From Flavobacteriales bacterium (GTDB taxonomy: Bacteria > Bacteroidota > Bacteroidia > Flavobacteriales_G > Salibacteraceae), in contig JABJJW010000012.1 of assembly GCA_018660685.1 (NCBI GenBank), forward strand, positions 62,001-126,000: a DNA stretch of 64,000 bases, given 5' to 3'. Positions within the stretch are counted from its first letter, which is position 1. Each line of letters begins with the position of its first letter. Under the pieces are notes generated by a model. It worked only from the letters and a program-made list of their open reading frames with translations, ran no database searches and was not told the origin of the DNA. Shown here in pieces: positions 1 to 64,000 of this stretch. The translations under genes and the position numbers were made by a program.

Positions 1-12
1 TATTACACTAAA

Positions 13-900
13 TCACTTCCGTTTCGGTCTGTGTACAGTAAAGACACGGCTGACGTTGAACCCAAAATGAATATCTCCCGCATCCCACTTCCCATCGGTT
101 TCGGTTAGGAATACGCTTTCGGCCATTCCTCTTGAATTGGTGAAATGGAGTTGGAAGACATGGCCGCCAGTTTCAATGTCAAATCCGACGGACAACGAAT
201 TGGAATACTTTGGATCGAGCTGATCCGGCAAGACATAGTGATACTCCATATTGATTGCAACCCTCCTTGTCAGCTTTACGCGACCGCCAACACCTAGCAC
301 GATGACGTCATTACTTTCAGCTTTTGTCCTCACAAAATTTCTGTGTACCAATGAAGGCATAAACTGAAGTGAGATAGCATCATTGAACTTTCGACCGACG
401 ATGATTTGGTTGGTGTAATACATCCTATTTGTAAAAGGATACGGCAGCAAGGATGTGTCGATCACCTGATTGGCGTCGATATTTAAGTCCGTAACCCATA
501 AAAGAGAAACAGGAACATTCTTCATCCCGGTCTGCTGTCTCAGAATTCGCGCTTTCACAAAGCTGTCGTAGTACTTAATCGCACCACCACTTCTTCCTAT
601 TCCAACATTAAGCCATTCAGTTACCCCATAGTCTAGGCCAATTCGCATAAACGCATTGTCCAAGCCAAAGAGGTTATACGCTCCTGTATTCAGCCTCCCG
701 AAACGGTGAGAAATTTTGAAATCCAGAACACCATGAGAATTCAATTCAAATGAATGACCGTTGATTATTCGTGTAGTCTTAAAACCTGCGGTCGCAAAAT
801 CCTGGGTTGGTTCATCTTCGCCCAATAGATCCAAGAGGTCATCTTGACCAGTTGATGAGAGGGCAAAAGCAAGAAAAGCAAAAACTAAAATCAGGCGCAT
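13..900 (-). CDS. DUF5777 family outer-membrane beta-barrel protein
   Basis: A 295-residue protein with a cleavable signal peptide (about residues 1-19) followed by alternating aromatic/polar beta-strand sequence and no internal hydrophobic helices, typical of the DUF5777 beta-barrel family. The family is thought to sit in the outer membrane; its substrate is unknown. It is the last gene of a minus-strand run starting at 3055 and begins 2 bp after the YceI gene ends, so it is almost certainly co-transcribed with YceI, the OB-fold protein and two heme-motif lipoproteins. The barrel could be a porin or an outer-membrane partner for that electron-transfer set, but this is inference from context. 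The stop lies 12 bp inside the window edge, so the gene is complete. Confidence 0.85.
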   Translation of the reverse strand: MRLILVFAFLAFALSSTGQDDLLDLLGEDEPTQDFATAGFKTTRIINGHSFELNSHGVLDFKISHRFGRLNTGAYNLFGLDNAFMRIGLDYGVTEWLNVGIGRSGGAIKYYDSFVKARILRQQTGMKNVPVSLLWVTDLNIDANQVIDTSLLPYPFTNRMYYTNQIIVGRKFNDAISLQFMPSLVHRNFVRTKAESNDVIVLGVGGRVKLTRRVAINMEYHYVLPDQLDPKYSNSLSVGFDIETGGHVFQLHFTNSRGMAESVFLTETDGKWDAGDIHFGFNVSRVFTVHRPKRK

Positions 901-902
901 GC

Positions 903-1457
903 TTATCGATTGAAGGCTTTCAACTGAGCTTCAACGGTTACATCAACCACTTTCGCAATATTGTCTCGAACCGTATTCGGAATTTCTATGTTATAGTCCT
1001 CAGGTACAATTTTGAATGTAGAATGGATCGCATAGCCACCATCACGACTCTCAATGGTTGCAGCCAATTCAAGTTCTTTGACTACTCCATGAATTTCCAG
1101 TTTTCCTGCAGCTACCACGTTTGTCCCTGAAGGAATATTAGCCATATCAATGCCGTCCAATCCTTGAACGCTGCCCTTAAAAGTCCCCTTGGGATACTTG
1201 TTTGATTCAACGAAGTTTTCGTTAAAGTGCTCTTCCATCAAAGGTTTTTTGAATTCAAACGACTTCATCAGTGCTGCGAACTCAAACTGTCCTGAAGCAG
1301 CATCTAACACGCATGTTAGCTTGTGGTTACGTGCTTCAATATCCTCAACGGACGTCGCTGAAAAGAACTTGACATGTCCATCCCGCGTGAAGTATTTACC
1401 CTGAGCACTCACCACAGATGAGCAGAGTATTAATGCTGATACTAATAGTAATTTCAT
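903..1457 (-). CDS. YceI family periplasmic protein
   Basis: A 184-residue protein with a signal peptide (residues 1-18, ending VSA-Q) and the YceI domain over the rest: an N-terminal GHVKFFSAT segment, a central FKKPLMEEHF-N-x-F-V segment and the late repression-like EIHGVVKELEL strand. YceI proteins are periplasmic lipocalin-like barrels that bind polyisoprenoids or other amphiphiles. It sits between an OB-fold protein (7 bp gap) and the DUF5777 barrel (2 bp gap). YceI is often co-encoded with cytochromes, so a role in carrying a quinone-like or isoprenoid ligand for this operon is plausible but inferred. Confidence 0.92.
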   Translation of the reverse strand: MKLLLVSALILCSSVVSAQGKYFTRDGHVKFFSATSVEDIEARNHKLTCVLDAASGQFEFAALMKSFEFKKPLMEEHFNENFVESNKYPKGTFKGSVQGLDGIDMANIPSGTNVVAAGKLEIHGVVKELELAATIESRDGGYAIHSTFKIVPEDYNIEIPNTVRDNIAKVVDVTVEAQLKAFNR

Positions 1458-1464
1458 ATTTATT

Positions 1465-1896
1465 CTACTTAATAATGCTTCCTCTTTTTAGTTCAACAAC
1501 TCCGCCGGGCAGCATAGATTCTGCATCACCCAAAAATCCAGAGCAAACTCCTTTAACGACAATCTCTGAACTCTCCTCCAATTCTCCCTCAAAAGGGTTT
1601 TGAAGGGTGGCATTCACAACATATAACTCATCCATCGAAATCTTCATTGATGTAATTTGTTGATCCGTTCTCTCTATTGCCAATATCGGGCCATTGATCT
1701 CCAAGATTTGATCCACGTACTTTGCGGTGGCGGCAGTTTCATCATCCAGAAATTCTTGAACTACTTCTTCGCAGTTTAGCTTATGTGCAGCTTCTATATC
1801 AGCTGTGTCATCGTGATCTTTGAAGCTTACTTGATAAGCAACGAGAACGCCAATAATAATGGCTGTTAGCGCTCCAAAAGTGAGGGTACGTTTCAT
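1465..1896 (-). CDS. Membrane-anchored OB-fold (tRNA_anti-like) protein
   Basis: A 143-residue protein with one N-terminal hydrophobic segment (residues 7-24) that could be a signal anchor, followed by a soluble domain with the strand pattern of the extracytoplasmic OB-fold group: a KYVDQILEINGPIL segment, then a late VVVKGVCSGF-like strand. This OB-fold type is common in small Bacteroidota envelope proteins; its ligand is unknown and nucleic-acid binding should not be assumed outside the cytoplasm. It lies 3 bp after the upstream cytochrome-like gene and 7 bp before YceI, so it belongs to the same operon. Family assignment is moderately sure; the function is open. Confidence 0.75.
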   Translation of the reverse strand: MKRTLTFGALTAIIIGVLVAYQVSFKDHDDTADIEAAHKLNCEEVVQEFLDDETAATAKYVDQILEINGPILAIERTDQQITSMKISMDELYVVNATLQNPFEGELEESSEIVVKGVCSGFLGDAESMLPGGVVELKRGSIIK

Positions 1897-1899
1897 AGT

Positions 1900-2319
1900 T
1901 TAATTGTCTTTATATCCATTATCCATCCAATCCAGAATGGTATTGAGTTCATCTTGTTCCAATTCTCCAAAGGGTGGCATATCTCCCGATTCAATTTTAC
2001 CGCGCAAGTTATGTTGCTCGATTCCTTCAACCATCTCCGTGTGAGAAGATAAAGGTATTCTATCGTTAGAATTGCCCGATGAATGACAAGCACTGTTTGC
2101 GCAGCTACCCACAATAATTGGTTTCACATCAACCGACCATTGATTGACCGTATTGGTGTCTTCAAACACAATTGTATCGTGCACAATAATCGTATCGAAT
2201 GGATACAAATCTTCTGCATTATCATAGTAACAACCATTGAACATGGCAGATATCAACCCGATGAGCAGGACGGATATAGCAGCGCGTGTCAGCTTAGTTA
2301 TCCTCTGCTCCACCATCAA
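1900..2319 (-). CDS. c-type-heme-motif lipoprotein (single-heme)
   Basis: A 139-residue predicted lipoprotein: a hydrophobic N-terminus ends at Cys30 (FNGC, a loose lipobox). The mature part holds one heme-attachment-like motif C-A-N-S-A-C-H (CX4CH) after the 'DVKPII-x-x-S' lead-in seen in Bacteroidota cytochromes, and a later D-M-P-P segment that could supply the distal Met ligand. The C-terminal helix ELEQDELNTILDWMDNG matches the terminal helix of cytochrome-c-type domains. The start at 2319 overlaps the previous gene by 26 bp, suggesting translational coupling. It is probably an electron carrier on the membrane surface; heme binding has to be shown because the motif is longer than CXXCH. 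Confidence 0.82.
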   Translation of the reverse strand: MMVEQRITKLTRAAISVLLIGLISAMFNGCYYDNAEDLYPFDTIIVHDTIVFEDTNTVNQWSVDVKPIIVGSCANSACHSSGNSNDRIPLSSHTEMVEGIEQHNLRGKIESGDMPPFGELEQDELNTILDWMDNGYKDN

Positions 2320-3055
2320 TCCAAGCTTTTATTTGTAAAATATGATCTAAATCCATTTTGTCTGTATCCTGGGGCATTTGTGGGAAACCTTGAAGGTGTG
2401 CTATCACCCCGTATAGTGTGTCGTTGTCGGCTTGCGCCTTCACCCCTTGATAATTTGATAAGTCCGCAATCCCAGAGCCACTTTTGTGGCAATCGAGGCA
2501 CTTATAAAACTCCAACAATGGCCTAACGGTTGAGGCATAGGAGACATTGGTCGAATCGCAATCGACTGCGCCGTCTTGAATCCACAGAAAGATTTTTTGC
2601 ATGTCCTTGGCGTCCAGCTGATCCGCTCCTGGAGGAGGCATCCTTTTGGAGGTGTCGGGCGCGGTTATTCTCTGATAGAGTAGGCTATTTGAAGGATCAA
2701 ATGGAATCACAACACCTGAATTCAAAGTTGTATCAAATGTGCTCAGAACAAGGTTGCCTTGCGCTGAATCAACAGAATGACAACCTCCAGTTGACCCGCA
2801 CTTGGCAATAAATAGTGGCTGAATATCTCGTTGAAAAAATATACTATCCTCATCGCACCCGGTTATAACTGGTTGAGTTGGTGGCGTATTATCTGAGTTC
2901 GTATCCACCGGTTGGTCTGGTGGTGGAATATGAACAGTTACCGTTTTTGGCTCGAATGGTTCATGAGTACATGACCCTTGAACTATGACAAGCAAAGCGA
3001 TAACGAGAACAACAATCGATAGTCTCCGAGAAGAGACAGAAAATGTGAATTGCAT
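2294..3055 (-). CDS. c-type-heme-motif lipoprotein (two-heme, planctomycete-type cytochrome fold)
   Basis: A 253-residue lipoprotein with a long hydrophobic leader and a clear lipobox Cys at residue 29 (IVQGSC). Two cytochrome-like modules follow a Pro-rich spacer. Module one has 'RDIQPLFIAKC' leading into a CX5CH motif and a K-R-M-P-P-P-G Met-ligand segment. Module two has the standard C-L-D-C-H (CXXCH) and a later F-P-Q-M-P segment. Each ends with an I-x-x-W-I-x-x-G-A helix. This arrangement matches PSC1-type cytochromes common in Bacteroidota. It is first in a five-gene operon and is preceded by an exact -7 promoter box. A role in envelope electron transfer is inferred. Confidence 0.88.
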   Translation of the reverse strand: MQFTFSVSSRRLSIVVLVIALLVIVQGSCTHEPFEPKTVTVHIPPPDQPVDTNSDNTPPTQPVITGCDEDSIFFQRDIQPLFIAKCGSTGGCHSVDSAQGNLVLSTFDTTLNSGVVIPFDPSNSLLYQRITAPDTSKRMPPPGADQLDAKDMQKIFLWIQDGAVDCDSTNVSYASTVRPLLEFYKCLDCHKSGSGIADLSNYQGVKAQADNDTLYGVIAHLQGFPQMPQDTDKMDLDHILQIKAWIDGGAEDN

Positions 3056-3060
3056 TGACG

Positions 3061-3068
3061 CAAAAATA
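3061..3068 (-). promoter_or_regulatory. Putative -7 box (TATTTTTG) of the cytochrome/YceI operon
   Basis: On the minus strand this reads TATTTTTG, an exact match to the Bacteroidota -7 consensus TAnnTTTG, placed 5 bp before the ATG at 3055. No convincing -33 TTTG is visible at the usual distance. If used, the transcript would start at or next to the start codon. Confidence 0.45.
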
Positions 3069-3186
3069 TGCGCTCTTAGCTTTCATTATAACCGAATTTC
3101 TAAAACTCCCAGAAGGCTAGCTTCTAGAGACAGCCATCTCCTACAATCTGCGTTTATAGTTGTAACTTTAAGCCCTTGTTTTAACC

Positions 3187-6090
3187 ATGAAGAGCACTCT
3201 GCGAATCCTACTTGTTGTATTTGGTCTCTTTTGGACTCTTTCGTTCAATGCGCAAAACCTTGTTACCAACGGGAGTTTTGAAAATTATTGGCAATGTCCG
3301 AATGGTCTAAGCAACATCACAAAATGCTGGTGGCGTCAACCAATTAGTCACATAGGTTCTGCAGATTATTTTCATGCATGTGCAACATCTACAGCGAACG
3401 ACGTCCCAAACAACATTTTCGGTAGCTCATTAGCAGCCCAAGGTGACGCCTATGTTGGTGGATATTGTATGCTTGGATACACTGGTTCCTACGCGGCATA
3501 CCGAGAATATGTGATGGACACGCTCACCCAGCCATTAGTTGCAGGGCAGCAATACATCGTTTCATTTCAATATAGATTGGGAGACAATGCGCGCTACGCG
3601 ACCGATGATCTTGGATTTTGGTTGAGTTCGGCTCACCCCACAATGACCGGGACACCAAATTACGGTGCGCTAGGAGTGACACCAACCTCGCACAATGCGA
3701 GTGGTAACTATCTAACTAATAACAATGCTTGGGCGACTTATGCCGACACTATTACCGCGTCGGGAGGTGAAACTTATATCACAATTGGGTCTTTCAATGC
3801 TTTACCCGCCGGCATTTTGTACAATACCAGCGCGTCAATTAGCGGTGCATATATGTACTATGACGACGTTTGGGTTGAAGAGTATATGGGAATCGGCGGT
3901 GACTCAAATATTTGCGAGGGTGATTCTGCGATAATTTACGCTTACCTCGAAGAGAGCTTTTTTTGGGTTGAAAGCAGCCAACCAAATAATGTAATCTCGA
4001 CATTGGATACGATAGTTGTCTGGCCAACAGTTAACTCTACTTATTACTGCATTGGCGATTCTACAGGAGATACCTTCTCATGGGATGTGAACATCGTCAC
4101 TTTTCCATCAAATTTCGTTGGAGACGACACAACTGTATGTGATGGTGACACCGTGATCCGGGTAATTAATCTACCCCAGTATACTTTCGCGTGGTCGGAT
4201 GGCAGTACTGATTCTGCTTTGATTACGGCAGACTCAGGTTACCACCATTTGACAATCGAACAATATGGCTGTGAAGCAGTTGATACCTTTCTCGTGGAAT
4301 TCTATCCATTCCCATCTCTTTCTCTCGGAAACGACACGTCAATTTGCTCTTATGATAGCATTACGGTGACTACGGGCCTCGGGGGAACTGTGTCATATTT
4401 ATGGAGTACCGGAAGCATTCAACCGACGATCAGTGTTTCAGATTCCGCCGTGGTTTGGGTGGCAGTGACAAATCAATTTTGTACGCGCGCAGACACAATG
4501 CAAGTGAGCGTTTTTCCAGAAGTTACAATCGATCTTGGTCTTGATGAAGATGTATGTTACGATCCCGACTCGAGTATTACTCCGGTCGCGTCCTTCACGC
4601 AAAACGCTAGTTCATATTCTTGGTCAACTGGACAATCAACTCCTACCATTTCGGTGACGCTGTCAGGAACCTATACAGTCACAGCATCTGGAAACGGATG
4701 CGTTGCTGAAGATTCTGTGGAAATCACATTCCACACTGATCCAGATTTTAATCTCGGCGTGGACACGAGTTACTGTGAAGGAGACACGGTAGCTTTAACT
4801 ATCAATCTTGATCCAGCAACACATACTTTCTTCTGGAATAATGGATCAATCAAACAAACCCAGATGGTTCATAGCGGCAGCCAGGGCGGTTATTGGGCAC
4901 AGGCTTCCAACGGGATATGTGCAATGAGAGATACGATCTATGTTGACCAGTTCGTTCCAATGAATCTTGATTTACCGGAATTCTACATGGCTTGTGAAGG
5001 AGACATCATCAGCATTATCCCAAATACGAACGTCAACCTCTCCTACAACTGGAATACTGGATCCACATCAAAAATTTTACAAGTTGGTTCCAATGGAACA
5101 TATTTTCTTACTGTTACGGACGGATTCTGTTTTGAGAGTGACCAAACATCTGCACTCTTCTTCGACTATCCAGAAATCAGTATTGGAAATGACACAATCA
5201 CCTGCGGTCCTTCTGAGTTGACTTTCGAGGCAATATCCAATATTTCAAGCGTCAACTTCAAGTGGTATAATGGTTCCATTTCAGCGAAACACACCACTTA
5301 TATTGATCGTGATCAGACTATCTGGGCTAAAGCGGTTAATGAGGTATGCAGCACGACTGATAGTATTTACATAACGCTCGAAGAACCGCCAACGGTTCAG
5401 GTAATTGATGACACTCTCCTTTGCGAAGGAAAAACCGCCAAGGTTACCGCAAAAGGCAGCGATGAGTACTCATACAAATGGTCTAATGGAATAGAAGGAA
5501 AGCGATTCGAAACGACAGAACCAGGGACATATGTATTGCTTGTGAATGATAGTGTTTGTACATCGGAATACGATGTTCTCGTGACTGATTTCGTGGTGCC
5601 AACATTCGAAATTACTGGTCCGGAGTACATCTGTCTCGGTGAGCAGATTGAACTCGATGCATCCACACCTGGCATAATGCATTACCGATGGTTTGATGGC
5701 AACATTGGACCAACACATCAAGTGACAGATTTTGGATACTACAGTGTTGAAGGATGGCACGCATGCGGAATTGTCAACGACACAATCTTCATCGAGGACT
5801 GTGAATGCTTCATTCATTTTCCAACAGCTTTCCGTCCTACACCAGAAGGAGTAAACAAGACTTTTGGGCCGAAAGTCGATTGTGAATTCGAGGATTTTAA
5901 ATTCACCATTTATAATCGATGGGGCGAGATCATTTACAAAAGTGAAGTCTCAAACGAATCTTGGGATGGCACTTACCTCAACGAAGCTGTACCAGCTGGT
6001 GCATATGGCTGGATGGTCGAGTACAAAGCGATCAAAAAAGGACAAGAATTCCAGAATGTCAAGCATGGAACTGTCATCGTTCTCCGATAG
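3187..6090 (+). CDS. Giant secreted repeat protein with T9SS type B sorting domain
   Basis: A 967-residue secreted protein: signal peptide (1-22, ending FNAQ), an N-terminal carbohydrate-binding-like domain opening with NLVTNGSFE (about 24-230), then about nine Ig/PKD-like modules of roughly 70-80 residues, each starting with a G-x-D-x-x-x-C-x-G-D pattern and containing a Y-x-W-S-x-G turn. The last ~95 residues (from CECFIHFPTAF, with FTIYNRWGEIIY and WDGTYLN) form the gliding-motility-associated C-terminal (type B) domain recognised by the T9SS. It is likely a surface or released adhesin or carbohydrate-binding protein. A weak -7-like TAACTTTA lies at 3163-3170. It stands alone, divergent from the cytochrome operon. 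Confidence 0.9.
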   Translation: MKSTLRILLVVFGLFWTLSFNAQNLVTNGSFENYWQCPNGLSNITKCWWRQPISHIGSADYFHACATSTANDVPNNIFGSSLAAQGDAYVGGYCMLGYTGSYAAYREYVMDTLTQPLVAGQQYIVSFQYRLGDNARYATDDLGFWLSSAHPTMTGTPNYGALGVTPTSHNASGNYLTNNNAWATYADTITASGGETYITIGSFNALPAGILYNTSASISGAYMYYDDVWVEEYMGIGGDSNICEGDSAIIYAYLEESFFWVESSQPNNVISTLDTIVVWPTVNSTYYCIGDSTGDTFSWDVNIVTFPSNFVGDDTTVCDGDTVIRVINLPQYTFAWSDGSTDSALITADSGYHHLTIEQYGCEAVDTFLVEFYPFPSLSLGNDTSICSYDSITVTTGLGGTVSYLWSTGSIQPTISVSDSAVVWVAVTNQFCTRADTMQVSVFPEVTIDLGLDEDVCYDPDSSITPVASFTQNASSYSWSTGQSTPTISVTLSGTYTVTASGNGCVAEDSVEITFHTDPDFNLGVDTSYCEGDTVALTINLDPATHTFFWNNGSIKQTQMVHSGSQGGYWAQASNGICAMRDTIYVDQFVPMNLDLPEFYMACEGDIISIIPNTNVNLSYNWNTGSTSKILQVGSNGTYFLTVTDGFCFESDQTSALFFDYPEISIGNDTITCGPSELTFEAISNISSVNFKWYNGSISAKHTTYIDRDQTIWAKAVNEVCSTTDSIYITLEEPPTVQVIDDTLLCEGKTAKVTAKGSDEYSYKWSNGIEGKRFETTEPGTYVLLVNDSVCTSEYDVLVTDFVVPTFEITGPEYICLGEQIELDASTPGIMHYRWFDGNIGPTHQVTDFGYYSVEGWHACGIVNDTIFIEDCECFIHFPTAFRPTPEGVNKTFGPKVDCEFEDFKFTIYNRWGEIIYKSEVSNESWDGTYLNEAVPAGAYGWMVEYKAIKKGQEFQNVKHGTVIVLR

Positions 6091-6106
6091 TCCATAGCTT
6101 TACTTC

Positions 6107-6445
6107 ATGAAGATTTATCATAACCCTCGCTGCCGCAAAAGCAGGGAAACCCTCACTCTAATTTTGGACAATGGCAAAGCTCCCGAAATCGTCGAGTACT
6201 TAAAATCGCCGCCTTCGGCTGACGAATTGAGAGCCATCATCGATCTCTTAGGTATTTCTGCTCAAGATCTCATTAGAAAGGGGGAAGATATTTTCAAAAC
6301 TGAATACAAAGGAAAAGAGCTCTCAGACGCCGAGTGGATTGATGCGATGATCCAGAATCCTAAACTAATCCAGCGTCCAATTGTGGTAGAAAATGGGAAA
6401 GCAGTTCTTGGAAGACCTCCCGAGAATGTGTTAGACCTACTTTAA
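6107..6445 (+). CDS. arsC: ArsC-family arsenate reductase (glutaredoxin type)
   Basis: A 112-residue thioredoxin-fold protein with the ArsC start 'IYHNPRCRKS': Cys at residue 8 is the expected catalytic cysteine, followed by Arg-Lys-Ser. The conserved IVEYLKSPPS strand/turn and the late L-I-Q-R-P-I-V segment (Arg then cis-Pro) complete the family pattern. Full-length members reduce arsenate using glutaredoxin or glutathione-like thiols; many Bacteroidota copies (YffB/Spx-like neighbours in sequence space) have no tested substrate, so the arsenate activity is by family. No arsB or arsR lies nearby, which weakens an arsenic-resistance role. It starts 16 bp after the type B gene, and its stop overlaps the convergent hydrolase by 9 bp. 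Confidence 0.85.
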   Translation: MKIYHNPRCRKSRETLTLILDNGKAPEIVEYLKSPPSADELRAIIDLLGISAQDLIRKGEDIFKTEYKGKELSDAEWIDAMIQNPKLIQRPIVVENGKAVLGRPPENVLDLL

Positions 6446-7300
6446 GTCCCTGAGCCAATTTACGACGAGAGCTAATGCTGGATCTTCTTTCAGAATTCTG
6501 CGATGCCCCATATTGGGTAGTAGCAAAGTGTCCATGTCCGGCCGAATTTGTTTGAGCACATCCAAGCCATGAGGTGGTGCATCCACATCCAATTTACCAT
6601 GAATGCCTAAAACTGGACATGTAACCTTCGAAAAGGTTTTCTCCATAACTACCTCGTCGAACATAATACCAAACTCCTCTCTCGAGCGGGCTCTAATCGC
6701 ATCTTTGATCTTCGGAGACCCGTTTAGTCGATTACAAAATTCATTCAAAATATCTTCTCCAACCACCGGAGCACCCATCGCAATAAATGCGGGAACATGA
6801 GCCCCCTCTGAAATGGCATAGGAAACGCTCGCTGCTCCCAAAGAATGGCCGATGACTGCACGCACATCATTATGTGCTGACAGCAGGTGCTTTATAGCTT
6901 GAGCAAAATCGAAAAGTGTGGCCTTCTTGCCTTCTGTCCTTCCATGAGCGAGCGCGTCAAATGTCACAAAGGTGTATCCTGCCTCAATCAGCTTCGGGGC
7001 CATAAATCTGAATTGTGTTGATCTCCCACTCCATCCATGAACACAAAGTACTGCTGGCCCAGAACCTTTTTTAAACCCGTGATGTTCTACTCCGCCAATC
7101 GTGAACTTAAATCGCTCACAAGTCTCCATGAATTGCTCTTCTTCGGGTTTATAGGGAAATCGAAAAGGCCTGATAAAAAGGGTAACTGCGAAATTCCTAG
7201 CAACGGATGGCATGATCTTCTCCATGATAGGAAACACTGCTTGAATTAGATTTTCAAGGCTGGAAGTTGGTCTTACAATCGCTTTTTGAGGGTCATCCAT
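6437..7300 (-). CDS. Alpha/beta hydrolase
   Basis: A 287-residue alpha/beta-hydrolase. The oxyanion strand CVHGWSGRS, the nucleophile elbow G-H-S-L-G (Ser about residue 153), an acid in HGKLDVDAP and the C-terminal M-G-H-R (catalytic His) give the full triad. About 60 residues precede the core domain and resemble the helical N-terminus of the YqiA/BioH-like esterase group in Bacteroidota. I use ATG at 7300; a TTG at 7312 would add four residues. The 3' end overlaps convergent arsC. Substrate unknown. Confidence 0.85.
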   Translation of the reverse strand: MDDPQKAIVRPTSSLENLIQAVFPIMEKIMPSVARNFAVTLFIRPFRFPYKPEEEQFMETCERFKFTIGGVEHHGFKKGSGPAVLCVHGWSGRSTQFRFMAPKLIEAGYTFVTFDALAHGRTEGKKATLFDFAQAIKHLLSAHNDVRAVIGHSLGAASVSYAISEGAHVPAFIAMGAPVVGEDILNEFCNRLNGSPKIKDAIRARSREEFGIMFDEVVMEKTFSKVTCPVLGIHGKLDVDAPPHGLDVLKQIRPDMDTLLLPNMGHRRILKEDPALALVVNWLRDLK

Positions 7301-7339
7301 ACGTGAACACAAGTATCGACAATTGCATCTGATAATCCC

Positions 7340-7347
7340 TAGCTTTG
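7340..7347 (+). promoter_or_regulatory. Putative -7 box (TAGCTTTG) of the EamA transporter gene
   Basis: TAGCTTTG matches TAnnTTTG exactly and ends 4 bp before the TTG start codon at 7352, the same spacing as hslR. The nearest upstream TTG (7323-7325) is only 14 bp away, so the -33 element is weak. The position supports the TTG start and suggests a leaderless message. Confidence 0.45.
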
Positions 7348-7351
7348 ATCC

Positions 7352-8221
7352 TTGCAGTTCAGGGGCATAACCTTCATTCTATTATCATCGCTCGCGTATG
7401 CTGTAGTCAACTTTTGTGTGAAGTATCTGATTGATATCCCAACTCACGAAATCGTTTTCTTTAGATCTGTAATCTCCTTAACCATTTGCACAATTTGGAT
7501 ACGCCGCCTCGGCATCCCATTTCTTGGACACAATCATAAATGGCTTTTAATCAGAGGAGTTGCAGGAATGACGGCCCTTTTCTTATTCTTTGTCACCATT
7601 AAAGAGATGCCGTTGGCAAGTGCGACGACCATCCAATACATCTCCCCCATTTTCACTGTCTTGTTAGCCACTCAACTTCATAGAGAGAAGGTGAAGCCAA
7701 TACAATGGGCATTATTCGGGGTGGCCTTTTTGGGCGTACTTTTTATCAAGGGTTTTGACGAAAGGGTATCGATGCTTTATTTAGGAATTGGCATTATTTC
7801 AGCGCTTATTTCAGGAATCGCCTACAATGCCATTATGAAATGTCGGACTACAGATCATCCGATCACCGTGGTTCTTTACTTCCCGTTGATTGCGACCCCC
7901 GTAATGGGCATTGCATGTCTAACGGCTGGTTGGGTCACGCCGACTGGCATTGAATGGTTCTTGCTCCTAGCACTGGGTATATTCACGCAGATCGCACAGG
8001 TGTACATGACCAAAGCGCTCCATGCTGATCATAGTTCTCGAATCATGCCGTTTAAGTACACGGGTGTGCTCTACGCACTGGGAATTGGTTTTTTGTTCTT
8101 CGGTGAACTTCTACCGTGGTTCAGCTTAGTCGGTATTGGACTCGTAATCGTTGGAGTGGTAGCCAATGCTTTGGTGAAAAATCCAAATGAGAAGCTTCCG
8201 GGTACATCTGGTGTGGTCTAA
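7352..8221 (+). CDS. EamA/DMT family inner-membrane transporter
   Basis: A 289-residue, highly hydrophobic protein with about ten membrane segments arranged as two EamA repeats (about 3-135 and 147-275). The second repeat carries the usual late A-L-x-x-G-I-G-F-L-F-F-G-E pattern. These drug/metabolite-family proteins export or exchange small metabolites; the substrate cannot be read from the sequence. The start is TTG, supported by the -7 box 4 bp upstream. The stop TAA directly abuts the stop of the convergent type B gene (TAATTA at 8219-8224). Confidence 0.88.
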   Translation: MQFRGITFILLSSLAYAVVNFCVKYLIDIPTHEIVFFRSVISLTICTIWIRRLGIPFLGHNHKWLLIRGVAGMTALFLFFVTIKEMPLASATTIQYISPIFTVLLATQLHREKVKPIQWALFGVAFLGVLFIKGFDERVSMLYLGIGIISALISGIAYNAIMKCRTTDHPITVVLYFPLIATPVMGIACLTAGWVTPTGIEWFLLLALGIFTQIAQVYMTKALHADHSSRIMPFKYTGVLYALGIGFLFFGELLPWFSLVGIGLVIVGVVANALVKNPNEKLPGTSGVV

Positions 8222-11155
8222 TTAACGAAGAGGAGTCTTATTGCCGCTTTGTGTAATGATGACATCACCACGGATGGTTCGAACTTCGCCAATATGATCC
8301 ATGTATCTCAGAACAAATGGGTACGATCCTAGCGTAGCCCAAGTCCCATCAACTGACCTCCCATCCCAGCCCCGTTGTCTTCTAACGGTTCTGAATACTT
8401 GTTGGCCCCATCTATTGAAAATGGTGAGATCAAAGTTTTCGTCTGATATGGCCTCCCCTATTATTCTAAATTCATCGTTGATCCCATCCTGGTCTGGTGA
8501 GAAAGCTGAAGGGTAGTAGATTAGCGTCTCATTTTGCCAAACCAAGGTCCGTGTTATGCTATCCACACATCCTTCTGGGGATACTACAACGAGTTTGACA
8601 TCTTCGGATCCAGGATATTCATTGAATTCTCGGCTGAATAACTCAACGTCGATAATCGTATCCTCTTCAATGTACCAGGTCAGAGTTTCTGCACCAATTG
8701 ATTCATCGCGAATCAAGAGGATGCTGTTTACGTTAGATGGATTTGTAGGATCGGTGCCAAAATCAGCGGTTGGTTGATCTAGGATTTGAATTGCACACTT
8801 ATTTTTCCGTTGCCCTAAACACCCAAAATCTGTGATCGTTGCCAACGTCACGTCATAACAACCACTTGTGCTATATCGATGTATCACAGAATCAATTTCA
8901 TAACCCATTAAAGTATTCCCATCACCAAGGTCCCAGTTGTAGACATGGCCAGTTTTTAAAGGTGGAATTGAAATCGTGACATCAGTTTCCGCACAGGCCA
9001 CACTTGGTTCAAAAAGCATCTCTGGCACTTCTGGTTTGCCCACGTAAACTGTTATCCTAGCGGTACCAGGTTCAGAAAGGCATAAATCACTGATCGTAAC
9101 AACATATTCCGTTGTCTTATTCGGGGACACAAACTGGATAGGGTTCTTGTCCGAAACATGAGCCCAATTGAACACATATTCTTCAGGTCCGTGATATCCA
9201 CCCCTTCCAGAAGCAATGATGTGGGTTCGATCTCCTGCGCACAGTGTATCGTCTTCAACTCTAATTTGGGTTGCAATCGGACTATAGCCGCCTACCTGAA
9301 CGTAAACGCTATCCAAATGAGTAGGTGTTCCACATGCATCGCTGACCGTAACCACAAACCATGATGGTTCGTCTGGTCCAACATTAATTGCTGAACCAAA
9401 TTCTCCCGAACTCCACGTATACGTGTAGATACTATCTCCTCCGGTTCCCTCAACCAAAATGTCTATGCTATCATAGGGACAAATCGTATCCAATTCTGGT
9501 AGCGTGACCCCTAAAGGAGGCCTAACCTTCACAACAACTTTAGAGGTATCACCCGCACAACCATTCGAGTCAGTTGATGACACATAGTAGGTGGTTGTCA
9601 AGTCTGGATAAACAGTAACCGCAGAAGTTGAAGCTACGGTAGGACCATTCAATGCGTTCTTTCTCCAGACATAGTAAAAAGGCGGTGTTCCGCCTTGAGA
9701 TCCAGCTATAATGACAGCTGGGTTTGTAATGCAAATCAACGTGTCTCCAAATCCGGTGGTCCGAATTGAATCAGGGACATCAATAAAAACAAACGACTCG
9801 GATGTGCATCCGTTCGCATCTGTGATGGTCACCCAGTTAGTATCTGCGCACAAATTGCTTGCTGGATTCCCGGTTTCCCCACTTGTCCACAAGTAGGAAT
9901 ATGAAACAGTTCCTCCGTTCGCGACGGCCGTGGCATTCGCATCACAAGTCAATCCGTCTGGACAAGATGTCTTGCTTGGGTTAACCACAGTGGATGTAAG
10001 AATGCTTGGTTCTCCGACCGTGAATTGTTCAATAACGCGACATAGGTAATACGCTGATCCAGTATCAACGTCCTGAACCGTCACCGTATAGTTTCCAACA
10101 CACAATCCAGTAATATCAGGAATGGTATCACCATTGCTCCATTCGAACAAGAACTGCCCACTGCCTAACTGAACGGTCAAATCTATCTCCCCATTGCAAT
10201 CTCCATTACAAAGGGCATCGGAGACCGCTCCGGACACGGTGAAGTCAGGATTTAATACAGTAATCAGGGCTGAGTCGGTGAGCGTATCGCATTGATAGGT
10301 TTGTTCTACATAGTACATCGTACTGGTAACCGGCGAAGCCCAAGGATTCGGAATTCCGTTCGTGCTCAAGGATCCCGTCGGTGTCCAGTTGTATGAAACC
10401 GCACTGTCCCCTGCTTGAAGTTGGATAGAATCTCCTGCACAGATGGTTCCTCCGATCAAGGAAGTCACAAAGCTGTCAATCGGAACTGTAAAGCAAAATT
10501 GCTGCAGGTTATTTGCGCCTCCAGTGGTTCCAAGAAATCCCCAGTGAACGATGGTATCTCCATTAAAGACACTATCAATCAAATCTCCAGCGTATTGCAA
10601 TCTGTAATCACAGTCGAGATAAACATCGAGTTCTTTTTGAATCGGGTCCCAACGAATATTCAGAGTATGCCAATTGCCATCTTCCACATTAGCACTACTC
10701 GTTGAAGCTTGAATGGGCCCAGCTAAGTTGTGATTGGGAGTGGCCGTCTCGATTCCGATGTGATCCGCTGCGATATCCCCGTAATTTCCATTGTACCAAG
10801 TGTCAACTTCCACACCAAGGGCGTTGGTACTAAAACCTGTTCCGTTAAATCCAAGACCGCCACCGCCAGTACCAATGTATGGAGTGCCTAAAGCGCCTCT
10901 AAGAACAAACATGATTCCATCCGCTCCGGCGTTGCTGGTTCCTAGATATACCGAAAACCGGTAGTCGAAAGCTTCATTGAGATTGAGTCCTGCCGTTTTA
11001 TAGACATAACCCGCCTGACTGTTCACGGCCGATGTGAGTCGGAAACAGCCTCCGCCCAGATTTGAAGCGCTGCCACCTATCGTAAATTGGGCAACGCCCA
11101 ACTGTACAGTCAAACAACTAATTAGTGTGAGGAATATAGAACTGAGTCGACTCAT
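8222..11155 (-). CDS. Secreted L-type-lectin/PKD protein with T9SS type B sorting domain
   Basis: A 977-residue secreted protein. After the signal peptide (1-22) comes an L-type (legume-like) lectin domain (about 23-230): GADGIMFVLRG, GGGGLGF, VEVDTWYN and a WHTLNIRWD segment are the family landmarks, with the VEVDT Asp a likely metal ligand. Several Ig/SprB-like modules follow (for example DALCNGDCNGEI ... WSNGD), then a PKD domain (YNWDLGDGN ... GCYDVTL), and a type B C-terminal domain (YYPSAFSPDQDGIND ... FNRWGQQVF). It is probably a glycan-binding surface adhesin exported by the T9SS. Its stop abuts that of the EamA gene, and its start faces hslR. Confidence 0.92.
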   Translation of the reverse strand: MSRLSSIFLTLISCLTVQLGVAQFTIGGSASNLGGGCFRLTSAVNSQAGYVYKTAGLNLNEAFDYRFSVYLGTSNAGADGIMFVLRGALGTPYIGTGGGGLGFNGTGFSTNALGVEVDTWYNGNYGDIAADHIGIETATPNHNLAGPIQASTSSANVEDGNWHTLNIRWDPIQKELDVYLDCDYRLQYAGDLIDSVFNGDTIVHWGFLGTTGGANNLQQFCFTVPIDSFVTSLIGGTICAGDSIQLQAGDSAVSYNWTPTGSLSTNGIPNPWASPVTSTMYYVEQTYQCDTLTDSALITVLNPDFTVSGAVSDALCNGDCNGEIDLTVQLGSGQFLFEWSNGDTIPDITGLCVGNYTVTVQDVDTGSAYYLCRVIEQFTVGEPSILTSTVVNPSKTSCPDGLTCDANATAVANGGTVSYSYLWTSGETGNPASNLCADTNWVTITDANGCTSESFVFIDVPDSIRTTGFGDTLICITNPAVIIAGSQGGTPPFYYVWRKNALNGPTVASTSAVTVYPDLTTTYYVSSTDSNGCAGDTSKVVVKVRPPLGVTLPELDTICPYDSIDILVEGTGGDSIYTYTWSSGEFGSAINVGPDEPSWFVVTVSDACGTPTHLDSVYVQVGGYSPIATQIRVEDDTLCAGDRTHIIASGRGGYHGPEEYVFNWAHVSDKNPIQFVSPNKTTEYVVTISDLCLSEPGTARITVYVGKPEVPEMLFEPSVACAETDVTISIPPLKTGHVYNWDLGDGNTLMGYEIDSVIHRYSTSGCYDVTLATITDFGCLGQRKNKCAIQILDQPTADFGTDPTNPSNVNSILLIRDESIGAETLTWYIEEDTIIDVELFSREFNEYPGSEDVKLVVVSPEGCVDSITRTLVWQNETLIYYPSAFSPDQDGINDEFRIIGEAISDENFDLTIFNRWGQQVFRTVRRQRGWDGRSVDGTWATLGSYPFVLRYMDHIGEVRTIRGDVIITQSGNKTPLR

Positions 11156-11220
11156 TTATCAGACGGCGAATTTACCACAAATCCGCGCTGGTAATAGGGC
11201 GCAGATGAAATGGGAGGTTG

Positions 11221-11250
11221 TTTGATTATTATGAAAGGAACTTAACTTTG
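11221..11250 (+). promoter_or_regulatory. Canonical Bacteroidota promoter of hslR
   Basis: TTTG at 11221-11224, an 18-bp spacer and TAACTTTG at 11243-11250 match the -33/-7 consensus of the Bacteroidota primary sigma factor at both elements. The -7 box ends 4 bp before the ATG at 11255, so the predicted transcript begins at or beside the start codon. Confidence 0.75.
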
Positions 11251-11254
11251 AACC

Positions 11255-11620
11255 ATGCGCGTTGACAAGTACCTGTGGTGTGTTCGGTTATTCAAATCAA
11301 GGTCCCTTTCCAGTACAGAAGTGGAAGGAGGAAAGGTGCGCGTGTCTGATGAGGAAGTTAAATCAAGCAAACATCTAAAGGTTGGTGATGAGTTCTCTGT
11401 CAAGAACACTCCCGTTTGGAGATCATACAAGGTCAAAGGTTTTCCAAAGAACAGAGTTGGGGCGAAGCTTGTCCCAGACTACTTAGTCGAAACAACGAGT
11501 GATGAAGATCTATCGATGATCGAAGAAGTTCAACGTTTCAATTCTCAAAATAGGCTTGCTGGGATTATAGGACGCCCTACAAAGAAGGACCGGCGGGACT
11601 TAGACAAGTTCAGAGACTAA
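11255..11620 (+). CDS. hslR: S4-domain RNA-binding protein, HslR-like
   Basis: A 121-residue protein opening with the S4 signature MRVDKYLWCVRLFKSRS, followed by the strand-turn GKVRVSDEEVKSSKHLKVGD that completes the alpha-L RNA-binding fold (residues 1-65). The basic C-terminal tail (GRPTKKDRRDLDKF) is typical of Hsp15/HslR proteins, which bind stalled 50S subunits carrying nascent chain-tRNA. Length fits the family. It has its own promoter immediately upstream and is probably monocistronic, since the next gene has a separate -7 box. Confidence 0.9.
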   Translation: MRVDKYLWCVRLFKSRSLSSTEVEGGKVRVSDEEVKSSKHLKVGDEFSVKNTPVWRSYKVKGFPKNRVGAKLVPDYLVETTSDEDLSMIEEVQRFNSQNRLAGIIGRPTKKDRRDLDKFRD

Positions 11621-11637
11621 TCTGCCCAATGATCCCC

Positions 11638-11645
11638 TATTTTTG
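11638..11645 (+). promoter_or_regulatory. Putative -7 box (TATTTTTG) of the nucleotide-sugar dehydratase gene
   Basis: TATTTTTG is an exact TAnnTTTG match ending 6 bp before ATG 11652. It overlaps the alternative TTG start at 11643, which argues for the ATG as true start. No good -33 element is visible. Confidence 0.45.
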
Positions 11646-11651
11646 CGCCAA

Positions 11652-13544
11652 ATGTTCCTGGTAAACAATATCAGTACTCCGAGATGGATGATCTTTTTGA
11701 TCGATGTCGCCTTCTCTATAATTAGCGTCTACATCGCATTTAACCTTCGATTTAACTTTGATATTCCAGAAACGGAAATCGAATATCTCTGGTGGCGAGT
11801 GGCATTGATTGGTAGCGTTCGAGCCCTGACATTTATAGTACTCCGTTCGGCCAGCGGATACGTACGCTATACCAGTTCTCAAGACGTACAGAGAATACTT
11901 CGAATTGTTCTCGTTGGTTCGCTCATCTATCCATTCGCTAACCTGGTTTGGCGTGAATACACAGACAACCCGTTCTTGTTGCCTATTTCGGTCATTATGA
12001 TCGATTTTTTCATTCTGTCGTTCCTCATGATTGGTTATAGACTTCTGGTGAAAGTGATCTACTTTGAATACAAGAGTTCTGATTCAATCAAGGAGACCGT
12101 GGTGATCTTCGGAGCTGGAGAAGCAGGTATTATTACGAAACGCACATTTGATCGAGAAAGTGAACGCAAGTATCGCATTGCGGCATTTATTGATGAGAAC
12201 CCGAAAAAGATTCGGAGAAAAATTGAAGGTATTGCCATTGTTTCTCTTGAGAAGCTGGGCTCACTTCTAGAAAAGAAACAAGTGGACCGGGTGATTATCT
12301 CTGTACTCAACCTCGATCCTAAAAAGAAAGCGGAAATCATCAAAATCTGCCTTCCCCACAATGTGACAGTCTCAACAGTTCCACCAGTACAACGCTGGAT
12401 TAACGGGGAACTTAGTGCAAATCAGATTCGGAATGTGAACATTGAAGATTTGCTCGGACGCGCTAGTATCAAGCTCAATGAAAAGGCAATTATCAAAGAA
12501 TTAAAAACGAGCAACATCCTAATCACTGGAGCTGCTGGATCAATCGGCGCAGGATTGGTATTTCAAATTGCACGGTTTGCAAAAGGCAAGCTCATTTTAC
12601 TTGATCAGGCTGAAAGTGGATTGTACGAACTCGAAACTGAACTGAAGAATCGTTTTGCCAACATCGACTATGAGATAGTCATTGGGAGTATTCGGAATAA
12701 AGAGCGTCTAGCCAAAACGTTTGAAGCTTTTAAACCTCAAATGGTCTTTCACGCAGCGGCATATAAACACGTCCCCTTGATGGAAGAGAATCCAACAGAA
12801 GCCATTCGGACCAATGTGATGGGGACTAAAAACCTGGTGGACGTTTCAATCGAATACGAGGTTGAGAAATTTGTTTTGATTTCAACAGACAAAGCGGTGA
12901 ATCCTACCAACGTAATGGGCGCCAGCAAACGGATTGCTGAGATCTATGCACAAACTGCGAATGGAAACGGAAAAACAAGATTCGTCACTACCCGATTTGG
13001 GAATGTTCTAGGAAGTAACGGTAGCGTCATCCCTCTATTTAAGAAACAGATCGACGAAGGTGGTCCAATCACGGTCACTGATCCTGAAGTAACTCGCTTT
13101 TTTATGACAATTCCTGAAGCTTGTCAGCTGGTGCTTGAAGCAGCCGCAATGGGCGAAGGCGGTGAGATCTTCATATTTGACATGGGTGAATCAGTCAAAA
13201 TCGCTGACCTCGCCAAACAGATGGTCAAATTATCAGGCCTCGAGCTCGGAAAGGATATGCAAATAATCTTCACGGGATTGAGACCTGGCGAAAAACTGTA
13301 CGAAGAACTTCTAGCCAACAAGGAGAATTCTGTGCCCACGCATCACCCGAGAATTATGGTGGCCTCCGTGAGAGAATATGAGTGGGTAGAAATTCAGGGG
13401 CAAGTTGACACACTGATTGAGCTTTATGACTTCCAGGATAACGAGAAAACGGTTCGGCTAATGAAACAACTCATTCCCGAGTACGTTTCAATGAATTCAC
13501 CTTTCGAGAAGATCGACATTGAACTCGGAAGAATTCCGGAATAA
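11652..13544 (+). CDS. Membrane nucleotide-sugar 4,6-dehydratase (FlaA1/WbpM/CapD type)
   Basis: A 630-residue polysaccharide-biosynthesis enzyme. Four N-terminal membrane segments (about 10-125) lead into a first Rossmann domain (VVIFGAGEAG, about 145-265) and then the catalytic short-chain dehydrogenase domain, which starts with the NAD-binding ITGAAGSIG motif (about 292) and contains S-T-D-K-A-V-N-P-T-N-V-M-G in place of the SYK triad. This is the large membrane class that makes UDP-4-keto-6-deoxy sugars for O-antigen, capsule or glycoprotein glycans. A glycosyltransferase follows directly, so both probably act on one glycan. I use ATG 11652; TTG 11643 would add three residues. Confidence 0.92.
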   Translation: MFLVNNISTPRWMIFLIDVAFSIISVYIAFNLRFNFDIPETEIEYLWWRVALIGSVRALTFIVLRSASGYVRYTSSQDVQRILRIVLVGSLIYPFANLVWREYTDNPFLLPISVIMIDFFILSFLMIGYRLLVKVIYFEYKSSDSIKETVVIFGAGEAGIITKRTFDRESERKYRIAAFIDENPKKIRRKIEGIAIVSLEKLGSLLEKKQVDRVIISVLNLDPKKKAEIIKICLPHNVTVSTVPPVQRWINGELSANQIRNVNIEDLLGRASIKLNEKAIIKELKTSNILITGAAGSIGAGLVFQIARFAKGKLILLDQAESGLYELETELKNRFANIDYEIVIGSIRNKERLAKTFEAFKPQMVFHAAAYKHVPLMEENPTEAIRTNVMGTKNLVDVSIEYEVEKFVLISTDKAVNPTNVMGASKRIAEIYAQTANGNGKTRFVTTRFGNVLGSNGSVIPLFKKQIDEGGPITVTDPEVTRFFMTIPEACQLVLEAAAMGEGGEIFIFDMGESVKIADLAKQMVKLSGLELGKDMQIIFTGLRPGEKLYEELLANKENSVPTHHPRIMVASVREYEWVEIQGQVDTLIELYDFQDNEKTVRLMKQLIPEYVSMNSPFEKIDIELGRIPE

Positions 13545-14639
13545 TTGAAGAAGAAAATAATCTTCACTGTAACCAATGATCTCTCATTTGATCAACGAAT
13601 GGAGAGAATTTGCATCGCGCTTAACGATGCCGGATATGAGTGTGTTTTGGTTGGACGACTTCGTTCATCATCCAAAGAACTAAATCAAAAATCCTACGAG
13701 CAGATTAGGATTCCGTGCCTCTTTGATCGCGGCAAATTGTTCTATATCGAGTACAACTTTAAACTCTTTTGGTCCTTGCTTTTCAGGAAGAGTGACGCTC
13801 TCTGCGCAATCGATTTAGACACCCTTCTTCCTGCCTATATTGTAAGCAAACTATCATCTAAAGTTATCATTTATGATTCGCATGAATATTTCACTGAATT
13901 AGAGGAAGTTATAACAAGGCCTTTTGTGCACAAAATATGGTCAATCATAGAACGAGCCATCGTCCCTAAACTAAAACATTGCTACACGATCAGCTCAGGA
14001 TATGCTGGTCTTTTTAAAACCGCTTACGATGGCAATTTCGAGGTAATTCGAAACGTTCCGTTGAAACGAGAAATTCAGTATTCGAAACCACCGAGTCCAT
14101 TCATCATTTATCAGGGAGCGCTGAATATTGGTCGTGGATTAGAAGAATCAATTTTAGCGATGAGAGAAATTGATTCTATCCAATTAAGAATCTATGGAGA
14201 CGGACCAATAAGGGAGAAGCTTGAAGGCATAATTGATTCTAATAATCTTTCAGATAAAGTGAAGCTTCATGGAAGTATCTCACCGGAACAATTGAGACTA
14301 ATTACACCCCAAGCTCGATTCGGATTAACCCTCTTTTCCAAAACAGGAATGCATCACTTGCACTCTATGGCGAACAGATTCTTCGACTACTTTCATGCTG
14401 ATATTCCTCAAATCGCGATGGGTTTTCCAGAATACGAATCCTTCAATCGGGAACATGAAGTTGCACATCTCGTTGACGACCTCACGGCTGATACAATCAG
14501 CGAGGCAATAAAACACCTTCTCCAAAACGAAGGTGAATTGACGAGACTCAAGAATAATTGCTCTTCTGCCAGAGATGCCTGTAACTGGCAAGAGGAATCG
14601 CTAAAGCTGGTTAAATTTTACAATGAAGCACTGAAATGA
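13545..14639 (+). CDS. Glycosyltransferase, GT4-like
   Basis: A 364-residue GT-B glycosyltransferase. The N-terminal half starts I-I-F-T-V-T-N-D and includes a DSHEYFTE acceptor-side motif. The C-terminal half carries IYQGALNIGRGLEE, LRIYGDGP, a V-K-L-H-G-S strand and a FDYFHADIPQIAMGFPEY loop, a variant of the usual GT4 E-x7-E region. The start is TTG, adjacent to the upstream stop (ATAATTG), and the gene overlaps the next by 4 bp (ATGA), so this is an operon with the dehydratase. It likely adds a sugar to a surface or T9SS-cargo glycan; the specificity cannot be read. Confidence 0.85.
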   Translation: MKKKIIFTVTNDLSFDQRMERICIALNDAGYECVLVGRLRSSSKELNQKSYEQIRIPCLFDRGKLFYIEYNFKLFWSLLFRKSDALCAIDLDTLLPAYIVSKLSSKVIIYDSHEYFTELEEVITRPFVHKIWSIIERAIVPKLKHCYTISSGYAGLFKTAYDGNFEVIRNVPLKREIQYSKPPSPFIIYQGALNIGRGLEESILAMREIDSIQLRIYGDGPIREKLEGIIDSNNLSDKVKLHGSISPEQLRLITPQARFGLTLFSKTGMHHLHSMANRFFDYFHADIPQIAMGFPEYESFNREHEVAHLVDDLTADTISEAIKHLLQNEGELTRLKNNCSSARDACNWQEESLKLVKFYNEALK

Positions 14640-15136
14640 GACTATTTCTCTCCATAATCACCCTCGTCTGGTCTTTGCAAGCAACTGCAACCCAACCGCC
14701 ACATCCATTTTTTGTTTCAATTACCGAGTTGACGATTGAAGACGACACGCTCCAAATCAGCATTCGCGTATTTAGTGATGATGTAGAAACAGCTCTAAAC
14801 GATTTCCATGGGGACCAAGTTTTCTTGAATGTTGATCAGGCGTCATTCGATGACTTCAAACGCATTAGCGCCTATCTACAATCAACCTTTCGAATTTCGC
14901 ATGCCGCCAAGGACTTGAAGGTTGACTGGCTTGGTCATGAATTTGAAGATGACGTCTGTTGGATTTATGGTGACGTTCCACTCAACGACGATCCATCGAT
15001 CCTCTTCATAATGAATCGCATGCTCATGAATGTGTTTGATTCTCAACAGAACCTGATCCACTACAATAGTGAGGATGGCACCCGGACTGAAATTGCCACC
15101 AAGTCTAGAAAAGAAGTAAGATTTACGCTTGATTGA
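14636..15136 (+). CDS. DUF6702 family exported protein
   Basis: A 166-residue protein with a signal peptide (1-18) and the DUF6702 opening H-P-F-F-V-S-I-T-E-L-T at the mature N-terminus, followed by beta-rich sequence and the family's V-x-x-R-M-L-M-x-x-F-x-x-Q-x-N-L pattern near the end (MNRMLMNVFDSQQNLIHY). The function of the family is unknown; it is periplasmic or surface-exposed in Bacteroidota. It is coupled to the glycosyltransferase by an ATGA overlap. Its stop lies 4 bp from the convergent DUF5606 gene. Confidence 0.82.
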   Translation: MRLFLSIITLVWSLQATATQPPHPFFVSITELTIEDDTLQISIRVFSDDVETALNDFHGDQVFLNVDQASFDDFKRISAYLQSTFRISHAAKDLKVDWLGHEFEDDVCWIYGDVPLNDDPSILFIMNRMLMNVFDSQQNLIHYNSEDGTRTEIATKSRKEVRFTLD

Positions 15137-15140
15137 GGTT

Positions 15141-15707
15141 TTAGCCTCCTCGTTGTGATCCTCCTGACTTACGGCTAGCGCCTTTAGCACTTGAAGCAGA
15201 ACCTTTCGCGCTTTTGTTTGCAGTCATTTTAGGAACCTTCGGAGCTGTGCTCTTGGCAACCTTGGAATCTGAAGATTTTCCTTCATCGGATGAATCAGAA
15301 TCTTCCGCCTTTTCCTTTAGATCTTCAGGATCGAACGAATCATTGGTCATTAAGCTGTTAAACCACTTGACCACCTTGATCATATCGCTCACATAAACTC
15401 TGTCGGGATCATAGTCTGGAAGTACCTGACTAAAAAACTCCTTTACCTTATCCTTGTCTTCTTTGTGACTAAGAGCTTCTTTCCCGTTTGTAATACCATG
15501 CATCTTGAGAAATACTTCTCTTAAAGGAACTTCTTCGTCCTCCGTGTAAATGCTGATCTCTTCTAAAGCACTAACCTTAGCTGAACCATAAACGGGAAAT
15601 CTCTTTCCATCATCAAGGGATTCTACGATGATCCCATTCTTCATCTGCCCTACCAACTTATACAAGCCGGGCTTACCTGAAACTGAAAGTATGTTTTCGA
15701 ATGCCAT
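15141..15707 (-). CDS. DUF5606 domain protein with Ser/Lys/Ala-rich tail
   Basis: A 188-residue cytoplasmic protein. Residues 1-125 match the DUF5606 pattern widespread in Bacteroidota: start NILSVSGKPGLYKLVGQMKNG, then V-x-A-L-x-x-I-S-I-Y-T, and a DPDRVYVSDMIKVVKWFN helix. The remaining ~60 residues are a low-complexity Ser/Asp then Ser/Ala/Lys tail ending SGGSQRGG, probably disordered. The function is unknown; the conserved domain and basic tail would fit nucleic-acid or ribosome association, but nothing in the sequence proves it. It has its own -7 box upstream. Confidence 0.85.
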   Translation of the reverse strand: MAFENILSVSGKPGLYKLVGQMKNGIIVESLDDGKRFPVYGSAKVSALEEISIYTEDEEVPLREVFLKMHGITNGKEALSHKEDKDKVKEFFSQVLPDYDPDRVYVSDMIKVVKWFNSLMTNDSFDPEDLKEKAEDSDSSDEGKSSDSKVAKSTAPKVPKMTANKSAKGSASSAKGASRKSGGSQRGG

Positions 15708-15724
15708 ATTTAATTACGAAGTGC

Positions 15725-15732
15725 CAAAAATA
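15725..15732 (-). promoter_or_regulatory. Putative -7 box (TATTTTTG) of the DUF5606 gene
   Basis: Minus-strand TATTTTTG, an exact TAnnTTTG match, ends 17 bp before the ATG at 15707, giving a short leader. No clear -33 element; the upstream subtilase gene ends at 15753, so the -33 region lies inside it. Confidence 0.4.
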
Positions 15733-15752
15733 GCTGAATTCTGATACGAAGA

Positions 15753-18554
15753 TCAGCGGATGATTTCAAGTGGAATTGTTCTGTAGAAATCATCCGATTC
15801 AATTCTTACAAAGTAGAGCCCGCTTGAAACTGGCGGTAAATCAATGGTGATTTCATTGAAGCCAGGAAACAGTGTGGTCTCTTCTAAAAAGCTCACAGGG
15901 GCGCCACTAATGTCGATTAAATAGAAATCCATCGCCGATTTCTCTTTGAGATCAAACTCCAATGTCAAATAATCGATCGCAGGATTTGGTCTAACCGATC
16001 GAAGTTGAAATGGTGCGAAAATGTTTTCTCCGGGAAGGAAAGAATAGAATTGTTGATATGCAGAGTCAGCACTTGCTAAGACGTCTTCAATATTCGTCGC
16101 TGCATGGTAAGCGAAAGCGACATTGACGCTATCGCCATTTGGAATGTCCATTGGACCCACCGAAATAACCTGACATACGTCGTTGCCCAATCCATTCTCT
16201 CCAGCCTTTCTCCTCTCTGATGTCAGGCTAAGGTATTTATCCGCTGTACTGTACCGATCGGTATCATAAAGCACAATACCACCCGCGCCGTCGGAGGTAT
16301 TGTCAATCATATAGCTGTAGAATGGAATATCAGAGAGTGCTTGTACCGCACCAGTCAATTCCTCGTTTCCTGTGTGATAGACATAGCCCAGACGCTTTCC
16401 ATACGCAGTGCCGGCTCTATTTTCATCATAGTTCTTAATGTCCCAATCTGCGAATACCCCAGCATAAACATCATTCAGATCATCTCCAGAAACATTATGG
16501 ATTGTATAGTCCACGATGACATAGTTTCGATGTCCTTCCTTCTGATAAGCCACGACCTTTTGTCGAATTTCAAGACCTATTTCATCGGTAATTGCTGAAG
16601 TATCAGAAAACCTTCCTACCGCACGATAAGCTTCTTCTCCTTGAGGAACGGTTCGATGAATGACCTCCATAGGCCAAAAATCCCGATCGAACAACTCATC
16701 AGAACGAACTCGATCCGCAACTCGCTTTTGTTCAAAGTTTTCGTGGCCAATCATCAATCCGGCTTCATAAAGCAAATTCCCGTGTGTGTCAAGTTGAAAA
16801 CCCAAACCGTAGGTATGGAACAAATCTGTGAAGCCAACTAATCCGTGCTTCGTTACGGAGGTCTTGACGCTGTTCACTGCCACATTCACATAATCAGGAT
16901 TGATCACAAATTGCTTGTAAATACTTGTTGAATAGGTGCCATCTGAAATATCAAATCGGACCGTTGCATCTTGATTGTACTTCTTAAGGCTGTCAACATA
17001 AACCTTGAACGGAGAACTGATGTTGTTTATTCGACCCAAGGTTGCAATACTCCCAGCATTCCACTCCCCTTCGATCACCGTTACATTCTCCACGAGTGAA
17101 ACGAGTTTCACTGTAACATTCCCAGTAGGATTAAGGTAATTGACCAGTTCGATTCCCACATCGACCAATTCACCTGGATTAAAAATATCATCATCGTGAT
17201 CCGTGACCTGGATAAACTCAATCGCAACTGATGGAGTTGAAATTGTATCGAGAGCACGTTCCATGTCCAGAAGCCCTGCTCCCATTTTTCCAACGAATTC
17301 AAGATTCGAATCATTCTGATAAATGGATTTATCCGCTGTCTCTTTCAATTGGGCAATTACCTGTGCTGGTGTCAGACTAGGATACTTGTGCATCACTAAT
17401 GCAGCCGCTCCGGCTACAATAGGCGCTGACATAGACGTTCCATTGTCAAAACCATAAACATCCGCTGTCGAATTCTTTAGACTGAGAATTGCCGTTCCGG
17501 GAGCCATGAGGTCAATGAGGTATCCATAGTTCGAAAAGTCCGATTTCCCACCCCCAATTTCAGTTGACCCGACACTGATCACTTCTGGAAATGAGGCCGG
17601 ATAGAATGCATTCTGACGATTGTCATTGCCTGCTCCTCCTGTCATGACAGCCCCTTTGTTGTAGGCATAGCGAACAACTTCATGCCCATACTCTGTATAT
17701 GCATTGCTTCCCCATGACAAGTTGATCACATTAGCCCCCATATCAGCGGCATAAATAATTCCCTCGTAACCATAGGGCAGTTCGAGCTTATCACCTGACT
17801 TAATGCACATTATTTTGCAGTTGTAACCCGTCCCTATAACTCCGATCATGTTAGGCACTGCACCTGCACTGCCAGCCACATGAGTCCCATGGCTGAAGCC
17901 AGTCTCCATTGGATCACTGTTATTGTTGTAGAAATTCCAGCCTACAAAGTCATCCGTGAAATCATTTGAATCATTGTCTTCACCATCTCCTCCTACTTCG
18001 TGAATATTATACCAAATATTCTCTCCTAAATCAGGGTGTGCATAGTCAACCCCGGTATCTACAATGGCAATCGTGATGTTCGATCCGCCAGTATCAATAT
18101 CCCAAGCGTCAAAGGCTTTAATGACTGGAAGGTGCCACATGCTATCGGCAAATTCATCCGAAGGAAATAATGAGACTTCCGGAATGATCCAAGGCTCGAC
18201 GTATTCGAATACTTCAAATGACTTCAACCTGGAAATGACCTTGGCGATTTCTACTTCTTCATCATAGTGAAGGTTGTAGATTAAGGATAAGTCGACCTTT
18301 TTGTCTTTTTCAGGCGATCGAGTATTGACCGGCTGAGCGTTGTGATTTGGGAATTTCCTACTTAACTCATCTGTCTGAATCTTTTCTAGATAAAGTTTGA
18401 GTTCAGGGCGCGAAGATGCTTCAAGAGATACTTGTCCTCTAAACTCTGGCTTAACTTTCAGAATGACAGAGTTCGGCATGTATTTCACGCCTTGAGAAAA
18501 GGATAGATTACAAATCAACCCCATCACCACTAATGTAATTGCCCTTCTTACCAT
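15753..18554 (-). CDS. Secreted subtilisin-like (S8) peptidase with T9SS type A sorting domain
   Basis: A 933-residue secreted serine protease. Signal peptide (1-20), a propeptide-like region (about 22-135), then the S8 catalytic domain with intact triad: Asp166 (AIVDTGVD), His222 (HGTHVAG) and Ser374 (NGTSMSAP), with oxyanion Asn310 (GGAGN). A long C-terminal beta-rich region follows and ends in a ~75-residue type A sorting domain (SVRPNPAIDYLTLEFDL ... SGLYFVRI). It overlaps the upstream paralogous subtilase by 7 bp, so the two are co-translated. Likely an extracellular protease for nutrient acquisition. Confidence 0.93.
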   Translation of the reverse strand: MVRRAITLVVMGLICNLSFSQGVKYMPNSVILKVKPEFRGQVSLEASSRPELKLYLEKIQTDELSRKFPNHNAQPVNTRSPEKDKKVDLSLIYNLHYDEEVEIAKVISRLKSFEVFEYVEPWIIPEVSLFPSDEFADSMWHLPVIKAFDAWDIDTGGSNITIAIVDTGVDYAHPDLGENIWYNIHEVGGDGEDNDSNDFTDDFVGWNFYNNNSDPMETGFSHGTHVAGSAGAVPNMIGVIGTGYNCKIMCIKSGDKLELPYGYEGIIYAADMGANVINLSWGSNAYTEYGHEVVRYAYNKGAVMTGGAGNDNRQNAFYPASFPEVISVGSTEIGGGKSDFSNYGYLIDLMAPGTAILSLKNSTADVYGFDNGTSMSAPIVAGAAALVMHKYPSLTPAQVIAQLKETADKSIYQNDSNLEFVGKMGAGLLDMERALDTISTPSVAIEFIQVTDHDDDIFNPGELVDVGIELVNYLNPTGNVTVKLVSLVENVTVIEGEWNAGSIATLGRINNISSPFKVYVDSLKKYNQDATVRFDISDGTYSTSIYKQFVINPDYVNVAVNSVKTSVTKHGLVGFTDLFHTYGLGFQLDTHGNLLYEAGLMIGHENFEQKRVADRVRSDELFDRDFWPMEVIHRTVPQGEEAYRAVGRFSDTSAITDEIGLEIRQKVVAYQKEGHRNYVIVDYTIHNVSGDDLNDVYAGVFADWDIKNYDENRAGTAYGKRLGYVYHTGNEELTGAVQALSDIPFYSYMIDNTSDGAGGIVLYDTDRYSTADKYLSLTSERRKAGENGLGNDVCQVISVGPMDIPNGDSVNVAFAYHAATNIEDVLASADSAYQQFYSFLPGENIFAPFQLRSVRPNPAIDYLTLEFDLKEKSAMDFYLIDISGAPVSFLEETTLFPGFNEITIDLPPVSSGLYFVRIESDDFYRTIPLEIIR

Positions 18555-21364
18555 TTAATCAACTTCTCCCTAGCTATCTGTCCTTCAACCTTCATTTCCA
18601 TCGTATACACTCCTGCAACCAATGATTCAACGTTGATCTTAACTTGTCTAGTCAAGACATCATCTGAGACCAATAGTTGGCCGAGACTATTTGTAAGACG
18701 CCAAGAGTGTATATCTCGTTCAGCCACTAAATGTAATTCATCAGAAAATGGATTCGGCCAGATATTAAAATCAGCATTTTCAGTGTATTGAACTCCCAAG
18801 GCGTAAACCAGCAATTCGTTTGATTTTATCACGCATTCATTTGAATCAGCATATTCAACTTGGTAGATTCCAGTTTCAACCGCATCCCAGTGGGGCTCTA
18901 CAGTTTCACCATTCTCCTGGTCATCTTTGAACCAATAAAATGTAGAAGCTAACCCTGAGTCCAGTTGAGCAAAGAGCATCCCATCCTCTTGCAATTGAAG
19001 CACAGGTTCTGGAGATGCAGCATGAAAGTCGATCATCAAAGTATCCGAGACATTGCTGCATCCGAATGCGTTTTTAACCACGCAGAAGTAGTAGCCCGCT
19101 TGGTTCACTAGAATCACGTTTGTGAATTCACCGCTTGACCATTCATAGGCTCCAAACTCTTTATCAAGGCTTAACTCCGCGGTCTCACCAGAACATACTG
19201 GACTCTCTAAAGTGGAGGAAATCACGGGTTTATCTGGGATGGGCCGCTCGAATACCGACATTGTATCTGAGAAGCCTTCACAACCTCGTTCATCGGTTAC
19301 TGATGCGGAATACAATCCAGACATGTTAATCTGAAGATTCGCGGCCGTATCTCCAGTGTTCCAAAGAACGTATGGATATGAATTATCCAAGGCAATTGCC
19401 AATGTATCCCCAGCGCAGAAATCACTCGACGGAGCTTCGACGTTTGGACGAGGGGTTGTGAACTTCATCAAGTTCAGTGCATCTACTTTTCCCATTCCCC
19501 ATTGATGGTTTGGCAACACACCTGTGAACTGATCTGCATAACTCGTCTCCTGAATTGCTTCTTTAAAATCATCCCAATTTCCTTGAGGACATTTTTCAAG
19601 AAAGAGGGCTCCTATTCCTGCGACTACGGGAGAGGCACTCGAAGTTCCACCAGAGCGATTGTGCAATCCTCCGAATGCTACACGATGCCGGGTAGATGGA
19701 TTCGCAAGCAGCGCATTCAACTGAAAATATGCCCCAGCGGTCAACGTATTATCTCCTGGTGCAACGGTTTCTGGTTTGGTCAATCCATTTCTAGATGGGC
19801 ATCTGCTGCTTGTCAACGAAATAGCACCTTGTACTTGTCCACTAAGAATGACTGTTTCTTGATCCACGTCTGTGTACTGGTTTCTATTTATTGCATTGCC
19901 GACTGTAATGACCTTGTCTGAGCAAGCCCATGCGCTGACAATACTTTGGTTCAAATCCGGAAGCTTGTAATCCTCAATCGCTTGGTACTCTGTGGTCGAA
20001 GGCAGTCCCTGACTAACCATATCTCCATATCCTAACCACTGGGCTGCCCAAGTATCAAATCCTCCAAATCCAGCAATTGTCAAACGATAGTTGAATTCAG
20101 TTGAGTCAATGTTATCCAAGAGAATTTGGAGTCGATATACGTCATTCACGATGTAAGCATATGTTTTGACCTCACATAAAAAGTTACCCGATGGACTGAT
20201 TAATGAATCGGTATAGACGAAATTCATTCGATTCAAAACAGAGTCAAACATTGTTTCTCCTCTGAAACTATAGAACGGGCTTACTCGATCGGCGCCAATC
20301 GAGAATTGAACTCTCTCAAACTCGTTGCTGTCGCCAAACAATTCGAATCCGAAGCTGTATCCAGGGTTCGCATTTTGCGGAAGCTCTAACCAAGTAAAGT
20401 GAGTATCACCCTGTGCTTCGTATCCGAGGTGGAATGGATCCTCAGAACCAGCATTCCCTGCTGCACAAACCATTAATCTTCCAGAAACCGCGTCAATTTT
20501 TGATTCAATAAACTGTGTTGGAACATCCGTCGCATCATGTGTTCCAATATAAGTTCCTAATGATGCATTTATCACGCAAGGTTTTCCCAACTCTTCCGCT
20601 TTCTCGAATATGTAGTCTACCGCATCAGCAATGGTGCTTGTCCAGCCGATTGCAGCAAAATCAGAAGACACGATGATCAGTTCAGACTCAGGAGCCACAC
20701 CCGTGAAATCCTCAACGCTTGCTCCATTTCCAGCAGCGATGCCTGCAGTGTTGGTTCCATGGCCATAGAATATCCCTTGGTCCTCGTGAGGGCATTGTCC
20801 ACTATTGATGTCAGCGCTATCCCAAAGCTGACCATATCCATACGACGGTGTTCGGTTGCTGTCGTACGCCATTGTTTGATCCCAGATTTCAATTATTCTC
20901 GTGTTTCCATCTTCTCGTTTAAAGTCAGGATGTTGTAATTCAATACCGGCATCAATTACTCCCACAATCACTCCGCTGCCAGTATACGAATCAGGTAACC
21001 CACCGAGGCCATCATGAACACTATTGACTTGAGTCGTACTTAGGGATGTATTGAGAAGAGGTTGACCCTCACCTAACTCAAAATGGACCGCAGTAATGAA
21101 CTCTGCACTCTCGATCATTGAAAACACCGAGACCGGCATCGCTACGGCACAATATTGCTTGTAGTCGTATTTATAAACGCCTCCATTGCTCTGTACAAAT
21201 CGAGCAATCTCATCGGTATTTCCTTTGAGAAAAGCATGGACAAGCTCCGTCGAATCTGCTTTACTCAGTTCCAAGGCGTGCAACAACGGAATCTTGCTTT
21301 CCTGTGCGGTTACCCGCATGGCTAAGCCAAACATGATTAACATGAAGTAGTTCCTTAGTGCCAT
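18548..21364 (-). CDS. Secreted subtilisin-like (S8) peptidase with Ig-like modules and T9SS type A sorting domain
   Basis: A 938-residue secreted protease. Signal peptide (1-20), then the S8 domain with Asp138 (VGVIDAGIE), His202 (GHGTNTAG), Asn304 (AAGNAG) and Ser575 (GGTSSASP). The large spacing between Asn and Ser holds an inserted beta domain (about 315-470), as in Bacteroides-type S8A proteases. Two Ig-like modules (C-x-G-D/E ... LWNTGD, YEWSSGE) precede a type A C-terminal domain (NIWPNPFSDELHLVAE). It overlaps the HsdR-N-like gene upstream by 10 bp and the second protease downstream by 7 bp: a tight three-gene run. Confidence 0.93.
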   Translation of the reverse strand: MALRNYFMLIMFGLAMRVTAQESKIPLLHALELSKADSTELVHAFLKGNTDEIARFVQSNGGVYKYDYKQYCAVAMPVSVFSMIESAEFITAVHFELGEGQPLLNTSLSTTQVNSVHDGLGGLPDSYTGSGVIVGVIDAGIELQHPDFKREDGNTRIIEIWDQTMAYDSNRTPSYGYGQLWDSADINSGQCPHEDQGIFYGHGTNTAGIAAGNGASVEDFTGVAPESELIIVSSDFAAIGWTSTIADAVDYIFEKAEELGKPCVINASLGTYIGTHDATDVPTQFIESKIDAVSGRLMVCAAGNAGSEDPFHLGYEAQGDTHFTWLELPQNANPGYSFGFELFGDSNEFERVQFSIGADRVSPFYSFRGETMFDSVLNRMNFVYTDSLISPSGNFLCEVKTYAYIVNDVYRLQILLDNIDSTEFNYRLTIAGFGGFDTWAAQWLGYGDMVSQGLPSTTEYQAIEDYKLPDLNQSIVSAWACSDKVITVGNAINRNQYTDVDQETVILSGQVQGAISLTSSRCPSRNGLTKPETVAPGDNTLTAGAYFQLNALLANPSTRHRVAFGGLHNRSGGTSSASPVVAGIGALFLEKCPQGNWDDFKEAIQETSYADQFTGVLPNHQWGMGKVDALNLMKFTTPRPNVEAPSSDFCAGDTLAIALDNSYPYVLWNTGDTAANLQINMSGLYSASVTDERGCEGFSDTMSVFERPIPDKPVISSTLESPVCSGETAELSLDKEFGAYEWSSGEFTNVILVNQAGYYFCVVKNAFGCSNVSDTLMIDFHAASPEPVLQLQEDGMLFAQLDSGLASTFYWFKDDQENGETVEPHWDAVETGIYQVEYADSNECVIKSNELLVYALGVQYTENADFNIWPNPFSDELHLVAERDIHSWRLTNSLGQLLVSDDVLTRQVKINVESLVAGVYTMEMKVEGQIAREKLIKW

Positions 21365-21837
21365 TCGTTGTATTGAGGAAACGTGTCTAGAAAGACAAAG
21401 TTCTTCTTTTCAGGACGATACTCAGCGGCTAGATGTTGGATACCATTCGTTACAACTATAAAACGGGGGTTTTGAATCGTTGCATAAGTGGCAATTTGGT
21501 GAATGGTTTCTCCACTCAGTTCAACATCTGGCTTTTTACACTCAACTATCATGTCCACACTTCCACCAGGGTTGATAATACCAATATCTGGACGCTTTAT
21601 TCTTCGTTGATATTCAATGGTGTATTCCAATTGGATCAGGCTGGGAGGAACGTGAAGGTGATTCGTCAAGAATTGAACAAAATGTTGTCGCACCCACTCC
21701 TCAGGAGTCAGAATCAAATATTTCTTCCGAATTGAATCAAAGATTTCAATCTGCTCATCATTGCTTCTAACTTTGACCTCAAATTGAGGTAGATTCAACG
21801 GAGGGTATTTTCTTTGATCTATCCTTAATGCTCCCAC
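21355..21837 (-). CDS. HsdR N-terminal-like (PD-(D/E)XK nuclease fold) protein
   Basis: A 160-residue protein related to the N-terminal nuclease domain of type I restriction enzymes: a conserved start 'PPLNLPQFEVKVR', a helical WVRQHFVQFLTNH segment, then the nuclease-like core K-R-P-D-I-G-I with V-E-C-K-K-P (Asp ... Glu-x-Lys). Stand-alone proteins of this kind are common beside holA in Bacteroidota and are not part of a restriction system here (no hsdM or hsdS). I use GTG at 21837, which avoids reading into holA; an upstream TTG at 21879 would overlap holA by 39 bp. The two opposing start codons are then 3 bp apart. Confidence 0.8.
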   Translation of the reverse strand: MGALRIDQRKYPPLNLPQFEVKVRSNDEQIEIFDSIRKKYLILTPEEWVRQHFVQFLTNHLHVPPSLIQLEYTIEYQRRIKRPDIGIINPGGSVDMIVECKKPDVELSGETIHQIATYATIQNPRFIVVTNGIQHLAAEYRPEKKNFVFLDTFPQYNEWH

Positions 21838-21840
21838 GGA

Positions 21841-22857
21841 ATGGCGAATGTAAAGCAGTATAACCAGATCATGAACCAAATGAGAGACGGCGAGTTCTCA
21901 TCGGTCTATCTGCTCTATGGGGAGGAACCATACTACATCGACAAGATCAGCAAGTTCATTGAGACTCATGCAATAGAAGAGCACGAGCGCGACTTCAACC
22001 TCAATATATTCTACGGTCGAGATTTGAATAAGGATAATCTTCTTGAAACTCTACGCCGTTTCCCGATGATGGCTCAACGGCAAGTTGTGATCATTCGGGA
22101 AGCTCAAGACTATTCTGGCAAGTGGTCAGATCTGGAAACCTATTTTCAAAATCCGGTTGCATCTACCCTATTCGTTGTCGATTTTAAATACAAAAAAGTG
22201 GATGCTCGCCTGAAATGGGTGAAAGCAGTCCAGAAAAATGGCATCGCCTTTGAATCAAGTAAGCACTACGACAGCGACTTGCCTGATGTCATTACCCAGT
22301 TCGCCAGGATCATCAAATACCGCATCAACCCGGCGGCTTCATTTTTAATGGCGGAGTATTTAGGAAATGACCTAGAGAAGATAGAGATGGAGCTTGAGAA
22401 ACTAACCATTTCTGTTCCTCTATCTAAAGAAATAACTCAGGATGATGTTCGACAGCACATTGGGATGAGCAGGGAGTTTAGCGCCTTTGACTATGTAGAT
22501 GCATTGGCAGACAAAGACAGCTTCAGAAGCTTTCAAATTGCCTATTTTCTCGGGAAAAACGAGAAGAACAATCCAATGGTTCTTGTACTATCAGCGGTTT
22601 TCAATCACTTCAGTCGGTTGATGATGTACCATGGATTGAAGCAAAAGGACATGAGTTCAGTTCAATCTCTTCCCGGAGTTCGAAGTCCTTTTGTGGCACG
22701 AAAGGTTATGAGGCATGGCCAAAACTTTACGCCACTAAAAACGGCTCAAATAATACGATCACTGAGAGAATTTGATGCGCGTGCCAAGGGAGTTGAATCT
22801 GCTACCGCTAGACCTCTTGATCTTTTGAAGGAGTTGACTTATACAATCCTCAACTAA
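21841..22857 (+). CDS. holA: DNA polymerase III subunit delta
   Basis: A 338-residue clamp-loader delta subunit. Landmarks are the N-terminal YLLYGEEPYYIDK (degenerate P-loop region), ETLRRFPMMAQRQVVIIREAQ, and domain III with DALADKD and a C-terminal RPLDLLKELTYTI helix. It opens the sliding clamp during replication. Length is normal for Bacteroidota. It is divergent from the HsdR-N-like gene, and its 3' end overlaps rsmG by 8 bp, so it is flanked by genes on the other strand at both ends and any promoter must lie inside the neighbouring coding sequence. Confidence 0.93.
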   Translation: MANVKQYNQIMNQMRDGEFSSVYLLYGEEPYYIDKISKFIETHAIEEHERDFNLNIFYGRDLNKDNLLETLRRFPMMAQRQVVIIREAQDYSGKWSDLETYFQNPVASTLFVVDFKYKKVDARLKWVKAVQKNGIAFESSKHYDSDLPDVITQFARIIKYRINPAASFLMAEYLGNDLEKIEMELEKLTISVPLSKEITQDDVRQHIGMSREFSAFDYVDALADKDSFRSFQIAYFLGKNEKNNPMVLVLSAVFNHFSRLMMYHGLKQKDMSSVQSLPGVRSPFVARKVMRHGQNFTPLKTAQIIRSLREFDARAKGVESATARPLDLLKELTYTILN

Positions 22858-23479
22858 GTCTGACCCACACGACTTTCTTGGTTTCAAAAAACTCTTCTTG
22901 GAACCAGTCTGAGATTTGCCAGGTTTTAAATTTGAGGCCAAGGCTCATTATTTCATTCTCAAACTCGCCTCCTTTGATGTAGTATAATCCGCCAGACTCA
23001 GGACGTTCATCCGTAATTAATGGGTCTGCATGAAACCAAGATGTGAATTTTGGGAATGCCGCAACTGCCCTGCTAACTACAAACTGAAAGCGGTGTGGAA
23101 TTTCTTCGGCCCGAGCGTGCTCACACTTTACATTCTTTAATCCAAGAGATTCTACAATATGACGCACCGCCTTTATTTTCTTCCCGACAGAATCAACCAA
23201 CAGAAATTGAGTGTCTGGAAATATTATCGCAAGTGGAATTCCGGGTAAGCCTCCGCCCGTACCTACGTCAAGGACACGGTCGCCCTTTCTGAAGCTCACA
23301 ACTTTCGCAATGCTGAGCGAATGCAAAATATGATTCACCCATATTTCGTCCTCAGACTTTCTAGAAATGAGGTTGAGGGACGCATTGGTCTCCGTCAGTA
23401 ATTCAGCAAACTGGTTTAGGAGTTTTAACTGCTCAACACGTAGTTCAGGAAAATATTCTTGAATTAAAGAGGAACTCAT
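22850..23479 (-). CDS. rsmG: 16S rRNA (guanine(527)-N7)-methyltransferase RsmG
   Basis: A 209-residue AdoMet-dependent methyltransferase with the RsmG motif I DVGTGGGLPGIPLAI (about 71-86), preceded by N-L-I-S-R-K (about 37) and followed by FLLVDSVGKKIKAV and the RAVAAFPKF segment. It methylates N7 of G527 in 16S rRNA; loss in other bacteria gives low-level streptomycin resistance. It is the last gene of a four-gene minus-strand run, 5 bp after the sigma-factor gene, and overlaps convergent holA. Confidence 0.94.
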   Translation of the reverse strand: MSSSLIQEYFPELRVEQLKLLNQFAELLTETNASLNLISRKSEDEIWVNHILHSLSIAKVVSFRKGDRVLDVGTGGGLPGIPLAIIFPDTQFLLVDSVGKKIKAVRHIVESLGLKNVKCEHARAEEIPHRFQFVVSRAVAAFPKFTSWFHADPLITDERPESGGLYYIKGGEFENEIMSLGLKFKTWQISDWFQEEFFETKKVVWVRLS

Positions 23480-23484
23480 CCGGT

Positions 23485-24090
23485 TCAGATTCGCTTAATC
23501 GAGTGCTTCAAAATCTCATGCATCAATTCGCGAGCTCGGAATAGTTGCGCTTTTACGGTTCCAAGAGGAATTTGCATCTCTTCGGCTATTTCATCATAAC
23601 TCAGCTCCTTGGGGTATCGAAGCTCCACCAACAGCTTGTACTTCGGCTTGAGCTGATCGATGATCTTTCGCATTTCTTCTATACGTTGATCTTTTACGAG
23701 TTTTTGTTCTGGGTTTAAGGCAGTGGACTTAATCTCAATGACTGAATCTTCGCCATCGTCATTATTGAATCCTTCGTCCAAAGAAATCATTTTGGCGTTT
23801 CTTTTACGCCGCATGAAGTCGATACAGTTGTTGGAAGCAATCTTAAACAACCAAGTACTGAAGGCGTAATCAGGCTTGTATTGTGCTAGTCGTTTAAAGG
23901 CCTTTCCAAAGGCTTCGATCGTCAAGTCCTCAGCATCATCTTTACTGCTCACCATCTTAAGCATCATGAAGTAAATGCTATCGCGATATGCAGCCATGAG
24001 TTCAGTGTATGCGCGTTGATCACCTTCCAGTGCTCGCGCCACAAGCTCATGATCCCTCTTTGTCCGTTCGCTTACTTTTCTCTGATCCAT
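23485..24090 (-). CDS. ECF-type RNA polymerase sigma factor
   Basis: A 201-residue sigma-70 family factor with region 2 (about 12-95, with DAEDLTIEAFGKAF and FSTWLFKIASNNCIDFMRRKR) and region 4 (about 140-195, with ELSYDEIAEEMQIPLGTVKA-x-x-FRARE). Regions 1.1 and 3 are missing, so it is an ECF (group 4) factor. No obvious anti-sigma gene is adjacent: neighbours are a glycosyltransferase and rsmG, and the gene overlaps the former by 19 bp. This resembles the constitutively transcribed ECF sigma of many Bacteroidota near rsmG; its regulon is unknown. Confidence 0.92.
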   Translation of the reverse strand: MDQRKVSERTKRDHELVARALEGDQRAYTELMAAYRDSIYFMMLKMVSSKDDAEDLTIEAFGKAFKRLAQYKPDYAFSTWLFKIASNNCIDFMRRKRNAKMISLDEGFNNDDGEDSVIEIKSTALNPEQKLVKDQRIEEMRKIIDQLKPKYKLLVELRYPKELSYDEIAEEMQIPLGTVKAQLFRARELMHEILKHSIKRI

Positions 24091-25196
24091 TCAGTAGGTT
24101 TGGTCAGAAGACCAATGCCCGAAAATAAGCTATTCAAAATTGCACCGGGATATTCCAAAAGCATTAATTGCACTGTTGGTTGCGGATGATCAAACAACTT
24201 CTTGCCTAGGTAAATTCCAACCCCAGACAGAAGCAGTCTAAACAGAAATAGCGAGATCAGAAGCAACCCTATCAAATCTTTGAAAATTATTGCATAAAGG
24301 ATTGACATCAAGGCGATGACATTGGACAGCTCATATATCGCCAGCAAAATTTTATGTGACCATTTATATCTGATCGAAGCTTTTACATGACGAGAGCGCT
24401 GTCTTATCCAAGCTGAAATCGAACGGGGTGATTGCGATTCAGTGACCGCACGAGGCACATTCACGATCATCCCTTTTCCTATGATACTTTGAAGGAGCAA
24501 ATCGTCAGACCCACTTGGTATTGACATATGATCCTTAAATCCTTGAACTTGAAAAAACACCTCTCGATCAATGCCCATTGACCTGCCTACCGCACCAAAA
24601 GGCAAGGCAAATTCGTTTGCCACCAAGTACTGTTGGGAAAAACGAAAATTCACAGCTGAGTGCAATGCTCCGATCATCCCACTTGACTTATAATTCCCCG
24701 TCCCAATCAGCACGCTTCCCTTTGCAGCAAAGGCATACCCCATCTCGTCCAACCAATCCTCTTTCACCACACAATCAGCATCCGTCAGAACAATGAAGTC
24801 ATTCTTTGCCGCTTTAATTCCTAAGGTCAAGGCGAATTTCTTACCGCTCGCCATGTCCTGATTGTAGCGATCGCTTGAAATATCCACCATTCTGACTCGA
24901 GGATCCTGCTCTTCAAAAGCTTTCATTACCTGAACCGTATTGTCAGTAGACAAATCGTTGACCAGAATCAATTCAAAATCTGGGTACTCCGATCGAAGTA
25001 TTGACGGCACACACTGGAGAAGGTTCTCCGACTCGTTCTTCGCTGTTACCATTATTGAAAGAGGCGGTAACTCGGTTTCTTCTGGAATCGAACGTGCTGT
25101 TGCGCCCCGTCTCATCCCAACAACGATGAAGAATTGAAAAACAATCTGGGTCAAGAGGGCTGAAATGAGAATCAGCTCAACAATCGACATCGGCAT
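24072..25196 (-). CDS. Membrane glycosyltransferase family 2
   Basis: A 374-residue GT-A glycosyltransferase with an N-terminal membrane helix (about 3-25), the GT2 core (SIMVTAKNESENL ... ILVNDLSTDNT ... VLTDADC as the DXD-like site, then a ...QRSRHVKAS motif equivalent to QXXRW), and two to three C-terminal membrane segments (about 280-345). Processive or polyprenol-linked polysaccharide synthesis at the inner membrane is typical. I choose ATG at 25196, which overlaps the upstream stop as TAATG; a longer reading frame to 25301 would run through the upstream gene. Confidence 0.88.
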   Translation of the reverse strand: MPMSIVELILISALLTQIVFQFFIVVGMRRGATARSIPEETELPPLSIMVTAKNESENLLQCVPSILRSEYPDFELILVNDLSTDNTVQVMKAFEEQDPRVRMVDISSDRYNQDMASGKKFALTLGIKAAKNDFIVLTDADCVVKEDWLDEMGYAFAAKGSVLIGTGNYKSSGMIGALHSAVNFRFSQQYLVANEFALPFGAVGRSMGIDREVFFQVQGFKDHMSIPSGSDDLLLQSIIGKGMIVNVPRAVTESQSPRSISAWIRQRSRHVKASIRYKWSHKILLAIYELSNVIALMSILYAIIFKDLIGLLLISLFLFRLLLSGVGIYLGKKLFDHPQPTVQLMLLEYPGAILNSLFSGIGLLTKPTEWIREK

Positions 25197-25474
25197 TACA
25201 TGTAGAGTAAAAAGTATGCTAACAAGAACAGGAACCCGGCGATGATGATAACCATCTTGTTGGACTTTAATCGCGACTTCCGGAAAGACTGATCGTTCCA
25301 AGATCTCGTAATCCTTGACCTAAAGACTTCGCCTCCAGCCTCAGTCGAAGATGCATTCATTTCCCATTCAATTGCTTCGGACCTTGCTTGAATGTACTCT
25401 TTCCGCTCGTTATAGAAACGAGGTTTCAAGTCAAACTGACGTGGTTTCGGTTGCTTAAAAAGGAACTTAATCAT
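25196..25474 (-). CDS. Small single-pass membrane protein, Bacteroidota-specific
   Basis: A 92-residue protein: basic N-terminus with KPRQFDLKPRFYNERKEYI, a charged helical middle, and one C-terminal hydrophobic helix (about 72-91, IIIAGFLFLLAYFLLY). Proteins with the K-x-R-x-F-x-x-K-P-R-F-Y pattern are widespread in Flavobacteria and have sometimes been mislabelled riboflavin synthase beta subunit, which this clearly is not. No function is known. The ATG at 25474 is chosen because an exact -7 box ends 4 bp before it; it leads the GT2-sigma-rsmG run. Confidence 0.75.
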   Translation of the reverse strand: MIKFLFKQPKPRQFDLKPRFYNERKEYIQARSEAIEWEMNASSTEAGGEVFRSRITRSWNDQSFRKSRLKSNKMVIIIAGFLFLLAYFLLYM

Positions 25475-25478
25475 GCTG

Positions 25479-25486
25479 CAAAAATA
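25479..25486 (-). promoter_or_regulatory. Putative -7 box (TATTTTTG) of the GT2/sigma/rsmG operon
   Basis: Minus-strand TATTTTTG, an exact TAnnTTTG match, ends 4 bp before the ATG at 25474. An upstream TTG exists but lies 27 bp away, longer than the usual 18-20 bp spacing. Confidence 0.45.
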
Positions 25487-25584
25487 TGAATGAATTTGGC
25501 AGTGCTTTTGTAACAACCCAGTGAGGATAAGTAGCAAGGTTTGGAGATGCTCATGCGTCTTTATAGAATACATTCACGTATAAT

Positions 25585-28503
25585 ATGACAAGAAGGTTTT
25601 ATCGTAATTCACTCACACTCGTCGGGAGCCTGCTTGCCATTGTTTTCATTTCTGGAAACCCGGTAACTGACGCCTTTGATCGAGAGCATCCGTTCTCACC
25701 AATTAGTGTTGACGCTGCGGATAGTCTCCTAGCCATTCTTTCGCTCGATGAAAAGATTGCTCAAACTTTTGTTCTGAGCAAAAATGAATCGAGTCGCTTG
25801 ACGCCTTCAGGTTTTATTTTGGGACTAGATGAAATCATTCAACCAGGAGTAAACAAGTTCCCCGTTCCTCTTTTCATTGGAATGGATATGATGAATGATA
25901 AGGAAAGCAGAGTAAGACTTCAGATTCCGAATCAAATTGCCCTTTCCTCGACTGGTGATCCGCGATTAATTCACGACTATGCGAAGGAACTTGGGATGCA
26001 ATTGCAAAATGGTGGTTACAATTTCGTGCTGGGCCCCGCACTCGATGTGGAGGTGAACGAAAACGACAATTCAATTCTTGATCAATCATTTGGTGAGGAC
26101 AGAGATGTGGTAACGGAGTCAGCTCTGACTTACGTCAAAGGCATGCGTTCTTCTGGCGTGATTTGCGTGGCCGGTAGCTTTCCGGGAATTGGGATGGCAC
26201 AACAATTAGTGCGAAATTCAAATCCAACGCTGTATTCAAGCCCTCCTGAATTAATTCATCGAGATCTCGTTCCGTTCAAGGCTTTGGTAAACAGTGGTGC
26301 TCAATCGATTCTCTTGGCCAATGTTCACGCTCCAGCAATCGACGCCCAGCAAGAAAGGCTTGTATCAAATTCGGGAAAAGCACATGAATTACTTGAAGAC
26401 AAACTTGGTTATCATGGCTTAAAATGGGTTGATCTCCGAAATCCACAAGGTGATCAAGCCTATAAAAAAATGCTCGAAGCCTCACTCATTGCTGGAAATG
26501 ATGTCATTGTCGTAAATGAAGATTTGGAGAAGCACGTCAAAATTGTAAAATCCCTAATCAAAAAAGGAAAGCTGAGCGAAGAGAAGATTAATCAGCGATG
26601 TAAGCGAATTCTCCAATCAAAACTTTGGTTGAAACGGAATGAACCAGAAATGATATCTGTAGCTGAAAAAGCAGATTCTAACCTGCTGCTATTAAAATCA
26701 CGACAGGTGATCGAGAAGTCATTTGCCCTAGCGAGAAACCGAAATAACACACTACCTCTGATGAGGCTGGACACAAGCAGAATCGCAGTCATTAAGGTAG
26801 GTGAAGAGGACAACACTGATCTTGAGTATTTGGTTCAGAGATATGCCCCGGCGGAGGTGTTCAATTTGGAGTTTGCATCTCTAGAGGATGATTTTACAGA
26901 ATTTGAAAGACGAAGCAACGAATTCAATTTGGTGCTCCTCATGATTGACGAGACACAGGAAAAGCTCGCCAGGAAACAATTTGGAATGACAGAACACGCG
27001 CAATCTGTGATTGAACGCGTTGCGAATACTGTCAATACTGTCTTGATTTGGAACGGCAATGAGAAAGCCCTGAGAAACCTAGGAGAGATTAAAAAGCTTC
27101 ATACCATTATTGTGGGCCATCAACCACTTAAGTGGACAGACGACTTAGCCATTCAAGCCTTTTTTGGAGGTCGGGAGATCAATGGTCGGTTGCGAAGAAA
27201 TGTCAACGAAGAAATCAATAAGGACCTTGCTCTTTCTTCACCAAAAACACGGTTGGGATATGGACTTCCTGAGGAAGTCGGCATCTCATCCGAAGATCTC
27301 AAAGTCATTAACCAAATCGCCCAGAAAGGAATTGAAGCCAAGGCCTATCCAGGCGCCCAAGTTTGGTTTGCGAAAGATGGCATCGTCGTTATTAACGGAG
27401 CGTTCGGCCATCATACTTATCAAGAAGAACGAGCAGTTTCAATCAGTGACATCTACGACATTGCGTCGATTACGAAAATCAGCAGCAGCGTTGCCGCCTT
27501 GATGAAGCTGACCGATGTTGGGAGCTTCAAACTCGATGACAACTTGTGCGACTACATCGGTGACATGGTTGATACGACGGCATACATGAATATGAACCTT
27601 CGTGAGATGCTGGCACATCAAGGAGGACTCACCCCATTCATTCCTTTCTATGCCAATACCTTAACCAAGGGTGTACCGCGATATGACGTCTACAGTCTTG
27701 CTCAATCCGACCTTTATCCTACCCGAGTAGCTCGAGAGATTTACATCAAGAAAGACTACCGAAAGGAGATTTACCAGCAAATTCTCAATCACAAGGTTTC
27801 GAGTAAGAAGAAGTATAGATATAGTGATGTGGGCTACTATTTCACCCAAGAGATCATCGAAAGGCTGTCTAAGACCACCCTTGACAATTTTGTAGATAGC
27901 ACCTACTATCGACCGCTAGGACTGACAACCATGGGGTATCATCCACTGAACAGATTTCCGAAAGAACGAATCACCCCAACGGAATTTGATCGATCATTCC
28001 GTCACCAGTTGGTCCACGGCGATGTCCATGATCCTGGCGCAGCAATGATGGGAGGTGTTGCTGGACATGCAGGTATTTTCTCGAACGCCAATGATCTTGG
28101 CATTCTTATGCAGATGTACATGAACGAAGGTGAGTATGGTTACGAGCATTATCTCAATCCTGAAACACTGAAAGACTTCATTAAATGCCAATTCTGTGAT
28201 AACGATAACCGTCGAGGTGCAGGATTTGATAAACCGCTACGAGATGGCGGGAATGGTCCATCTTGTGGATGTACTCATGTAGAGGCCTTCGGTCATCAAG
28301 GATTCACTGGAGCGGTGACTTGGGCTGATCCTCAGGAACATGTTGTGTACGTATTCCTTTCGAACAGAATATATCCCACTGCCAACAACAAGAAGTTGCT
28401 CGAATTGAACATCCGCACGGATATTCAAGAGGCGTTTTACAAAGCAATCTCAAAGAGTTCACCTTTGGCCAATGAGCGAACAGAACAATCCACCCAGAAT
28501 TAA
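25585..28503 (+). CDS. GH3-like domain fused to beta-lactamase-type serine hydrolase
   Basis: A 972-residue exported protein. Signal anchor (9-23); GH3/NagZ-like domain (about 40-350); linker/second GH3-like domain (about 370-545); class C beta-lactamase-like domain (about 565-960). In the serine hydrolase the triad is intact: S628-I-T-K631, a Y-S-D motif near residue 750 and H-Q-G near 910. In the GH3 part, Asp283 (nucleophile position) is kept, but the usual A-K-H-F-P-G is A-G-S-F-P-G (196-201) and the following D-S-H is absent, so hexosaminidase activity is doubtful. The fusion is known in Bacteroidota and is expected to act on peptidoglycan fragments in the periplasm. Confidence 0.9.
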   Translation: MTRRFYRNSLTLVGSLLAIVFISGNPVTDAFDREHPFSPISVDAADSLLAILSLDEKIAQTFVLSKNESSRLTPSGFILGLDEIIQPGVNKFPVPLFIGMDMMNDKESRVRLQIPNQIALSSTGDPRLIHDYAKELGMQLQNGGYNFVLGPALDVEVNENDNSILDQSFGEDRDVVTESALTYVKGMRSSGVICVAGSFPGIGMAQQLVRNSNPTLYSSPPELIHRDLVPFKALVNSGAQSILLANVHAPAIDAQQERLVSNSGKAHELLEDKLGYHGLKWVDLRNPQGDQAYKKMLEASLIAGNDVIVVNEDLEKHVKIVKSLIKKGKLSEEKINQRCKRILQSKLWLKRNEPEMISVAEKADSNLLLLKSRQVIEKSFALARNRNNTLPLMRLDTSRIAVIKVGEEDNTDLEYLVQRYAPAEVFNLEFASLEDDFTEFERRSNEFNLVLLMIDETQEKLARKQFGMTEHAQSVIERVANTVNTVLIWNGNEKALRNLGEIKKLHTIIVGHQPLKWTDDLAIQAFFGGREINGRLRRNVNEEINKDLALSSPKTRLGYGLPEEVGISSEDLKVINQIAQKGIEAKAYPGAQVWFAKDGIVVINGAFGHHTYQEERAVSISDIYDIASITKISSSVAALMKLTDVGSFKLDDNLCDYIGDMVDTTAYMNMNLREMLAHQGGLTPFIPFYANTLTKGVPRYDVYSLAQSDLYPTRVAREIYIKKDYRKEIYQQILNHKVSSKKKYRYSDVGYYFTQEIIERLSKTTLDNFVDSTYYRPLGLTTMGYHPLNRFPKERITPTEFDRSFRHQLVHGDVHDPGAAMMGGVAGHAGIFSNANDLGILMQMYMNEGEYGYEHYLNPETLKDFIKCQFCDNDNRRGAGFDKPLRDGGNGPSCGCTHVEAFGHQGFTGAVTWADPQEHVVYVFLSNRIYPTANNKKLLELNIRTDIQEAFYKAISKSSPLANERTEQSTQN

Positions 28504-28533
28504 TGTTTCAACCTAAAGCCCAATCTATCTAAG

Positions 28534-29652
28534 ATGAAAATCGGAATAGTTTGTTATCCAACTTACGGTGGATCAGGAGTTGTCGCAACGGAACTTGGCA
28601 TAGAAATGGCGGCCGACGGACACGAGGTTCATTTCATCTCCTACTCCAAACCAGTGAGATTGAATGACGGAACGGCGAATGTGTTTTACCACGAAGTCAT
28701 TGTGACGGTCTACCCTCTTTTTGATTATTCGCCCTATGAGCTCGTTCTGACCTCAACCTTAGTGAGGGTCGCGAAAGAAGTTGGATTGGATCTACTGCAT
28801 GTGCACTACGCGATTCCGCATGCATCCGCGGCGTACATGGCAAAATCCATTTTAGCATCCGAAGGAATAACACTCCCGATCGTCTGTACACTTCATGGGA
28901 CAGATATCACATTGGTAGGAAAGGACGCGTCCTTTGAACCAGTGATTTCATTTGCAATCAATAACAGTGACGCTGTGACCGCTGTATCCGCAAGCTTAAA
29001 ATCAGATACGCTACAGTTCTTTCGGGTAAACACTGAAATTGAAGTGATTCCAAACTTCATTAATTTGGAGCGCTACGAGAATCCTAAATCAACTGGCTTA
29101 AGGAAGTCGATAGCCCCGAACGGAGAACATGTAATTGTTCATGTGTCCAACTTTAGAAAGGTCAAAAGAGTTCAGGATGTACTGTCAATTTTTGATGGAA
29201 TCAGAAAAGAAAAAGAAGCCAAGTTGGTCTTGGTTGGCGATGGCCCAGAACTATATGGCATCGAACAATCTTGTAAGGAGATGGGTCTGATCGAGGACGT
29301 ACACTTTCTTGGCAGACAGAAAGAGGTAGAACCACTTTTAATGGAAGGTGATCTCTTCATTCTTCCTTCTACGACGGAGAGTTTTGGACTTGCCGCACTA
29401 GAAGCTATGGCAGCAGGAATGCCCGTTATATCAACAAATGGAGGAGGATTTCCCGAAGTAAATGAACATGGTTTTTCCGGTTTTCTGTCCGATGTTGGCG
29501 ATGTGGAAGAGATGAGTTCAAATGCATTGGTCATTCTCAACGATCTCGAAACTTATAGGGCCAATGCCAAAATACAGGCCGCAAAGTTTGATATTCAAGT
29601 CATTCTTCCGAGGTATACTGACCTCTACGATTCTCTGCTAACTTTAGTATGA
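28534..29652 (+). CDS. bshA: N-acetyl-alpha-D-glucosaminyl L-malate synthase BshA
   Basis: A 372-residue GT4 glycosyltransferase with the BshA start KIGIVCYPTYGGSGVVATELG and HVHYAIPHA, then HGTDITLVG, SNFRKVKRV (donor phosphate site), VGDGPE and the E-SFGLAALEAMA-x-GMPVI region near the C-terminus. It joins UDP-GlcNAc to L-malate, the first step of bacillithiol synthesis. bshB and bshC are not in the window. It starts 30 bp after the GH3 fusion gene and is followed 28 bp later by a Cys-rich lipoprotein gene. Confidence 0.95.
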   Translation: MKIGIVCYPTYGGSGVVATELGIEMAADGHEVHFISYSKPVRLNDGTANVFYHEVIVTVYPLFDYSPYELVLTSTLVRVAKEVGLDLLHVHYAIPHASAAYMAKSILASEGITLPIVCTLHGTDITLVGKDASFEPVISFAINNSDAVTAVSASLKSDTLQFFRVNTEIEVIPNFINLERYENPKSTGLRKSIAPNGEHVIVHVSNFRKVKRVQDVLSIFDGIRKEKEAKLVLVGDGPELYGIEQSCKEMGLIEDVHFLGRQKEVEPLLMEGDLFILPSTTESFGLAALEAMAAGMPVISTNGGGFPEVNEHGFSGFLSDVGDVEEMSSNALVILNDLETYRANAKIQAAKFDIQVILPRYTDLYDSLLTLV

Positions 29653-29680
29653 ATCTTGGCCTTAGGGAAATAAAACGACC

Positions 29681-29890
29681 ATGAAACGATTAGCTTTTTT
29701 TACTGCGACTATAGTTGCACTTGGATTCGGCTCTTGCTCTACTTGTTACGAGTGTGATACCGATGCCATACTAACAGATGGAAACAACAATCCCATTGAC
29801 ACAACCACTAATACAGAGGAATTTTGTACTGCAGATTCTGAGGTGGTAACTGCGAAAGAAGAAGATGGTGCAGATTGCAGAGTTCAGTAG
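29681..29890 (+). CDS. Small Cys-rich lipoprotein (family member A)
   Basis: A 69-residue predicted lipoprotein: hydrophobic leader, lipobox FGSC with the lipid Cys at 19, then Cys at +3 and +6 (C-S-T-C-Y-E-C). Two more Cys follow (E-E-F-C and near-terminal D-C). The mature part is about 50 residues and acidic. It belongs to a set of six such proteins in this window. It is 28 bp downstream of bshA on the same strand, and its stop touches the stop of the convergent serine-hydrolase gene. Function unknown; metal binding or disulfide formation are both possible. Confidence 0.78.
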   Translation: MKRLAFFTATIVALGFGSCSTCYECDTDAILTDGNNNPIDTTTNTEEFCTADSEVVTAKEEDGADCRVQ

Positions 29891-30994
29891 TTAGAATAAA
29901 CTCCAAACCTCGTTCTGATTCAAATATCCACCTCGCGTAGCATTGGTTAGGACGATTACGACTTTGTCTTCTTCTTTACTCATCCAGAAGTAGGATCTAA
30001 ATCCTCGCCACCAGCCATTATGAAAGATGATGGTATCCTGTTCCATAGGGCGAAGACGCCAGCCCAACCCATAGAAGTTTCCTGATTTCGTTCTCGAATG
30101 CGGTTGAAATGCTTCATCTAAGTATTCGCTACCGATCACGGTTGGTGATTTCATTTCGAGGTAGAATCGATATAGGTCAAATACCGAACTAACCAATCCT
30201 TTGTCGCCAACAATTCCATCTAAGTAGAAGGCCAGTTTTTCCTTGCCATTTGGATAGTGACCAATAACGTCGTACTCCTCAGAATTCTGGGTGAAAGGGT
30301 TCATAAAATGCGTTGAAAGCATGCCCAATGGTTCAAACAAATTAGCGTATGCATATTCTTCAAAAGGCAGCCCGCTCAACGCCTCTACCATGATAGGAAT
30401 CATTGCAAAGTTGGTGTTACAATAGTCAAATGTTCTATCGGGAGAAAAGTAAAGCGGAACTTGTTCGCACCGCAGGAATTCGTAAAAATCCCTGTTCAAC
30501 ATGAACGAATCTGGATTGTTCCACAAGCTGTCCGTCAAATACATATAGTTTCCTAAACCACTCCGATGAGCGAGCAATTGACGCGTGGTAATTTCGGGGT
30601 ATGGAAAGTCAGGGATGATGTTTTGAACTGCTGTGTCCAAAGAAATATTGTTCTCCTCCAGACACATGAGAAGGATGACTGCTGAGATCGACTTCGTGAG
30701 GGAGGCGAGTTGAAATACATCCTGAAGATTCAGGCTATCCTCTTTTTTGCGCAACCGTTTCAATCCAATTGATCGAGTGTGAATGCTATCATTCCGAGCG
30801 AATAGATAAACTCCGTTGAACTTCCCGTGCTGTGCTAAAGAATCGAAATATGCATCAATAGATCCTGATTCTTCGAAGGCCAAATCAGGGATTGGTTCTG
30901 ATGTCGGTTTAGGTTCCGCATTGGCTTTCTTCTCCTCATCACATGAAGACACCAACGAAATAAGAATTACACAAACGAGAAAGAGTCGGCGCAT
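29891..30994 (-). CDS. Beta-lactamase-family serine hydrolase lipoprotein
   Basis: A 367-residue predicted lipoprotein (lipobox LVSSC, Cys about 17) with a class C beta-lactamase/EstB-like domain: S-L-T-K (in LASLTKSIS), Y-C-N (FDYCNTNF) and H-N-G near the C-terminus (IIFHNGWWRG) are the three catalytic motifs. Such proteins are often esterases or D-peptidases rather than true beta-lactamases. ATG 30994 is chosen: it lies 1 bp after the upstream stop and directly before the leader, while a longer frame to 31087 would run through that gene. It is the last gene of a run with two Cys-rich lipoproteins. Confidence 0.88.
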   Translation of the reverse strand: MRRLFLVCVILISLVSSCDEEKKANAEPKPTSEPIPDLAFEESGSIDAYFDSLAQHGKFNGVYLFARNDSIHTRSIGLKRLRKKEDSLNLQDVFQLASLTKSISAVILLMCLEENNISLDTAVQNIIPDFPYPEITTRQLLAHRSGLGNYMYLTDSLWNNPDSFMLNRDFYEFLRCEQVPLYFSPDRTFDYCNTNFAMIPIMVEALSGLPFEEYAYANLFEPLGMLSTHFMNPFTQNSEEYDVIGHYPNGKEKLAFYLDGIVGDKGLVSSVFDLYRFYLEMKSPTVIGSEYLDEAFQPHSRTKSGNFYGLGWRLRPMEQDTIIFHNGWWRGFRSYFWMSKEEDKVVIVLTNATRGGYLNQNEVWSLF

Positions 30995-30995
30995 T

Positions 30996-31217
30996 TTAGT
31001 TTTCAGAGCAGGTACAAGTGAAGTCAAACATGCCATACTCGGTAGCGCATTGTTCGGCATATGCTTCCAGCGCTTTTTTCGAACCACATTCTTCTGGATA
31101 GGTGTACGCTTCTACCCCATCTTCATCTGATGCCACACATGTTTGGCATTTGTCGCAAGAGCTCAAGGTGAAAAGCAGTGCACCGACGAATGTATATGTG
31201 ATTATCCTCCTTAGCAT
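30996..31217 (-). CDS. Small Cys-rich lipoprotein (family member B)
   Basis: A 73-residue predicted lipoprotein. Leader 1-20, lipobox LSSC; C-D-K-C-Q-T-C gives Cys spaced CX2CX2C from the lipid Cys. Later landmarks are P-E-E-C-G-S, then a helix K-A-L-E-A-Y-A-E-Q-C and a C-terminal T-C-T-C. The P-E-x-C-G ... L-x-A-Y-A-x-x-C ... C-T-C pattern is shared closely with the next upstream gene (member C), so the two are tandem duplicates. One base separates it from the genes on both sides. The ATG at 31217 is the only start that gives a proper leader. Confidence 0.8.
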   Translation of the reverse strand: MLRRIITYTFVGALLFTLSSCDKCQTCVASDEDGVEAYTYPEECGSKKALEAYAEQCATEYGMFDFTCTCSEN

Positions 31218-31218
31218 G

Positions 31219-31482
31219 TTAGTCCTCTTGGCAAGTACATTCATATTCTGCGTCCGAAATGTCTTCAAATTCCACCTTGCATAAATCAGCGTATGCTTTA
31301 AGGTCGCTATTCGTCCCACACACTTCTGGGTATTGGTAATAATCGCTTGACTCTCTTACCTCAACCCCATCTTCGTTGACCTCAGTGGTGATTAGATCTA
31401 CGGAACATACTTCACACCTCTTGCATGACGAAGCGGTCCCTATCAGGAAGATTGTAGCGAGTGTTGAAAGCAGTAATCTCAT
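31219..31482 (-). CDS. Small Cys-rich lipoprotein (family member C)
   Basis: An 87-residue predicted lipoprotein with lipobox ASSC (Cys20) and C-K-R-C-E-V-C. A ~25-residue insertion compared with member B is followed by the same Y-P-E-V-C-G ... L-K-A-Y-A-D-L-C ... E-C-T-C-Q ending. The eight Cys are conserved in position between B and C, which indicates paired disulfides or metal ligation. It starts a tight three-gene run (C, B, serine hydrolase) and lies 41 bp after the MauE-thioredoxin gene. Confidence 0.8.
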   Translation of the reverse strand: MRLLLSTLATIFLIGTASSCKRCEVCSVDLITTEVNEDGVEVRESSDYYQYPEVCGTNSDLKAYADLCKVEFEDISDAEYECTCQED

Positions 31483-31523
31483 AATAACTTAAAAGACGAA
31501 AATGATGAGCACGAAGATAAAAT

Positions 31524-32402
31524 CTAAAGGTCGAGAAGATCACTTAGAAGCACGATGTTTATTTCTTTACCCGTCCACTTGCTCACGACTTCTTCATTCT
31601 CAACCAAAGCGAGTGCTGGGAAAGTTCCATTGATGGCAGCCACTAAAGCTCGTTCGCCTGAGCGGGCAAAAGGAAAGGCTTGAATTCCTGTTTTCTCAAC
31701 GAAGGCTTCCACCTTATCCTCTCCGCCTAGAATGACAAGTCGAAGTCTATCATTGACTTCCGAAGGATCCATTTTAGAGATTAGGGAGGCAAGCTTTTCA
31801 CAATGATGACATTTCGCATACATGATGACATATATCTGCTGATTAGATTCCTTGGAATTCTCGAGGAAGTATGGACTCAGGAGTTCATAATCCAATTGGA
31901 AATCTTCATCTGGTTCAATGGTCGGAATCGGTAGTGCAATTAAAAGGGCTGGAATCGCCAGGATGAATAGAATAGGACTGACTATTCCTACGGACCACTT
32001 TTTTAGTTCTTCCAATTTCCAGAGCAGGTACAAGCCAAAGACAAACATGACTCCATTCTTTGCCAAGCTTGTTGGTCCATCCATCGGAATCAATTCACCA
32101 AAACAGCCACAATCTTCTTCGCCATTTCCGAGGAGTACTTGAGTGATAATGTACGTGGAGAAGAAAACGAGCATTGCTAGGCTCGCTTGCAAATTCAACT
32201 TGGTCTTGAATCCAAAAACGATGGAGGTTCCAATGAAGAACTCAAACAAGATGATCGCTCTAGCCAACCAAGGCACCATTGACCATCCAATTCCTACTTG
32301 TTGAACAAGGATTAATTCAAAGTAATCAAGTGGAAACAGCTTAAGGACAGCCGAAGTAATGAAGAGCAGTCCAAAAAGGATGCGGAGAATTGGGTGAAGC
32401 AT
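31524..32402 (-). CDS. MauE/DoxX-like membrane protein fused to thioredoxin-like domain
   Basis: A 292-residue inner-membrane protein. Residues 1-155 hold four to five membrane segments of the MauE/DoxX type, with the MauE-like D-C-G-C-F-G-E loop (about 97-103) between segments. A short periplasmic linker leads to a thioredoxin-like domain (about 180-290) with a C-H-H-C redox motif in Y-A-K-C-H-H-C-E-K and a cis-Pro-like turn in GTFPALAL. MauE proteins help disulfide formation in methylamine dehydrogenase maturation; here no mau genes exist, so a general periplasmic thiol-redox role is inferred. It lies among Cys-rich lipoproteins, which could be substrates. Start ATG 32402 is 6 bp after a terminator-like hairpin. 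Confidence 0.85.
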   Translation of the reverse strand: MLHPILRILFGLLFITSAVLKLFPLDYFELILVQQVGIGWSMVPWLARAIILFEFFIGTSIVFGFKTKLNLQASLAMLVFFSTYIITQVLLGNGEEDCGCFGELIPMDGPTSLAKNGVMFVFGLYLLWKLEELKKWSVGIVSPILFILAIPALLIALPIPTIEPDEDFQLDYELLSPYFLENSKESNQQIYVIMYAKCHHCEKLASLISKMDPSEVNDRLRLVILGGEDKVEAFVEKTGIQAFPFARSGERALVAAINGTFPALALVENEEVVSKWTGKEINIVLLSDLLDL

Positions 32403-32407
32403 AGTGC

Positions 32408-32435
32408 AAAAAAAAGTCCCGAAATATCGGGACTT
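32408..32435 (-). terminator. Rho-independent terminator (or attenuator) hairpin
   Basis: On the minus strand the stem AAGTCCCGA / TCGGGACTT (9 bp, loop of 4) is followed by eight T residues (32415 to 32408). It lies 23 bp after the stop of lipoprotein D and just before the start codon (32402) of the MauE-thioredoxin gene. This is the clearest intrinsic terminator in the window. Confidence 0.85.
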
Positions 32436-32458
32436 AATATTCTAAAGTTCTCTAGAAC

Positions 32459-32671
32459 TTACTCAAGAGCGCAATCCCAAGAAATTGTTCCAATCGTGTA
32501 CTCATAACCGTTACAAACAGCTTCTGCGTCAGACTTAGTTGACTTAGGGATAGTGTAAGTCAAAGACCCACTACCATCAGACCAAGCACAGCTACACGTG
32601 TAATCTTTCTTACAAGATGAGAACGAAAGAGCGAAAGCTCCTACTGCAAGTCCTAATATTACTTTTTTCAT
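32459..32671 (-). CDS. Small Cys-rich lipoprotein (family member D)
   Basis: A 70-residue predicted lipoprotein: leader 1-19, lipobox FSSC, then C-K-K-D-Y-T-C-S-C. The Cys spacing (CX5CXC) differs from the other members, matching the common Flavobacterial S-C-K-K-D-Y-x-C-x-C type. A later E-A-V-C and a terminal D-C remain. It has its own strong promoter and a terminator immediately after, so it is probably highly expressed as a short mRNA. The ATG at 32671 gives the proper leader. Function unknown. Confidence 0.82.
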   Translation of the reverse strand: MKKVILGLAVGAFALSFSSCKKDYTCSCAWSDGSGSLTYTIPKSTKSDAEAVCNGYEYTIGTISWDCALE

Positions 32672-32699
32672 TTTAATAAGGTTTTGGTTAGCATTCAGA

Positions 32700-32729
32700 C
32701 AAATGTAACGAAGATTGGAATAATCCAAA
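32700..32729 (-). promoter_or_regulatory. Canonical Bacteroidota promoter of lipoprotein D
   Basis: Minus-strand TTTG (32729-32726), 18-bp spacer, TACATTTG (32707-32700): both elements match the -33/-7 consensus with the same spacing as the hslR promoter. The predicted leader is about 23 nt to ATG 32671. Confidence 0.75.
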
Positions 32730-32782
32730 AAAATAGTTTGATCTTCGAATTAGCAAGAGTTAGAGCAACATAATGGATTCAA

Positions 32783-33214
32783 ATGGCCAAGCTTTCAAAT
32801 AAGGGTATAGACTACGATATCAAGGTTTTATTGGCCTGGGGTGAGAGTATTTCTGGAAACCAAAAGATAACAGGCTGGTTAACCAAAAATGGATATCCAG
32901 AACTAGGGTTATTCTTTTACGCCCTACGAAATGAGCCAAGGAGTCGTGAGTGGTTGATGGAAAATGGGCATCCCCATCTCCTGGCATTAATCAATGGTAT
33001 TGAGGGTAATGAAGAAGCGAGAAGTTGGTTAGAGAAACACGGCTATGATCTGCTCCACACCATGGCTCTCTCTGGTGATGGAGAGAATGAAGCTCATGAA
33101 AAATTGCTAAAAGCTGATCTAAAGGTGTTTGCTATGCTGGCAAAAAAAATGGAAGCGATTAAGGACGGTATTGATTTAAACAAGGCCGACTTCCATAGAT
33201 TTTATTCTTCCTAG
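32783..33214 (+). CDS. Helical-repeat protein of unknown function
   Basis: A 143-residue cytoplasmic protein that I cannot assign to a family. It holds three clear and one degenerate repeat of about 25 residues, with the core W-L-x-x-x-G-[YH]-x-x-L: GWLTKNGYPELGLFFYA, EWLMENGHPHLLALING and SWLEKHGYDLLHTMAL, then EKLLKADLKVFAMLAK. The pattern suggests stacked helix pairs, as in ankyrin or HEAT-like solenoids, so protein binding is likely. No signal peptide. The stop codon shares CTAG with the stop of the convergent MORN gene. Confidence 0.75.
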   Translation: MAKLSNKGIDYDIKVLLAWGESISGNQKITGWLTKNGYPELGLFFYALRNEPRSREWLMENGHPHLLALINGIEGNEEARSWLEKHGYDLLHTMALSGDGENEAHEKLLKADLKVFAMLAKKMEAIKDGIDLNKADFHRFYSS

Positions 33215-33672
33215 GACGGTGGCGCCTCAACCGCACAATTGGATTTGAACTCTCCTTTGAAAATTTGACCATCTGGATATTTGATGCGCCCTTTTCCATC
33301 CATCTTGCCGTTTTTAAAATCTCCTTTGTACATCTGACCATCAGGCCACTTCATCTGCCCTTTCCCATTGGGTTGATCGTCCTTCCACCTTCCTTCATAC
33401 TCTCGGCCTGAAACCCACTTCATATAACCCTTTCCGTGCCGAAGTCCGTGGTGCCATTTCCCTTCGTAAAAACTGCTATCTGACCAAATCATGGTGCCGC
33501 TCCCTCCCATCTCGCCGCCGTAAATGTCTCCGAAATATTTTGATCCATTCTGCCAATAGACTGTATGGAAGCCATCATAAAGGTCACGCATGTCCTCAGC
33601 GTTCACCTCTTGTGCAGTAATAATTGAATTGACTGCAAAGATTACAAGGATGAGTACTATGTGTTTTTTCAT
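33211..33672 (-). CDS. Secreted MORN-repeat protein
   Basis: A 153-residue exported protein: signal peptide (1-20) then about five MORN repeats of 23 residues, visible as Y-x-G-x-[FW]-x-x-G-x-x-x-G-x-G-x-[MI]-x-[WY] (for example YEGKWHHGLRHGKGYMKW, YKGDFKNGKMDGKGRIKY). MORN repeats form an extended beta sheet that binds protein or lipid. The gene overlaps the upstream head-GIN gene (TAATG). Partner unknown. Confidence 0.88.
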   Translation of the reverse strand: MKKHIVLILVIFAVNSIITAQEVNAEDMRDLYDGFHTVYWQNGSKYFGDIYGGEMGGSGTMIWSDSSFYEGKWHHGLRHGKGYMKWVSGREYEGRWKDDQPNGKGQMKWPDGQMYKGDFKNGKMDGKGRIKYPDGQIFKGEFKSNCAVEAPPS

Positions 33673-34205
33673 TAACGCTTAACCTGTTTTATTTCTCCAG
33701 CGCCCGTTATGGACTCGGAAACCTCAGGGCTGCCAATATAGTTCACTTCACCGGCACCTGTGATACTTACGTCAAGACTCTTTTCAACTCTCACATCAAC
33801 CTCGCCTGCTCCAGTTACACTTACTTCTGCTTCTTCCGTATCAAGATCAAATGCCTCGACATCTACCGCACCGGATACATCAATTTCTTCGATATAGTCC
33901 GTTTCAATTTCAAGTCGCAGTTCATCGGCATCAAAGTATTTGTCTCTTGATCCGATGTGCAATTCTCCGTGATCCACCTTGATCTCAATATGATCGTGGA
34001 TGTTCTCATTTGTAACGACGGTAATACCTGGGTTGTTACTACCGCTAGTCAGCACGACTTCATATACACCACCGATTTGAATTTCTGTAAACTCTGGAAG
34101 ATCATGGCGTTGTTCGGTGACATCTCCTTCGCCCTTGATCCTTGTTCCGCAAGAGATAATTATCAATGCGCTTATGGCAAGTAGAAATAGTGTGGTAAGT
34201 TTCAT
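33672..34205 (-). CDS. Head-GIN domain (DUF2807) lipoprotein
   Basis: A 177-residue predicted lipoprotein (IISC, Cys about 19) with the head-GIN/DUF2807 adhesin-like domain: G-x-G-x-V-x-x-x-x-H-x-L-P-x-F-x-x-I-x-I-x-G-V-Y-E-V at the start, then a beta-helix-like run where S-x-T-G-A-G-E-[VI] recurs three times near the C-terminus (VSVTGAGEVDV, VSITGAGEVNY, SITGAGEIKQ). Such proteins are exported and of unknown ligand. It is co-transcribed with the MORN gene. Confidence 0.88.
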   Translation of the reverse strand: MKLTTLFLLAISALIIISCGTRIKGEGDVTEQRHDLPEFTEIQIGGVYEVVLTSGSNNPGITVVTNENIHDHIEIKVDHGELHIGSRDKYFDADELRLEIETDYIEEIDVSGAVDVEAFDLDTEEAEVSVTGAGEVDVRVEKSLDVSITGAGEVNYIGSPEVSESITGAGEIKQVKR

Positions 34206-34277
34206 GATTTGTGGATTTAAGCCAAAATCGTAAAATGTGAGACATTTGAAGCCTACCGCTCATCAAAAACTATTGAA

Positions 34278-34961
34278 ATGAAACTTCTTTTACTCAGCAA
34301 TTCTTCGCTCCCCGGACAAGCCTACTTCGAGTGGCCAAAGGAAATTGTATCAAATTTCCTTTCTGGAATCAGCAAGGCTGCTTTCGTGCCCTATGCCGCA
34401 GTTTCCTTTTCATACGATGAGTATGAAGCAGCTGTTCAGAAACCATTTTCAGCCATGGGAATCGACATAAGATCTGTTCATCATGCAGATAATCCAGCAG
34501 AAGAGATCGCCAATGCCGAATGCATTTTAGTTGGTGGGGGCAATACATTTCATCTCGTCTCCAAACTCTATGAATTAAATCTAATCGAAGCGATACGGTC
34601 AAGAACAAATGAAGGCATCCCATATGTAGGCTGGAGTGCAGGCTCCAATGTTTGCTGCCCAACATTGTTCACTACCAATGATATGCCCATTGTACAACCT
34701 CCTTCATTCCAAACGTTAGACTTGATTGATTGGCAGATAAACCCTCATTACACAGAGAAGACAATCGACGGCCATGGTGGCGAAAGCAGATTGGATCGAC
34801 TGAAAGAGTACATCGCGATTAATGATACACCTGTTCTCTGCCTACCTGAAGGGTGCGCTCTTAAGGTTGATGAGCAGGGAAAAGAATTGATTTCTCCGGA
34901 ACCTGTCAAGCTCCTGAAGTCTGGTGGTGAAATAGAGATGATTGCTCCAGGGAGGATCTGA
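34278..34961 (+). CDS. pepE: Dipeptidase E (alpha-aspartyl dipeptidase)
   Basis: A 227-residue S51 peptidase: starts KLLLLSNSSLPGQAYFEW, has E-C-I-L-V-G-G-G-N-T-F-H-L (typical GGGNTF), the nucleophile elbow G-W-S-A-G-S-N (Ser about 120) and D-W-Q-I-N-P-H-Y with the catalytic His. PepE hydrolyses dipeptides with N-terminal Asp. Cytoplasmic and of family length. It would complement S46 peptidases, which release Asp/Glu or hydrophobic dipeptides from peptides; an S46 gene is 2.6 kb downstream. Confidence 0.93.
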   Translation: MKLLLLSNSSLPGQAYFEWPKEIVSNFLSGISKAAFVPYAAVSFSYDEYEAAVQKPFSAMGIDIRSVHHADNPAEEIANAECILVGGGNTFHLVSKLYELNLIEAIRSRTNEGIPYVGWSAGSNVCCPTLFTTNDMPIVQPPSFQTLDLIDWQINPHYTEKTIDGHGGESRLDRLKEYIAINDTPVLCLPEGCALKVDEQGKELISPEPVKLLKSGGEIEMIAPGRI

Positions 34962-34969
34962 TACAAAAC

Positions 34970-35040
34970 AAAGCCGTTGGCTTTTGGCTTTTCGCCATTG
35001 GCTGATCAGGAGTCCGGCTAAGAGCTAATGGCTAATGGCT
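34970..35040. repeat. Intergenic GGCTnnTGGCT-type short repeats
   Basis: The 84-bp convergent gap between pepE and the lipoprotein gene holds reiterated GCCGTTGGCT, TTTGGCT, CCATTGGCTG, GCTAATGGCT, AATGGCTGA words, a degenerate ~7-11 bp tandem array. Such arrays occur between genes in many Bacteroidota genomes. No coding potential. Confidence 0.55.
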
Positions 35041-35045
35041 GAATC

Positions 35046-35321
35046 TTACTTCTTTGACTTAAGCTTTTCCGACTTAGTCTTGTCGATCTCGTCCTGCTCT
35101 GGTGCGTTGTGATAAGGCGCTTCCTCGCCTTGATCTTTTGCTTCTCCAGGGTCCATCTTAGGCTCTAATGCTTTGGATGGCGCCGCATCATCAGAATCCA
35201 CGGCTGGAGCTTCTGCATAAACCTCTATCGGTGTTTCATCAATTGCTGGTTCAGTCTCAGTCGGCTGACTGCAGCCAATTAAGAAGACAAGAATCAGACT
35301 ACTGTACAACCAACTTTTCAT
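35046..35321 (-). CDS. Small acidic lipoprotein
   Basis: A 91-residue predicted lipoprotein: leader KSWLYSSLILVFLIGC with the lipid Cys at about 17, then a disordered Pro/Glu/Ala/Asp-rich region ending in a Lys-rich tail (KTKSEKLKSKK). No domain is recognisable. I use ATG 35321; the gene overlaps the end of the upstream PKD/T9SS gene by 23 bp and is probably translated from the same message. Confidence 0.6.
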   Translation of the reverse strand: MKSWLYSSLILVFLIGCSQPTETEPAIDETPIEVYAEAPAVDSDDAAPSKALEPKMDPGEAKDQGEEAPYHNAPEQDEIDKTKSEKLKSKK

Positions 35322-37458
35322 TGCTTTCAATTTCTCCATTTTTCAAAATGCGGACAAAGTATGTTCCAGGTGAAAGAGCCAGTTTATTAAAACTGAATCG
35401 ATGAACTCCTGGTCTCATCACATCATCATACATCAACTTGATCAGTCTTCCATTCATGTCGACGACATCAATAAATATGTCAGCTAATTCTGGAACGTCA
35501 ATATCAAAATGTACTAACTCGAATGTTCTAGCCGGATTTGGATAAATCTTAGCAGCTGTTGTCCTTGGCACATCTTCAACGCCAATTGGGATGTAGAATT
35601 CAATTTCAATGTAGTTCTCCTTGATCATTGTATCTGGGCCATAGGTATTCGACGCAATCAACGTTACATCAAATATTCCTGTGTCAGTATATGAAACCAT
35701 CGGGTGTTGATCAGATGAAGTCGATGGTGTACCTCCGGGGAACGTCCAGTCCCAACTCGTTGGATTATTAATCGAGCTATCAGAGAAGGTCACATCCAAT
35801 AGATTCTGGCCCCACACCGTATCGGCTTCAAAGTCAGCTTCAGGTCGCAGCGCAGGCTCATAGGTTCCGGTTACTTCCGAAACCCATGTATTCCACACAC
35901 TAGAACTGGATCCAAAACATCCGCTCATCCACACCGTCGGATCAGTTTCATTATGACGTCGTTGCATATCAGAATAATCTCCCCATCGCTCTGTTCCAGA
36001 AGCCCACGAATAATGCACGTAGCTGTTTCCTCCTTTCACGAGCGTACTATTCGACCAGTCCATTTCATTGTCGCAATTCACTACCCTAATTTCAGGATAT
36101 ATTGAACTCCCTGATCGGAGGAAGCCAATCATGACGGATCGATCCCATTCTTGAATGCCATAAGAAGAGATTGAAGGAAAGGTGTAATCATAGCCAGACA
36201 GTCCGAAGGTCTCTGTCTGGACGTTCATAGGATTGTTAACCGGAATTCTGTAGTAAATTATACCCGCGTATCCACTGTTATTGAAATCTGCATGATGAAC
36301 GGCATGTACATAACCGTCGAGGTAAAATGCATGCTGCATTCTGCAGTCATTCGTATTTAATAGACTGCTTGTTCCACTTTGATAAGCGTCAGCTGCAACC
36401 GAGTAGACTGGAACCAAGGGCTGAGATGCCAACTCGAGTTCAGGATCTCCACCAAGGCTGTCTGTAACCTCGTAAAAGTTCAATCGATTGTTTCCGCCAG
36501 AACGAGAACAAACCATGTAAATTCCGGGTCCATAATCGCCGCCTTGTCCATAGCTAGCCGGAACTAGTGAGAACGAGCCAATAAAACCTCCGGGAATATT
36601 TGAATAGAGCTCATAATCAGACGCAAAGCCACCATAACAAGCCTCCTTGTCAATTTGATAGACAATCGCCTGATTGAATCCTCCAGAGCTATAGAATAAA
36701 TTACCTGTAATGAACAAGTCCTTATCGCTGATACCAATTTGAGGGTAATCAAACCAACTTCCATCGTTTAATGCATTGCCGCTAAACTCATAGACATTCC
36801 AGTCATCGAGTGGGTCATTTGAAGTAGAAAAGCATACTAATATCTTGGATGAAGTGTAATTACTACCATGAAGAATGACCAAGATGAAACGATCAGCAAC
36901 TGGGTCATAAATAACTCTTGGATCAAAAATGCCGCTGTAAAGGTTCAGGTTTGGTGCGATGTCATCAAACCAATCCTCATGCGTCTCATCGTTCAAAATC
37001 ACGCTTCCGTTCTGATTATAGAACTCTAGCGTGTTGTTATCTGAACTTATGATCTTCCCACCATTGCTAATCGCCATACAGTTATCTGGAGGAGTCGATG
37101 ACACCACACTGTTTCCTAAGAAGTTTGTACCCAGTGATGGATCAGCTGCCCGAGAAGCACCGATGTCATTTCCAATATTCTTTTCGAAAGAAGCCTTGAC
37201 CGATTGCTTTTCCTTCTTGATCAGATCGATTTCATCAGGAGAACCGTGATCATACGAAGCCAATTTTGTCATAGACTTCATCCACTTGGTCTTGCCTACA
37301 TGCTCTGATGGCTTAATAACGCCGACCAATTCGCTCTGTTGAACTCCAGCTTTGTCCGCAACCCCTAAAGGTTCAGAGATTGTCTCTGGTTTTGTGAATT
37401 GTGAAAAGGCAAGTTGAAGGGAAAAAACCGCAATAGCGGAGAGTATGATTCGTTTCAT
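35299..37458 (-). CDS. Secreted PKD-domain protein with T9SS type A sorting domain
   Basis: A 719-residue secreted protein: signal peptide (1-19), a large N-terminal domain (about 100-530) with propeller-like repeated W-x-D-Y-P-Q/F-D-P-R-V-x-Y-D segments (for example FDPRVIYDPVADRFILV and WFDYPQIGISDKDLFITGN), a PKD domain (about 545-625, with TSWDWTFPGGTPS and YTDTGIFDVTL), and a type A sorting domain (IYPNPARTFELVHFDID ... PGTYFVRI). The catalytic or binding role is not evident; the large domain is seen in other Bacteroidota surface proteins. It is transcribed away from the S46 peptidase gene. Confidence 0.85.
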   Translation of the reverse strand: MKRIILSAIAVFSLQLAFSQFTKPETISEPLGVADKAGVQQSELVGVIKPSEHVGKTKWMKSMTKLASYDHGSPDEIDLIKKEKQSVKASFEKNIGNDIGASRAADPSLGTNFLGNSVVSSTPPDNCMAISNGGKIISSDNNTLEFYNQNGSVILNDETHEDWFDDIAPNLNLYSGIFDPRVIYDPVADRFILVILHGSNYTSSKILVCFSTSNDPLDDWNVYEFSGNALNDGSWFDYPQIGISDKDLFITGNLFYSSGGFNQAIVYQIDKEACYGGFASDYELYSNIPGGFIGSFSLVPASYGQGGDYGPGIYMVCSRSGGNNRLNFYEVTDSLGGDPELELASQPLVPVYSVAADAYQSGTSSLLNTNDCRMQHAFYLDGYVHAVHHADFNNSGYAGIIYYRIPVNNPMNVQTETFGLSGYDYTFPSISSYGIQEWDRSVMIGFLRSGSSIYPEIRVVNCDNEMDWSNSTLVKGGNSYVHYSWASGTERWGDYSDMQRRHNETDPTVWMSGCFGSSSSVWNTWVSEVTGTYEPALRPEADFEADTVWGQNLLDVTFSDSSINNPTSWDWTFPGGTPSTSSDQHPMVSYTDTGIFDVTLIASNTYGPDTMIKENYIEIEFYIPIGVEDVPRTTAAKIYPNPARTFELVHFDIDVPELADIFIDVVDMNGRLIKLMYDDVMRPGVHRFSFNKLALSPGTYFVRILKNGEIESNEKLVVQ

Positions 37459-37541
37459 AATGAACGTTCTGTCTAGTCAGGTTCGACGTTTCCATGCAAA
37501 TATGCTTCATTTGCAGACCATCAAATAATCATTGGACGAAG

Positions 37542-39749
37542 ATGCTTAGGAACTTATCGAAATTATTGACGCTCTGTGCTTTATCACTCGTAACCAGCCT
37601 TTCCATGGCGAAGGAAGGAATGTGGGTGCCAAGTACCATTCAGAAACTCGTCGCTGACGATATGACGGCGATGGGAATGAAGATCTCTCCCGAGGAATTA
37701 TACGCTGTAAACAAATCAAGCATCAAGGATGCCATCGTTCACTTTGGTGGAGGATGTACATCGGTATTGGTGAGTGATGGAGGCCTCCTTTTGACCAATC
37801 ATCACTGTGGATATAGCCGCATCCAAGCTCACAGTTCGCTGGATCACAACTATTTGGAAGATGGTTTTTGGGCCATGTCAAAAGAAGAAGAATTGAGTAA
37901 TCCAAATCTAACAGCAACCATCATTCAAGAAATGGTTGATGTAACAGATAAAGTGCTCGAAGGTCTAGACGAGAATGCTTCTCAATCTGCCAGAAGCGAA
38001 CACATCAAAGCGAAGATTGAAGAATTGGTAAAAGAGGTCACAGCAGACAGTCTTTTGAACGCCTACGTAAGAGCATTCTATTATGGAAATCAATACTTAC
38101 TCTTCAAAACCAAAGTTTACAAAGACGTCCGACTCGTAGGGGCACCACCATCGTCCATCGGAAAGTATGGATATGACACAGACAACTGGGTTTGGCCACG
38201 ACACACCGGCGATTTTTCGGTCTTCCGAGTCTACGCCAATAAAGACAACGATCCGGCTGCTTATAACACGGAGAACGTTCCTTACAAGCCTGACCACTTT
38301 CTACCTGTGAATGTTTCAGGAGTGGAGAAGGATGATTTTACCTTGGTTTATGGATTCCCAGGGAGAACCGAGAACTACATCGCGAGCACTTCCGTTGAGC
38401 AAGTGCTCGATGTTTTGAACCCATTGCGATATGAAATGAGATCAGCTTCCTTAGACATTATCGATGCTGCGATGCGAAAAGATCCACTCACTAAGATTCA
38501 GTACTCAGCCAAGCAGAGTAGAATATCGAATGCTCACAAAAAGTGGATCGGGCAGACTAAAGGACTTAAGCGACATAAGGCAATTGCTAAGAAAGATTCA
38601 TTAGAAAGCCTTTTCAAAAAGCGCATGACGGCCAATCCAGAGTGGTCCAAAAAATACGATGGCGTCTTAGAAGCCATGGCTGAAATAGACGGCAACATCA
38701 CCCCGTTAAACATTGGAAGAAATTACTTCATCGAGTTCTTTTACATGGGACCTGAAATCCTACGTTTCATCGGCAATTTCAAGGAACTTGTTGTGATGAG
38801 TAAGGATGAATCAGTTAGCGACGAAGCGATTCGAGATTGGATCACAGAACGCAAACAGAAGCTCGGGTTCTATAAGAATTACAACGCGGATATCGATCGC
38901 GACATCATGATTGCCCAACTTCCAATGGCACGACAAGCGATTAAAAAGCATTTGAGCGTTGACATAGCTCCACTCATGGAAGGAGATGTAGCCGAATATG
39001 TTTCTAGAGCATACGGTGAATCTGTTTTCACAAACAAGGAGCGCATGATGGAGTTTTTAGAAAACTACAATCGAAAGCGGTACAAGAAGATCGGTAAGGA
39101 TAAGCTTTGGCAGCTCTCAGTTGCTATGGAAGGCATGTACTTCAGCCGTGTAAAAGAACCTATCACGGTTATGCGCTCCCAGAACGACAGCCTGATGCGA
39201 ATTTGGATGGAAGCTCAAATGGAAGTTTTACCGGAACGCGTGTACTCACCGGACGCGAATGGAACGCTGAGAATCACCTTCGGAAAGGTTGAGGGTTATG
39301 TACCATTCGACGGGGCGGAGTATGACTACTACACGACGCTTGAAGGAGTAATCGAAAAAGAAGACCCCACAAATCCTGAATTCAATCTTCCATCAAAACT
39401 GAAAGAATTGTATGCGGACAAAGACTATGGTCAATACGCTGATGAGGATGGGAAAATTCGAGTTTGTTTCGTTGCTAGCAATCACACTTCTGGAGGAAAC
39501 AGTGGTAGTCCCGTTCTGGATGGAAACGGTCATTTAATCGGACTCAACTTCGACCGAACTTGGGAAAGCACGATGAGTGATATCATGTTCAATCCTACCA
39601 TCTGCAGAAACATCACCGTTGATATTCGCTACGTGTTGTTCATCATGGATAAGTATGCCGGAGCCAAGCACTTGGTGGATGAAATGAAGTTGGTAAAGAA
39701 GATTGAAGAAGCGGCTCCCGTCGAAGCAACATCACCTGAAGAGGGATAA
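37542..39749 (+). CDS. S46 family dipeptidyl-peptidase (DPP7/DPP11-like)
   Basis: A 735-residue exported peptidase with signal peptide (about 1-24), then the S46 landmarks KEGMWVPSTI, the catalytic His in LLTNHHCGYS, the TDNWVWPRHTGDFSVFRVY Asp-bearing region and the catalytic Ser in GGNSGSPVLDGNG, followed by IGLNFDR and VDIRYVLFIMDK. These periplasmic enzymes cut dipeptides from peptide N-termini; DPP7 prefers hydrophobic and DPP11 acidic P1 residues, and I cannot settle which from the sequence alone. ATG 37542 gives a clean leader; the frame extends to a TTG-free 37494 start. Typical of asaccharolytic, peptide-eating Bacteroidota. Confidence 0.93.
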   Translation: MLRNLSKLLTLCALSLVTSLSMAKEGMWVPSTIQKLVADDMTAMGMKISPEELYAVNKSSIKDAIVHFGGGCTSVLVSDGGLLLTNHHCGYSRIQAHSSLDHNYLEDGFWAMSKEEELSNPNLTATIIQEMVDVTDKVLEGLDENASQSARSEHIKAKIEELVKEVTADSLLNAYVRAFYYGNQYLLFKTKVYKDVRLVGAPPSSIGKYGYDTDNWVWPRHTGDFSVFRVYANKDNDPAAYNTENVPYKPDHFLPVNVSGVEKDDFTLVYGFPGRTENYIASTSVEQVLDVLNPLRYEMRSASLDIIDAAMRKDPLTKIQYSAKQSRISNAHKKWIGQTKGLKRHKAIAKKDSLESLFKKRMTANPEWSKKYDGVLEAMAEIDGNITPLNIGRNYFIEFFYMGPEILRFIGNFKELVVMSKDESVSDEAIRDWITERKQKLGFYKNYNADIDRDIMIAQLPMARQAIKKHLSVDIAPLMEGDVAEYVSRAYGESVFTNKERMMEFLENYNRKRYKKIGKDKLWQLSVAMEGMYFSRVKEPITVMRSQNDSLMRIWMEAQMEVLPERVYSPDANGTLRITFGKVEGYVPFDGAEYDYYTTLEGVIEKEDPTNPEFNLPSKLKELYADKDYGQYADEDGKIRVCFVASNHTSGGNSGSPVLDGNGHLIGLNFDRTWESTMSDIMFNPTICRNITVDIRYVLFIMDKYAGAKHLVDEMKLVKKIEEAAPVEATSPEEG

Positions 39750-39765
39750 CTCTTATACTGTCAGT

Positions 39766-39817
39766 TCCCCGCCTGCACGTTGGCGCTGAAGTTTCAATGC
39801 AGGAGTCCGCGGGCAGG
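39766..39817 (+). repeat. Dispersed repeat, copy 1 (inverted copy at 63287-63340)
   Basis: This 52-bp GC-rich segment aligns to the reverse complement of 63287-63340 at 45 of 52 positions with one 2-base gap. The centre is a degenerate palindrome around GCGCTGAAG[CT]TTCA. It lies in the 150-bp convergent gap between the S46 peptidase and SpmAB genes, and has no coding sense. Confidence 0.75.
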
Positions 39818-39827
39818 GAGCCGAGCC

Positions 39828-39891
39828 TGTCATCCTGAGGAGGAGTGAAACGACGTCTCGAAGGAAAGGGCGAGGGAAAGTCGAGAACGAC
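39828..39891 (+). repeat. TGTCAT ... CGAGAACGAC intergenic element, copy 1
   Basis: Begins TGTCATCCTGAGG and ends CGAAGGAAA ... GTCGAGAACGAC; a related element lies inverted at 63859-63906. This resembles the TGTCATTTCGAGC/CCTGAGC-type dispersed words common in Bacteroidota intergenic DNA. The two copies share ends more than middles. Confidence 0.5.
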
Positions 39892-39899
39892 AGCCACTA

Positions 39900-41129
39900 C
39901 TACCCAAAGAAGATATAAGCAATCACAATCGCGGCAACAATTCCGCACAGATCAGCCAGCAATCCTGCTTGGAGCGCGTAACGCGTCTTTCTAATCGACA
40001 CTGATCCAAAATAAACGGCCAGCGTGTAAAACGTCGTTTCTGTTGATCCTTGGAAAACGGATGCCATTCTACCCACAAAGGAATCTGCTCCATGGGTGTT
40101 CATTGCTTCAACCATCATTCCTCTGGCGCCACTACCACTGAGTGGTTTCATAAGCGCCGTCGGCAAGGCATCAACGAATCGTGTGTCTTCCAGAAAGAGT
40201 CCGAAGAACCCAGCTATCAAATCTTCAAGAACGTCCATTGCTCCACTGGCTCTAAAAACACCAATGGCCACAAGAATAGCGACGAGGTATGGGATGATCT
40301 TGATGGACACGTTGAACCCGTCTTTTGCACCTTCAATGAATGTGTCATACACATTGACCTTCTTCCTCAGGGCCATAAGTAAGAAGGCAGTGATGATTGT
40401 CAGAATTATTCCATTTCCTGCTGCGCTTGAGATAGTGCCAACGGATTCGGAATCCATGTTTGAGAACACGACCAGAACGCTTGCAATGACCGCCGTGATG
40501 CCACCAAGCCAAGCAAGAATCACTGGTTGTAGCAAGTTGATTCTTTGTCTAATGGCCACGGTAATCAATCCACCTAATGAAGCGAAGTATGTCGCAATGA
40601 GGATAGGAAGAAAAATGTCTGCTGGATTTGCGGCTCCTTGAGCCGCTCTGATAGCCATGACACTAACAGGTATGACGGTTAATCCAGATGTATTCAGGAC
40701 AATGAACATGATCATGGCATTGCTGGCTACTTCTTTGTCTTCGTTGACGGTTTGAAGTTCCTGCATGGCTTTCAATCCGAGCGGTGTGGCAGCATTGTCC
40801 AGTCCGAGCATGTTGGCCGAAAAATTCATCATCATGGCTCCAATAGCTGGATGATTCTTCGGCAGCTCTGGAAACAGTTTGGTGAAAAATGGAGAGACGA
40901 TTCGAGTGAGGTAATTGACTGCGCCACCCTCCTCTCCTACCTTCATGATACCTTGCCAAAGGGTGATGACGCCAATCAGGTAGATTGAAATGTCGACGCT
41001 GACCTTGGCCATATCAAACGTGCTCTGGACCATGTCGCCGAACACCGCCGTATCTCCAAGTATGAATCGAGCAACCGCAACTACGAATGCAATCAGGAAA
41101 AATCCTACCCAGATGTAGTTTAAGGCCAT
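39900..41129 (-). CDS. SpmA-SpmB fusion (nucleoside-recognition/Gate domain) membrane protein
   Basis: A 409-residue polytopic inner-membrane protein with two Gate domains: the first half (about 1-200) matches SpmA (LITLWQGIMKVGEEGG, NHPAIGAMMMNFSANMLGLDNAATPLG) and the second (about 215-405) matches SpmB (FIEGAKDGFNVSIKIIPYLVAILVAIG, GARGMMVEAMN, VFQGSTETTFYTLAVYFGS). In Bacillus these are two spore-maturation proteins; here they are one protein in a non-sporulating lineage, so the role must differ. Transported ligand unknown. It stands alone, upstream of the repeat gap and downstream of the recF/DUF721 pair. Confidence 0.92.
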   Translation of the reverse strand: MALNYIWVGFFLIAFVVAVARFILGDTAVFGDMVQSTFDMAKVSVDISIYLIGVITLWQGIMKVGEEGGAVNYLTRIVSPFFTKLFPELPKNHPAIGAMMMNFSANMLGLDNAATPLGLKAMQELQTVNEDKEVASNAMIMFIVLNTSGLTVIPVSVMAIRAAQGAANPADIFLPILIATYFASLGGLITVAIRQRINLLQPVILAWLGGITAVIASVLVVFSNMDSESVGTISSAAGNGIILTIITAFLLMALRKKVNVYDTFIEGAKDGFNVSIKIIPYLVAILVAIGVFRASGAMDVLEDLIAGFFGLFLEDTRFVDALPTALMKPLSGSGARGMMVEAMNTHGADSFVGRMASVFQGSTETTFYTLAVYFGSVSIRKTRYALQAGLLADLCGIVAAIVIAYIFFG

Positions 41130-41205
41130 GGATCAAAAATGGAGGAAGATTGGCGTGATTTGAGAATGACGAGTCGAATTCTATGAACAACGGAACATGA
41201 AAAGC

Positions 41206-41502
41206 CTATCGAATCTCCACCTCGGTAATAAAGTCGACCCCAATAAACTCATTTACGTTGTCCTTGATACCGCTTTTCTGAAAATGGAGTTCGTGGCGCA
41301 TGGCAGCAGAGCCGACTTTGATGTAAAGCACCTTGCCTCTGATTTTCACTTGGTCTGTCCGAGAAGCAATCACTGGGCCGACGATCTTCTCCCAATTATT
41401 GATGATCTCTTGTTCGTTGAGGCCACTACGCAGCTTATAGACATTGAGCAAGCGATCAATTACTTCGCCTAAAGTTTCCTGATTTGCTTTGCGCTTCTTC
41501 AC
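41206..41502 (-). CDS. DUF721 (DciA-like) protein
   Basis: A 98-residue protein with the DUF721 pattern: LGEVIDRLL then an I-I-N-N-W-E-K-I-V-G-P-V-I-A-S-R-T helix and the strand L-Y-I-K-V-G-S-A-A-M-R-H-E-L. In other bacteria the related DciA domain recruits the replicative helicase DnaB, so a replication role is likely by family and by its 4-bp ATGA overlap with recF. Small basic N-terminus, cytoplasmic. Confidence 0.88.
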   Translation of the reverse strand: MKKRKANQETLGEVIDRLLNVYKLRSGLNEQEIINNWEKIVGPVIASRTDQVKIRGKVLYIKVGSAAMRHELHFQKSGIKDNVNEFIGVDFITEVEIR

Positions 41503-42608
41503 TGACCAAACTCTTTAATCGTCCCCTGTTCCACTTGAAACTTCTTGATCGGGATATCCTCATCCTTAAAGAGGTCAGGAACACGGTGCAGGTTGGCATC
41601 GGTGATGAAAATTTGACCAAAGTGGTCTTCACTCACCAATTTCATCAATGCAGCCACGCGTTGGTCATCTAGCTTGTCAAAAATGTCATCAAGAAGCAAA
41701 ATAGGCTTCCGTTGTTTAAGCGCTTTCAAGTGATCAAACTGTGCTAGTCGAAGCGCAATGACGAGGCTTTTCTTTTGTCCTTGACTCCCAAACTTCTTCA
41801 TTGGATAACTGCCAATTTTGAAACTCAGGTCGTCTTTGTGCGTGCCCTTCGTGGTGTACTGCGCACGATAATCGTTGTCACGACACTCTCGTAGCCAATC
41901 TATCAATGGCTTTTCATTCAAATGGGAGTCGTAGTCGATCGAAACTTCTTCTGCCCCATCTGAAATCATTTTGTAGAAATTGGAGAAAATCGGCAAGTAC
42001 TCTTTCAGGAAGGCAACACGTTCTTCATGGATTTTTGTTCCGAGGTCATGAAGCTGTTCGTCAAATACCTCGAGACTCGTATCATCAAACTTTCGCTCGA
42101 TCCATTGGTACTTCAACATGGCATTGCGCTGCGCTAACACTCGATTGTACTGCACCAATTTATCCAAGTACGGTCGGTTGTATTGGGAAATGATGCCGTC
42201 CATGAACTTCCGACGGACATCACTACCCTCTCTTATTAATTGCGAATCAGATGGTGCAATCATGACCAGGGGAACCGTTCCAATATGATCAGCCAATCGA
42301 TCGTATTCTTTCTGGTCTTTGCTGAACTTCTTCTTCTCCCCTTTTTTAAGTCCACAAAAAACGCGGCTCGTATCTCCGTCAAAATCAAACTTCCCGTCCA
42401 CTACAAAAAAGCCTTCGTCGTGGCGTATATTTTGAGAGTCGATCGGATTGAAAAAGCTTTTGCAAAAGGCGAGATAGTAAATGGCGTCAAGTACAGTGGT
42501 TTTACCAGCTCCGTTGTTTCCTAAAAAGCAGTTCACCTTCTCAGCGAGGGTGATTTCTGCTTCAGAAATGTTCTTGAAATTAACGACGGAAAGATGGGCT
42601 AAATGCAT
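41499..42608 (-). CDS. recF: DNA replication/repair protein RecF
   Basis: A 369-residue SMC-like ATPase. Walker A G-N-N-G-A-G-K-T-T (about 29-37) in the first 40 residues, a long helical middle, the signature region F-G-S-Q-G-Q-K-K-S (about 265) and Walker B P-I-L-L-L-D-D-I-F-D-K-L-D (about 300). RecF loads RecA at gaps with RecO and RecR. ATG 42608 is chosen over TTG 42617 because a -7 box ends 6 bp before it. It leads the recF-DUF721 pair. Confidence 0.95.
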   Translation of the reverse strand: MHLAHLSVVNFKNISEAEITLAEKVNCFLGNNGAGKTTVLDAIYYLAFCKSFFNPIDSQNIRHDEGFFVVDGKFDFDGDTSRVFCGLKKGEKKKFSKDQKEYDRLADHIGTVPLVMIAPSDSQLIREGSDVRRKFMDGIISQYNRPYLDKLVQYNRVLAQRNAMLKYQWIERKFDDTSLEVFDEQLHDLGTKIHEERVAFLKEYLPIFSNFYKMISDGAEEVSIDYDSHLNEKPLIDWLRECRDNDYRAQYTTKGTHKDDLSFKIGSYPMKKFGSQGQKKSLVIALRLAQFDHLKALKQRKPILLLDDIFDKLDDQRVAALMKLVSEDHFGQIFITDANLHRVPDLFKDEDIPIKKFQVEQGTIKEFGQ

Positions 42609-42614
42609 TGGCAC

Positions 42615-42622
42615 CAAAGTTA
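42615..42622 (-). promoter_or_regulatory. Putative -7 box (TAACTTTG) of recF
   Basis: Minus-strand TAACTTTG, identical to the hslR -7 box, ends 6 bp before the recF ATG at 42608. No clear -33 TTTG at 18-20 bp. Confidence 0.5.
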
Positions 42623-42701
42623 GAATTTGGACCGAGGAAGCGCGCTAAGAATTGTGGCATTTTCGGAGGATTGCTATTACGTAATTTGGCAGCACAAATT
42701 C

Positions 42702-44429
42702 ATGACCATGAGAACAAGTCTAACTGTGCTGCTGTGCTTGATACTATGTCTCGAGCTCATCGCTCAATCAGGTGTCATTACCATTGACGAAGACTATTCA
42801 GACTGGGACAGCAACTACACAACGTTCACTGATGGAGTCGATGTGTCAGGAGGACTCGATCTTTTAGAAGTGCAAGTAACGAACGATGAGGACTACCTAT
42901 TCATCAAGTTGACCGCAGATTCTGATTTTGACCTGACTGATGATTTGGTGGACCACGAACTTTGGATGATCATCGACGCGGATAACGATCCATCAACCGG
43001 ATATTTCGAACAAGACGGTTATGGCTCGGAGCTTTCCTTGAATTTCCTTGATCACTCCGCCTGGTTTAATGTTCCGAGCACGAGCGTTCAGGTAAGTTAT
43101 GGAGACATTGGATTTGTTTCAGCACCAACGGTAACGTCGAACACCTTCGAAATTGCAATTCCTCGAGCGATAAAACCAAATGGAGTTCACAGTCTTTTTT
43201 CGAGTGATACCATTCGAATTCTATTTGATGATCGGATAAATGACGATCAAATGCCGGATGACGGTGAAGTATTCCAATATGTGTTTGATGATTCTCCAAC
43301 CGATTCTCTGGTTCCGCTAAATCTGGCCAAACTTGATTCTAGCGATGTTCGAGTCACTACTTACAATTTACATTTGAACAGTGGTTGGCAGGGAGCAAGT
43401 AATTTGCTCAATGTGCAGACTGTTATCCAAGCCTTGGATGCTGATGTTTACGCCTTCCAAGAGTCATCGGGCAGCTCCGCAGCGCTCGTTAAAAACTTCA
43501 TGAATTTATGGATACCACTATCAACTTCGAATGGATGGTATGCAAAGAAGCAGGGCGATTTGATTACATGCTCCAGATGGCCATTTCTTGAGCAATGGGG
43601 TTTGACAAGGAACCTTGCAACATTGATTGACCTTCCGAGCAGTTACCCTCACGACGCCATAGTTTTCAATGCACACTTGTCCTGTTGTGCCAACGATGAT
43701 GGCCGTCAAGAGCAGGTGGACGAATTGGTTGAGTTCCTACTAGATATTACTTCCCAGAGTGGCATCGACACCATTCCTGATTCAACTGGAATAATCATAA
43801 CAGGCGACATGAACTTTGTTGGCTATGCACAACAAATTACCACCATGTTGACAGGTGATATCCAAAACACTTCAACCTACGGATCGGGTGGCCCCTTGGA
43901 TTGGGATAGCACGGCGCTTTCCGACGCCGTTCCGCTGCACGCAGATCAACGTATGTCGCATACATGGCGAGATCGGGATGGTGACGGATATCCTCCAGGT
44001 CGCCTAGACTTTCAAGTCTTTTCAGACGCCGTTTTGAATCTTGAACAAGGATTCGTGCTCGACACTGAAGCAATGTCTCCATCAAGGCTTAATGAGTACG
44101 ACCTGGATGAACTTGACACGTACTGGGCCTCTGATCATCTTCCAGTCACAGTCGATTATTCATTCATTCCCGTCGTCGGAACAACGATAACTCAGAATGA
44201 TGTTCCCGCTCCACACATTTATCCGAATCCAAGTTCGAATTCAGTTCGTTTCATGTCCAGCGAAATGGTGACCTCGGCCTTAGCGATGGATCTCTTTGGA
44301 AATTTAGTCCGTGTTCTGGCTGTCAAAGAAAATGTCATTCAACTTGACAATCTAGCCGCTGGAATATACCTCTTGGACGTGACTGCTGGGAGCCACCGCT
44401 TTTTTGAAAAGGTGATAGTAATCCGGTGA
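42702..44429 (+). CDS. Secreted endonuclease/exonuclease/phosphatase with T9SS type A sorting domain
   Basis: A 575-residue secreted protein: signal peptide (about 1-22), a CBM9/DOMON-like beta domain (about 25-215, IDEDYSDWDSNYTTF ... LWMIIDADNDPSTGYF), then an EEP nuclease domain (about 220-490) with the Asn (TYNLHLN), Glu (YAFQES), D-x-N (ITGDMNFVG) and S-D-H-L-P catalytic motifs, and a type A sorting domain (IYPNPSSNSVRFMSS ... AAGIYLLDV). It could be an extracellular DNase or phosphodiesterase that frees phosphate. ATG 42702 or 42708 starts the leader. It lies between recF and the TPR-ribH pair. Confidence 0.88.
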   Translation: MTMRTSLTVLLCLILCLELIAQSGVITIDEDYSDWDSNYTTFTDGVDVSGGLDLLEVQVTNDEDYLFIKLTADSDFDLTDDLVDHELWMIIDADNDPSTGYFEQDGYGSELSLNFLDHSAWFNVPSTSVQVSYGDIGFVSAPTVTSNTFEIAIPRAIKPNGVHSLFSSDTIRILFDDRINDDQMPDDGEVFQYVFDDSPTDSLVPLNLAKLDSSDVRVTTYNLHLNSGWQGASNLLNVQTVIQALDADVYAFQESSGSSAALVKNFMNLWIPLSTSNGWYAKKQGDLITCSRWPFLEQWGLTRNLATLIDLPSSYPHDAIVFNAHLSCCANDDGRQEQVDELVEFLLDITSQSGIDTIPDSTGIIITGDMNFVGYAQQITTMLTGDIQNTSTYGSGGPLDWDSTALSDAVPLHADQRMSHTWRDRDGDGYPPGRLDFQVFSDAVLNLEQGFVLDTEAMSPSRLNEYDLDELDTYWASDHLPVTVDYSFIPVVGTTITQNDVPAPHIYPNPSSNSVRFMSSEMVTSALAMDLFGNLVRVLAVKENVIQLDNLAAGIYLLDVTAGSHRFFEKVIVIR

Positions 44430-44528
44430 CCCTGTTCGATTTAGAACACTAGCCCTCTTGAGTTTTTCGGATTGATCACGACTCAAATCATCCTTAAAAT
44501 CTATAAGCTCTAACTGTTCTAAAAAAAA

Positions 44529-44536
44529 TATATTTG
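44529..44536 (+). promoter_or_regulatory. Putative -7 box (TATATTTG) of the TPR-ribH operon
   Basis: TATATTTG is an exact TAnnTTTG match 21 bp before ATG 44558. The upstream tract is A-rich (44521-44528), and no standard -33 is apparent. Confidence 0.55.
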
Positions 44537-44557
44537 CAGCCTCATTTTTATAGGTCT

Positions 44558-45238
44558 ATGTCTAAGAAGGAAGAAGAAGTAATTGTTGACGTTGAGGCGG
44601 TTTACACGAAGAGTGAGCAGTGGATCGTAGAGAATCAAAAGAGTCTCAGCATCATTTTTGGAGCTATTGTATTGTTGCTCCTGTCTTATTTTGCCTATAA
44701 GAACTTCATCCTGCAGCCGCAGGAGGTAGAAGCTCAAGAGCAAATGTGGCAAGCTCAGCGGTCATTTGATAATGACAGCTTGGAATTAGCCTTAAATGGC
44801 AGTGATGTTGCCTACGGCTTTTTAGACATCATTGACAATTACGGCATTACAGAATCATCAAACCTTGCGACTTATTATGCTGGTGTTTCTTACCTCCGAT
44901 TGGGTGATTATGAAACAGCTATCAATTACCTAGAAGACTACGACTGTGTAGATGTATTGGTATGTGCCATTGCCTTGGGTGCTACTGGAGATGCCTACAT
45001 GGAGCTTGGACAAGCTGACAGAGCTATTGACTACTATGAAAGCGCAGCAGATCATTCTGCAAACGACTTTACGGCACCAATCTATCTGATGAAGGCAGCT
45101 CGAGCTTATGAAGAATTGGGAGATTACTCTGAAGCACTGGTACACTACAATCGCATCAAGATGGATCACTCCAGCAGCAACGAAGGTGCATTCGTCGATA
45201 AGTACATTGCCCGAGCTGAAGGCCAAATGGGCAAGTAA
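44558..45238 (+). CDS. Membrane-anchored tetratricopeptide repeat protein
   Basis: A 226-residue protein with a short cytoplasmic N-terminus, one membrane helix (about 37-56) and periplasmic TPR repeats (about 105-225, ATYYAGVSYLRLGDYETAI, ALGATGDAYMELGQADRAI, AARAYEELGDYSEAL). This matches the YfgM-like/TPR_21 pattern, in which the protein helps the Sec translocon and chaperone handover, but that function is by similarity only. It overlaps ribH by one base (TAATG). Its pairing with ribH is conserved in Bacteroidota. ATG 44558 follows the promoter. Confidence 0.82.
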   Translation: MSKKEEEVIVDVEAVYTKSEQWIVENQKSLSIIFGAIVLLLLSYFAYKNFILQPQEVEAQEQMWQAQRSFDNDSLELALNGSDVAYGFLDIIDNYGITESSNLATYYAGVSYLRLGDYETAINYLEDYDCVDVLVCAIALGATGDAYMELGQADRAIDYYESAADHSANDFTAPIYLMKAARAYEELGDYSEALVHYNRIKMDHSSSNEGAFVDKYIARAEGQMGK

Positions 45239-45717
45239 TGGCTACCGCCAATCTTTCGTATTACGAATCTCTTCCTAAAATAAATCCCGACTGGACGATC
45301 GCCATCGTGCAATCGAAGTGGAATTCTGAAATCACAGATGGGTTGTACAGCGGAGCACATGATCTTTTGCTAAAAGCGGGAGTGCAAGACTCCAATATCA
45401 AAACATTAAAAGTGCCCGGTAGCTATGAGCTTCCGCTTGGAGCACAATGGGCAATCGAAAAACACGAATTAGATGCTGTGATCTGTGTTGGTTCTGTTAT
45501 CCGAGGAGAAACAGCCCATTTTGACTACGTCTGCCAAGCAGTGTCTCAAGGAGTAAAAGACGTTAGCTTGGAATACAATTTGCCCGTAATTTTTGGTGTT
45601 CTCACTGACGACAACATCGAACAGTCCAGAGCGCGAAGTGGTGGCGAACACGGTAACAAGGGAACAGAAGCAGCATTAACGGCTTTGGAGATGTTAGCCT
45701 TGAGAGATTCGCTGTAG
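45238..45717 (+). CDS. ribH: 6,7-dimethyl-8-ribityllumazine synthase
   Basis: A 159-residue lumazine synthase: V-P-G-S-Y-E-L-P-L-G-A (substrate loop), G-S-V-I-R-G-E-T-A-H-F-D-Y-V with catalytic His, and PVIFGVLTDDN-x-E-Q-A/S-x-x-R. It condenses the ribityl-uracil amine with dihydroxybutanone phosphate in riboflavin synthesis, and normally forms a 60-mer or pentamer. Translationally coupled to the TPR protein upstream; no other rib genes are here. Confidence 0.96.
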   Translation: MATANLSYYESLPKINPDWTIAIVQSKWNSEITDGLYSGAHDLLLKAGVQDSNIKTLKVPGSYELPLGAQWAIEKHELDAVICVGSVIRGETAHFDYVCQAVSQGVKDVSLEYNLPVIFGVLTDDNIEQSRARSGGEHGNKGTEAALTALEMLALRDSL

Positions 45718-45778
45718 CGGCTTGGTCTGATTCGAAGTCCGAATGAGTTAACTTGTTACTCCCTAGTTGCATCTACTG

Positions 45779-46012
45779 ATGAGAATCATAACATCCATTA
45801 TCTGCATTCTGGCTTTGTCAATATTCGGCTCCTGCAAGAAATGCTACGAATGCAGACACTACTCCGATTTTAATGATGATCCAAATACATCATGGGACGT
45901 TGGATTAACTACTGAAGAAAGCGTCGAAGTCTGTGGATCAAAAAGGGAAATTGAGAAATACGAGGCTGAACACAATTCGGACGAGACTTCCGTTACCTGT
46001 ACACAATGGTGA
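45779..46012 (+). CDS. Small Cys-rich lipoprotein (family member E)
   Basis: A 77-residue predicted lipoprotein: leader 1-18 with lipobox FGSC, then C-K-K-C-Y-E-C (CX2CX2C), an acidic middle, and E-V-C-G-S-K-R-E-I-E-K-Y, matching the P-E-x-C-G helix of members B and C; the last Cys is in V-T-C-T. ATG 45779 is preferred over TTG 45767. It is 61 bp after ribH and 4 bp from the convergent MazG-like gene. Confidence 0.8.
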   Translation: MRIITSIICILALSIFGSCKKCYECRHYSDFNDDPNTSWDVGLTTEESVEVCGSKREIEKYEAEHNSDETSVTCTQW

Positions 46013-46016
46013 TCGA

Positions 46017-46436
46017 CTAGTTACTCAGGATCGACTGAATATCCGGTCGGAAGTACTGATCGCTCTTCATCACCTTTCCATCTTCTCGATAAATAGGTTC
46101 TCCATCCTTGTCGAGCTTGCTCATGTTGCTACGCTGGATTTCTTGAAAGACCTCCGCCATCTTGTCCTGAAGGCCATGACTTAAAATGGTTCCGCATAGA
46201 ATGTAGAGCATGTCGCCCAATGCATCGGCAATTTCGACCAGGTCACCATTTTGCGCTGCTTCGAGGTATTCATCATTTTCTTCACGCATCAATTTGTGAC
46301 GAAGAAGCACCATTTTGTACTCTATATCCGCCCGTGGTGTTGACTCGTTTTGAATGCGAAATGCTTCATGAAATTCTCTAACACAATCGATTACCTCGGC
46401 CAGCGTCATTTTGGTTGTTAATTCGGTCTCCATCAC
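46017..46436 (-). CDS. MazG/PRA-PH-like all-alpha NTP pyrophosphohydrolase
   Basis: A 139-residue all-alpha protein with the E-E-x-x-E ... E-I-A-D-A-L-G-D metal-binding pattern (EENDEYLEAAQNGDLVEIADALGDMLYILCGT), as in MazG, dUTPase-like and phosphoribosyl-ATP pyrophosphohydrolases. The N-terminal V-R-E-F-H-E-A-F and C-terminal G-E-P-I-Y-R-E-D-G-K-V are shared with a Bacteroidota/phage-related group. It likely hydrolyses a nucleoside triphosphate to the monophosphate and PPi; substrate unknown. Confidence 0.88.
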   Translation of the reverse strand: MMETELTTKMTLAEVIDCVREFHEAFRIQNESTPRADIEYKMVLLRHKLMREENDEYLEAAQNGDLVEIADALGDMLYILCGTILSHGLQDKMAEVFQEIQRSNMSKLDKDGEPIYREDGKVMKSDQYFRPDIQSILSN

Positions 46437-46613
46437 TTTCTTAAAAAGGTCTAATTATTCAAGACATTAAAATTATCTAAACCCTTGATTTTACAGGTAT
46501 TCAGAGCGAATTAATTCTTAACATTTTTTGGGAGCACAGCCATTTTCAACCCCTCTGATTATTAGGATTTTCGCGCAGAGCGTAGAAGTACGGAATGTTG
46601 AAAAGTTATTGCA

Positions 46614-47612
46614 ATGGAAACAGCTACTGATATAAGAGCACTGAACGAGAAGATCGAAAAGGAAAGTGCATTCATTGAATTGATAAATCGCGAGATGGAT
46701 AAAGCCATCATCGGCCAACGGTACATGTTGGATCGAATGTTGATCGCGTTGTTGTCGAATGGACACATCCTCTTGGAAGGTGTTCCTGGACTAGCAAAAA
46801 CACTGGCCATTAAGTCTCTCGCATCGACAGTGGAGGCGAATTTTAGTCGAATCCAGTTTACACCGGACCTTCTACCAGCTGACCTAGTGGGGACGCAGAT
46901 ATATCAAGTAAAGAAGGATGCCTTTACCGTTAGGAAGGGACCAATCTTTGCCAACTTCGTTCTCGCAGATGAGATCAACCGAGCCCCGGCTAAAGTTCAG
47001 AGTGCACTGCTCGAAGGCATGCAAGAAAAACAAGTCACGATTGGCGATGAGACGTTCCCTCTCCCGAATCCATTCTTGGTTCTGGCTACACAAAACCCAG
47101 TAGAACAGGAAGGAACGTATCCGCTTCCCGAAGCTCAGGTTGACCGTTTCATGCTCAAAGTAGTCCTTGACTACCCGAAGAAGGAAGAGGAGAAACTAAT
47201 CATCCGACAAAACATTGCTGTTGAAACTCCACCAACGCCTCAAATCGTTCTGAAACCTGATGACATCCTGAAAGCGCGCAACACAGTCCGGGAGGTTTAC
47301 ATGGACGAGAAGATCGAACAGTACATCATTGACATTGTCTTCGCCACCAGGAATCCGGAAGAATATGGAATGCCCCAGTTCAAGGAATTGATTTCGTTCG
47401 GTGGATCACCAAGAGCGAGTATCAACCTAGCACTTGCCTCTAAAGCGTATGCTTTCATCAAGCGACGTGGATATGTGATTCCAGAGGATGTTCGAGCAAT
47501 TTGCATAGACGTGCTTCGCCATCGAATTGGACTTACTTACGAAGCAGAAGCGGAGAACATCACCACGGAAAACATCATCGACGAACTTCTCAACCGAGTT
47601 GAGGTGCCTTAG
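46614..47612 (+). CDS. MoxR-family AAA+ ATPase
   Basis: A 332-residue MoxR ATPase: Walker A-like L-E-G-V-P-G-L-A-K-T (about 55-64), sensor/Walker B ADEINRAPAKVQSALLEGMQE, and ATQNPVEQEGTYPLPEAQVDRF (sensor I and Arg finger). MoxR proteins act as chaperones for VWA-protein or oxidase assembly. It is first in the eight-gene moxR-bat run, 31 bp before the DUF58 gene. The 177-bp gap before it holds no exact -7 box; a promoter is presumably present. Confidence 0.94.
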   Translation: METATDIRALNEKIEKESAFIELINREMDKAIIGQRYMLDRMLIALLSNGHILLEGVPGLAKTLAIKSLASTVEANFSRIQFTPDLLPADLVGTQIYQVKKDAFTVRKGPIFANFVLADEINRAPAKVQSALLEGMQEKQVTIGDETFPLPNPFLVLATQNPVEQEGTYPLPEAQVDRFMLKVVLDYPKKEEEKLIIRQNIAVETPPTPQIVLKPDDILKARNTVREVYMDEKIEQYIIDIVFATRNPEEYGMPQFKELISFGGSPRASINLALASKAYAFIKRRGYVIPEDVRAICIDVLRHRIGLTYEAEAENITTENIIDELLNRVEVP

Positions 47613-47643
47613 GGTTAGGTACTGAAAAGTCACATCCCAATTA

Positions 47644-48519
47644 ATGGAAACATCGGAACTCTTAAAGAAAGTCCGGAAAATTGAGCTCAAGACGCGAGGC
47701 TTGAGTAATCAGATTTTCAGCGGCGAGTATCACTCAGCCTTCAAGGGTCGTGGTATGGCTTTCAGCGAGGTTCGTGAATACATTCCTGGTGACCCGATTA
47801 GGAGCATCGACTGGAACGTCACCGCACGATTCAATCATCCTTACGTTAAGGTTTTTGAGGAAGAACGAGAGTTGACCCTCATGCTCATGATTGACCTGAG
47901 TGGATCCGAGAATTTTGGAACTAAGTCATTACTCAAGCGAGAGATGATTACTGAAGTAGCTGCTGTTCTTGCGTTTTCCGCTGTTCAGAATAACGATAAG
48001 ATCGGCGTCCTCCTGTTCACTGATAAAATCGAAAAATTCATTCCACCAAAAAAAGGGAAGTCCCACATTCTCAGAATCATTCGAGAGTTGATTGATTTCA
48101 AACCGGAAGGAACCGGAACCGATATTGATCTTGCCCTTGGCTTCTTTAGCAATGTGACTAAGAAGAGAAGCATTGCTTTTCTTATTTCGGATATGATGGC
48201 TCCCGATTTCGAGAAACCATTAAGGATTGCTTCAAAGAAGCATGACTTGGTAGCCTTGGTCACCAAAGACATTGCTGAATACGAACTACCTGATTTAGGA
48301 CTGGTTCCACTATCAGATCCAGAAACAGGAAGCAGACAATGGGTTGATACATCCGACGCAAAAGTTCGAAAGCAGTATGCATCAAACAACCGAGCTCGCG
48401 TTGCCAAGACACACGATCTCTTTCGCAAGACAGGCGTTGACTACGCAGAGTTATACACGAACCAATCGTACGTAAAACCATTAATGCAACTCTTTAAAAA
48501 GCGCGAAGCAAGAAGGTGA
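47644..48519 (+). CDS. DUF58 domain protein of the moxR-bat cluster
   Basis: A 291-residue protein with the DUF58 core: G-x-H-x-S-x-x-x-G-R-G-x-x-F-x-x-V-R-x-Y-x-P-G-D-x-x-R-x-I-D-W (residues 25-55, S-A-F-K-G-R-G-M-A-F-S-E-V-R-E-Y) and a following VWA-like fold (LMLMIDLSGS). It regularly follows moxR in this cluster and probably works with it. Its stop overlaps the next start as GTGA. Confidence 0.92.
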   Translation: METSELLKKVRKIELKTRGLSNQIFSGEYHSAFKGRGMAFSEVREYIPGDPIRSIDWNVTARFNHPYVKVFEEERELTLMLMIDLSGSENFGTKSLLKREMITEVAAVLAFSAVQNNDKIGVLLFTDKIEKFIPPKKGKSHILRIIRELIDFKPEGTGTDIDLALGFFSNVTKKRSIAFLISDMMAPDFEKPLRIASKKHDLVALVTKDIAEYELPDLGLVPLSDPETGSRQWVDTSDAKVRKQYASNNRARVAKTHDLFRKTGVDYAELYTNQSYVKPLMQLFKKREARR

Positions 48520-49460
48520 GAAGACTGCTTGTCATAGTATGCTTTTTACCCATTTCCATTTGGGCACAAAATCAGTCTGTTACCGCTGTACTGGACCAAG
48601 ATCAAATTCTGATCGGTGAGCAGGTGTCACTCACGATAACCGTTAAAACTCACGCTGCAGATACGGTTGAATGGACAATGCTTGAAGACACGTTACGTGC
48701 GGAAATCGAAATTGTAAGTCAAGGGAAAATTGATACTGCATTTACTGGGGCTGACTTGAGTCAAAAAGCACTGACTCAATCGTTGACCATCACGTCCTTC
48801 GACTCTGGATACTTCGTCATCCGACCGATAGAAGTGAATGTCAACGGGAACACGATTGAATCCAACCCGCTTCTCCTATCGGTTCAGACCTACGAAATTG
48901 ACACTGCCAAAGGCATTGCGGACATCAAACCAATCGCGGAGTCTCCTTTTCCTTGGAAGGAATGGTTTGGGGAGAACTGGCAATGGTTTGCGGGAGGCGT
49001 GCTCTTTTTAGCAATCCTCACTTGGCTAATGCTCTATTTGTCCAAAGAAAAACCTCAGTTGGTTCCAAGACGAATCGAACCAACTATCCCGGCACATGAA
49101 CATGCTAACCAGCGACTGGTTGAGCTTCATTCGGCAGAACTCTGGCAAAAAGGGGAAATCAAGAAATACTATTCCGAGCTGACCGATATACTTCGTGAAT
49201 ACGTGGAATTGCAGTTCCACATTCCAGCATTAGAACAAACCTCCGATGAGATTATTCAAAGCATGAGGCGGTATCCAGACTTCAGTGCTGAACAAATCGA
49301 TCAATTGAAAAGACTGCTCTTTTTAGCTGACCTCGTCAAATTCGCAAAGGAAAACCCCGTAGGACCAGAGAATGAAACACACTTCACTTCTGTAGAGTCA
49401 TTTGTGGTCGAAACCACTCCGATTGTTGAACCCGATAAAGAAGAGGATTCAAATGGCTGA
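48516..49460 (+). CDS. Bat-cluster single-pass membrane protein (DUF4381-like)
   Basis: A 314-residue membrane protein: signal peptide (1-17), an immunoglobulin-like periplasmic domain (about 20-150), one membrane helix (about 160-178) and a cytoplasmic helical tail that resembles the DUF4381 group (KKYYSELTDILREYVELQF). GTG start overlapping the DUF58 stop. It occurs between DUF58 and BatA in many Bacteroidota clusters. Confidence 0.8.
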   Translation: MRRLLVIVCFLPISIWAQNQSVTAVLDQDQILIGEQVSLTITVKTHAADTVEWTMLEDTLRAEIEIVSQGKIDTAFTGADLSQKALTQSLTITSFDSGYFVIRPIEVNVNGNTIESNPLLLSVQTYEIDTAKGIADIKPIAESPFPWKEWFGENWQWFAGGVLFLAILTWLMLYLSKEKPQLVPRRIEPTIPAHEHANQRLVELHSAELWQKGEIKKYYSELTDILREYVELQFHIPALEQTSDEIIQSMRRYPDFSAEQIDQLKRLLFLADLVKFAKENPVGPENETHFTSVESFVVETTPIVEPDKEEDSNG

Positions 49461-50451
49461 TTGGGAATTTGCCAATATCGAATTCTTGTGGGCGCTGATA
49501 ATCCTTCCATTGATCCTGGTCTGGTACTGGTTTGTTCGAAACGATCGTCAACCGACCATGTCTTTTTCGGCCAGTTCAGATTTAAGGGCGACGGGTCTAA
49601 AATCCTATTTGGTTCATCTACCCATCATTCTGAGAGTTCTGGCTCTAGCGGGAATCATTGTTGCCTTGGCGAGACCGCAGTCAAGTACTAATTGGCAGGA
49701 TGTCAAAACAGAAGGCATTGACATTGTGATGGCCATCGACATAAGCAGCAGTATGCTGGCACAAGACTTTGAGCCCAACCGATTAGAAGCGGCTAAGGAA
49801 GTAGCTGTTGAATTCATCAAGAATCGTCCGACCGACAGAATTGGGTTGGTCGTGTACAGTGGCGAAAGCTTTACTCAATGTCCATTGACCACAGATCATG
49901 AAAAATTGATCAATCTGTTTCAGGATATCAAGAACGGAATGATCGTGGATGGAACTGCCATTGGAATGGGCTTGGCAAATGCCGTCAATCGATTGAAAGA
50001 ATCGGATGCGAAGAGCAAAGTGGTCATCCTACTTACAGACGGAGAGAATACGGCTGGCTCCATTCCTCCTATAACAGCGGCAGAAATCGCAGCCACATTT
50101 GGAGTAAAGGTTTATACCATTGGTGTTGGTACCAAAGGAATGGCGCCGATGCCAGTTCCGGACATGTTTGGACGAATTCGCTACCAACGAATGGAGGTCA
50201 ACATTGATGAGGAGTCGCTGGAGCAAATTGCGGACATCACTAACGGATCCTATTTTAGAGCAACCGACAATCAGTCTTTACAAGAAATTTATGATGAGAT
50301 TGATGTGATGGAAAAGACCATCATTGAAGAGACTCAATTTGAAAAGAAGTACGAAGAGTTTTTGCCAATAAGCCTTATCGCACTCGGGCTCTCAATATTA
50401 GAGTATGTGCTGCGCCGTTTTTATCTAAGAAGTGTAATCGCCGATGTTTAG
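49453..50451 (+). CDS. batA: BatA VWA-domain membrane protein
   Basis: A 332-residue protein: two N-terminal membrane segments (about 9-25 and 55-75), a VWA domain with MIDAS D-I-S-S-S (AIDISSSMLAQDF), D-G-E-N (LTDGENTAGS) and one C-terminal membrane segment. In Bacteroides fragilis the Bat proteins support aerotolerance. ATG 49453 overlaps the previous stop by 8 bp. Confidence 0.93.
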   Translation: MADWEFANIEFLWALIILPLILVWYWFVRNDRQPTMSFSASSDLRATGLKSYLVHLPIILRVLALAGIIVALARPQSSTNWQDVKTEGIDIVMAIDISSSMLAQDFEPNRLEAAKEVAVEFIKNRPTDRIGLVVYSGESFTQCPLTTDHEKLINLFQDIKNGMIVDGTAIGMGLANAVNRLKESDAKSKVVILLTDGENTAGSIPPITAAEIAATFGVKVYTIGVGTKGMAPMPVPDMFGRIRYQRMEVNIDEESLEQIADITNGSYFRATDNQSLQEIYDEIDVMEKTIIEETQFEKKYEEFLPISLIALGLSILEYVLRRFYLRSVIADV

Positions 50452-51469
50452 GTTCGAGAATCCATACCTGCTTTATGCGCTCGCATTGATCCCGTTGATG
50501 TGGCTGATTCACATATTGGTAAGAAGATCAAATGCTCGCAAACTTGGCCGTATCATCGACAGTCGATTGATCGCGCACTTGGTTCCAACTTTTTCGAAGA
50601 ACAAGTCATCCATAAAACTAACCATCTACAGCCTAGCCCTCATTTCACTGATCATTGGTCTAGCCAATCCACAATTCGGATCTCGCGTTGAAGAAGTCAA
50701 GCGAAAAGGCGTCGACATCATGATAGCATTGGACATTTCCAATAGCATGCAGGCCGAGGATCTTTATCCAAATCGCATTGAGCGCGCAAAAAGAAGTATC
50801 CAAGAGCTGTTTACCTATCTCAAGTCTGATCGAATTGGAATTGTGGTCTTTGCCGGTGAAGCTTTTGTTCAACTACCTATCACCACAGACTATTCCGCCG
50901 GAAAACTCTTCCTCAACAGCATTAATTCCAAGCTAATCACCTCACAAGGAACTGACATTGGAAACGCCTTGGAGCTGTGTATGAGCTCATTTGACTTCGA
51001 TTCTCCAACATCGAAAACGATCATCATCATCTCTGATGGTGAAAACCATGAAGAGGAAGCTCAAGAAGCTGTTGAAAAGGCTGCATCATTGGACGTGGTG
51101 GTTCACACCATCGGAATGGGTTCAGTAGATGGAGCTCCGATTCCAGTCTATCAAAATGGGAATCGAGTCGGCTTCAGAAAAAACAAGGAAGGCAATACGG
51201 TCGTAACGAAGTTGGACGAGAACATGCTTCAGACTCTAGCCAATTCTACGGAAGGACTCTTCGTTCGAGCATCAAATTCAGAGAGTGGCATGAGCTACGT
51301 GTTCGATGAAGTCGAACGAATGGAGAAGACGGAGATTGATTCCAAGATATACACTGACTTTGAAGACCGGTTCCAATACTTCTTGATTCCGGCGTTAATT
51401 CTTCTAGTAATCGAGTTAATAATTCCAAACACCAAATCAAGGTGGTGGGAAAAACTATTTGCTTCGTAG
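50444..51469 (+). CDS. batB: BatB VWA-domain membrane protein
   Basis: A 341-residue BatA paralogue: N-terminal membrane segments, VWA domain with D-I-S-N-S (IALDISNSMQAEDL), S-D-G-E-N-H (metal-site loop) and a C-terminal membrane helix (about 305-325). Overlaps BatA by 8 bp. Likely pairs with BatA in the inner membrane. Confidence 0.93.
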   Translation: MFRFENPYLLYALALIPLMWLIHILVRRSNARKLGRIIDSRLIAHLVPTFSKNKSSIKLTIYSLALISLIIGLANPQFGSRVEEVKRKGVDIMIALDISNSMQAEDLYPNRIERAKRSIQELFTYLKSDRIGIVVFAGEAFVQLPITTDYSAGKLFLNSINSKLITSQGTDIGNALELCMSSFDFDSPTSKTIIIISDGENHEEEAQEAVEKAASLDVVVHTIGMGSVDGAPIPVYQNGNRVGFRKNKEGNTVVTKLDENMLQTLANSTEGLFVRASNSESGMSYVFDEVERMEKTEIDSKIYTDFEDRFQYFLIPALILLVIELIIPNTKSRWWEKLFAS

Positions 51470-51481
51470 GGTAGATTGGGA

Positions 51482-52240
51482 ATGGTGCGTTTAGTATACA
51501 TATTGACATTTATGGCGAGCCTCAGCCAAATTGCCTTTTCTCAAGGTCAATTGGAGTTGTATAGAGGAAATCAGGCCTTCACTGATGGTGAATTGGATGA
51601 AGCCAAGAGCCATTACGAAAAATCACTCAGTCAAAACCCTGGATCGTTTGAAGGAACGTACAACTTGGGAAGTTCGAATTACAGGAACGAATCATTCGAA
51701 GACGCCATTTCGCAATATCAGGAAGCAGCAAGTCAGACCGAAGACGATGGCCTCCGAGCCAAAGCGCTTCACAACCTCGGCAATGCATATCTCCAAGGTC
51801 AAAAATTGGACGAAAGCATCAAAGCATACAAACAAGCCCTGAGACTGAATCCATCGGATAACGAAACGAGGTACAATCTTGCGTATGCGTTAAAACTGAA
51901 AAAAGAGCAAGAGCAGCAGGAACAGGATCAGGATCAAGATCAGGAGAAAGAAGATCAACAAGATCAGCAGGACAAAGAAGATCAGGAAAAGCAAGAAGAA
52001 CAGCAGGAGAAGGAAGACGAAAAAAAGGAAGAGCAAGAGCAGAACAAGGATGGAGAAGGCGAAGAGAATGAAGGTGAAAAGGAAGAACAAGAACAAAAGG
52101 GTGAACCTAAACCATTAGAGCTCACGCCACGAGAAGCGGAACAGATGCTGGATGCTGCGCGAAATGAAGATCAGAAGATTCAGATGAAGCTCAAGAAACA
52201 GCAAAAGGCTAAAAACAAGAACATCGACAAGGACTGGTGA
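51482..52240 (+). CDS. batC: BatC TPR protein with highly charged Gln/Glu/Lys tail
   Basis: A 252-residue exported protein: signal peptide (about 1-20), three TPR repeats (25-135), then about 70 residues of almost only E/K/Q/D (51895-52110), ending with a conserved helix (ELTPREAEQMLDAARNEDQKIQ). The tail is common in BatC and probably disordered or coiled-coil. ATG 51482 is used; a TTG lies 6 bp before it. Overlaps BatD by 4 bp (GTGA). Confidence 0.9.
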   Translation: MVRLVYILTFMASLSQIAFSQGQLELYRGNQAFTDGELDEAKSHYEKSLSQNPGSFEGTYNLGSSNYRNESFEDAISQYQEAASQTEDDGLRAKALHNLGNAYLQGQKLDESIKAYKQALRLNPSDNETRYNLAYALKLKKEQEQQEQDQDQDQEKEDQQDQQDKEDQEKQEEQQEKEDEKKEEQEQNKDGEGEENEGEKEEQEQKGEPKPLELTPREAEQMLDAARNEDQKIQMKLKKQQKAKNKNIDKDW

Positions 52241-54042
52241 AAAGGCTTTACGTCATATGTTTTCTCCTTGCACCACTCTTTTTGGTGGCACAGAATTTCT
52301 CTGCTCAATTGAGCAGCGGTACAGTCAAGTCTGGCGAACGATTCAAACTCAGCTATAGCATTGATGCAGAAGGAACCAACTTCAGACCACCGGATTTAAG
52401 TGCATTCACGCTTCTCTCAGGTCCCAATCGATCCTCGAACATGCAGTGGGTTAACGGAGAATACTCCAGTAGCTTGACCTACACCTACATACTCGTCGCT
52501 CAAAACACGGGGAAATTTGAAATAGGACCTGGCGTCATTGAAGTGGGTAAAAAAGAGGTCCGGTCCAATACGCTGTCGGTTAAGGTCATAAAGGGTTCCA
52601 GAGCCAAGGCACAGAACAAGTCCAAACCGGCGCAGAACAAAGGGCATCAGCACCAGACCAGCGCTGGTAATGATGATGTGAACTCGAGTTTGTTCATGAA
52701 ACTATTCGTTGATAAAAAGCAAGCCTTCGTTGGTGAGCAAATCATCGCTACGTATGTCATTTACATGAATACGACCATCGTAAACTATGCTCATAACCGG
52801 CCTGTATTCAACGGTTTCTATGCTCAGGATGTAGAACTCGATCCTTCCGCAAGTCTCCGTCAAGAAACAATCAATGGAAAACCTTATACCGTCGCTACGA
52901 TGAAAAAGGTTGTATTGACTCCTCAAAAATCAGGAAAGCTTGAACTACCCTCATTGGAAATGGAACTTGTTGTTCGCGTTGAGGACAGGCGAAGAGGGCG
53001 TTCCGTTTTTGATCAGTTTTTTGGATCGTACCACAATGAGAAGCTCGAAATAAAAAGCAATCCTGAGACTATTGAAATTCTCGCTCTTCCGCTGGCTAAT
53101 CAACCTGCAGATTTTGGTGGCGCGGTAGGTCAGTTTGATATGAGCGTCGACCTTGATAGGGAGAAAATTGGAGTGAACGAAGCCGTTAATCTCACAATGA
53201 AAATTACCGGCAAAGGAAATTTGGAGTTAATCACCGATCCTGAGGTGATGTTTCCAAGCGATTTTGAGTCGTACGACCCCAAGACAAAGCAAAATATTTC
53301 GGTAACAGGAGCTGGAACGACTGGTTCAAAAACATTTGAATACGTCGTCATTCCTCGATACTCCGGCGAGTTTGAACTGAAGCCAATTACAATGAGCTTC
53401 TTCGACCCTCAAAAGAAGAGCTACGAAAGAATATCTACTGGCCCGATTAAGCTTCAAGTGATTCGGGCTGATGGCACAGATGATGACAATGCGGTCGCCT
53501 ATGTAGCGCCAAAGAAAGAAGATGTTCAGGTGATCGGACAAGACATTCGATTCATCAAAACTGACGCTCCGTCTCTAAAAAGAGCGGAAGAGAAATTCTT
53601 TAAATCACCTCTCTTCTACGGGCTCACTACCTTACCATTCGCTGGAGCTGGACTCGCAATTTTTCTCATTGGTTTTATCCGCACAAAGAATGCTGATCAA
53701 CAAGGGGTTAAGAAACGTCGTGCAAGCAGTCTTGCCAAAACTCACCTGGCGAAGGCAAAGAAATTGATGGCTGGTGAAGAGGCCACATTTTATGACGAAA
53801 TATCGCAGGCGCTCTTTGGTTACTTAAGTGACAAGTTCAGCATTCCTGCTTCAGAATTAAGTCGAGAAACCATCGAAGATCGACTTCGATCCCACAATGT
53901 GCCAGAAGAACTTCAGACCGAACTGAGAAAGGCACTTGACGAGTGTGAAATGGTCCGCTTTGCTCCTGGCGTGGTTCGAGGAATGCAAGAAATGCTCGAT
54001 ACCAGTATGAACCTGATTGAATCAATGGAAGATGCGGTTTAG
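52237..54042 (+). CDS. batD: BatD large periplasmic Ig-repeat protein
   Basis: A 601-residue protein: signal peptide (1-19), a BatD N-terminal domain with oxygen-tolerance pattern (VKSGERFKLSYSIDAEG ... FTLLSGPNRSSNMQW), further Ig-like periplasmic domains, one membrane helix (about 455-475, FYGLTTLPFAGAGLAIFLIGF) and a cytoplasmic helical tail (ATFYDEISQALFGYLSDKF). GTG start. Confidence 0.93.
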   Translation: MKRLYVICFLLAPLFLVAQNFSAQLSSGTVKSGERFKLSYSIDAEGTNFRPPDLSAFTLLSGPNRSSNMQWVNGEYSSSLTYTYILVAQNTGKFEIGPGVIEVGKKEVRSNTLSVKVIKGSRAKAQNKSKPAQNKGHQHQTSAGNDDVNSSLFMKLFVDKKQAFVGEQIIATYVIYMNTTIVNYAHNRPVFNGFYAQDVELDPSASLRQETINGKPYTVATMKKVVLTPQKSGKLELPSLEMELVVRVEDRRRGRSVFDQFFGSYHNEKLEIKSNPETIEILALPLANQPADFGGAVGQFDMSVDLDREKIGVNEAVNLTMKITGKGNLELITDPEVMFPSDFESYDPKTKQNISVTGAGTTGSKTFEYVVIPRYSGEFELKPITMSFFDPQKKSYERISTGPIKLQVIRADGTDDDNAVAYVAPKKEDVQVIGQDIRFIKTDAPSLKRAEEKFFKSPLFYGLTTLPFAGAGLAIFLIGFIRTKNADQQGVKKRRASSLAKTHLAKAKKLMAGEEATFYDEISQALFGYLSDKFSIPASELSRETIEDRLRSHNVPEELQTELRKALDECEMVRFAPGVVRGMQEMLDTSMNLIESMEDAV

Positions 54043-54793
54043 TTTGGCAATCATATTGCTTTTGGTTAGTTCAGTTGTAATCAGTTCTGAACAAACCACT
54101 CATTACACCGGCCTGTATGAATCTGCCAATGACGCTTATAAAGCGGGAGAATTTGACTCCGCTAAGGCGCTTTACACCGATATATTTCAAAATGAGATGG
54201 TTGCCCCCGAGCTGTTCTTCAATCTTGGTAATACGCACTACCGAGAAGGGAACTATCCAGCGGCGATTCTCTTTTACGAACGTGCATTGCGACTTGACCC
54301 GGGTGACGACGACATTCAATACAATTTAAAAATCGCGCAGCAGTTTGTTACCGACAAGATCGAACCAATTCAGCCATTCTTCGTTTCGAAGTGGTGGGTC
54401 GGCGCTGCAAAATTGATGAGTCCTAATCAATGGTCTTGGATATTTCTCCTTTTGCTCGTCTTCGCGTGCTCGTTATTTACGCTCTACTTTATTGCTTCGA
54501 ATCGATCCATCCGTCAGATGGGATTCCTAGGTGGACTGATTACCATTATTTTCTCGGTCGTCCTGTATTCATTGGCCAGCACATCAAATCAAGAACAAAC
54601 CAAAGGCGAGGCAATTGTCTTTGCATCAAGTGCAAACGTGAAGAGTGCCCCAGGGTTAAATTCCGCTGATCAATTCGTCATCCATGCGGGTTTGAAAGTA
54701 AAAGTGGTGGATGAAGATGGAGATTGGTCGAGGATTGAACTTTATGATGGAAATTCAGGTTGGATTTATACTCAGTCGATTGAGAAGATTTGA
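54032..54793 (+). CDS. batE: BatE TPR-SH3 membrane protein
   Basis: A 253-residue protein: signal peptide (1-18), TPR repeats (about 25-105, FFNLGNTHYREGNYPAAILFYERALRLDP), two membrane segments (about 133-150 and 165-185) and a C-terminal bacterial SH3 domain (SANVKSAPGLNSADQFVIHAG ... WSRIELYDGNSGWI). ATG 54032 overlaps BatD by 11 bp. It ends the moxR-bat run. Confidence 0.92.
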   Translation: MRFSLAIILLLVSSVVISSEQTTHYTGLYESANDAYKAGEFDSAKALYTDIFQNEMVAPELFFNLGNTHYREGNYPAAILFYERALRLDPGDDDIQYNLKIAQQFVTDKIEPIQPFFVSKWWVGAAKLMSPNQWSWIFLLLLVFACSLFTLYFIASNRSIRQMGFLGGLITIIFSVVLYSLASTSNQEQTKGEAIVFASSANVKSAPGLNSADQFVIHAGLKVKVVDEDGDWSRIELYDGNSGWIYTQSIEKI

Positions 54794-54893
54794 TCGTCGA
54801 AAACAGGGCGATGGAAAGCTTGATTCCATTCTAGAAAGCCTTCTAAACCTTATATTCGCGTGAATCGTTCATTGCGATATTAAAAGTGAGTCT

Positions 54894-55961
54894 ATGATTT
54901 TGGATACGATAGATTTTGAGGTGGTTCAGCGGGAAACATCCAAGCTTCCAGAAATTGATTTTGATAACATTCCGTTCGGAAAGGTCTTTGCTGACCACAT
55001 GTTATGTGCTACATATGAAAATGGTAAGTGGGGTAATACTCAAATACTTCCTTTTGGTGACATTCAGATGTCTCCAGCAACCTCAATGATTCATTACGGT
55101 CAGTCAATTTTTGAAGGGCTGAAAGCATTCAGAACTGAAGACGGTCAGATTGCTGTTTTCAGACCAGAAGAAAATTGGAAGAGAATGAACAAATCGGCAA
55201 AGCGACTTTGCATGCCGGGTGTTCCTAAAGAAATTTTCATTGAAGGAATGAAAAGGCTGATTGACCTCGATCGCGGTTGGGTTCCAACCAAGGAAGAGAG
55301 CTCCTTATACATTCGACCTTTCCTTTTCGCTACCGACGCAATGCTCGGCGTGAAGCCTTCTCAGTCGTATATGTTTATGATCATCCTCGCCCCTGTTGGT
55401 CCATATTACAGCAAGCCTTTGCATTTGAAAATTGAAACAAAGTACACACGCGCAGCGATGGGCGGTGTTGGTGCCGTTAAGGCCGCTGGAAATTATGCCA
55501 GTGCACTGTATCCAGCTCAGTTAGCCGCTGAAGAAGGAATTGATCAACTCATCTGGACGGATGGAAAAGAACACAAGTATCTGGAAGAAGCAGGAACCAT
55601 GAACATGATGGTTGTAATCAACAAGACTTTGATTACACCGCCGCTTACCTCCACCATCCTTCCTGGAATCACAAGAGCAAGCTTTTTAGAGTTAGCGCGG
55701 GAGGAAGGTTATAACGTAGAGGAACGACCTATCACTGTTGATGAAGTTATTGGTGCTTGCAAAAATGGCTCACTTGAAGAACTCTTTGGTGTGGGAACGG
55801 CCGCAACAATTGCTCAGGTTGACAAACTAACGCATGAAGACCAGACGTTCCAACTTCCCCAGATTTCGTCTCGCGAAATTTCGAATACGATTGGAACCAA
55901 ATTGGTGAACATCAAGCAAGGTCGTGTGGAAGACCCACGACAATGGAACACTCACATTTAA
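54894..55961 (+). CDS. ilvE: Branched-chain amino acid aminotransferase
   Basis: A 355-residue class IV PLP enzyme: S-M-I-H-Y-G-Q-S-I-F-E-G-L-K-A, the PLP lysine in G-A-V-K-A-A-G-N-Y-A-S, the E-A-G-T-M-N-M-M segment and S-x-I-L-P-G-I-T-R. It transaminates Leu, Ile and Val. A TATATTCG near-match to the -7 box lies upstream (about 54850-54857). Its stop TAA overlaps the stop of the unknown gene on the other strand (TTAA). Confidence 0.95.
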   Translation: MILDTIDFEVVQRETSKLPEIDFDNIPFGKVFADHMLCATYENGKWGNTQILPFGDIQMSPATSMIHYGQSIFEGLKAFRTEDGQIAVFRPEENWKRMNKSAKRLCMPGVPKEIFIEGMKRLIDLDRGWVPTKEESSLYIRPFLFATDAMLGVKPSQSYMFMIILAPVGPYYSKPLHLKIETKYTRAAMGGVGAVKAAGNYASALYPAQLAAEEGIDQLIWTDGKEHKYLEEAGTMNMMVVINKTLITPPLTSTILPGITRASFLELAREEGYNVEERPITVDEVIGACKNGSLEELFGVGTAATIAQVDKLTHEDQTFQLPQISSREISNTIGTKLVNIKQGRVEDPRQWNTHI

Positions 55962-56236
55962 GCTGAGAGCCGGATACTTCGATTGTAGGTGTTGGAGCTA
56001 TCAACTAGCACCTTATGGAGTTTACGTAACACCTTGATTTCCATAATGTCATTCAAACGATCTCGAATTAATTCGAGTCCCATGTTTCGAACATCGACAC
56101 GTAGAATTGTTGCCTCATCATTCTTTGCCCCATCAATACTGATGTGCTTATTTGCTGACGCTGGATTCTCCTTGACGCCATCAATGATGAATTCAATTCC
56201 GTCTCGATCAAGGATGGTGAATCCGCATTCTACCAA
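55958..56236 (-). CDS. Conserved-looking small protein of unknown function
   Basis: A 92-residue protein from a TTG start: VECGFTILDRDGIEFIIDGVKE, then ISIDGAKNDEATILRVDVRNMGLELIRDRLNDIMEIKVLRKLHKVL. The amphipathic pattern looks coding, unlike the opposite-strand reading. The frame stays open upstream to 56323 and reads plausibly (RKYPIKQSQRSLAFTSLLD), but without ATG/GTG/TTG except 56236, so the true start may be an ATT at 56323 or 56287, or the gene was shortened. I do not recognise the family. Confidence 0.6.
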   Translation of the reverse strand: MVECGFTILDRDGIEFIIDGVKENPASANKHISIDGAKNDEATILRVDVRNMGLELIRDRLNDIMEIKVLRKLHKVLVDSSNTYNRSIRLSA

Positions 56237-56389
56237 AATATCGAGGAGGCTAGTGAACGCTAGGGAGCGTTGACTCTGTTTAATAGGGTATTTCCTGATT
56301 CCGTTGCAAAGAGCGTGAAAAATTCAACACGCAGATTAATAAGAAGGTTTATTATTTGAATATTGCGTGTTCAATTCTCCAGCGTTTAG

Positions 56390-57241
56390 TTGAAGCTTCA
56401 TTACACCACATACGGTAAAGGCGAACCTTTGGTTCTGATCCATGGTGCTTTTGTGAATTCGCAAATCTGGAAACACCAAATTGAGCCGCTTTCAAATAGG
56501 TTTCGAGTAATCACTATTGATCTACGCGGTCACGGCTTGTCTGATCCTTCACCGCTTAATGAGTATTCGGTACAAATTTTTGCAGACGACATCATGCGAT
56601 TATTGGATGATATGGGCATAGACCGTTGTGTCTTTGGCGGATTGTCTCTCGGAGCCATGATCGTACAGCATATCGCTTCTAAAGTGCCTGAAAGAGTCAA
56701 AGGATTGGTTCTTGTTGGAGCACCAGCAAGCATGAGGTTGACCGCGCTTGAAAAGACAATTACGACCATCATCTTTCCGAAACGTTTGGCGCTGTGGCTT
56801 TTCGGACAGCTGACAACACCTCAATTTATGAAGCTTTCGTTCTTTCTCACATGGTTTATGAGAGGAAGCAAATGGCTGGGCGGAGACGAGACTCGACAGG
56901 TAATCCGCGATTCAATTAGCATCATTGAACGAAGTGAGATTAAGAAAATCTACGCTGCTGTACACACGTTCAGAAAACAGAACCTTTCAAAGGGTGTCTA
57001 CCCTGTTCTACTGCTGAACGGACAGTATGACTCACCAGTGCTGCATTACCATGCTCGATACATTGCAAAAGGCATTGGCGAACGCGGATCATTCAAAATG
57101 ATTCCAAAGGCGGGTCATGCGTGCAATTTTGATAGCCCAATCGTCTTCAATGCCTATGTATCCCAGTGGATGGATGAGGATGTTGGAAACACGGTTAAAA
57201 TGGAAGTCTTGCCACCGAATAAGCTGCATCGGGCAAGCTGA
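56390..57241 (+). CDS. Alpha/beta hydrolase
   Basis: A 283-residue alpha/beta-hydrolase: VLIHGAFVNSQIW (oxyanion loop), nucleophile elbow G-G-L-S-L-G-A (Ser about 87), an acid near LLLNGQYDSPV, and a late K-A-G-H-A-C-N-F with the catalytic His. TTG start at 56390. The substrate is unknown; the pattern fits carboxylesterases or haloperoxidase-like hydrolases. Stop TGA abuts the stop of the phosphatase gene (TGATCA). Confidence 0.85.
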   Translation: MKLHYTTYGKGEPLVLIHGAFVNSQIWKHQIEPLSNRFRVITIDLRGHGLSDPSPLNEYSVQIFADDIMRLLDDMGIDRCVFGGLSLGAMIVQHIASKVPERVKGLVLVGAPASMRLTALEKTITTIIFPKRLALWLFGQLTTPQFMKLSFFLTWFMRGSKWLGGDETRQVIRDSISIIERSEIKKIYAAVHTFRKQNLSKGVYPVLLLNGQYDSPVLHYHARYIAKGIGERGSFKMIPKAGHACNFDSPIVFNAYVSQWMDEDVGNTVKMEVLPPNKLHRAS

Positions 57242-59368
57242 TCAAACTTTCAACCCGACTACGCACACATCATCGATTTGTTCATGGTTCCCTTTCCATG
57301 ATTCGAATTCTCGATCGAGCAATTCTTTTTGGTCAACAATTGGCTGCGCTGCAAGTTCAATAAGAGTCTGTTTGAATTTCACTGACTTGTATTTCTTCCC
57401 TTTTTCGCCGCCGAACTGATCGGGATATCCATCGGAGAAAATGTAGAGCGTATCACCGCTTTGAAGCTCAAATGTATGAGTCGCATAGGGCTGTGGGTTG
57501 TCGTATTTACCAATTGGCTGTTTGTCAGCCTTGGTCTCAATCAATTCCCCATTTCTGACGATCCATAATGGATTATGTGCTCCCGCGTATTGGAGCGTTT
57601 TTCCTTTCAGTGAGCAAAGTGCGATGTCCATTCCATCTTGGACATTCTCATCCGACTTCTCAAACTCCTTTACAACAAGTTCGCGAGTCTTATCAAGAAT
57701 TTTTCCTGGCTCCACAATGTTCATCTCACGGAGAGACCTGTTTAATCCACTCACACACACAACTGAGACCATTGCTCCAGGAACACCATGACCTGTACAA
57801 TCAGCTGCCGCAAAGAATACCGTTCCGTTCTTTTCTTCCAGCCAATAGAAATCTCCGGCCACAATGTCTTTTGGCTTATAAAGAACAAATGAACCGGGAA
57901 GGTGCTTTTTCACCATAGCATCTGGCGGAAGCACCGCTGCTTGGATGCGCTTGGCGTAATGAATGGAGTCGGTAATTTCTTTGTGTGCTTCTTCAACCTC
58001 TGCCTTTTGGGCAAGGATGATGGCGTTGTCCTTTTTCTTGTTTTGAAAAGACCGAAAACCGACTCCGCCCAAAACCAGCAACAAGCCAATTCCGCCATGG
58101 AGACCGTATTGTTTGTTTCTTTCTGCATTAAGATTTGCTTGGTAGGTGAGTTGTTGAATTTCTTGCTCCTTAGCAAACTCAAGACTGTCAGCCAATGCTC
58201 GTTTTTCAAAGTCGAATTCCAGATCTTTTTTCACTGTCTCTTCTGCAATGCCACTCTTCCGCAAGCTGTCCACCATATTTAGATAAATATCCTGGGCAGC
58301 AAGAGCCTCCTTATACTTTCCAAGTTCTCGATAACTGGTCGCTAATATTTTTGCATTGTCTCGAATTTGATATGTAATCCCCGCCTCTTGAGCCATTCTC
58401 AACGCGTCTTCCGATATTTTCACGGCCTTCTCGTGATTTCCGCGCTGTTGGTAGTGGTTGGCTATATCATACATGATGGCAGGTTTGTCTCCTATCGCCT
58501 CAACCTCGGTGAGTGTCTCCAATGTCTTGCGATAAAATTCTTGGGCCAATTCATGGTCGCCACGCGCTGAGTGAACATTTCCAATATTTCCTAAAATCAA
58601 TGCGATGTGGCTTTTGGAATCAATCTTTTCAGCTTGTTGCAATCCTTTATTCAGATAGTCCAAAGCCCTAAAATATTCCCCTTGAAGAGTCAGTATGTAT
58701 CCAATATTGCTCATTAGGCCAACGACACCTCTCACATCTCCGGCGATTGTACCAGCTTCAATTCCTACCTCGATAGATTTTACTGCGTTAGGATAATCAT
58801 TGATCATGTAATAGATTCCAGCGATACCGCCTGCAATCCATAGGACGTTTTTGTGATCATCTGCTTTCTGGGCCATCAGCAGAACTTCCTCTAATGACTT
58901 TTTGGCCCTTGCTACTTGACCCAATTGTGCTAATGCAAGAGCATAGTTCGTCCGAGCTGTGATAAGATACTTGGAGCTGGAGACTTCCTCAAATAATCGA
59001 ATTGCCCTAGGGTAGTATTCAAGGGCATCTTGAACCTTGCCTTGATTCCTAACCGCATTTCCTTGCAGATTCAGCGCAATGCCCATGTAGTATTTGTCCT
59101 CCAATTTGTTGGCAATATGAAAGAGCTTATCAGCGTAAATAAAAGTCGAATCAGGAAGATCTGACATATAATGGGCTCCAAGCCTATGCAACGATTTAAG
59201 AAGTACCGAATCACTCGAGTTCGGATCGTTGATTGAATGTCTCAGTGAATCAACATTGGTCTGAGAAACAGCGGAATAAGTACAGAAAAGGAGGCAAGAA
59301 AGAACTAACGTTCTTAGTATGTGGGTAGTTAGGTTGGTTCGGTTTAGGCCCAACAATATAGAAAGCAC
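57242..59368 (-). CDS. TPR sensor-type SpoIIE/PP2C phosphatase
   Basis: A 708-residue membrane protein: hydrophobic leader (17-35), about eight TPR repeats (60-370), a coiled-coil stretch, one membrane helix (about 421-441), a linker with ITDSIHYAKRIQAAVLPP and a SpoIIE-type serine phosphatase domain (485-708) with metal-binding Asp in D-I-V-A-G-D-F (506), A-A-D-C-T-G-H-G-V-P-G (523) and the late S-D-G-Y-P-D-Q-F-G-G. The sensor TPRs sit outside the membrane and the phosphatase inside; it is a frequent Bacteroidota partner-switch regulator. No anti-sigma partner is adjacent. Confidence 0.92.
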   Translation of the reverse strand: MLSILLGLNRTNLTTHILRTLVLSCLLFCTYSAVSQTNVDSLRHSINDPNSSDSVLLKSLHRLGAHYMSDLPDSTFIYADKLFHIANKLEDKYYMGIALNLQGNAVRNQGKVQDALEYYPRAIRLFEEVSSSKYLITARTNYALALAQLGQVARAKKSLEEVLLMAQKADDHKNVLWIAGGIAGIYYMINDYPNAVKSIEVGIEAGTIAGDVRGVVGLMSNIGYILTLQGEYFRALDYLNKGLQQAEKIDSKSHIALILGNIGNVHSARGDHELAQEFYRKTLETLTEVEAIGDKPAIMYDIANHYQQRGNHEKAVKISEDALRMAQEAGITYQIRDNAKILATSYRELGKYKEALAAQDIYLNMVDSLRKSGIAEETVKKDLEFDFEKRALADSLEFAKEQEIQQLTYQANLNAERNKQYGLHGGIGLLLVLGGVGFRSFQNKKKDNAIILAQKAEVEEAHKEITDSIHYAKRIQAAVLPPDAMVKKHLPGSFVLYKPKDIVAGDFYWLEEKNGTVFFAAADCTGHGVPGAMVSVVCVSGLNRSLREMNIVEPGKILDKTRELVVKEFEKSDENVQDGMDIALCSLKGKTLQYAGAHNPLWIVRNGELIETKADKQPIGKYDNPQPYATHTFELQSGDTLYIFSDGYPDQFGGEKGKKYKSVKFKQTLIELAAQPIVDQKELLDREFESWKGNHEQIDDVCVVGLKV

Positions 59369-59389
59369 GCACCAAACAACGCTTCTTGA

Positions 59390-60100
59390 CTACCGAAAAA
59401 GATTGTATTTGATGATGCACCATATGGCGCGAACCCCATCCTTCCAATTAATTTTCTTGCCCTCTTCAAAGGTTCGCCCGTAGTATGAGATTCCTACTTC
59501 ATAGAAGCGAATTCCTTTTATCCGAGCCAACTTTGCCGTCATTTCAGGTTCGATACCAAAACGGTTTTCCTGAAGCGTAAACTCCTCGAGCAAGGATCGT
59601 CTGAACATCTTGTAACATGTCTCCATATCTGTCAAGTTCAGATCCGTAAACATGTTAGAAAGAAAGGTCAAGAATTTGTTTCCGATGCTGTGCCAGAAGA
59701 ATAGAATGCGGTGTGGATTTCCACCTTGGAATCGACTCCCATAAACCACATCCGCCACTCCTTTTAAAATTGGCGCAAGAAGCAAGTTGTACTCTTCAGG
59801 ATCGTATTCCAAATCGGCATCTTGAATAACGATGTATTCGCCAACTGCTAGTTCGAATCCCTTTCTGATCGCCGCGCCTTTTCCACAGTTTTTAGGCTGC
59901 CTGAAATATCGCATGTCGTGCTCGCTGTGCGAAGCAATGAATGCCTCAACCGCCTCTTGAGAATTATCTGTGGAAGCGTCATCCACAATGACAATTTCCT
60001 TTTGAGTGTCACCTAGAAGCTGAACTTCAATGACTTTATCAAGAATGTGATGGACTGTTGGTCCTTCATTGTAAACTGGTATGACAACTGATAATTTCAA
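59390..60100 (-). CDS. Glycosyltransferase family 2, DPM1/GtrB-like
   Basis: A 236-residue GT2 with LSVVIPVYNEGPTV, IVIVDDASTDNSQ, V-I-Q-D-A-D-L-E-Y-D (D-x-D site) and GSRFQGG. It lacks the C-terminal membrane segments of GtrB, like dolichyl-phosphate mannosyltransferase-type enzymes. It probably transfers sugar to polyprenyl phosphate for lipid or protein glycosylation. TTG start at 60100, with TATATTCG 7 bp upstream, a near -7 box. Confidence 0.9.
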   Translation of the reverse strand: MKLSVVIPVYNEGPTVHHILDKVIEVQLLGDTQKEIVIVDDASTDNSQEAVEAFIASHSEHDMRYFRQPKNCGKGAAIRKGFELAVGEYIVIQDADLEYDPEEYNLLLAPILKGVADVVYGSRFQGGNPHRILFFWHSIGNKFLTFLSNMFTDLNLTDMETCYKMFRRSLLEEFTLQENRFGIEPEMTAKLARIKGIRFYEVGISYYGRTFEEGKKINWKDGVRAIWCIIKYNLFR

Positions 60101-60160
60101 GAGCGCACGAATATAATGTTGTTCTCAGCGTTACAGTAACTGACTTGTACCTTCGCATCG

Positions 60161-60361
60161 ATGAGATCACTCCTCACAGCACTTTCCTTAATCATGCTTT
60201 CTGGGCTTCTTGAATCTTGCCAGAAGTGTTACACCTGCAGTGTCCAGACGGATTTTGGTCAAGTAGATCGGGAAGTTTGTGGTCGAAATCGTGACATTAA
60301 AAATTTGATCACTCATCTAGAAACAGATAGCGTCGGATACGGACCTTGGATCTGCGAATAA
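60161..60361 (+). CDS. Small Cys-rich lipoprotein (family member F)
   Basis: A 66-residue predicted lipoprotein with lipobox LESC, then C-Q-K-C-Y-T-C (CX2CX2C), R-E-V-C-G-R (the V-C-G of members B, C and E) and a final I-C-E. It is the shortest of the six members. A near -7 box TACCTTCG ends 5 bp before the ATG. Stop TAA abuts the DUF349 stop (TAATTA). Confidence 0.8.
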   Translation: MRSLLTALSLIMLSGLLESCQKCYTCSVQTDFGQVDREVCGRNRDIKNLITHLETDSVGYGPWICE

Positions 60362-62137
60362 TTATCCTTCGGTAGATTCCTCATCTGACACAACTTCTTC
60401 CTCAGGTTCTTGAGCAGCAGCTTCAGCCTTTCGGATATCCTTGATCAATAAGTCGATTTGCTTCTTGCGATCCTTGAGCGCTTGAACTTCCCCTTCAGAC
60501 TTGGCAATCTTATCAAGCAGGTCTTTTTTCAATGGATTGGTATCATCCGAGAACTTGAAGAATGCGAGTTTGTCTTCCAACTGTAAGGAAGAGATATTGG
60601 CACCTTTTATTTTCTGAATAATATCTGCACGTTCATGCATAAGAGTCCGCTCAGCATCAGATTGATTCGCAATTGAATCGAGCTTGTTATCAAACTTCTT
60701 TTTGGCCGCTTCTGCCAAGCTAATTCCAAGCTTCTTATACGCTTGATTAATTAACCCGTCCAACGCCTTTTCCAACTTGTCGTGGAATTTACGATTGACG
60801 TCGCCAACGCTATTCCATTGTTGTTGCCATGAGTCAATCACCTTCTCTCCTTCTTTTTCGATTCCCTTATCGAGCTGAGCCTTGAAGCCCATGACCAATT
60901 CTTCTTTCTTCTGAAGGTTTTGCTTGTGTTCTTTTTCTTCGGCCTTGTAAGATTCCTTTCTACGATTAAAGAATTGGTCGCAGAATTTCCGAAACTCCTT
61001 GAACATCTTGTACTCTTCTTGAGGCAACAATGTCCCGCTCTGCTTCCACTCTCGTTGCAAACCTTTCAGTTGGTTGGCGATCTCGCCCATGTTCTCACCG
61101 CCATGAATCTCCTTGGCACGATCGATGAGCTTTTGTTTGACTTTCCTGACGTCGTCGAAAGCAGAATTGCTCTTTTTCAGAAACTCACCCCTGCGCTCGA
61201 AATAGACATCGCAAGCCTTTCTGAACTCTGCCCATATTTTATCATTCTTACCGCGGCCTGCAAACCCAAGATGCTTCCACTCCTTTTGAGTATCGATAAC
61301 GTCCTTGGTCAGCTTTTGAACTTGCTTCACCTCTTCCAATTCAGTCCCGGCAATTTCTTCCAAACGCGTCACCAATTCTTTCTTCTTGGTGTAATTCTCA
61401 ACATGCTCTGATTTAATTGTCTTTCTGTGCTCGCGGATTCGATCAAAGACTTTTCCAACTGATTCCTTGAACTCATCGCGAATCTTATCCCACTCTTCTT
61501 TAAACGTTGGACCAATTTCGTCCCATTCATCCAAGTACTTATGAACTAGAAAATCCACTTGATTAATCGAGCTTTCATTCTCCAAAAGCTTGATTTCGAC
61601 AATGACACTCTTCTTCAGCTCGAGGTTCTTTTTCAGATCGTTGATCTGAAGTTCCTGGTAAATGTGAATGTTGTAATAGAACTGTTCGATCAATCTGCTA
61701 TACTCAGCTTGAATCTCTCTTCTTTCATCTTTGCCCACAGTACCCAGCTCATTCCACTTCTGCTTTATAGCATTGAAGCGTTGATATGCTTTGGCAATAT
61801 TCTCCTCGTCTTTTATCAGAACATCCAACTCTTTCAAAAGAGCCTTCTTCTCAGACAGGGAATTCGATTGAGCTTCTTTAAAACTCTTCTCAGCCTCCTT
61901 TCGCTTTTCGTGATATAGCTTGACCAGCTCATCAAAGCGTTGATCATGTTCATCTGGAGCGTAAGTGATTTCACTTTCTTCTCCTTCTTCAGCTTGCGCT
62001 TTTGCTTGTGCTTCTTTGGAAGCATTTCGCAATGCATTGAATTTCTCCATCAAGTCATTGTACTTCGTGCGATCAGCAGCGAAGTTTTCCTGATTGACCC
62101 AATTTTGAAATTCGATGACGATTTCTTCTTTAGACAT
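60362..62137 (-). CDS. DUF349 domain repeat protein
   Basis: A 591-residue, almost fully helical protein: a charged N-terminal region, then repeated DUF349 modules (about 70-75 residues each) with W-K-x-x-G-x-x-x-x-x-x-x-x-x-W-x-x-F-[RK]-x-x-x-[DN]-x-[FY]-[FY]-x-x-[RI]. At least five are visible (KQKWNELGTVGKDERREI, LDEWDEIGPTFKEEWDKI, QKEWKHLGFAGRGKNDKI, QREWKQSGTLLPQEEYKM, QQQWNSVGDVNRKFHDKL). Function unknown; the family occurs widely in Bacteroidota. A -7 box is at 62158-62165. Confidence 0.93.
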   Translation of the reverse strand: MSKEEIVIEFQNWVNQENFAADRTKYNDLMEKFNALRNASKEAQAKAQAEEGEESEITYAPDEHDQRFDELVKLYHEKRKEAEKSFKEAQSNSLSEKKALLKELDVLIKDEENIAKAYQRFNAIKQKWNELGTVGKDERREIQAEYSRLIEQFYYNIHIYQELQINDLKKNLELKKSVIVEIKLLENESSINQVDFLVHKYLDEWDEIGPTFKEEWDKIRDEFKESVGKVFDRIREHRKTIKSEHVENYTKKKELVTRLEEIAGTELEEVKQVQKLTKDVIDTQKEWKHLGFAGRGKNDKIWAEFRKACDVYFERRGEFLKKSNSAFDDVRKVKQKLIDRAKEIHGGENMGEIANQLKGLQREWKQSGTLLPQEEYKMFKEFRKFCDQFFNRRKESYKAEEKEHKQNLQKKEELVMGFKAQLDKGIEKEGEKVIDSWQQQWNSVGDVNRKFHDKLEKALDGLINQAYKKLGISLAEAAKKKFDNKLDSIANQSDAERTLMHERADIIQKIKGANISSLQLEDKLAFFKFSDDTNPLKKDLLDKIAKSEGEVQALKDRKKQIDLLIKDIRKAEAAAQEPEEEVVSDEESTEG

Positions 62138-62157
62138 CGTTAGTGGGTATTGTCTTT

Positions 62158-62165
62158 CAAAAATA
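62158..62165 (-). promoter_or_regulatory. Putative -7 box (TATTTTTG) of the DUF349 gene
   Basis: Minus-strand TATTTTTG, an exact match, ends 20 bp before ATG 62137. No clear -33. Confidence 0.45.
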
Positions 62166-62212
62166 GTTGATGCAATCGAAAACGCTTAGGATTATCGACG
62201 TACTCGGCTGAG

Positions 62213-62220
62213 TACATTTG
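62213..62220 (+). promoter_or_regulatory. Putative -7 box (TACATTTG) of the C45-like hydrolase gene
   Basis: TACATTTG, an exact TAnnTTTG match, ends 7 bp before ATG 62228. The upstream -33 position is weak. Confidence 0.45.
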
Positions 62221-62227
62221 CCCGCTT

Positions 62228-63223
62228 ATGCTCTTTGTCCCGATTAACAGCATTGATTTATCACAAGACGACTCTCAATGGAAGAAGGTCTTTGATAAAA
62301 CATGGCCAGCTTATAAAGCTTGGTTTATGAAGGAAGGATTGAAGGCTAGACCTGGCTACTTAACCTCTGTTCGCGCCTTCGAACAGCACTTCCCTGAACT
62401 CCTTCCAATTTTTCAACATTTGAGCAAAATGGTCAGCGCCGGCGACGTGGCATCTCGTTTTCTAACCATGTATTCCCCTCCACCCTACATGAGTGGCTGC
62501 AGTCAAATTGCATGGACGAGAGATATTCCGATGCTCATCAGAAACTATGATTACAGCCCGAAGTATTTTGAAGGATTGGTGATGAAAACCAAGTGGAACA
62601 AGGAAATTATTGGAATGAGCGACTGCATGTGGGGTCTTCTTGACGGAGTCAATGAGGATGGGCTGTGCGCGTCTCTCACATTTGGTGGGAGAAGAATTAC
62701 AGGGGATGGATTTGGGATCCCTATAGTTCTCAGGTATTGCCTAGAAACATGCTCCACAACGGCCGAAGCCATTGAGACCATGCTGAAGATTCCAGTGCAT
62801 ATGGCCTATAACATCACGCTACTGGATGCAGATTTGAACTTCGCCACCATTTATTTTGCTCCAGGTCAGAAAACTCAAGTAACGGCGAGTGCTGTTGGCA
62901 CGAATCATCAAGAAGAAGTGACATGGCCAGACTATGCCGTGATGACACAGACAGTAGAGCGCCGAACTATTCTTGAGCACTGCCTTGTCGATCCGTATGA
63001 GACTAACGAGTCACTTCTGCATCGGTTTCTTCAACCGCCATTATTCAATACGTCCTATGAAAAGTCGTTCGGCACGCTTTACTCAGCTGCCTACAATCCG
63101 ATTGAAAAATCGGTTAACTATTTCTGGAGAGGAAAGTCGATTAAACAGTCACTAGATAATTTTGTTCCTGGCAAACAAAAAGTGACGTTGCAAGCATCGG
63201 CTCATCGGTTAATGACGATTTAG
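62228..63223 (+). CDS. C45-like autoproteolytic acyltransferase/hydrolase
   Basis: A 331-residue Ntn-hydrolase of the C45 type: S-G-C-S-Q-I-A-W (about 90, Cys as probable nucleophile after self-cleavage), then R-N-Y-D-Y-S, WGLLDGVNEDGLCASLTFGGR and A-V-G-T-N-H-Q. The family includes acyl-CoA:6-aminopenicillanate acyltransferase-like and choloylglycine hydrolase-like enzymes acting on amides. The C-terminus is followed by the repeat island. Its substrate is unknown. Confidence 0.85.
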   Translation: MLFVPINSIDLSQDDSQWKKVFDKTWPAYKAWFMKEGLKARPGYLTSVRAFEQHFPELLPIFQHLSKMVSAGDVASRFLTMYSPPPYMSGCSQIAWTRDIPMLIRNYDYSPKYFEGLVMKTKWNKEIIGMSDCMWGLLDGVNEDGLCASLTFGGRRITGDGFGIPIVLRYCLETCSTTAEAIETMLKIPVHMAYNITLLDADLNFATIYFAPGQKTQVTASAVGTNHQEEVTWPDYAVMTQTVERRTILEHCLVDPYETNESLLHRFLQPPLFNTSYEKSFGTLYSAAYNPIEKSVNYFWRGKSIKQSLDNFVPGKQKVTLQASAHRLMTI

Positions 63224-63286
63224 GAGAGCTTCTCGCCACTCGCTCCTAGCCATCCCGTGGATATACTCCTTCTTCCACTTTGTCTT

Positions 63287-63340
63287 CCTGCCCGTCCGGG
63301 CTCCTGCGCTGAAGCTTCAGCGCCAGCCTGCAGGCCGGGA
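63287..63340 (-). repeat. Dispersed repeat, copy 2, with palindromic core
   Basis: Inverted copy of 39766-39817 (45 of 52 aligned). The centre GCGCTGAAGCTTCAGCGC (63306-63323) is a perfect 18-bp palindrome able to form a hairpin on either strand. Copy 1 has lost the perfect symmetry. Confidence 0.75.
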
Positions 63341-63353
63341 CTTCTCTCCTCCT

Positions 63354-63377
63354 GTTCTTTTCCTTGATGAAAAGAAC
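63354..63377. repeat. Hairpin element 1 (TTCTTTTC-CTTGAT-GAAAAGAA)
   Basis: Perfect 9-bp stem GTTCTTTTC / GAAAAGAAC around loop CTTGAT. Its sequence resembles the T-rich CTTGA-loop hairpins dispersed in many Bacteroidota genomes. Confidence 0.6.
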
Positions 63378-63779
63378 CAAAAATCACGGCTGCGAATGAG
63401 AGTGCTATTTCGCTAACAACCCGCATCCACTATCGCAACCAAGCCGTTCGCATGATTCTCTTCACCCCTCTTTACATTCGCTGATGCTCACTTCCGGGTT
63501 GCGCCGTCTGGCCACCTCTGCTTGTTGCTCAATAACACATTCACATTCAAGGCCGATCCTTTTTAGAAAGTGAAGCTTTCCAGCATTATCCTGAATCTAC
63601 AGTGATTGCCTTGAGATTATGCCGGAAAGAAGTGAAATTTGGCCTTGGGGCGCGAAGGTGTTCTGGACGAAGTACAGCCTTAGCGAAAGTGGGAAGCTCT
63701 ATTGCAGATCACCCAGCTGAGGTTAGGATGTACAAGAGACAGGTTGCCTTTGCGGACCACAGCCTTGACCTTTTCTTTG

Positions 63780-63814
63780 CTTCTTTCTTTTGTGTCAAGA
63801 CAAAAGGAAAGAAG
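63780..63814. repeat. Hairpin element 2 (CTTTTGT-GTCAAG-ACAAAAGG)
   Basis: A 14-bp stem with one bulged base around loop GTCAAG; read on the other strand the loop is CTTGAC, like element 1 (CTTGAT), so the two hairpins are related and oppositely oriented. Confidence 0.6.
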
Positions 63815-63858
63815 ATTGAAAAAGGCTCATAGAAGTCAATAGACATCAAGAGGCAATG

Positions 63859-63906
63859 GTCGTTCTCGTCCTTCGCAGGGCTCAGGACTCAGGCTCGAAA
63901 TGACAA
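63859..63906 (-). repeat. TGTCAT ... CGAGAACGAC intergenic element, copy 2
   Basis: Reverse-complement reads TTGTCATTTCGAGCC ... CGAAGGACGAGAACGAC, sharing its ends with 39828-39891. Confidence 0.5.
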
Positions 63907-63930
63907 CTTTATGAGGTCATTGCCAGCGGC

Positions 63931-64000
63931 TTACCCATGGATTTGCTCCTTCTTTCCGTACTTGGCGATGACGATGGCTTCATACTCAAGGAAATCTTCC
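63931..64000 (-). CDS. 3' end of an unidentified gene (partial)
   Basis: The minus strand reads E-D-F-L-E-Y-E-A-I-V-I-A-K-Y-G-K-K-E-Q-I-H-G then TAA at 63933-63931; the gene runs off the window. The composition looks coding. Only about 22 residues are visible, too few to assign. The same K-K-E-x-I-H-G and DNA word recurs at 63251-63283 in the repeat island. Confidence 0.55.
   Translation of the reverse strand, partial: EDFLEYEAIVIAKYGKKEQIHG

Follow-up and report, generated by a model that had tools for sequence, protein, structure and literature searches.

A conserved five-gene cassette groups the DUF5777 outer-membrane barrel with cytochrome-type lipoproteins and a YceI lipocalin in Bacteroidota

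Organization of the operon

The window analysed here, a 64,000-nucleotide stretch of a Flavobacteriales genome (GCA_018660685.1; JABJJW010000012.1:62001-126000) that starts at position 62001 of its contig, contains a minus-strand run of five genes extending from window position 3055 to 13, with all ORFs present. The first to be transcribed (3055-2294) encodes a 253 aa diheme lipoprotein matching the Pfam families PSCyt1 and Cytochrome_CBB3, and is followed by genes for a 139 aa small cytochrome lipoprotein (2319-1900; weak match to Cytochrome_CBB3), a 143 aa OB-fold protein (1896-1465; tRNA_anti-like, PF12869), a 184 aa YceI lipocalin (1457-903; YceI, E 2e-14, with a signal peptide recognized by eye) and a 295 aa DUF5777 outer-membrane beta-barrel (900-13; PF19089, E 5e-90). 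The intergenic gaps in transcription order are -26, +3, +7 and +2 bp, and the small cytochrome gene starts either with a TTG at 2319 or an ATG at 2316. A sequence-only reading of this region had described a compact set of five genes, separated by -26 to +7 bp, whose products are all targeted outside the cytoplasm; the ORFs, gaps and Pfam matches bear out the first part, and a lipobox, signal peptide or N-terminal anchor, seen by eye in each protein, bears out the second. The identities that it gave to the anchored OB-fold protein, YceI and the DUF5777 barrel agree with Pfam, and the OB fold and its helix with an AF2 model. None of the five proteins has an NCBIfam model above cut-off.

The operon is flanked upstream by a divergent gene for a T9SS-type CHU_C protein (3187-6090, plus strand) and downstream by a convergent M43 peptidase gene that lies past the window edge, its end at a distance of 1 bp from the stop codon of DUF5777; thus it comprises exactly these five genes. 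A scan for sigma-70 promoters and terminators found sites no more commonly than in shuffled sequence. The sequence TATTTTTG (3061..3068, minus strand), just ahead of the first start codon, is a candidate promoter element by its match to TAnnTTTG, the Bacteroidetes -7 promoter consensus.

Cytochrome-type lipoproteins and heme motif spacing

The diheme lipoprotein has two class-I-type cytochrome c domains, of which the PSCyt1 domain carries CGSTGGCH (CX5CH) and the Cytochrome_CBB3 domain CLDCH (CX2CH), while the motif of the small lipoprotein is CANSACH (CX4CH). The operon thus has three heme motifs in total, with CLDCH the sole classical CXXCH, so that the two lipoproteins with c-type motifs of the earlier description are both present, with the precision that only one motif in three has the classical form. 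Over all loci the 122 cytochrome motifs divide into CX2CH (61), CX4CH (52), CX3CH (6) and CX5CH (3), and a candidate distal Met, defined by a loose pattern, lies downstream in 120 of them. Since the second Cys, the His and the downstream Met candidate are kept where the motifs drift, the sequences argue that these lipoproteins would still bind heme despite their variable spacing. Genes of the CcmC, CcmE and CcmF types are present in the window's own genome.

Among genomes of the window's own genus, spacings of 2, 3, 4 and 5 are all found at the first of the two heme sites in the diheme protein, which reads CGSCH in G004, CMSGCH, CVSGCH or CVTGCH in G002, G006, G007 and G009, CSMSGCH in G003 and CGSTGGCH in the window. 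This CX2CH/CX3CH/CX4CH/CX5CH variation is seen at window positions 2294-3055 and at loci L035, L037-L041 and L044; in L035 (G012) the diheme protein is encoded as two separate ORFs of 117 and 112 aa. In the small cytochrome the mature N-terminus CYYDN..DLYP is conserved, with an acidic stretch after the lipid Cys, and bears only a partial resemblance to the lipoprotein export signals K-(D/E)2, QA-(D/E)2 and SDDFE.

The OB-fold protein and YceI

The AF2 model of the OB protein places a helix at residues 3-24 ahead of the OB fold. In some relatives a lipobox stands in place of this helix, and anchoring is therefore the feature of the protein that is kept. Its closest structural match is 3f1z (Z 11.1, rmsd 3.3, 107 residues). 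The possibility that the protein serves the odd motifs as a heme chaperone in the manner of CcmE was considered and rejected: CcmE itself ranks second (Z 9.4), tied with unrelated OB folds, the C-terminal heme-binding HxxxY of CcmE is found in 0 of 31 OB-protein orthologues, and a dedicated CcmE gene elsewhere in the genome also counts against it. The window YceI has no match among solved structures at E 0.01, so a tunnel and a ligand are taken over from its family, other members of which carry isoprenoid quinones (PMC9113575).

The DUF5777 barrel

The DUF5777 profile match spans the full domain (positions 1-247 of 247, E 5e-90), and an AF2 model built from 79 sequences has 12 strands with a pLDDT of 94. 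In structural comparison it comes closest to KdgM (Z 18.4, rmsd 2.1, 168 residues), NanC (Z 17.6, rmsd 2.7, 187 residues) and FapF (Z 17.6, rmsd 3.7, 215 residues), matches that speak to the architecture of the barrel and not to its function. KdgM and NanC are sugar porins without redox partners, and although they offer the closest barrel architecture (Z about 18) they have no detectable sequence kinship with DUF5777. Sequence searches of solved structures with DUF5777, YceI and the diheme protein returned nothing useful, FoxE appearing at E 0.09 only.

With inside and outside assigned from the alternation of strand hydropathy, not from coordinates, the lumen has a conserved charged lining (R66, R86, K116, K171 and R207; D112 and E243), and H65, F67, H247, F249, F281 and R285 are invariant and outward-facing. 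A hydrophobic channel of the FadL type was rejected on account of this charged lumen and because FadL-type channels are found only among the weaker structural matches.

Conservation of the cassette

Of 41 near relatives, 39 carry DUF5777; at the class level it is found in 134 of 149 genomes and at the phylum level in 115 of 296. We read 81 loci of relatives, drawn from the higher-scoring matches and not at random. YceI lies nearby on the same strand in 68 of them and a cytochrome of the cassette type in 71; 61 loci have both, and 30 have the OB protein. The commonest gene orders are c-Y-B (26 loci) and the window's own c-c-O-Y-B (13 loci), and the distance from YceI to DUF5777 is 70 bp or less for 62 of 69 YceI genes, with a median of 3 bp. 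The outer flanks vary by lineage, the largest recurrent neighbour family from outside the cassette having 8 members. Recurrence across the phylum with differing outer flanks shows that the association is not due to chance; the five-gene set is a conserved cassette, kept together in these loci where scattered orthologues would have spoken against the sequence-only reading.

Among the 149 class genomes DUF5777 occurs in 134 of 145 with COX1 and in 0 of 4 without (p = 7e-5, ignoring kinship); three of the four COX1-negative genomes belong to one family, so the association is weak, and the confinement of DUF5777 to COX1 genomes fits aerobic life only weakly. One contig titled Euryarchaeota (L142, JAACCR010000133.1) carries a gene whose product shares 99% identity with the window DUF5777 over residues 1-95, and is probably a mis-binned Flavobacteriales contig.

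Redox partners of DUF5777

In three genomes (G070, G357 and G390) a CX4CH cytochrome domain is fused in frame to the N-terminus of DUF5777, with the motifs CAQAGCH, CTAVGCH and CTQAGCH respectively. The three fusions span two families, and since those of G357 and G390 share 55% and 53% identity with the G070 protein, an assembly error is excluded. Ten loci have no cytochrome of the cassette type on the same strand as DUF5777. In three of these (L108, L123 and L139) its place is taken by a Rieske protein whose leader is either twin-arginine-like or of the lipobox type, L071 has a different cytochrome c, in L129 the cytochrome gene runs in the opposite direction, two loci (L061 and L103) end at contig edges, and in the remaining three no redox partner is seen. 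In L127 both a Rieske protein and the cytochrome are present.

Paralogous units that lack YceI also have redox content: a cytochrome with EB_dh, Fer4 and NrfD in L068, homologues of the same NrfD and Fer4 proteins in L110, and Fer4 with cytochrome c in L069. The L068 (3408-9873) and L110 (7371-12449) regions form a second conserved DUF5777 unit. A cytochrome and DUF5777 are followed in it by a peptide of 81-87 aa, a Fer4 protein whose leader is twin-arginine-like, NrfD, a protein of approximately 290 aa and a cytochrome c, and in L068 the gene for the EB_dh protein precedes the unit. The whole resembles a small respiratory complex linked to quinol.

At L180 (5470-11137; G390:C379) a run of genes that closes with the cytochrome-DUF5777 fusion may form a unit for the oxidation of copper or of a substrate. 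The genes ahead of the fusion encode a lipoprotein with a CX4CH motif, a protein of 327 aa unmatched in Pfam, MbnP, a diheme protein of the MauG type (CCP_MauG) and a molybdopterin oxidoreductase (Oxidored_molyb). T9SS-tailed proteins with a CXXCH-type motif adjoin DUF5777 in L057, L059, L069 and L071, and in L128 a T9SS-tailed protein with a cupredoxin-like motif, recognized by eye, lies between the OB and DUF5777 genes. The motifs of the former range from CX2CH to CX4CH near the mature N-terminus, and one of the four proteins has a sub-threshold Reeler match; they are possibly surface heme proteins. Together, the fusions, the Rieske substitution, the paralogous redox units, L180 and the T9SS neighbours point to electron transfer, and not cargo transport, as the shared theme, and on gene content a redox role for the DUF5777 cassettes, though predicted, is strongly supported by the fusions and the substituted redox partners.

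Discussion

Lipid-anchored cytochromes with c-type motifs, a YceI protein, an anchored OB protein and a 12-stranded barrel are co-inherited in these genomes, and it is likely that DUF5777 stands at the centre of a redox module. Our best explanation, which we put forward tentatively, is that the products of the cassette transfer electrons outside the cytoplasm, as a module docked at the outer membrane. The lipoprotein cytochromes would bind heme and dock at the periplasmic mouth of the barrel, electrons may pass between them and an isoprenoid quinone held by YceI, both the quinone and the direction of flow being presumptive, and the OB protein could act as an anchor or scaffold. Several observations count against such a relay: the charged lumen offers no hint of quinone passage, L046, L066 and L118 are the loci with no redox partner in view, and 11 of the 145 COX1-bearing class genomes have no DUF5777.

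The closest parallel to the YceI side of this proposal is BcnA, a YceI lipocalin whose gene is linked to that of the cytochrome b561 LcoA and, in alphaproteobacteria, fused to it; BcnA-LcoA mutants build up lipid peroxides, and LcoA was proposed to re-reduce BcnA-bound ubiquinone (PMC9113575). That paper does not mention Bacteroidetes (PMC9113575). The systems share a YceI protein linked to, and sometimes fused with, a heme redox protein, and differ in that the partners here are lipoproteins with c-type motifs, or a Rieske protein, with an outer-membrane barrel and an OB protein in addition; Pfam finds no cytochrome b561 domain among the five operon proteins. By the same logic the lipoprotein cytochromes would replace b561, the barrel would provide the docking site, and the YceI-bound quinol, once re-reduced, would quench lipid radicals, as proposed for BcnA with LcoA. 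Redox upkeep of the outer envelope in aerobic Bacteroidota, for example through re-reduction of YceI-bound quinol, is the purpose that we favour, though at less than even odds, and the fact that it leans on analogy to a system using cytochrome b561 without an outer-membrane barrel counts against it.

The sequence-only reading had also raised the idea of an electron conduit, of which the redox theme is upheld by the fusions and the substituted partners, whereas no support is seen for an Mtr-like wire across the membrane. MtrAB and Pcc systems likewise encode an outer-membrane barrel with cytochromes, but have 8-12 hemes per cytochrome and, in Mtr, a barrel of 26 strands, in contrast to one to three hemes and 12 strands here. 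With at most three hemes from the operon and so small a barrel an Mtr-type conduit is unlikely, and we have rejected it.

A minimal route across the outer membrane is a different matter, and could be imagined as a split form of the cytochrome-porin Cyc2, in which the cytochrome plugs or docks at the barrel and either gives electrons to or takes them from a partner that is soluble or at the surface, for instance one of the T9SS-secreted heme or copper proteins. The cytochrome-DUF5777 fusions have the domain order of Cyc2, in which a small cytochrome precedes the outer-membrane barrel (PMC8406198), the T9SS-tailed CXXCH-type or cupredoxin-like neighbours could supply the partner, and the acidic stretch behind the lipid Cys of the small cytochrome is vaguely like a lipoprotein export signal. 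Nonetheless we consider this route unlikely: the Cyc2 barrel has 16 strands and not 12, the signature AXPXFAR[Q/K][T/Y] ahead of CXXCH is absent, the fusions reading VADLFARSCAQAGCH and VAALFERSCTQAGCH, the operon gives three hemes at most with no known cofactor in the barrel, and DUF5777 is near-universal in ordinary aerobes, beyond metal oxidisers and reducers. The window also differs from Cyc2 in having separate genes, a YceI partner and no known link to iron oxidation.

Trafficking of a lipophilic cofactor or lipid, with YceI ferrying an isoprenoid, DUF5777 as the outer-membrane end and the cytochromes merely regulating or modifying the cargo, takes up the lipophilic-cofactor pathway that the sequence-only reading had also raised and for which YceI leaves room. 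It would account for YceI being almost as frequent beside DUF5777 as the cytochromes and usually directly adjacent, and FadL-type channels do figure among the weaker structural matches. It appears improbable, however, given that redox proteins and not YceI take part in the fusions and substitutions, that most YceI-less units keep a cytochrome, that KdgM, NanC and FapF are better structural matches than FadL, and that the lumen is charged. Quite improbable, too, is the view of DUF5777 as a channel whose substrate, a metal ion or small molecule, is oxidised or reduced by a partner enzyme (cytochrome, Rieske, MauG-type or molybdopterin), as in copper handling of the MbnH/MbnP kind. This view has in its favour the L180 run with MbnP, CCP_MauG, Oxidored_molyb and the fusion, the conserved basic and acidic lining and the 12-stranded solute porins KdgM and NanC, but against it the absence of a metal-handling gene from the window operon, the restriction of MbnP to one locus and the want of an evident conserved Cys/His metal site in the lumen.

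The pairing of YceI with a heme protein (BcnA-LcoA) and of a small cytochrome with a barrel (Cyc2) are already known, and the cassette differs from each in a tested feature. The literature we searched, which left most subscription journals out of reach, held no paper naming DUF5777, alone or with YceI, although about 90% of the class genomes sampled contain the family. The broadest view, that DUF5777 cassettes constitute a new and near-universal outer-membrane redox system of aerobic Bacteroidota, in which a minimal split cytochrome-barrel, together with quinone carried by YceI and with heme or copper proteins secreted through the T9SS, would move electrons to or across the outer membrane while heme motif spacing drifts freely from CX2CH to CX5CH, is one to which we assign a low probability. 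The drift of heme-motif spacing inside one genus provides a natural experiment on the limits of cytochrome maturation. If DUF5777 is the redox partner of the lipoprotein cytochromes, a very common envelope barrel of the phylum would gain a testable function, and the known link between YceI and cytochromes would extend to an outer-membrane device.

Follow-up and report, generated by a model that had tools for sequence, protein, structure and literature searches.

Results

The window, by which we mean the whole 64,000-nucleotide stretch of DNA that was analysed, carries in minus-strand order the genes for lipoprotein D (32459..32671, 70 aa), an intrinsic terminator or attenuator (32414..32435), a MauE-thioredoxin fusion protein referred to here as FUS (31524..32402, 292 aa), lipoproteins C (31219..31482, 87 aa) and B (30996..31217, 73 aa) and a PF00144 serine-hydrolase lipoprotein, SH (29891..30994). 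This order, including the terminator, the serine hydrolase and the CHHC motif of the fusion, was verified in the sequence as the initial annotation had described it, and so were the 1-bp gaps separating C from B (TAA-C-ATG) and B from SH (TAA-A-ATG). For D, the ATG at 32671 was preferred as the start over a TTG near 32728. SH passes PF00144 (141.7 bits versus a cut-off of 27, E 4e-41) and displays S-L-T-K, Y-C-N and H-N-G, which we take to be the motifs named for this family. Its gene is convergent with that of lipoprotein A (29681..29890, plus strand, 69 aa), and bshA lies on the far side of the block (28534-29652, plus strand; TIGR03999, 515 bits versus a cut-off of 273.7), where it had been placed previously.

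The N-terminal part of FUS is a MauE/DoxX membrane domain (residues 4-128, 32019..32393, minus strand; PF07291, E 1.1e-22, 81.2 bits versus a cut-off of 27) with a loop motif, C98-G99-C100 (32103..32111), that is invariant in the FUS alignment. Residues ~163-292 (31527..31916) are predicted to fold as a ResA/TlpA-like thioredoxin domain with a CHHC active site at residues 198-201 (31800..31811). The Pfam Thioredoxin match is weak (14 bits, under the cut-off), and we assign the TlpA/ResA-type fold with its CxxC from structural alignment of the model, in which this domain superimposes on DsbF over 123 residues (Z 13.7, rmsd 3.2) and on ResA over 121 (Z 13.5, rmsd 2.5). The AF2 model and the alignment together show a membrane bundle with a Cys pair fused to a CxxC thioredoxin domain, and from the predicted helices and the positive loops GFKTKLN and KLEELKKW we infer that both Cys motifs face the periplasm.

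In a search of genome contigs, the CGC and CxxC motifs were kept in 80/80 FUS loci. L064, the sole FUS-like row that lacks the CxxC, is also without D. Three further rows (L063, L065, L066) have lost the MauE CxC and retain both the thioredoxin CxxC and D, and MauE-poor membrane thioredoxins (L067, L071, L076) also adjoin D-like lipoproteins; these exceptions indicate that the CGC loop is dispensable in some cases.

By sequence rule, lipoproteins A, B, C and D each have a signal peptide ending in a lipobox Cys, which in D is Cys20, followed by C26-x-C28, C53 and C67. The initial annotation had counted six to eight Cys in these proteins, which holds for mature B and C with seven each, but not for D with five; the fourth lipoprotein, A, has five as well. 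Besides the lipidated Cys there are thus six in B and C and four in D and A. The mature part of D is modelled by AF2 with a pLDDT of ~93 as strand-strand-helix-strand-strand. None of the four proteins matched a Pfam family, and for D no NCBIfam model scored above its cut-off. Forty of 68 D-type members match the PG1828 family of small lipoproteins (NF050142) at E up to 0.01, but D of the window, with 22 bits against a cut-off of 50 and a match confined to the signal peptide (residues 1-24), is not a member. Foldseek found no solved structure matching D at E up to 0.001, and the best VIA-align match had a Z of 4.3, which leaves a solved fold for D possible. Mature-only profiles of A, B/C and D showed no convincing homology to each other (hhalign probability at most 12.8; best whole-sequence match E 2e-4 in a tiny database), and we therefore do not claim their common descent: they share just the lipobox, small size and an even number of Cys.

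This even number recurs widely. Among 99 small lipobox ORFs upstream of FUS, collected without a Cys filter, 98 have 2, 4 or 6 Cys besides the lipidated one, and in the single odd row (L095) the lipobox had been placed one Cys too early; among the longer lipoproteins of these loci, 11/28 carry an odd number. A larger set of 187 rows, in which some genomes appear twice and the rows from 34 relative loci were pre-filtered at no fewer than 3 Cys, has two odd members, namely L095 and a spurious-looking ORF in L065. In the 2-Cys variants of D, the Cys equivalent to C28 and that equivalent to C53 are absent together. Even Cys numbers would suit disulfide clients, and would also be compatible with metal sites.

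To assess how far the pairing of D with FUS extends, we examined 100 relatives, which hold 37 loci with a near-full-length FUS. A D-type gene lies at most 500 bp upstream on the same strand in 30 of these 37, where 0.008 would be expected; the count takes D rows at E up to 1e-6 and drops weaker D and partial FUS rows. D is present in 35/37 FUS genomes compared with 10/63 FUS-free genomes, a figure biased upward since the D profile was seeded from FUS neighbours, and as these rows are related, Fisher values are not clean probabilities. A profile-free rule was also used on 69 held-out loci (80 minus 11 whose contigs match those of seed genomes in length): 51 of them have, within 500 bp upstream and on the same strand, an ORF with a lipobox and 4 or more Cys. 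Such ORFs number 74 in the 64.6 kb lying up to 1 kb upstream of FUS, versus 11 in ~520 kb of other same-strand bins. The remaining 18 held-out loci have no D within 500 bp, three being truncated by a contig end and one (L164) having its D 4.3 kb away; a Chitinophagales-like group has an intact FUS with no adjacent D. About half of the D-type matches in FUS genomes (51/103) lie away from FUS.

The co-occurrence beyond this strain that the initial annotation had proposed to check is thus found across Bacteroidota (30/37 and 51/69 loci), and because it holds so far from the window strain, the linkage is not due to chance. Within the genus, conservation covers the entire block of SH, A, B and bshA, as inherited synteny alone would predict, but the view that the neighbourhood carries no functional link is very improbable, as D is retained although FUS identity to the window protein drops to ~20-30%, other neighbours vary while D persists, with no other family recurring in more than 14/80 loci, and the held-out loci contradict it.

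The remaining genes of the block are a genus-level addition. SH lies near FUS in 12/12 loci of the genus and in 0/22 other mapped loci, and bshA, scored within 5 kb of FUS, has the same distribution. SH was therefore rejected as a core partner, and a bacillithiol connection through bshA is unsupported; its linkage looks coincidental, as had been suspected at the outset. As SH, A-C and bshA accompany FUS in the genus only, the core module comprises D and FUS. The proposed tie between the fusion and Cys-rich lipoproteins is supported by the D-FUS linkage and the even Cys counts, but does not extend to the whole operon as a unit.

The terminator between D and FUS consists of a 9-bp stem, a 4-nt loop and a T run, and the spacer folds with -20 kcal/mol (z = -3.98 versus shuffles). 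A terminator occurs at this position in 43/56 linked loci, compared with 29/121 control gene pairs and an expectation of 1.0 from shuffles that preserved single-base composition only. A terminator scan of the whole region was no richer than shuffles (2 versus 3.1), so the assignment rests on place, fold and conservation. A promoter scan of the region gave 6 promoter-like sites versus 6.9 in shuffles.

An excess of D over FUS, as the terminator would maintain, would also fit a lipid-anchored disulfide carrier whose CxC is charged by FUS and which hands disulfides on to envelope proteins. The strict conservation of C-x-C, C53 and C67 in D and the presence of FUS-unlinked D-type copies in the same genomes favour such a role. 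D-type genes nevertheless occur as tandem, diverging copies, up to 4-5 in number, the 2-Cys variants lack the CxC, and A-C have other Cys spacings, all of which is more suggestive of clients and makes a carrier unlikely.

Neither VKOR (PF07884) nor DsbB has a match anywhere in the window genome, and in the 100 relatives they are found in 3 and 1, respectively. VKOR is also absent from the listed structural neighbours of FUS, which is uninformative because the thioredoxin half filled that listing. Several observations speak against an oxidase: the window genome encodes a DsbA-family protein as well as a DsbD-type membrane protein, a potential electron source, and the nearest solved folds of the FUS thioredoxin half belong mostly to ResA/TlpA/CcmG types, many of which act as reductants. 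In TlpA/ScoI-type pathways, thiols are kept reduced for metal binding. FUS could accordingly be a reductase or isomerase that keeps lipoprotein thiols reduced, for instance to bind copper or zinc, and its ResA/TlpA/CcmG/DsbF-like fold, the DsbD-type protein and the four conserved Cys of D, which could make a metal site, are in line with this. However, CPHC and CxHC are DsbA/PDI-type, oxidant-type active sites, and CxHC is present in 103/111 FUS rows (CPHC in 61), some genomes being counted twice. In addition, variants with 2 or 6 Cys, altered in pairs, fit disulfides better than a single metal site, and the mature D consensus has no conserved His or Met. We consider a reductase improbable, while ranking it first among the alternatives.

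Discussion

We propose that FUS is a self-contained putative thiol oxidase for small Cys-rich lipoproteins, which would be its clients, and give this reading a probability of roughly 0.58. Judged from gene neighbourhood and motif conservation, the FUS-D linkage across Bacteroidota suggests a dedicated disulfide-forming system, and disulfide formation by FUS would probably be quinone-linked. The thioredoxin site of FUS would introduce disulfides into a D-type lipoprotein on its departure from the inner membrane, with C26-C67 and C28-C53 as the likeliest bonds, and electrons would pass from this site to the CGC loop and on to quinone, much as DsbA hands them to DsbB or VKOR. Through the terminator, output of the abundant client D could exceed that of the enzyme, and in the window genus the client set may have been enlarged to A, B and C.

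The layout of FUS is reminiscent of VKOR-thioredoxin fusions and of DsbB/DsbA, in which a multi-helix membrane domain with a Cys pair is joined to, or works with, a CPHC/CxHC thioredoxin partner, whereas the membrane part of FUS is MauE/DoxX. The BT_3928 family of Bacteroidota (NF045576) likewise combines a MauE/DoxX domain with a C-terminal domain, but FUS, at 61.5 bits against a cut-off of 250, is not a member. Separately from FUS, the genome encodes a true BT_3928-type paralog of 466 aa (390.8 bits), and no CxxC was seen in the C-terminal part of this paralog. Residues 1-132 of FUS also align with NACHO/TMEM35A, an animal receptor assembly factor (Z 12.0, rmsd 2.3, 114 residues), although a Z below ~13 for helical bundles may mean a common arrangement only.

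MauD is thioredoxin-like, and in the maturation of methylamine dehydrogenase MauE with MauD thus pairs a MauE-family membrane protein with a thioredoxin-like partner, as FUS does in a single fused protein whose client family is unrelated by annotation. A search for the methylamine dehydrogenase light chain gave no match in the window genome, nor did it match any control genome. MauE has been speculated to form the beta-subunit disulfides of methylamine dehydrogenase (van der Palen 1997, cited in PMC7794033), and in Streptomyces RiPP candidates from decRiPPter, mauE, in one case together with mauD, lies next to predicted precursors containing 8 Cys or more (PMC7794033). By analogy, the FUS-D pair might belong to biosynthesis or to a secreted-peptide system, with FUS as the modifying enzyme of Cys-rich precursors. 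The Streptomyces cases differ in phylum, and their precursors are described as RiPP candidates, where the fusion described here adjoins lipoproteins. D-type proteins show clear lipoboxes rather than leader peptides and no further biosynthetic gene recurs at FUS loci, which leaves this reading with little probability. The open-access literature in PMC, outside which most subscription papers lie, yielded nothing on MauE-thioredoxin fusions beside Cys-rich lipoproteins.

Most genomes examined are without DsbB and VKOR, which puts the source of their envelope disulfides in question. It is tempting to speculate that in many such Bacteroidota the missing source of disulfides is a MauE-thioredoxin fusion, with D proteins as FUS-charged carriers to the outer membrane or surface, a scenario that we regard as unlikely. 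The conserved pairing of the enzyme with a proposed client of 70 residues and confidently predicted fold makes the question of the disulfide source directly testable. The linkage to FUS provides a first functional context for a widespread family of small lipoproteins without a Pfam or above-cut-off NCBIfam model, and extends the idea of MauE proteins dedicated to particular Cys-rich partners beyond MauE/MauD and the Streptomyces RiPP candidates.

Gene organization and architecture of the fusion

The genome under study, G000, is a Bacteroidota genome of 2.58 Mb and 96% completeness. On the minus strand of the window, the 70-aa Cys-rich lipoprotein D (32459..32671) is followed by a terminator, the 292-aa MauE-thioredoxin fusion (FUS, 31524..32402), lipoproteins C and B, and a PF00144 serine-hydrolase lipoprotein (SH, 29891..30994), with C, B and SH separated by 1-bp gaps. 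This is the order proposed in the initial annotation, which also correctly placed the bacillithiol gene bshA (28534-29652, plus strand; TIGR03999, 515 bits) on the far side of the block, beyond a fourth small Cys-rich lipoprotein, A, that is convergent with SH. The ends of A and the 367-aa SH directly abut (29890/29891). Glycoside hydrolase family 3 and PF00144 (PBP4B-like) domains are joined in one fusion at 25585-28503, and MORN-repeat and DUF2807 genes lie upstream of D at 33211-34205. Of 12 sister loci, 11 retain the MORN gene, the exception being truncated by a contig end, and most retain the DUF2807 gene.

By profile score, FUS is a MauE-family protein; membership of the BT_3928 family was ruled out by that family's cut-off, and identity as VKOR by the VKOR search. 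G000 also carries a 466-aa BT_3928-type MauE paralog (contig C9:15387-16787; L002:442-1842), the C-terminal part of which has no CxxC. In the AF2 model of FUS (mean pLDDT 85.2), residues 163-292 form a thioredoxin domain matching DsbF (Z 13.7) and ResA (Z 13.5), while residues 1-132 match NACHO/TMEM35A (Z 12.0, rmsd 2.3, 114 residues aligned), which may be no more than a shared arrangement of helices. C98-G99-C100, C198 and C201 are the same in all 74 aligned sequences. A CxHC active site occurs in 103 of 111 rows, with CPHC in 61; it resembles those of DsbA and PDI. Judging by the predicted helices and by the positive loops GFKTKLN and KLEELKKW, the CGC loop and the thioredoxin domain would both lie on the periplasmic side.

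Three FUS-like proteins of the 31-row FUS set (L063, L065, L066) have lost the MauE CxC and kept both the CxxC and a D neighbour; a fourth row, L064, keeps CGC and has neither CxxC nor D. Short membrane thioredoxins of 229-235 aa (L067:5331-6020, L071:3059-3757, L076:4873-5580), matched by the second half of the FUS profile only, look like MauE-poor relatives; they carry CxxC and each adjoins a small Cys-rich lipoprotein, on the opposite strand in L071. The constant partner of D is therefore the thioredoxin CxxC.

Linkage of D and FUS across genomes

The FUS protein query matched 80 of 100 relatives' genomes at E up to 0.001, most matches spanning just the MauE half of longer proteins; a 31-sequence profile search gave 37 near-full-length FUS loci among the matches listed. 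A same-strand D-type gene lies no more than 500 bp upstream in 30 of these 37 (0.008 expected by chance), and 32 have one within 2 kb to either side. None was found within 2 kb in the remaining five (G008, G014, G039, G079, G081); the G008 contig begins inside FUS, and G081 has D-type genes elsewhere in its genome. At E up to 1e-6, D was found in 35/37 FUS genomes versus 10/63 others, and outside the genus in 22/24 versus 10/63, a co-occurrence biased upward because the D profile was seeded from FUS neighbours. Three small Cys-rich lipoproteins stand in a row at L083:4877-5539, in a genome without near-full-length FUS.

A scan for FUS relatives, with one genome per species, yielded at least 547 confirmed stretches. 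The 80 kept are labelled as Bacteroidota lineages, save one designated just "bacterium", and setting aside 11 from seed genomes left 69 held-out loci. A profile-free rule (a same-strand lipobox ORF with 30-110 mature residues and four or more Cys) found a gene within 500 bp upstream of FUS in 51/69, and the D profile in 47/69. The 64.6 kb immediately upstream contain 74 same-strand ORFs passing the rule, versus 11 in about 520 kb of other bins. Co-occurrence of fusion and lipoprotein family across genomes, the check suggested in the initial annotation, thus speaks for the genomic link drawn there. No rule-passing gene was found within 500 bp upstream in 18/69 loci, three of which (L117, L139, L143) have at most 111 bp of upstream sequence; the other 15 retain intact CGC and CxxC motifs in FUS, and nine of them have a [VL]IETFEF motif near the FUS start in common. 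On the FUS tree, the adjacent-D state needs at least seven changes (76 rows with D, 13 without). Every other neighbour family is limited to 14 or fewer of the 80 kept loci.

A stem of at least six pairs with a T run is present in the D-FUS spacer at 43 of 56 linked loci (1.0 expected from shuffles); the control, other same-strand gene pairs of these loci, gave 29 of 121. The terminator is not a feature of the window strain alone. As the spacers are short (median region 113 bp, including 20 bp beyond where the matched range starts), attenuation would be the simplest reading, in which D is produced in surplus and FUS depends on read-through.

The 12 sister loci (L033-L044) all contain SH and A together with bshA and one or more B/C-type lipoproteins; D is upstream in 11, the 12th being interrupted by a contig end. 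In the other 22 mapped loci, neither SH nor bshA has a match within 5 kb. As a unit, the operon therefore holds in part: D with FUS is widespread, whereas SH and bshA are kept at genus level, and it seems that the client set grew and the hydrolase joined the operon in this genus. In all 12 sister loci, SH and A are separated by a gene of about 200-237 aa that is absent from the window; the L033 copy has a LON substrate-binding domain (PF02190, Pfam).

Probable cysteine pairing in the lipoproteins

No variation is seen at the lipidated Cys or at C26, C28, C53 and C67 (window numbering) among 68 D-type proteins, a set selected for five Cys. The AF2 model of mature D (confidence about 93) has the order strand-strand-helix-strand-strand. 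D has no Pfam family and no NCBIfam family above cut-off; A, B and C have the same layout, but homology is not demonstrable. All but two of 187 lipobox ORFs near FUS have two, four or six Cys besides the lipidated one, and the two odd rows look like calling errors. With no Cys filter applied, the number is even in 98/99 upstream lipobox ORFs, while longer lipoproteins of the same loci have an odd number in 11/28. Two-Cys variants retain the equivalents of C26 and C67 but neither of the other two cysteines, pointing to C26-C67 and C28-C53 pairing in D. Such paired cysteines could belong to disulfide clients; in one of the two main rival explanations, D would instead be a disulfide carrier. D-type lipoproteins form tandem arrays around FUS in L052, L053 and L055, some with a C-C pair replacing C-x-C.

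A candidate oxidase and its putative lipoprotein clients

VKOR and DsbB had no match in G000, and among the 100 relatives VKOR was found in three and DsbB in one; both searches gave matches in named controls. With these enzymes absent or rare, the fusion would fit the oxidase place. G000 has one DsbA-family and one DsbD-type protein, and the other main rival takes FUS for a reductase serving a metal site.

Precedents for the kind are MauE with MauD and Streptomyces mauE adjoining Cys-rich precursors (PMC7794033). Searches of the PMC open-access library, which lacks most subscription papers, turned up neither the fused enzyme nor the lipoprotein family, nor their Bacteroidota-wide linkage. The anatomy, the linkage, the even Cys counts and the terminator can be read from sequences and models, whereas the membrane side, the direction in which electrons move, the quinone and the roles of enzyme and client are inferred. 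A CxHC thioredoxin domain joined to a MauE domain that bears a CGC loop would fit an oxidase with D-type lipoproteins as its clients. FUS would then oxidize these lipoproteins and may pass the electrons on to quinone.
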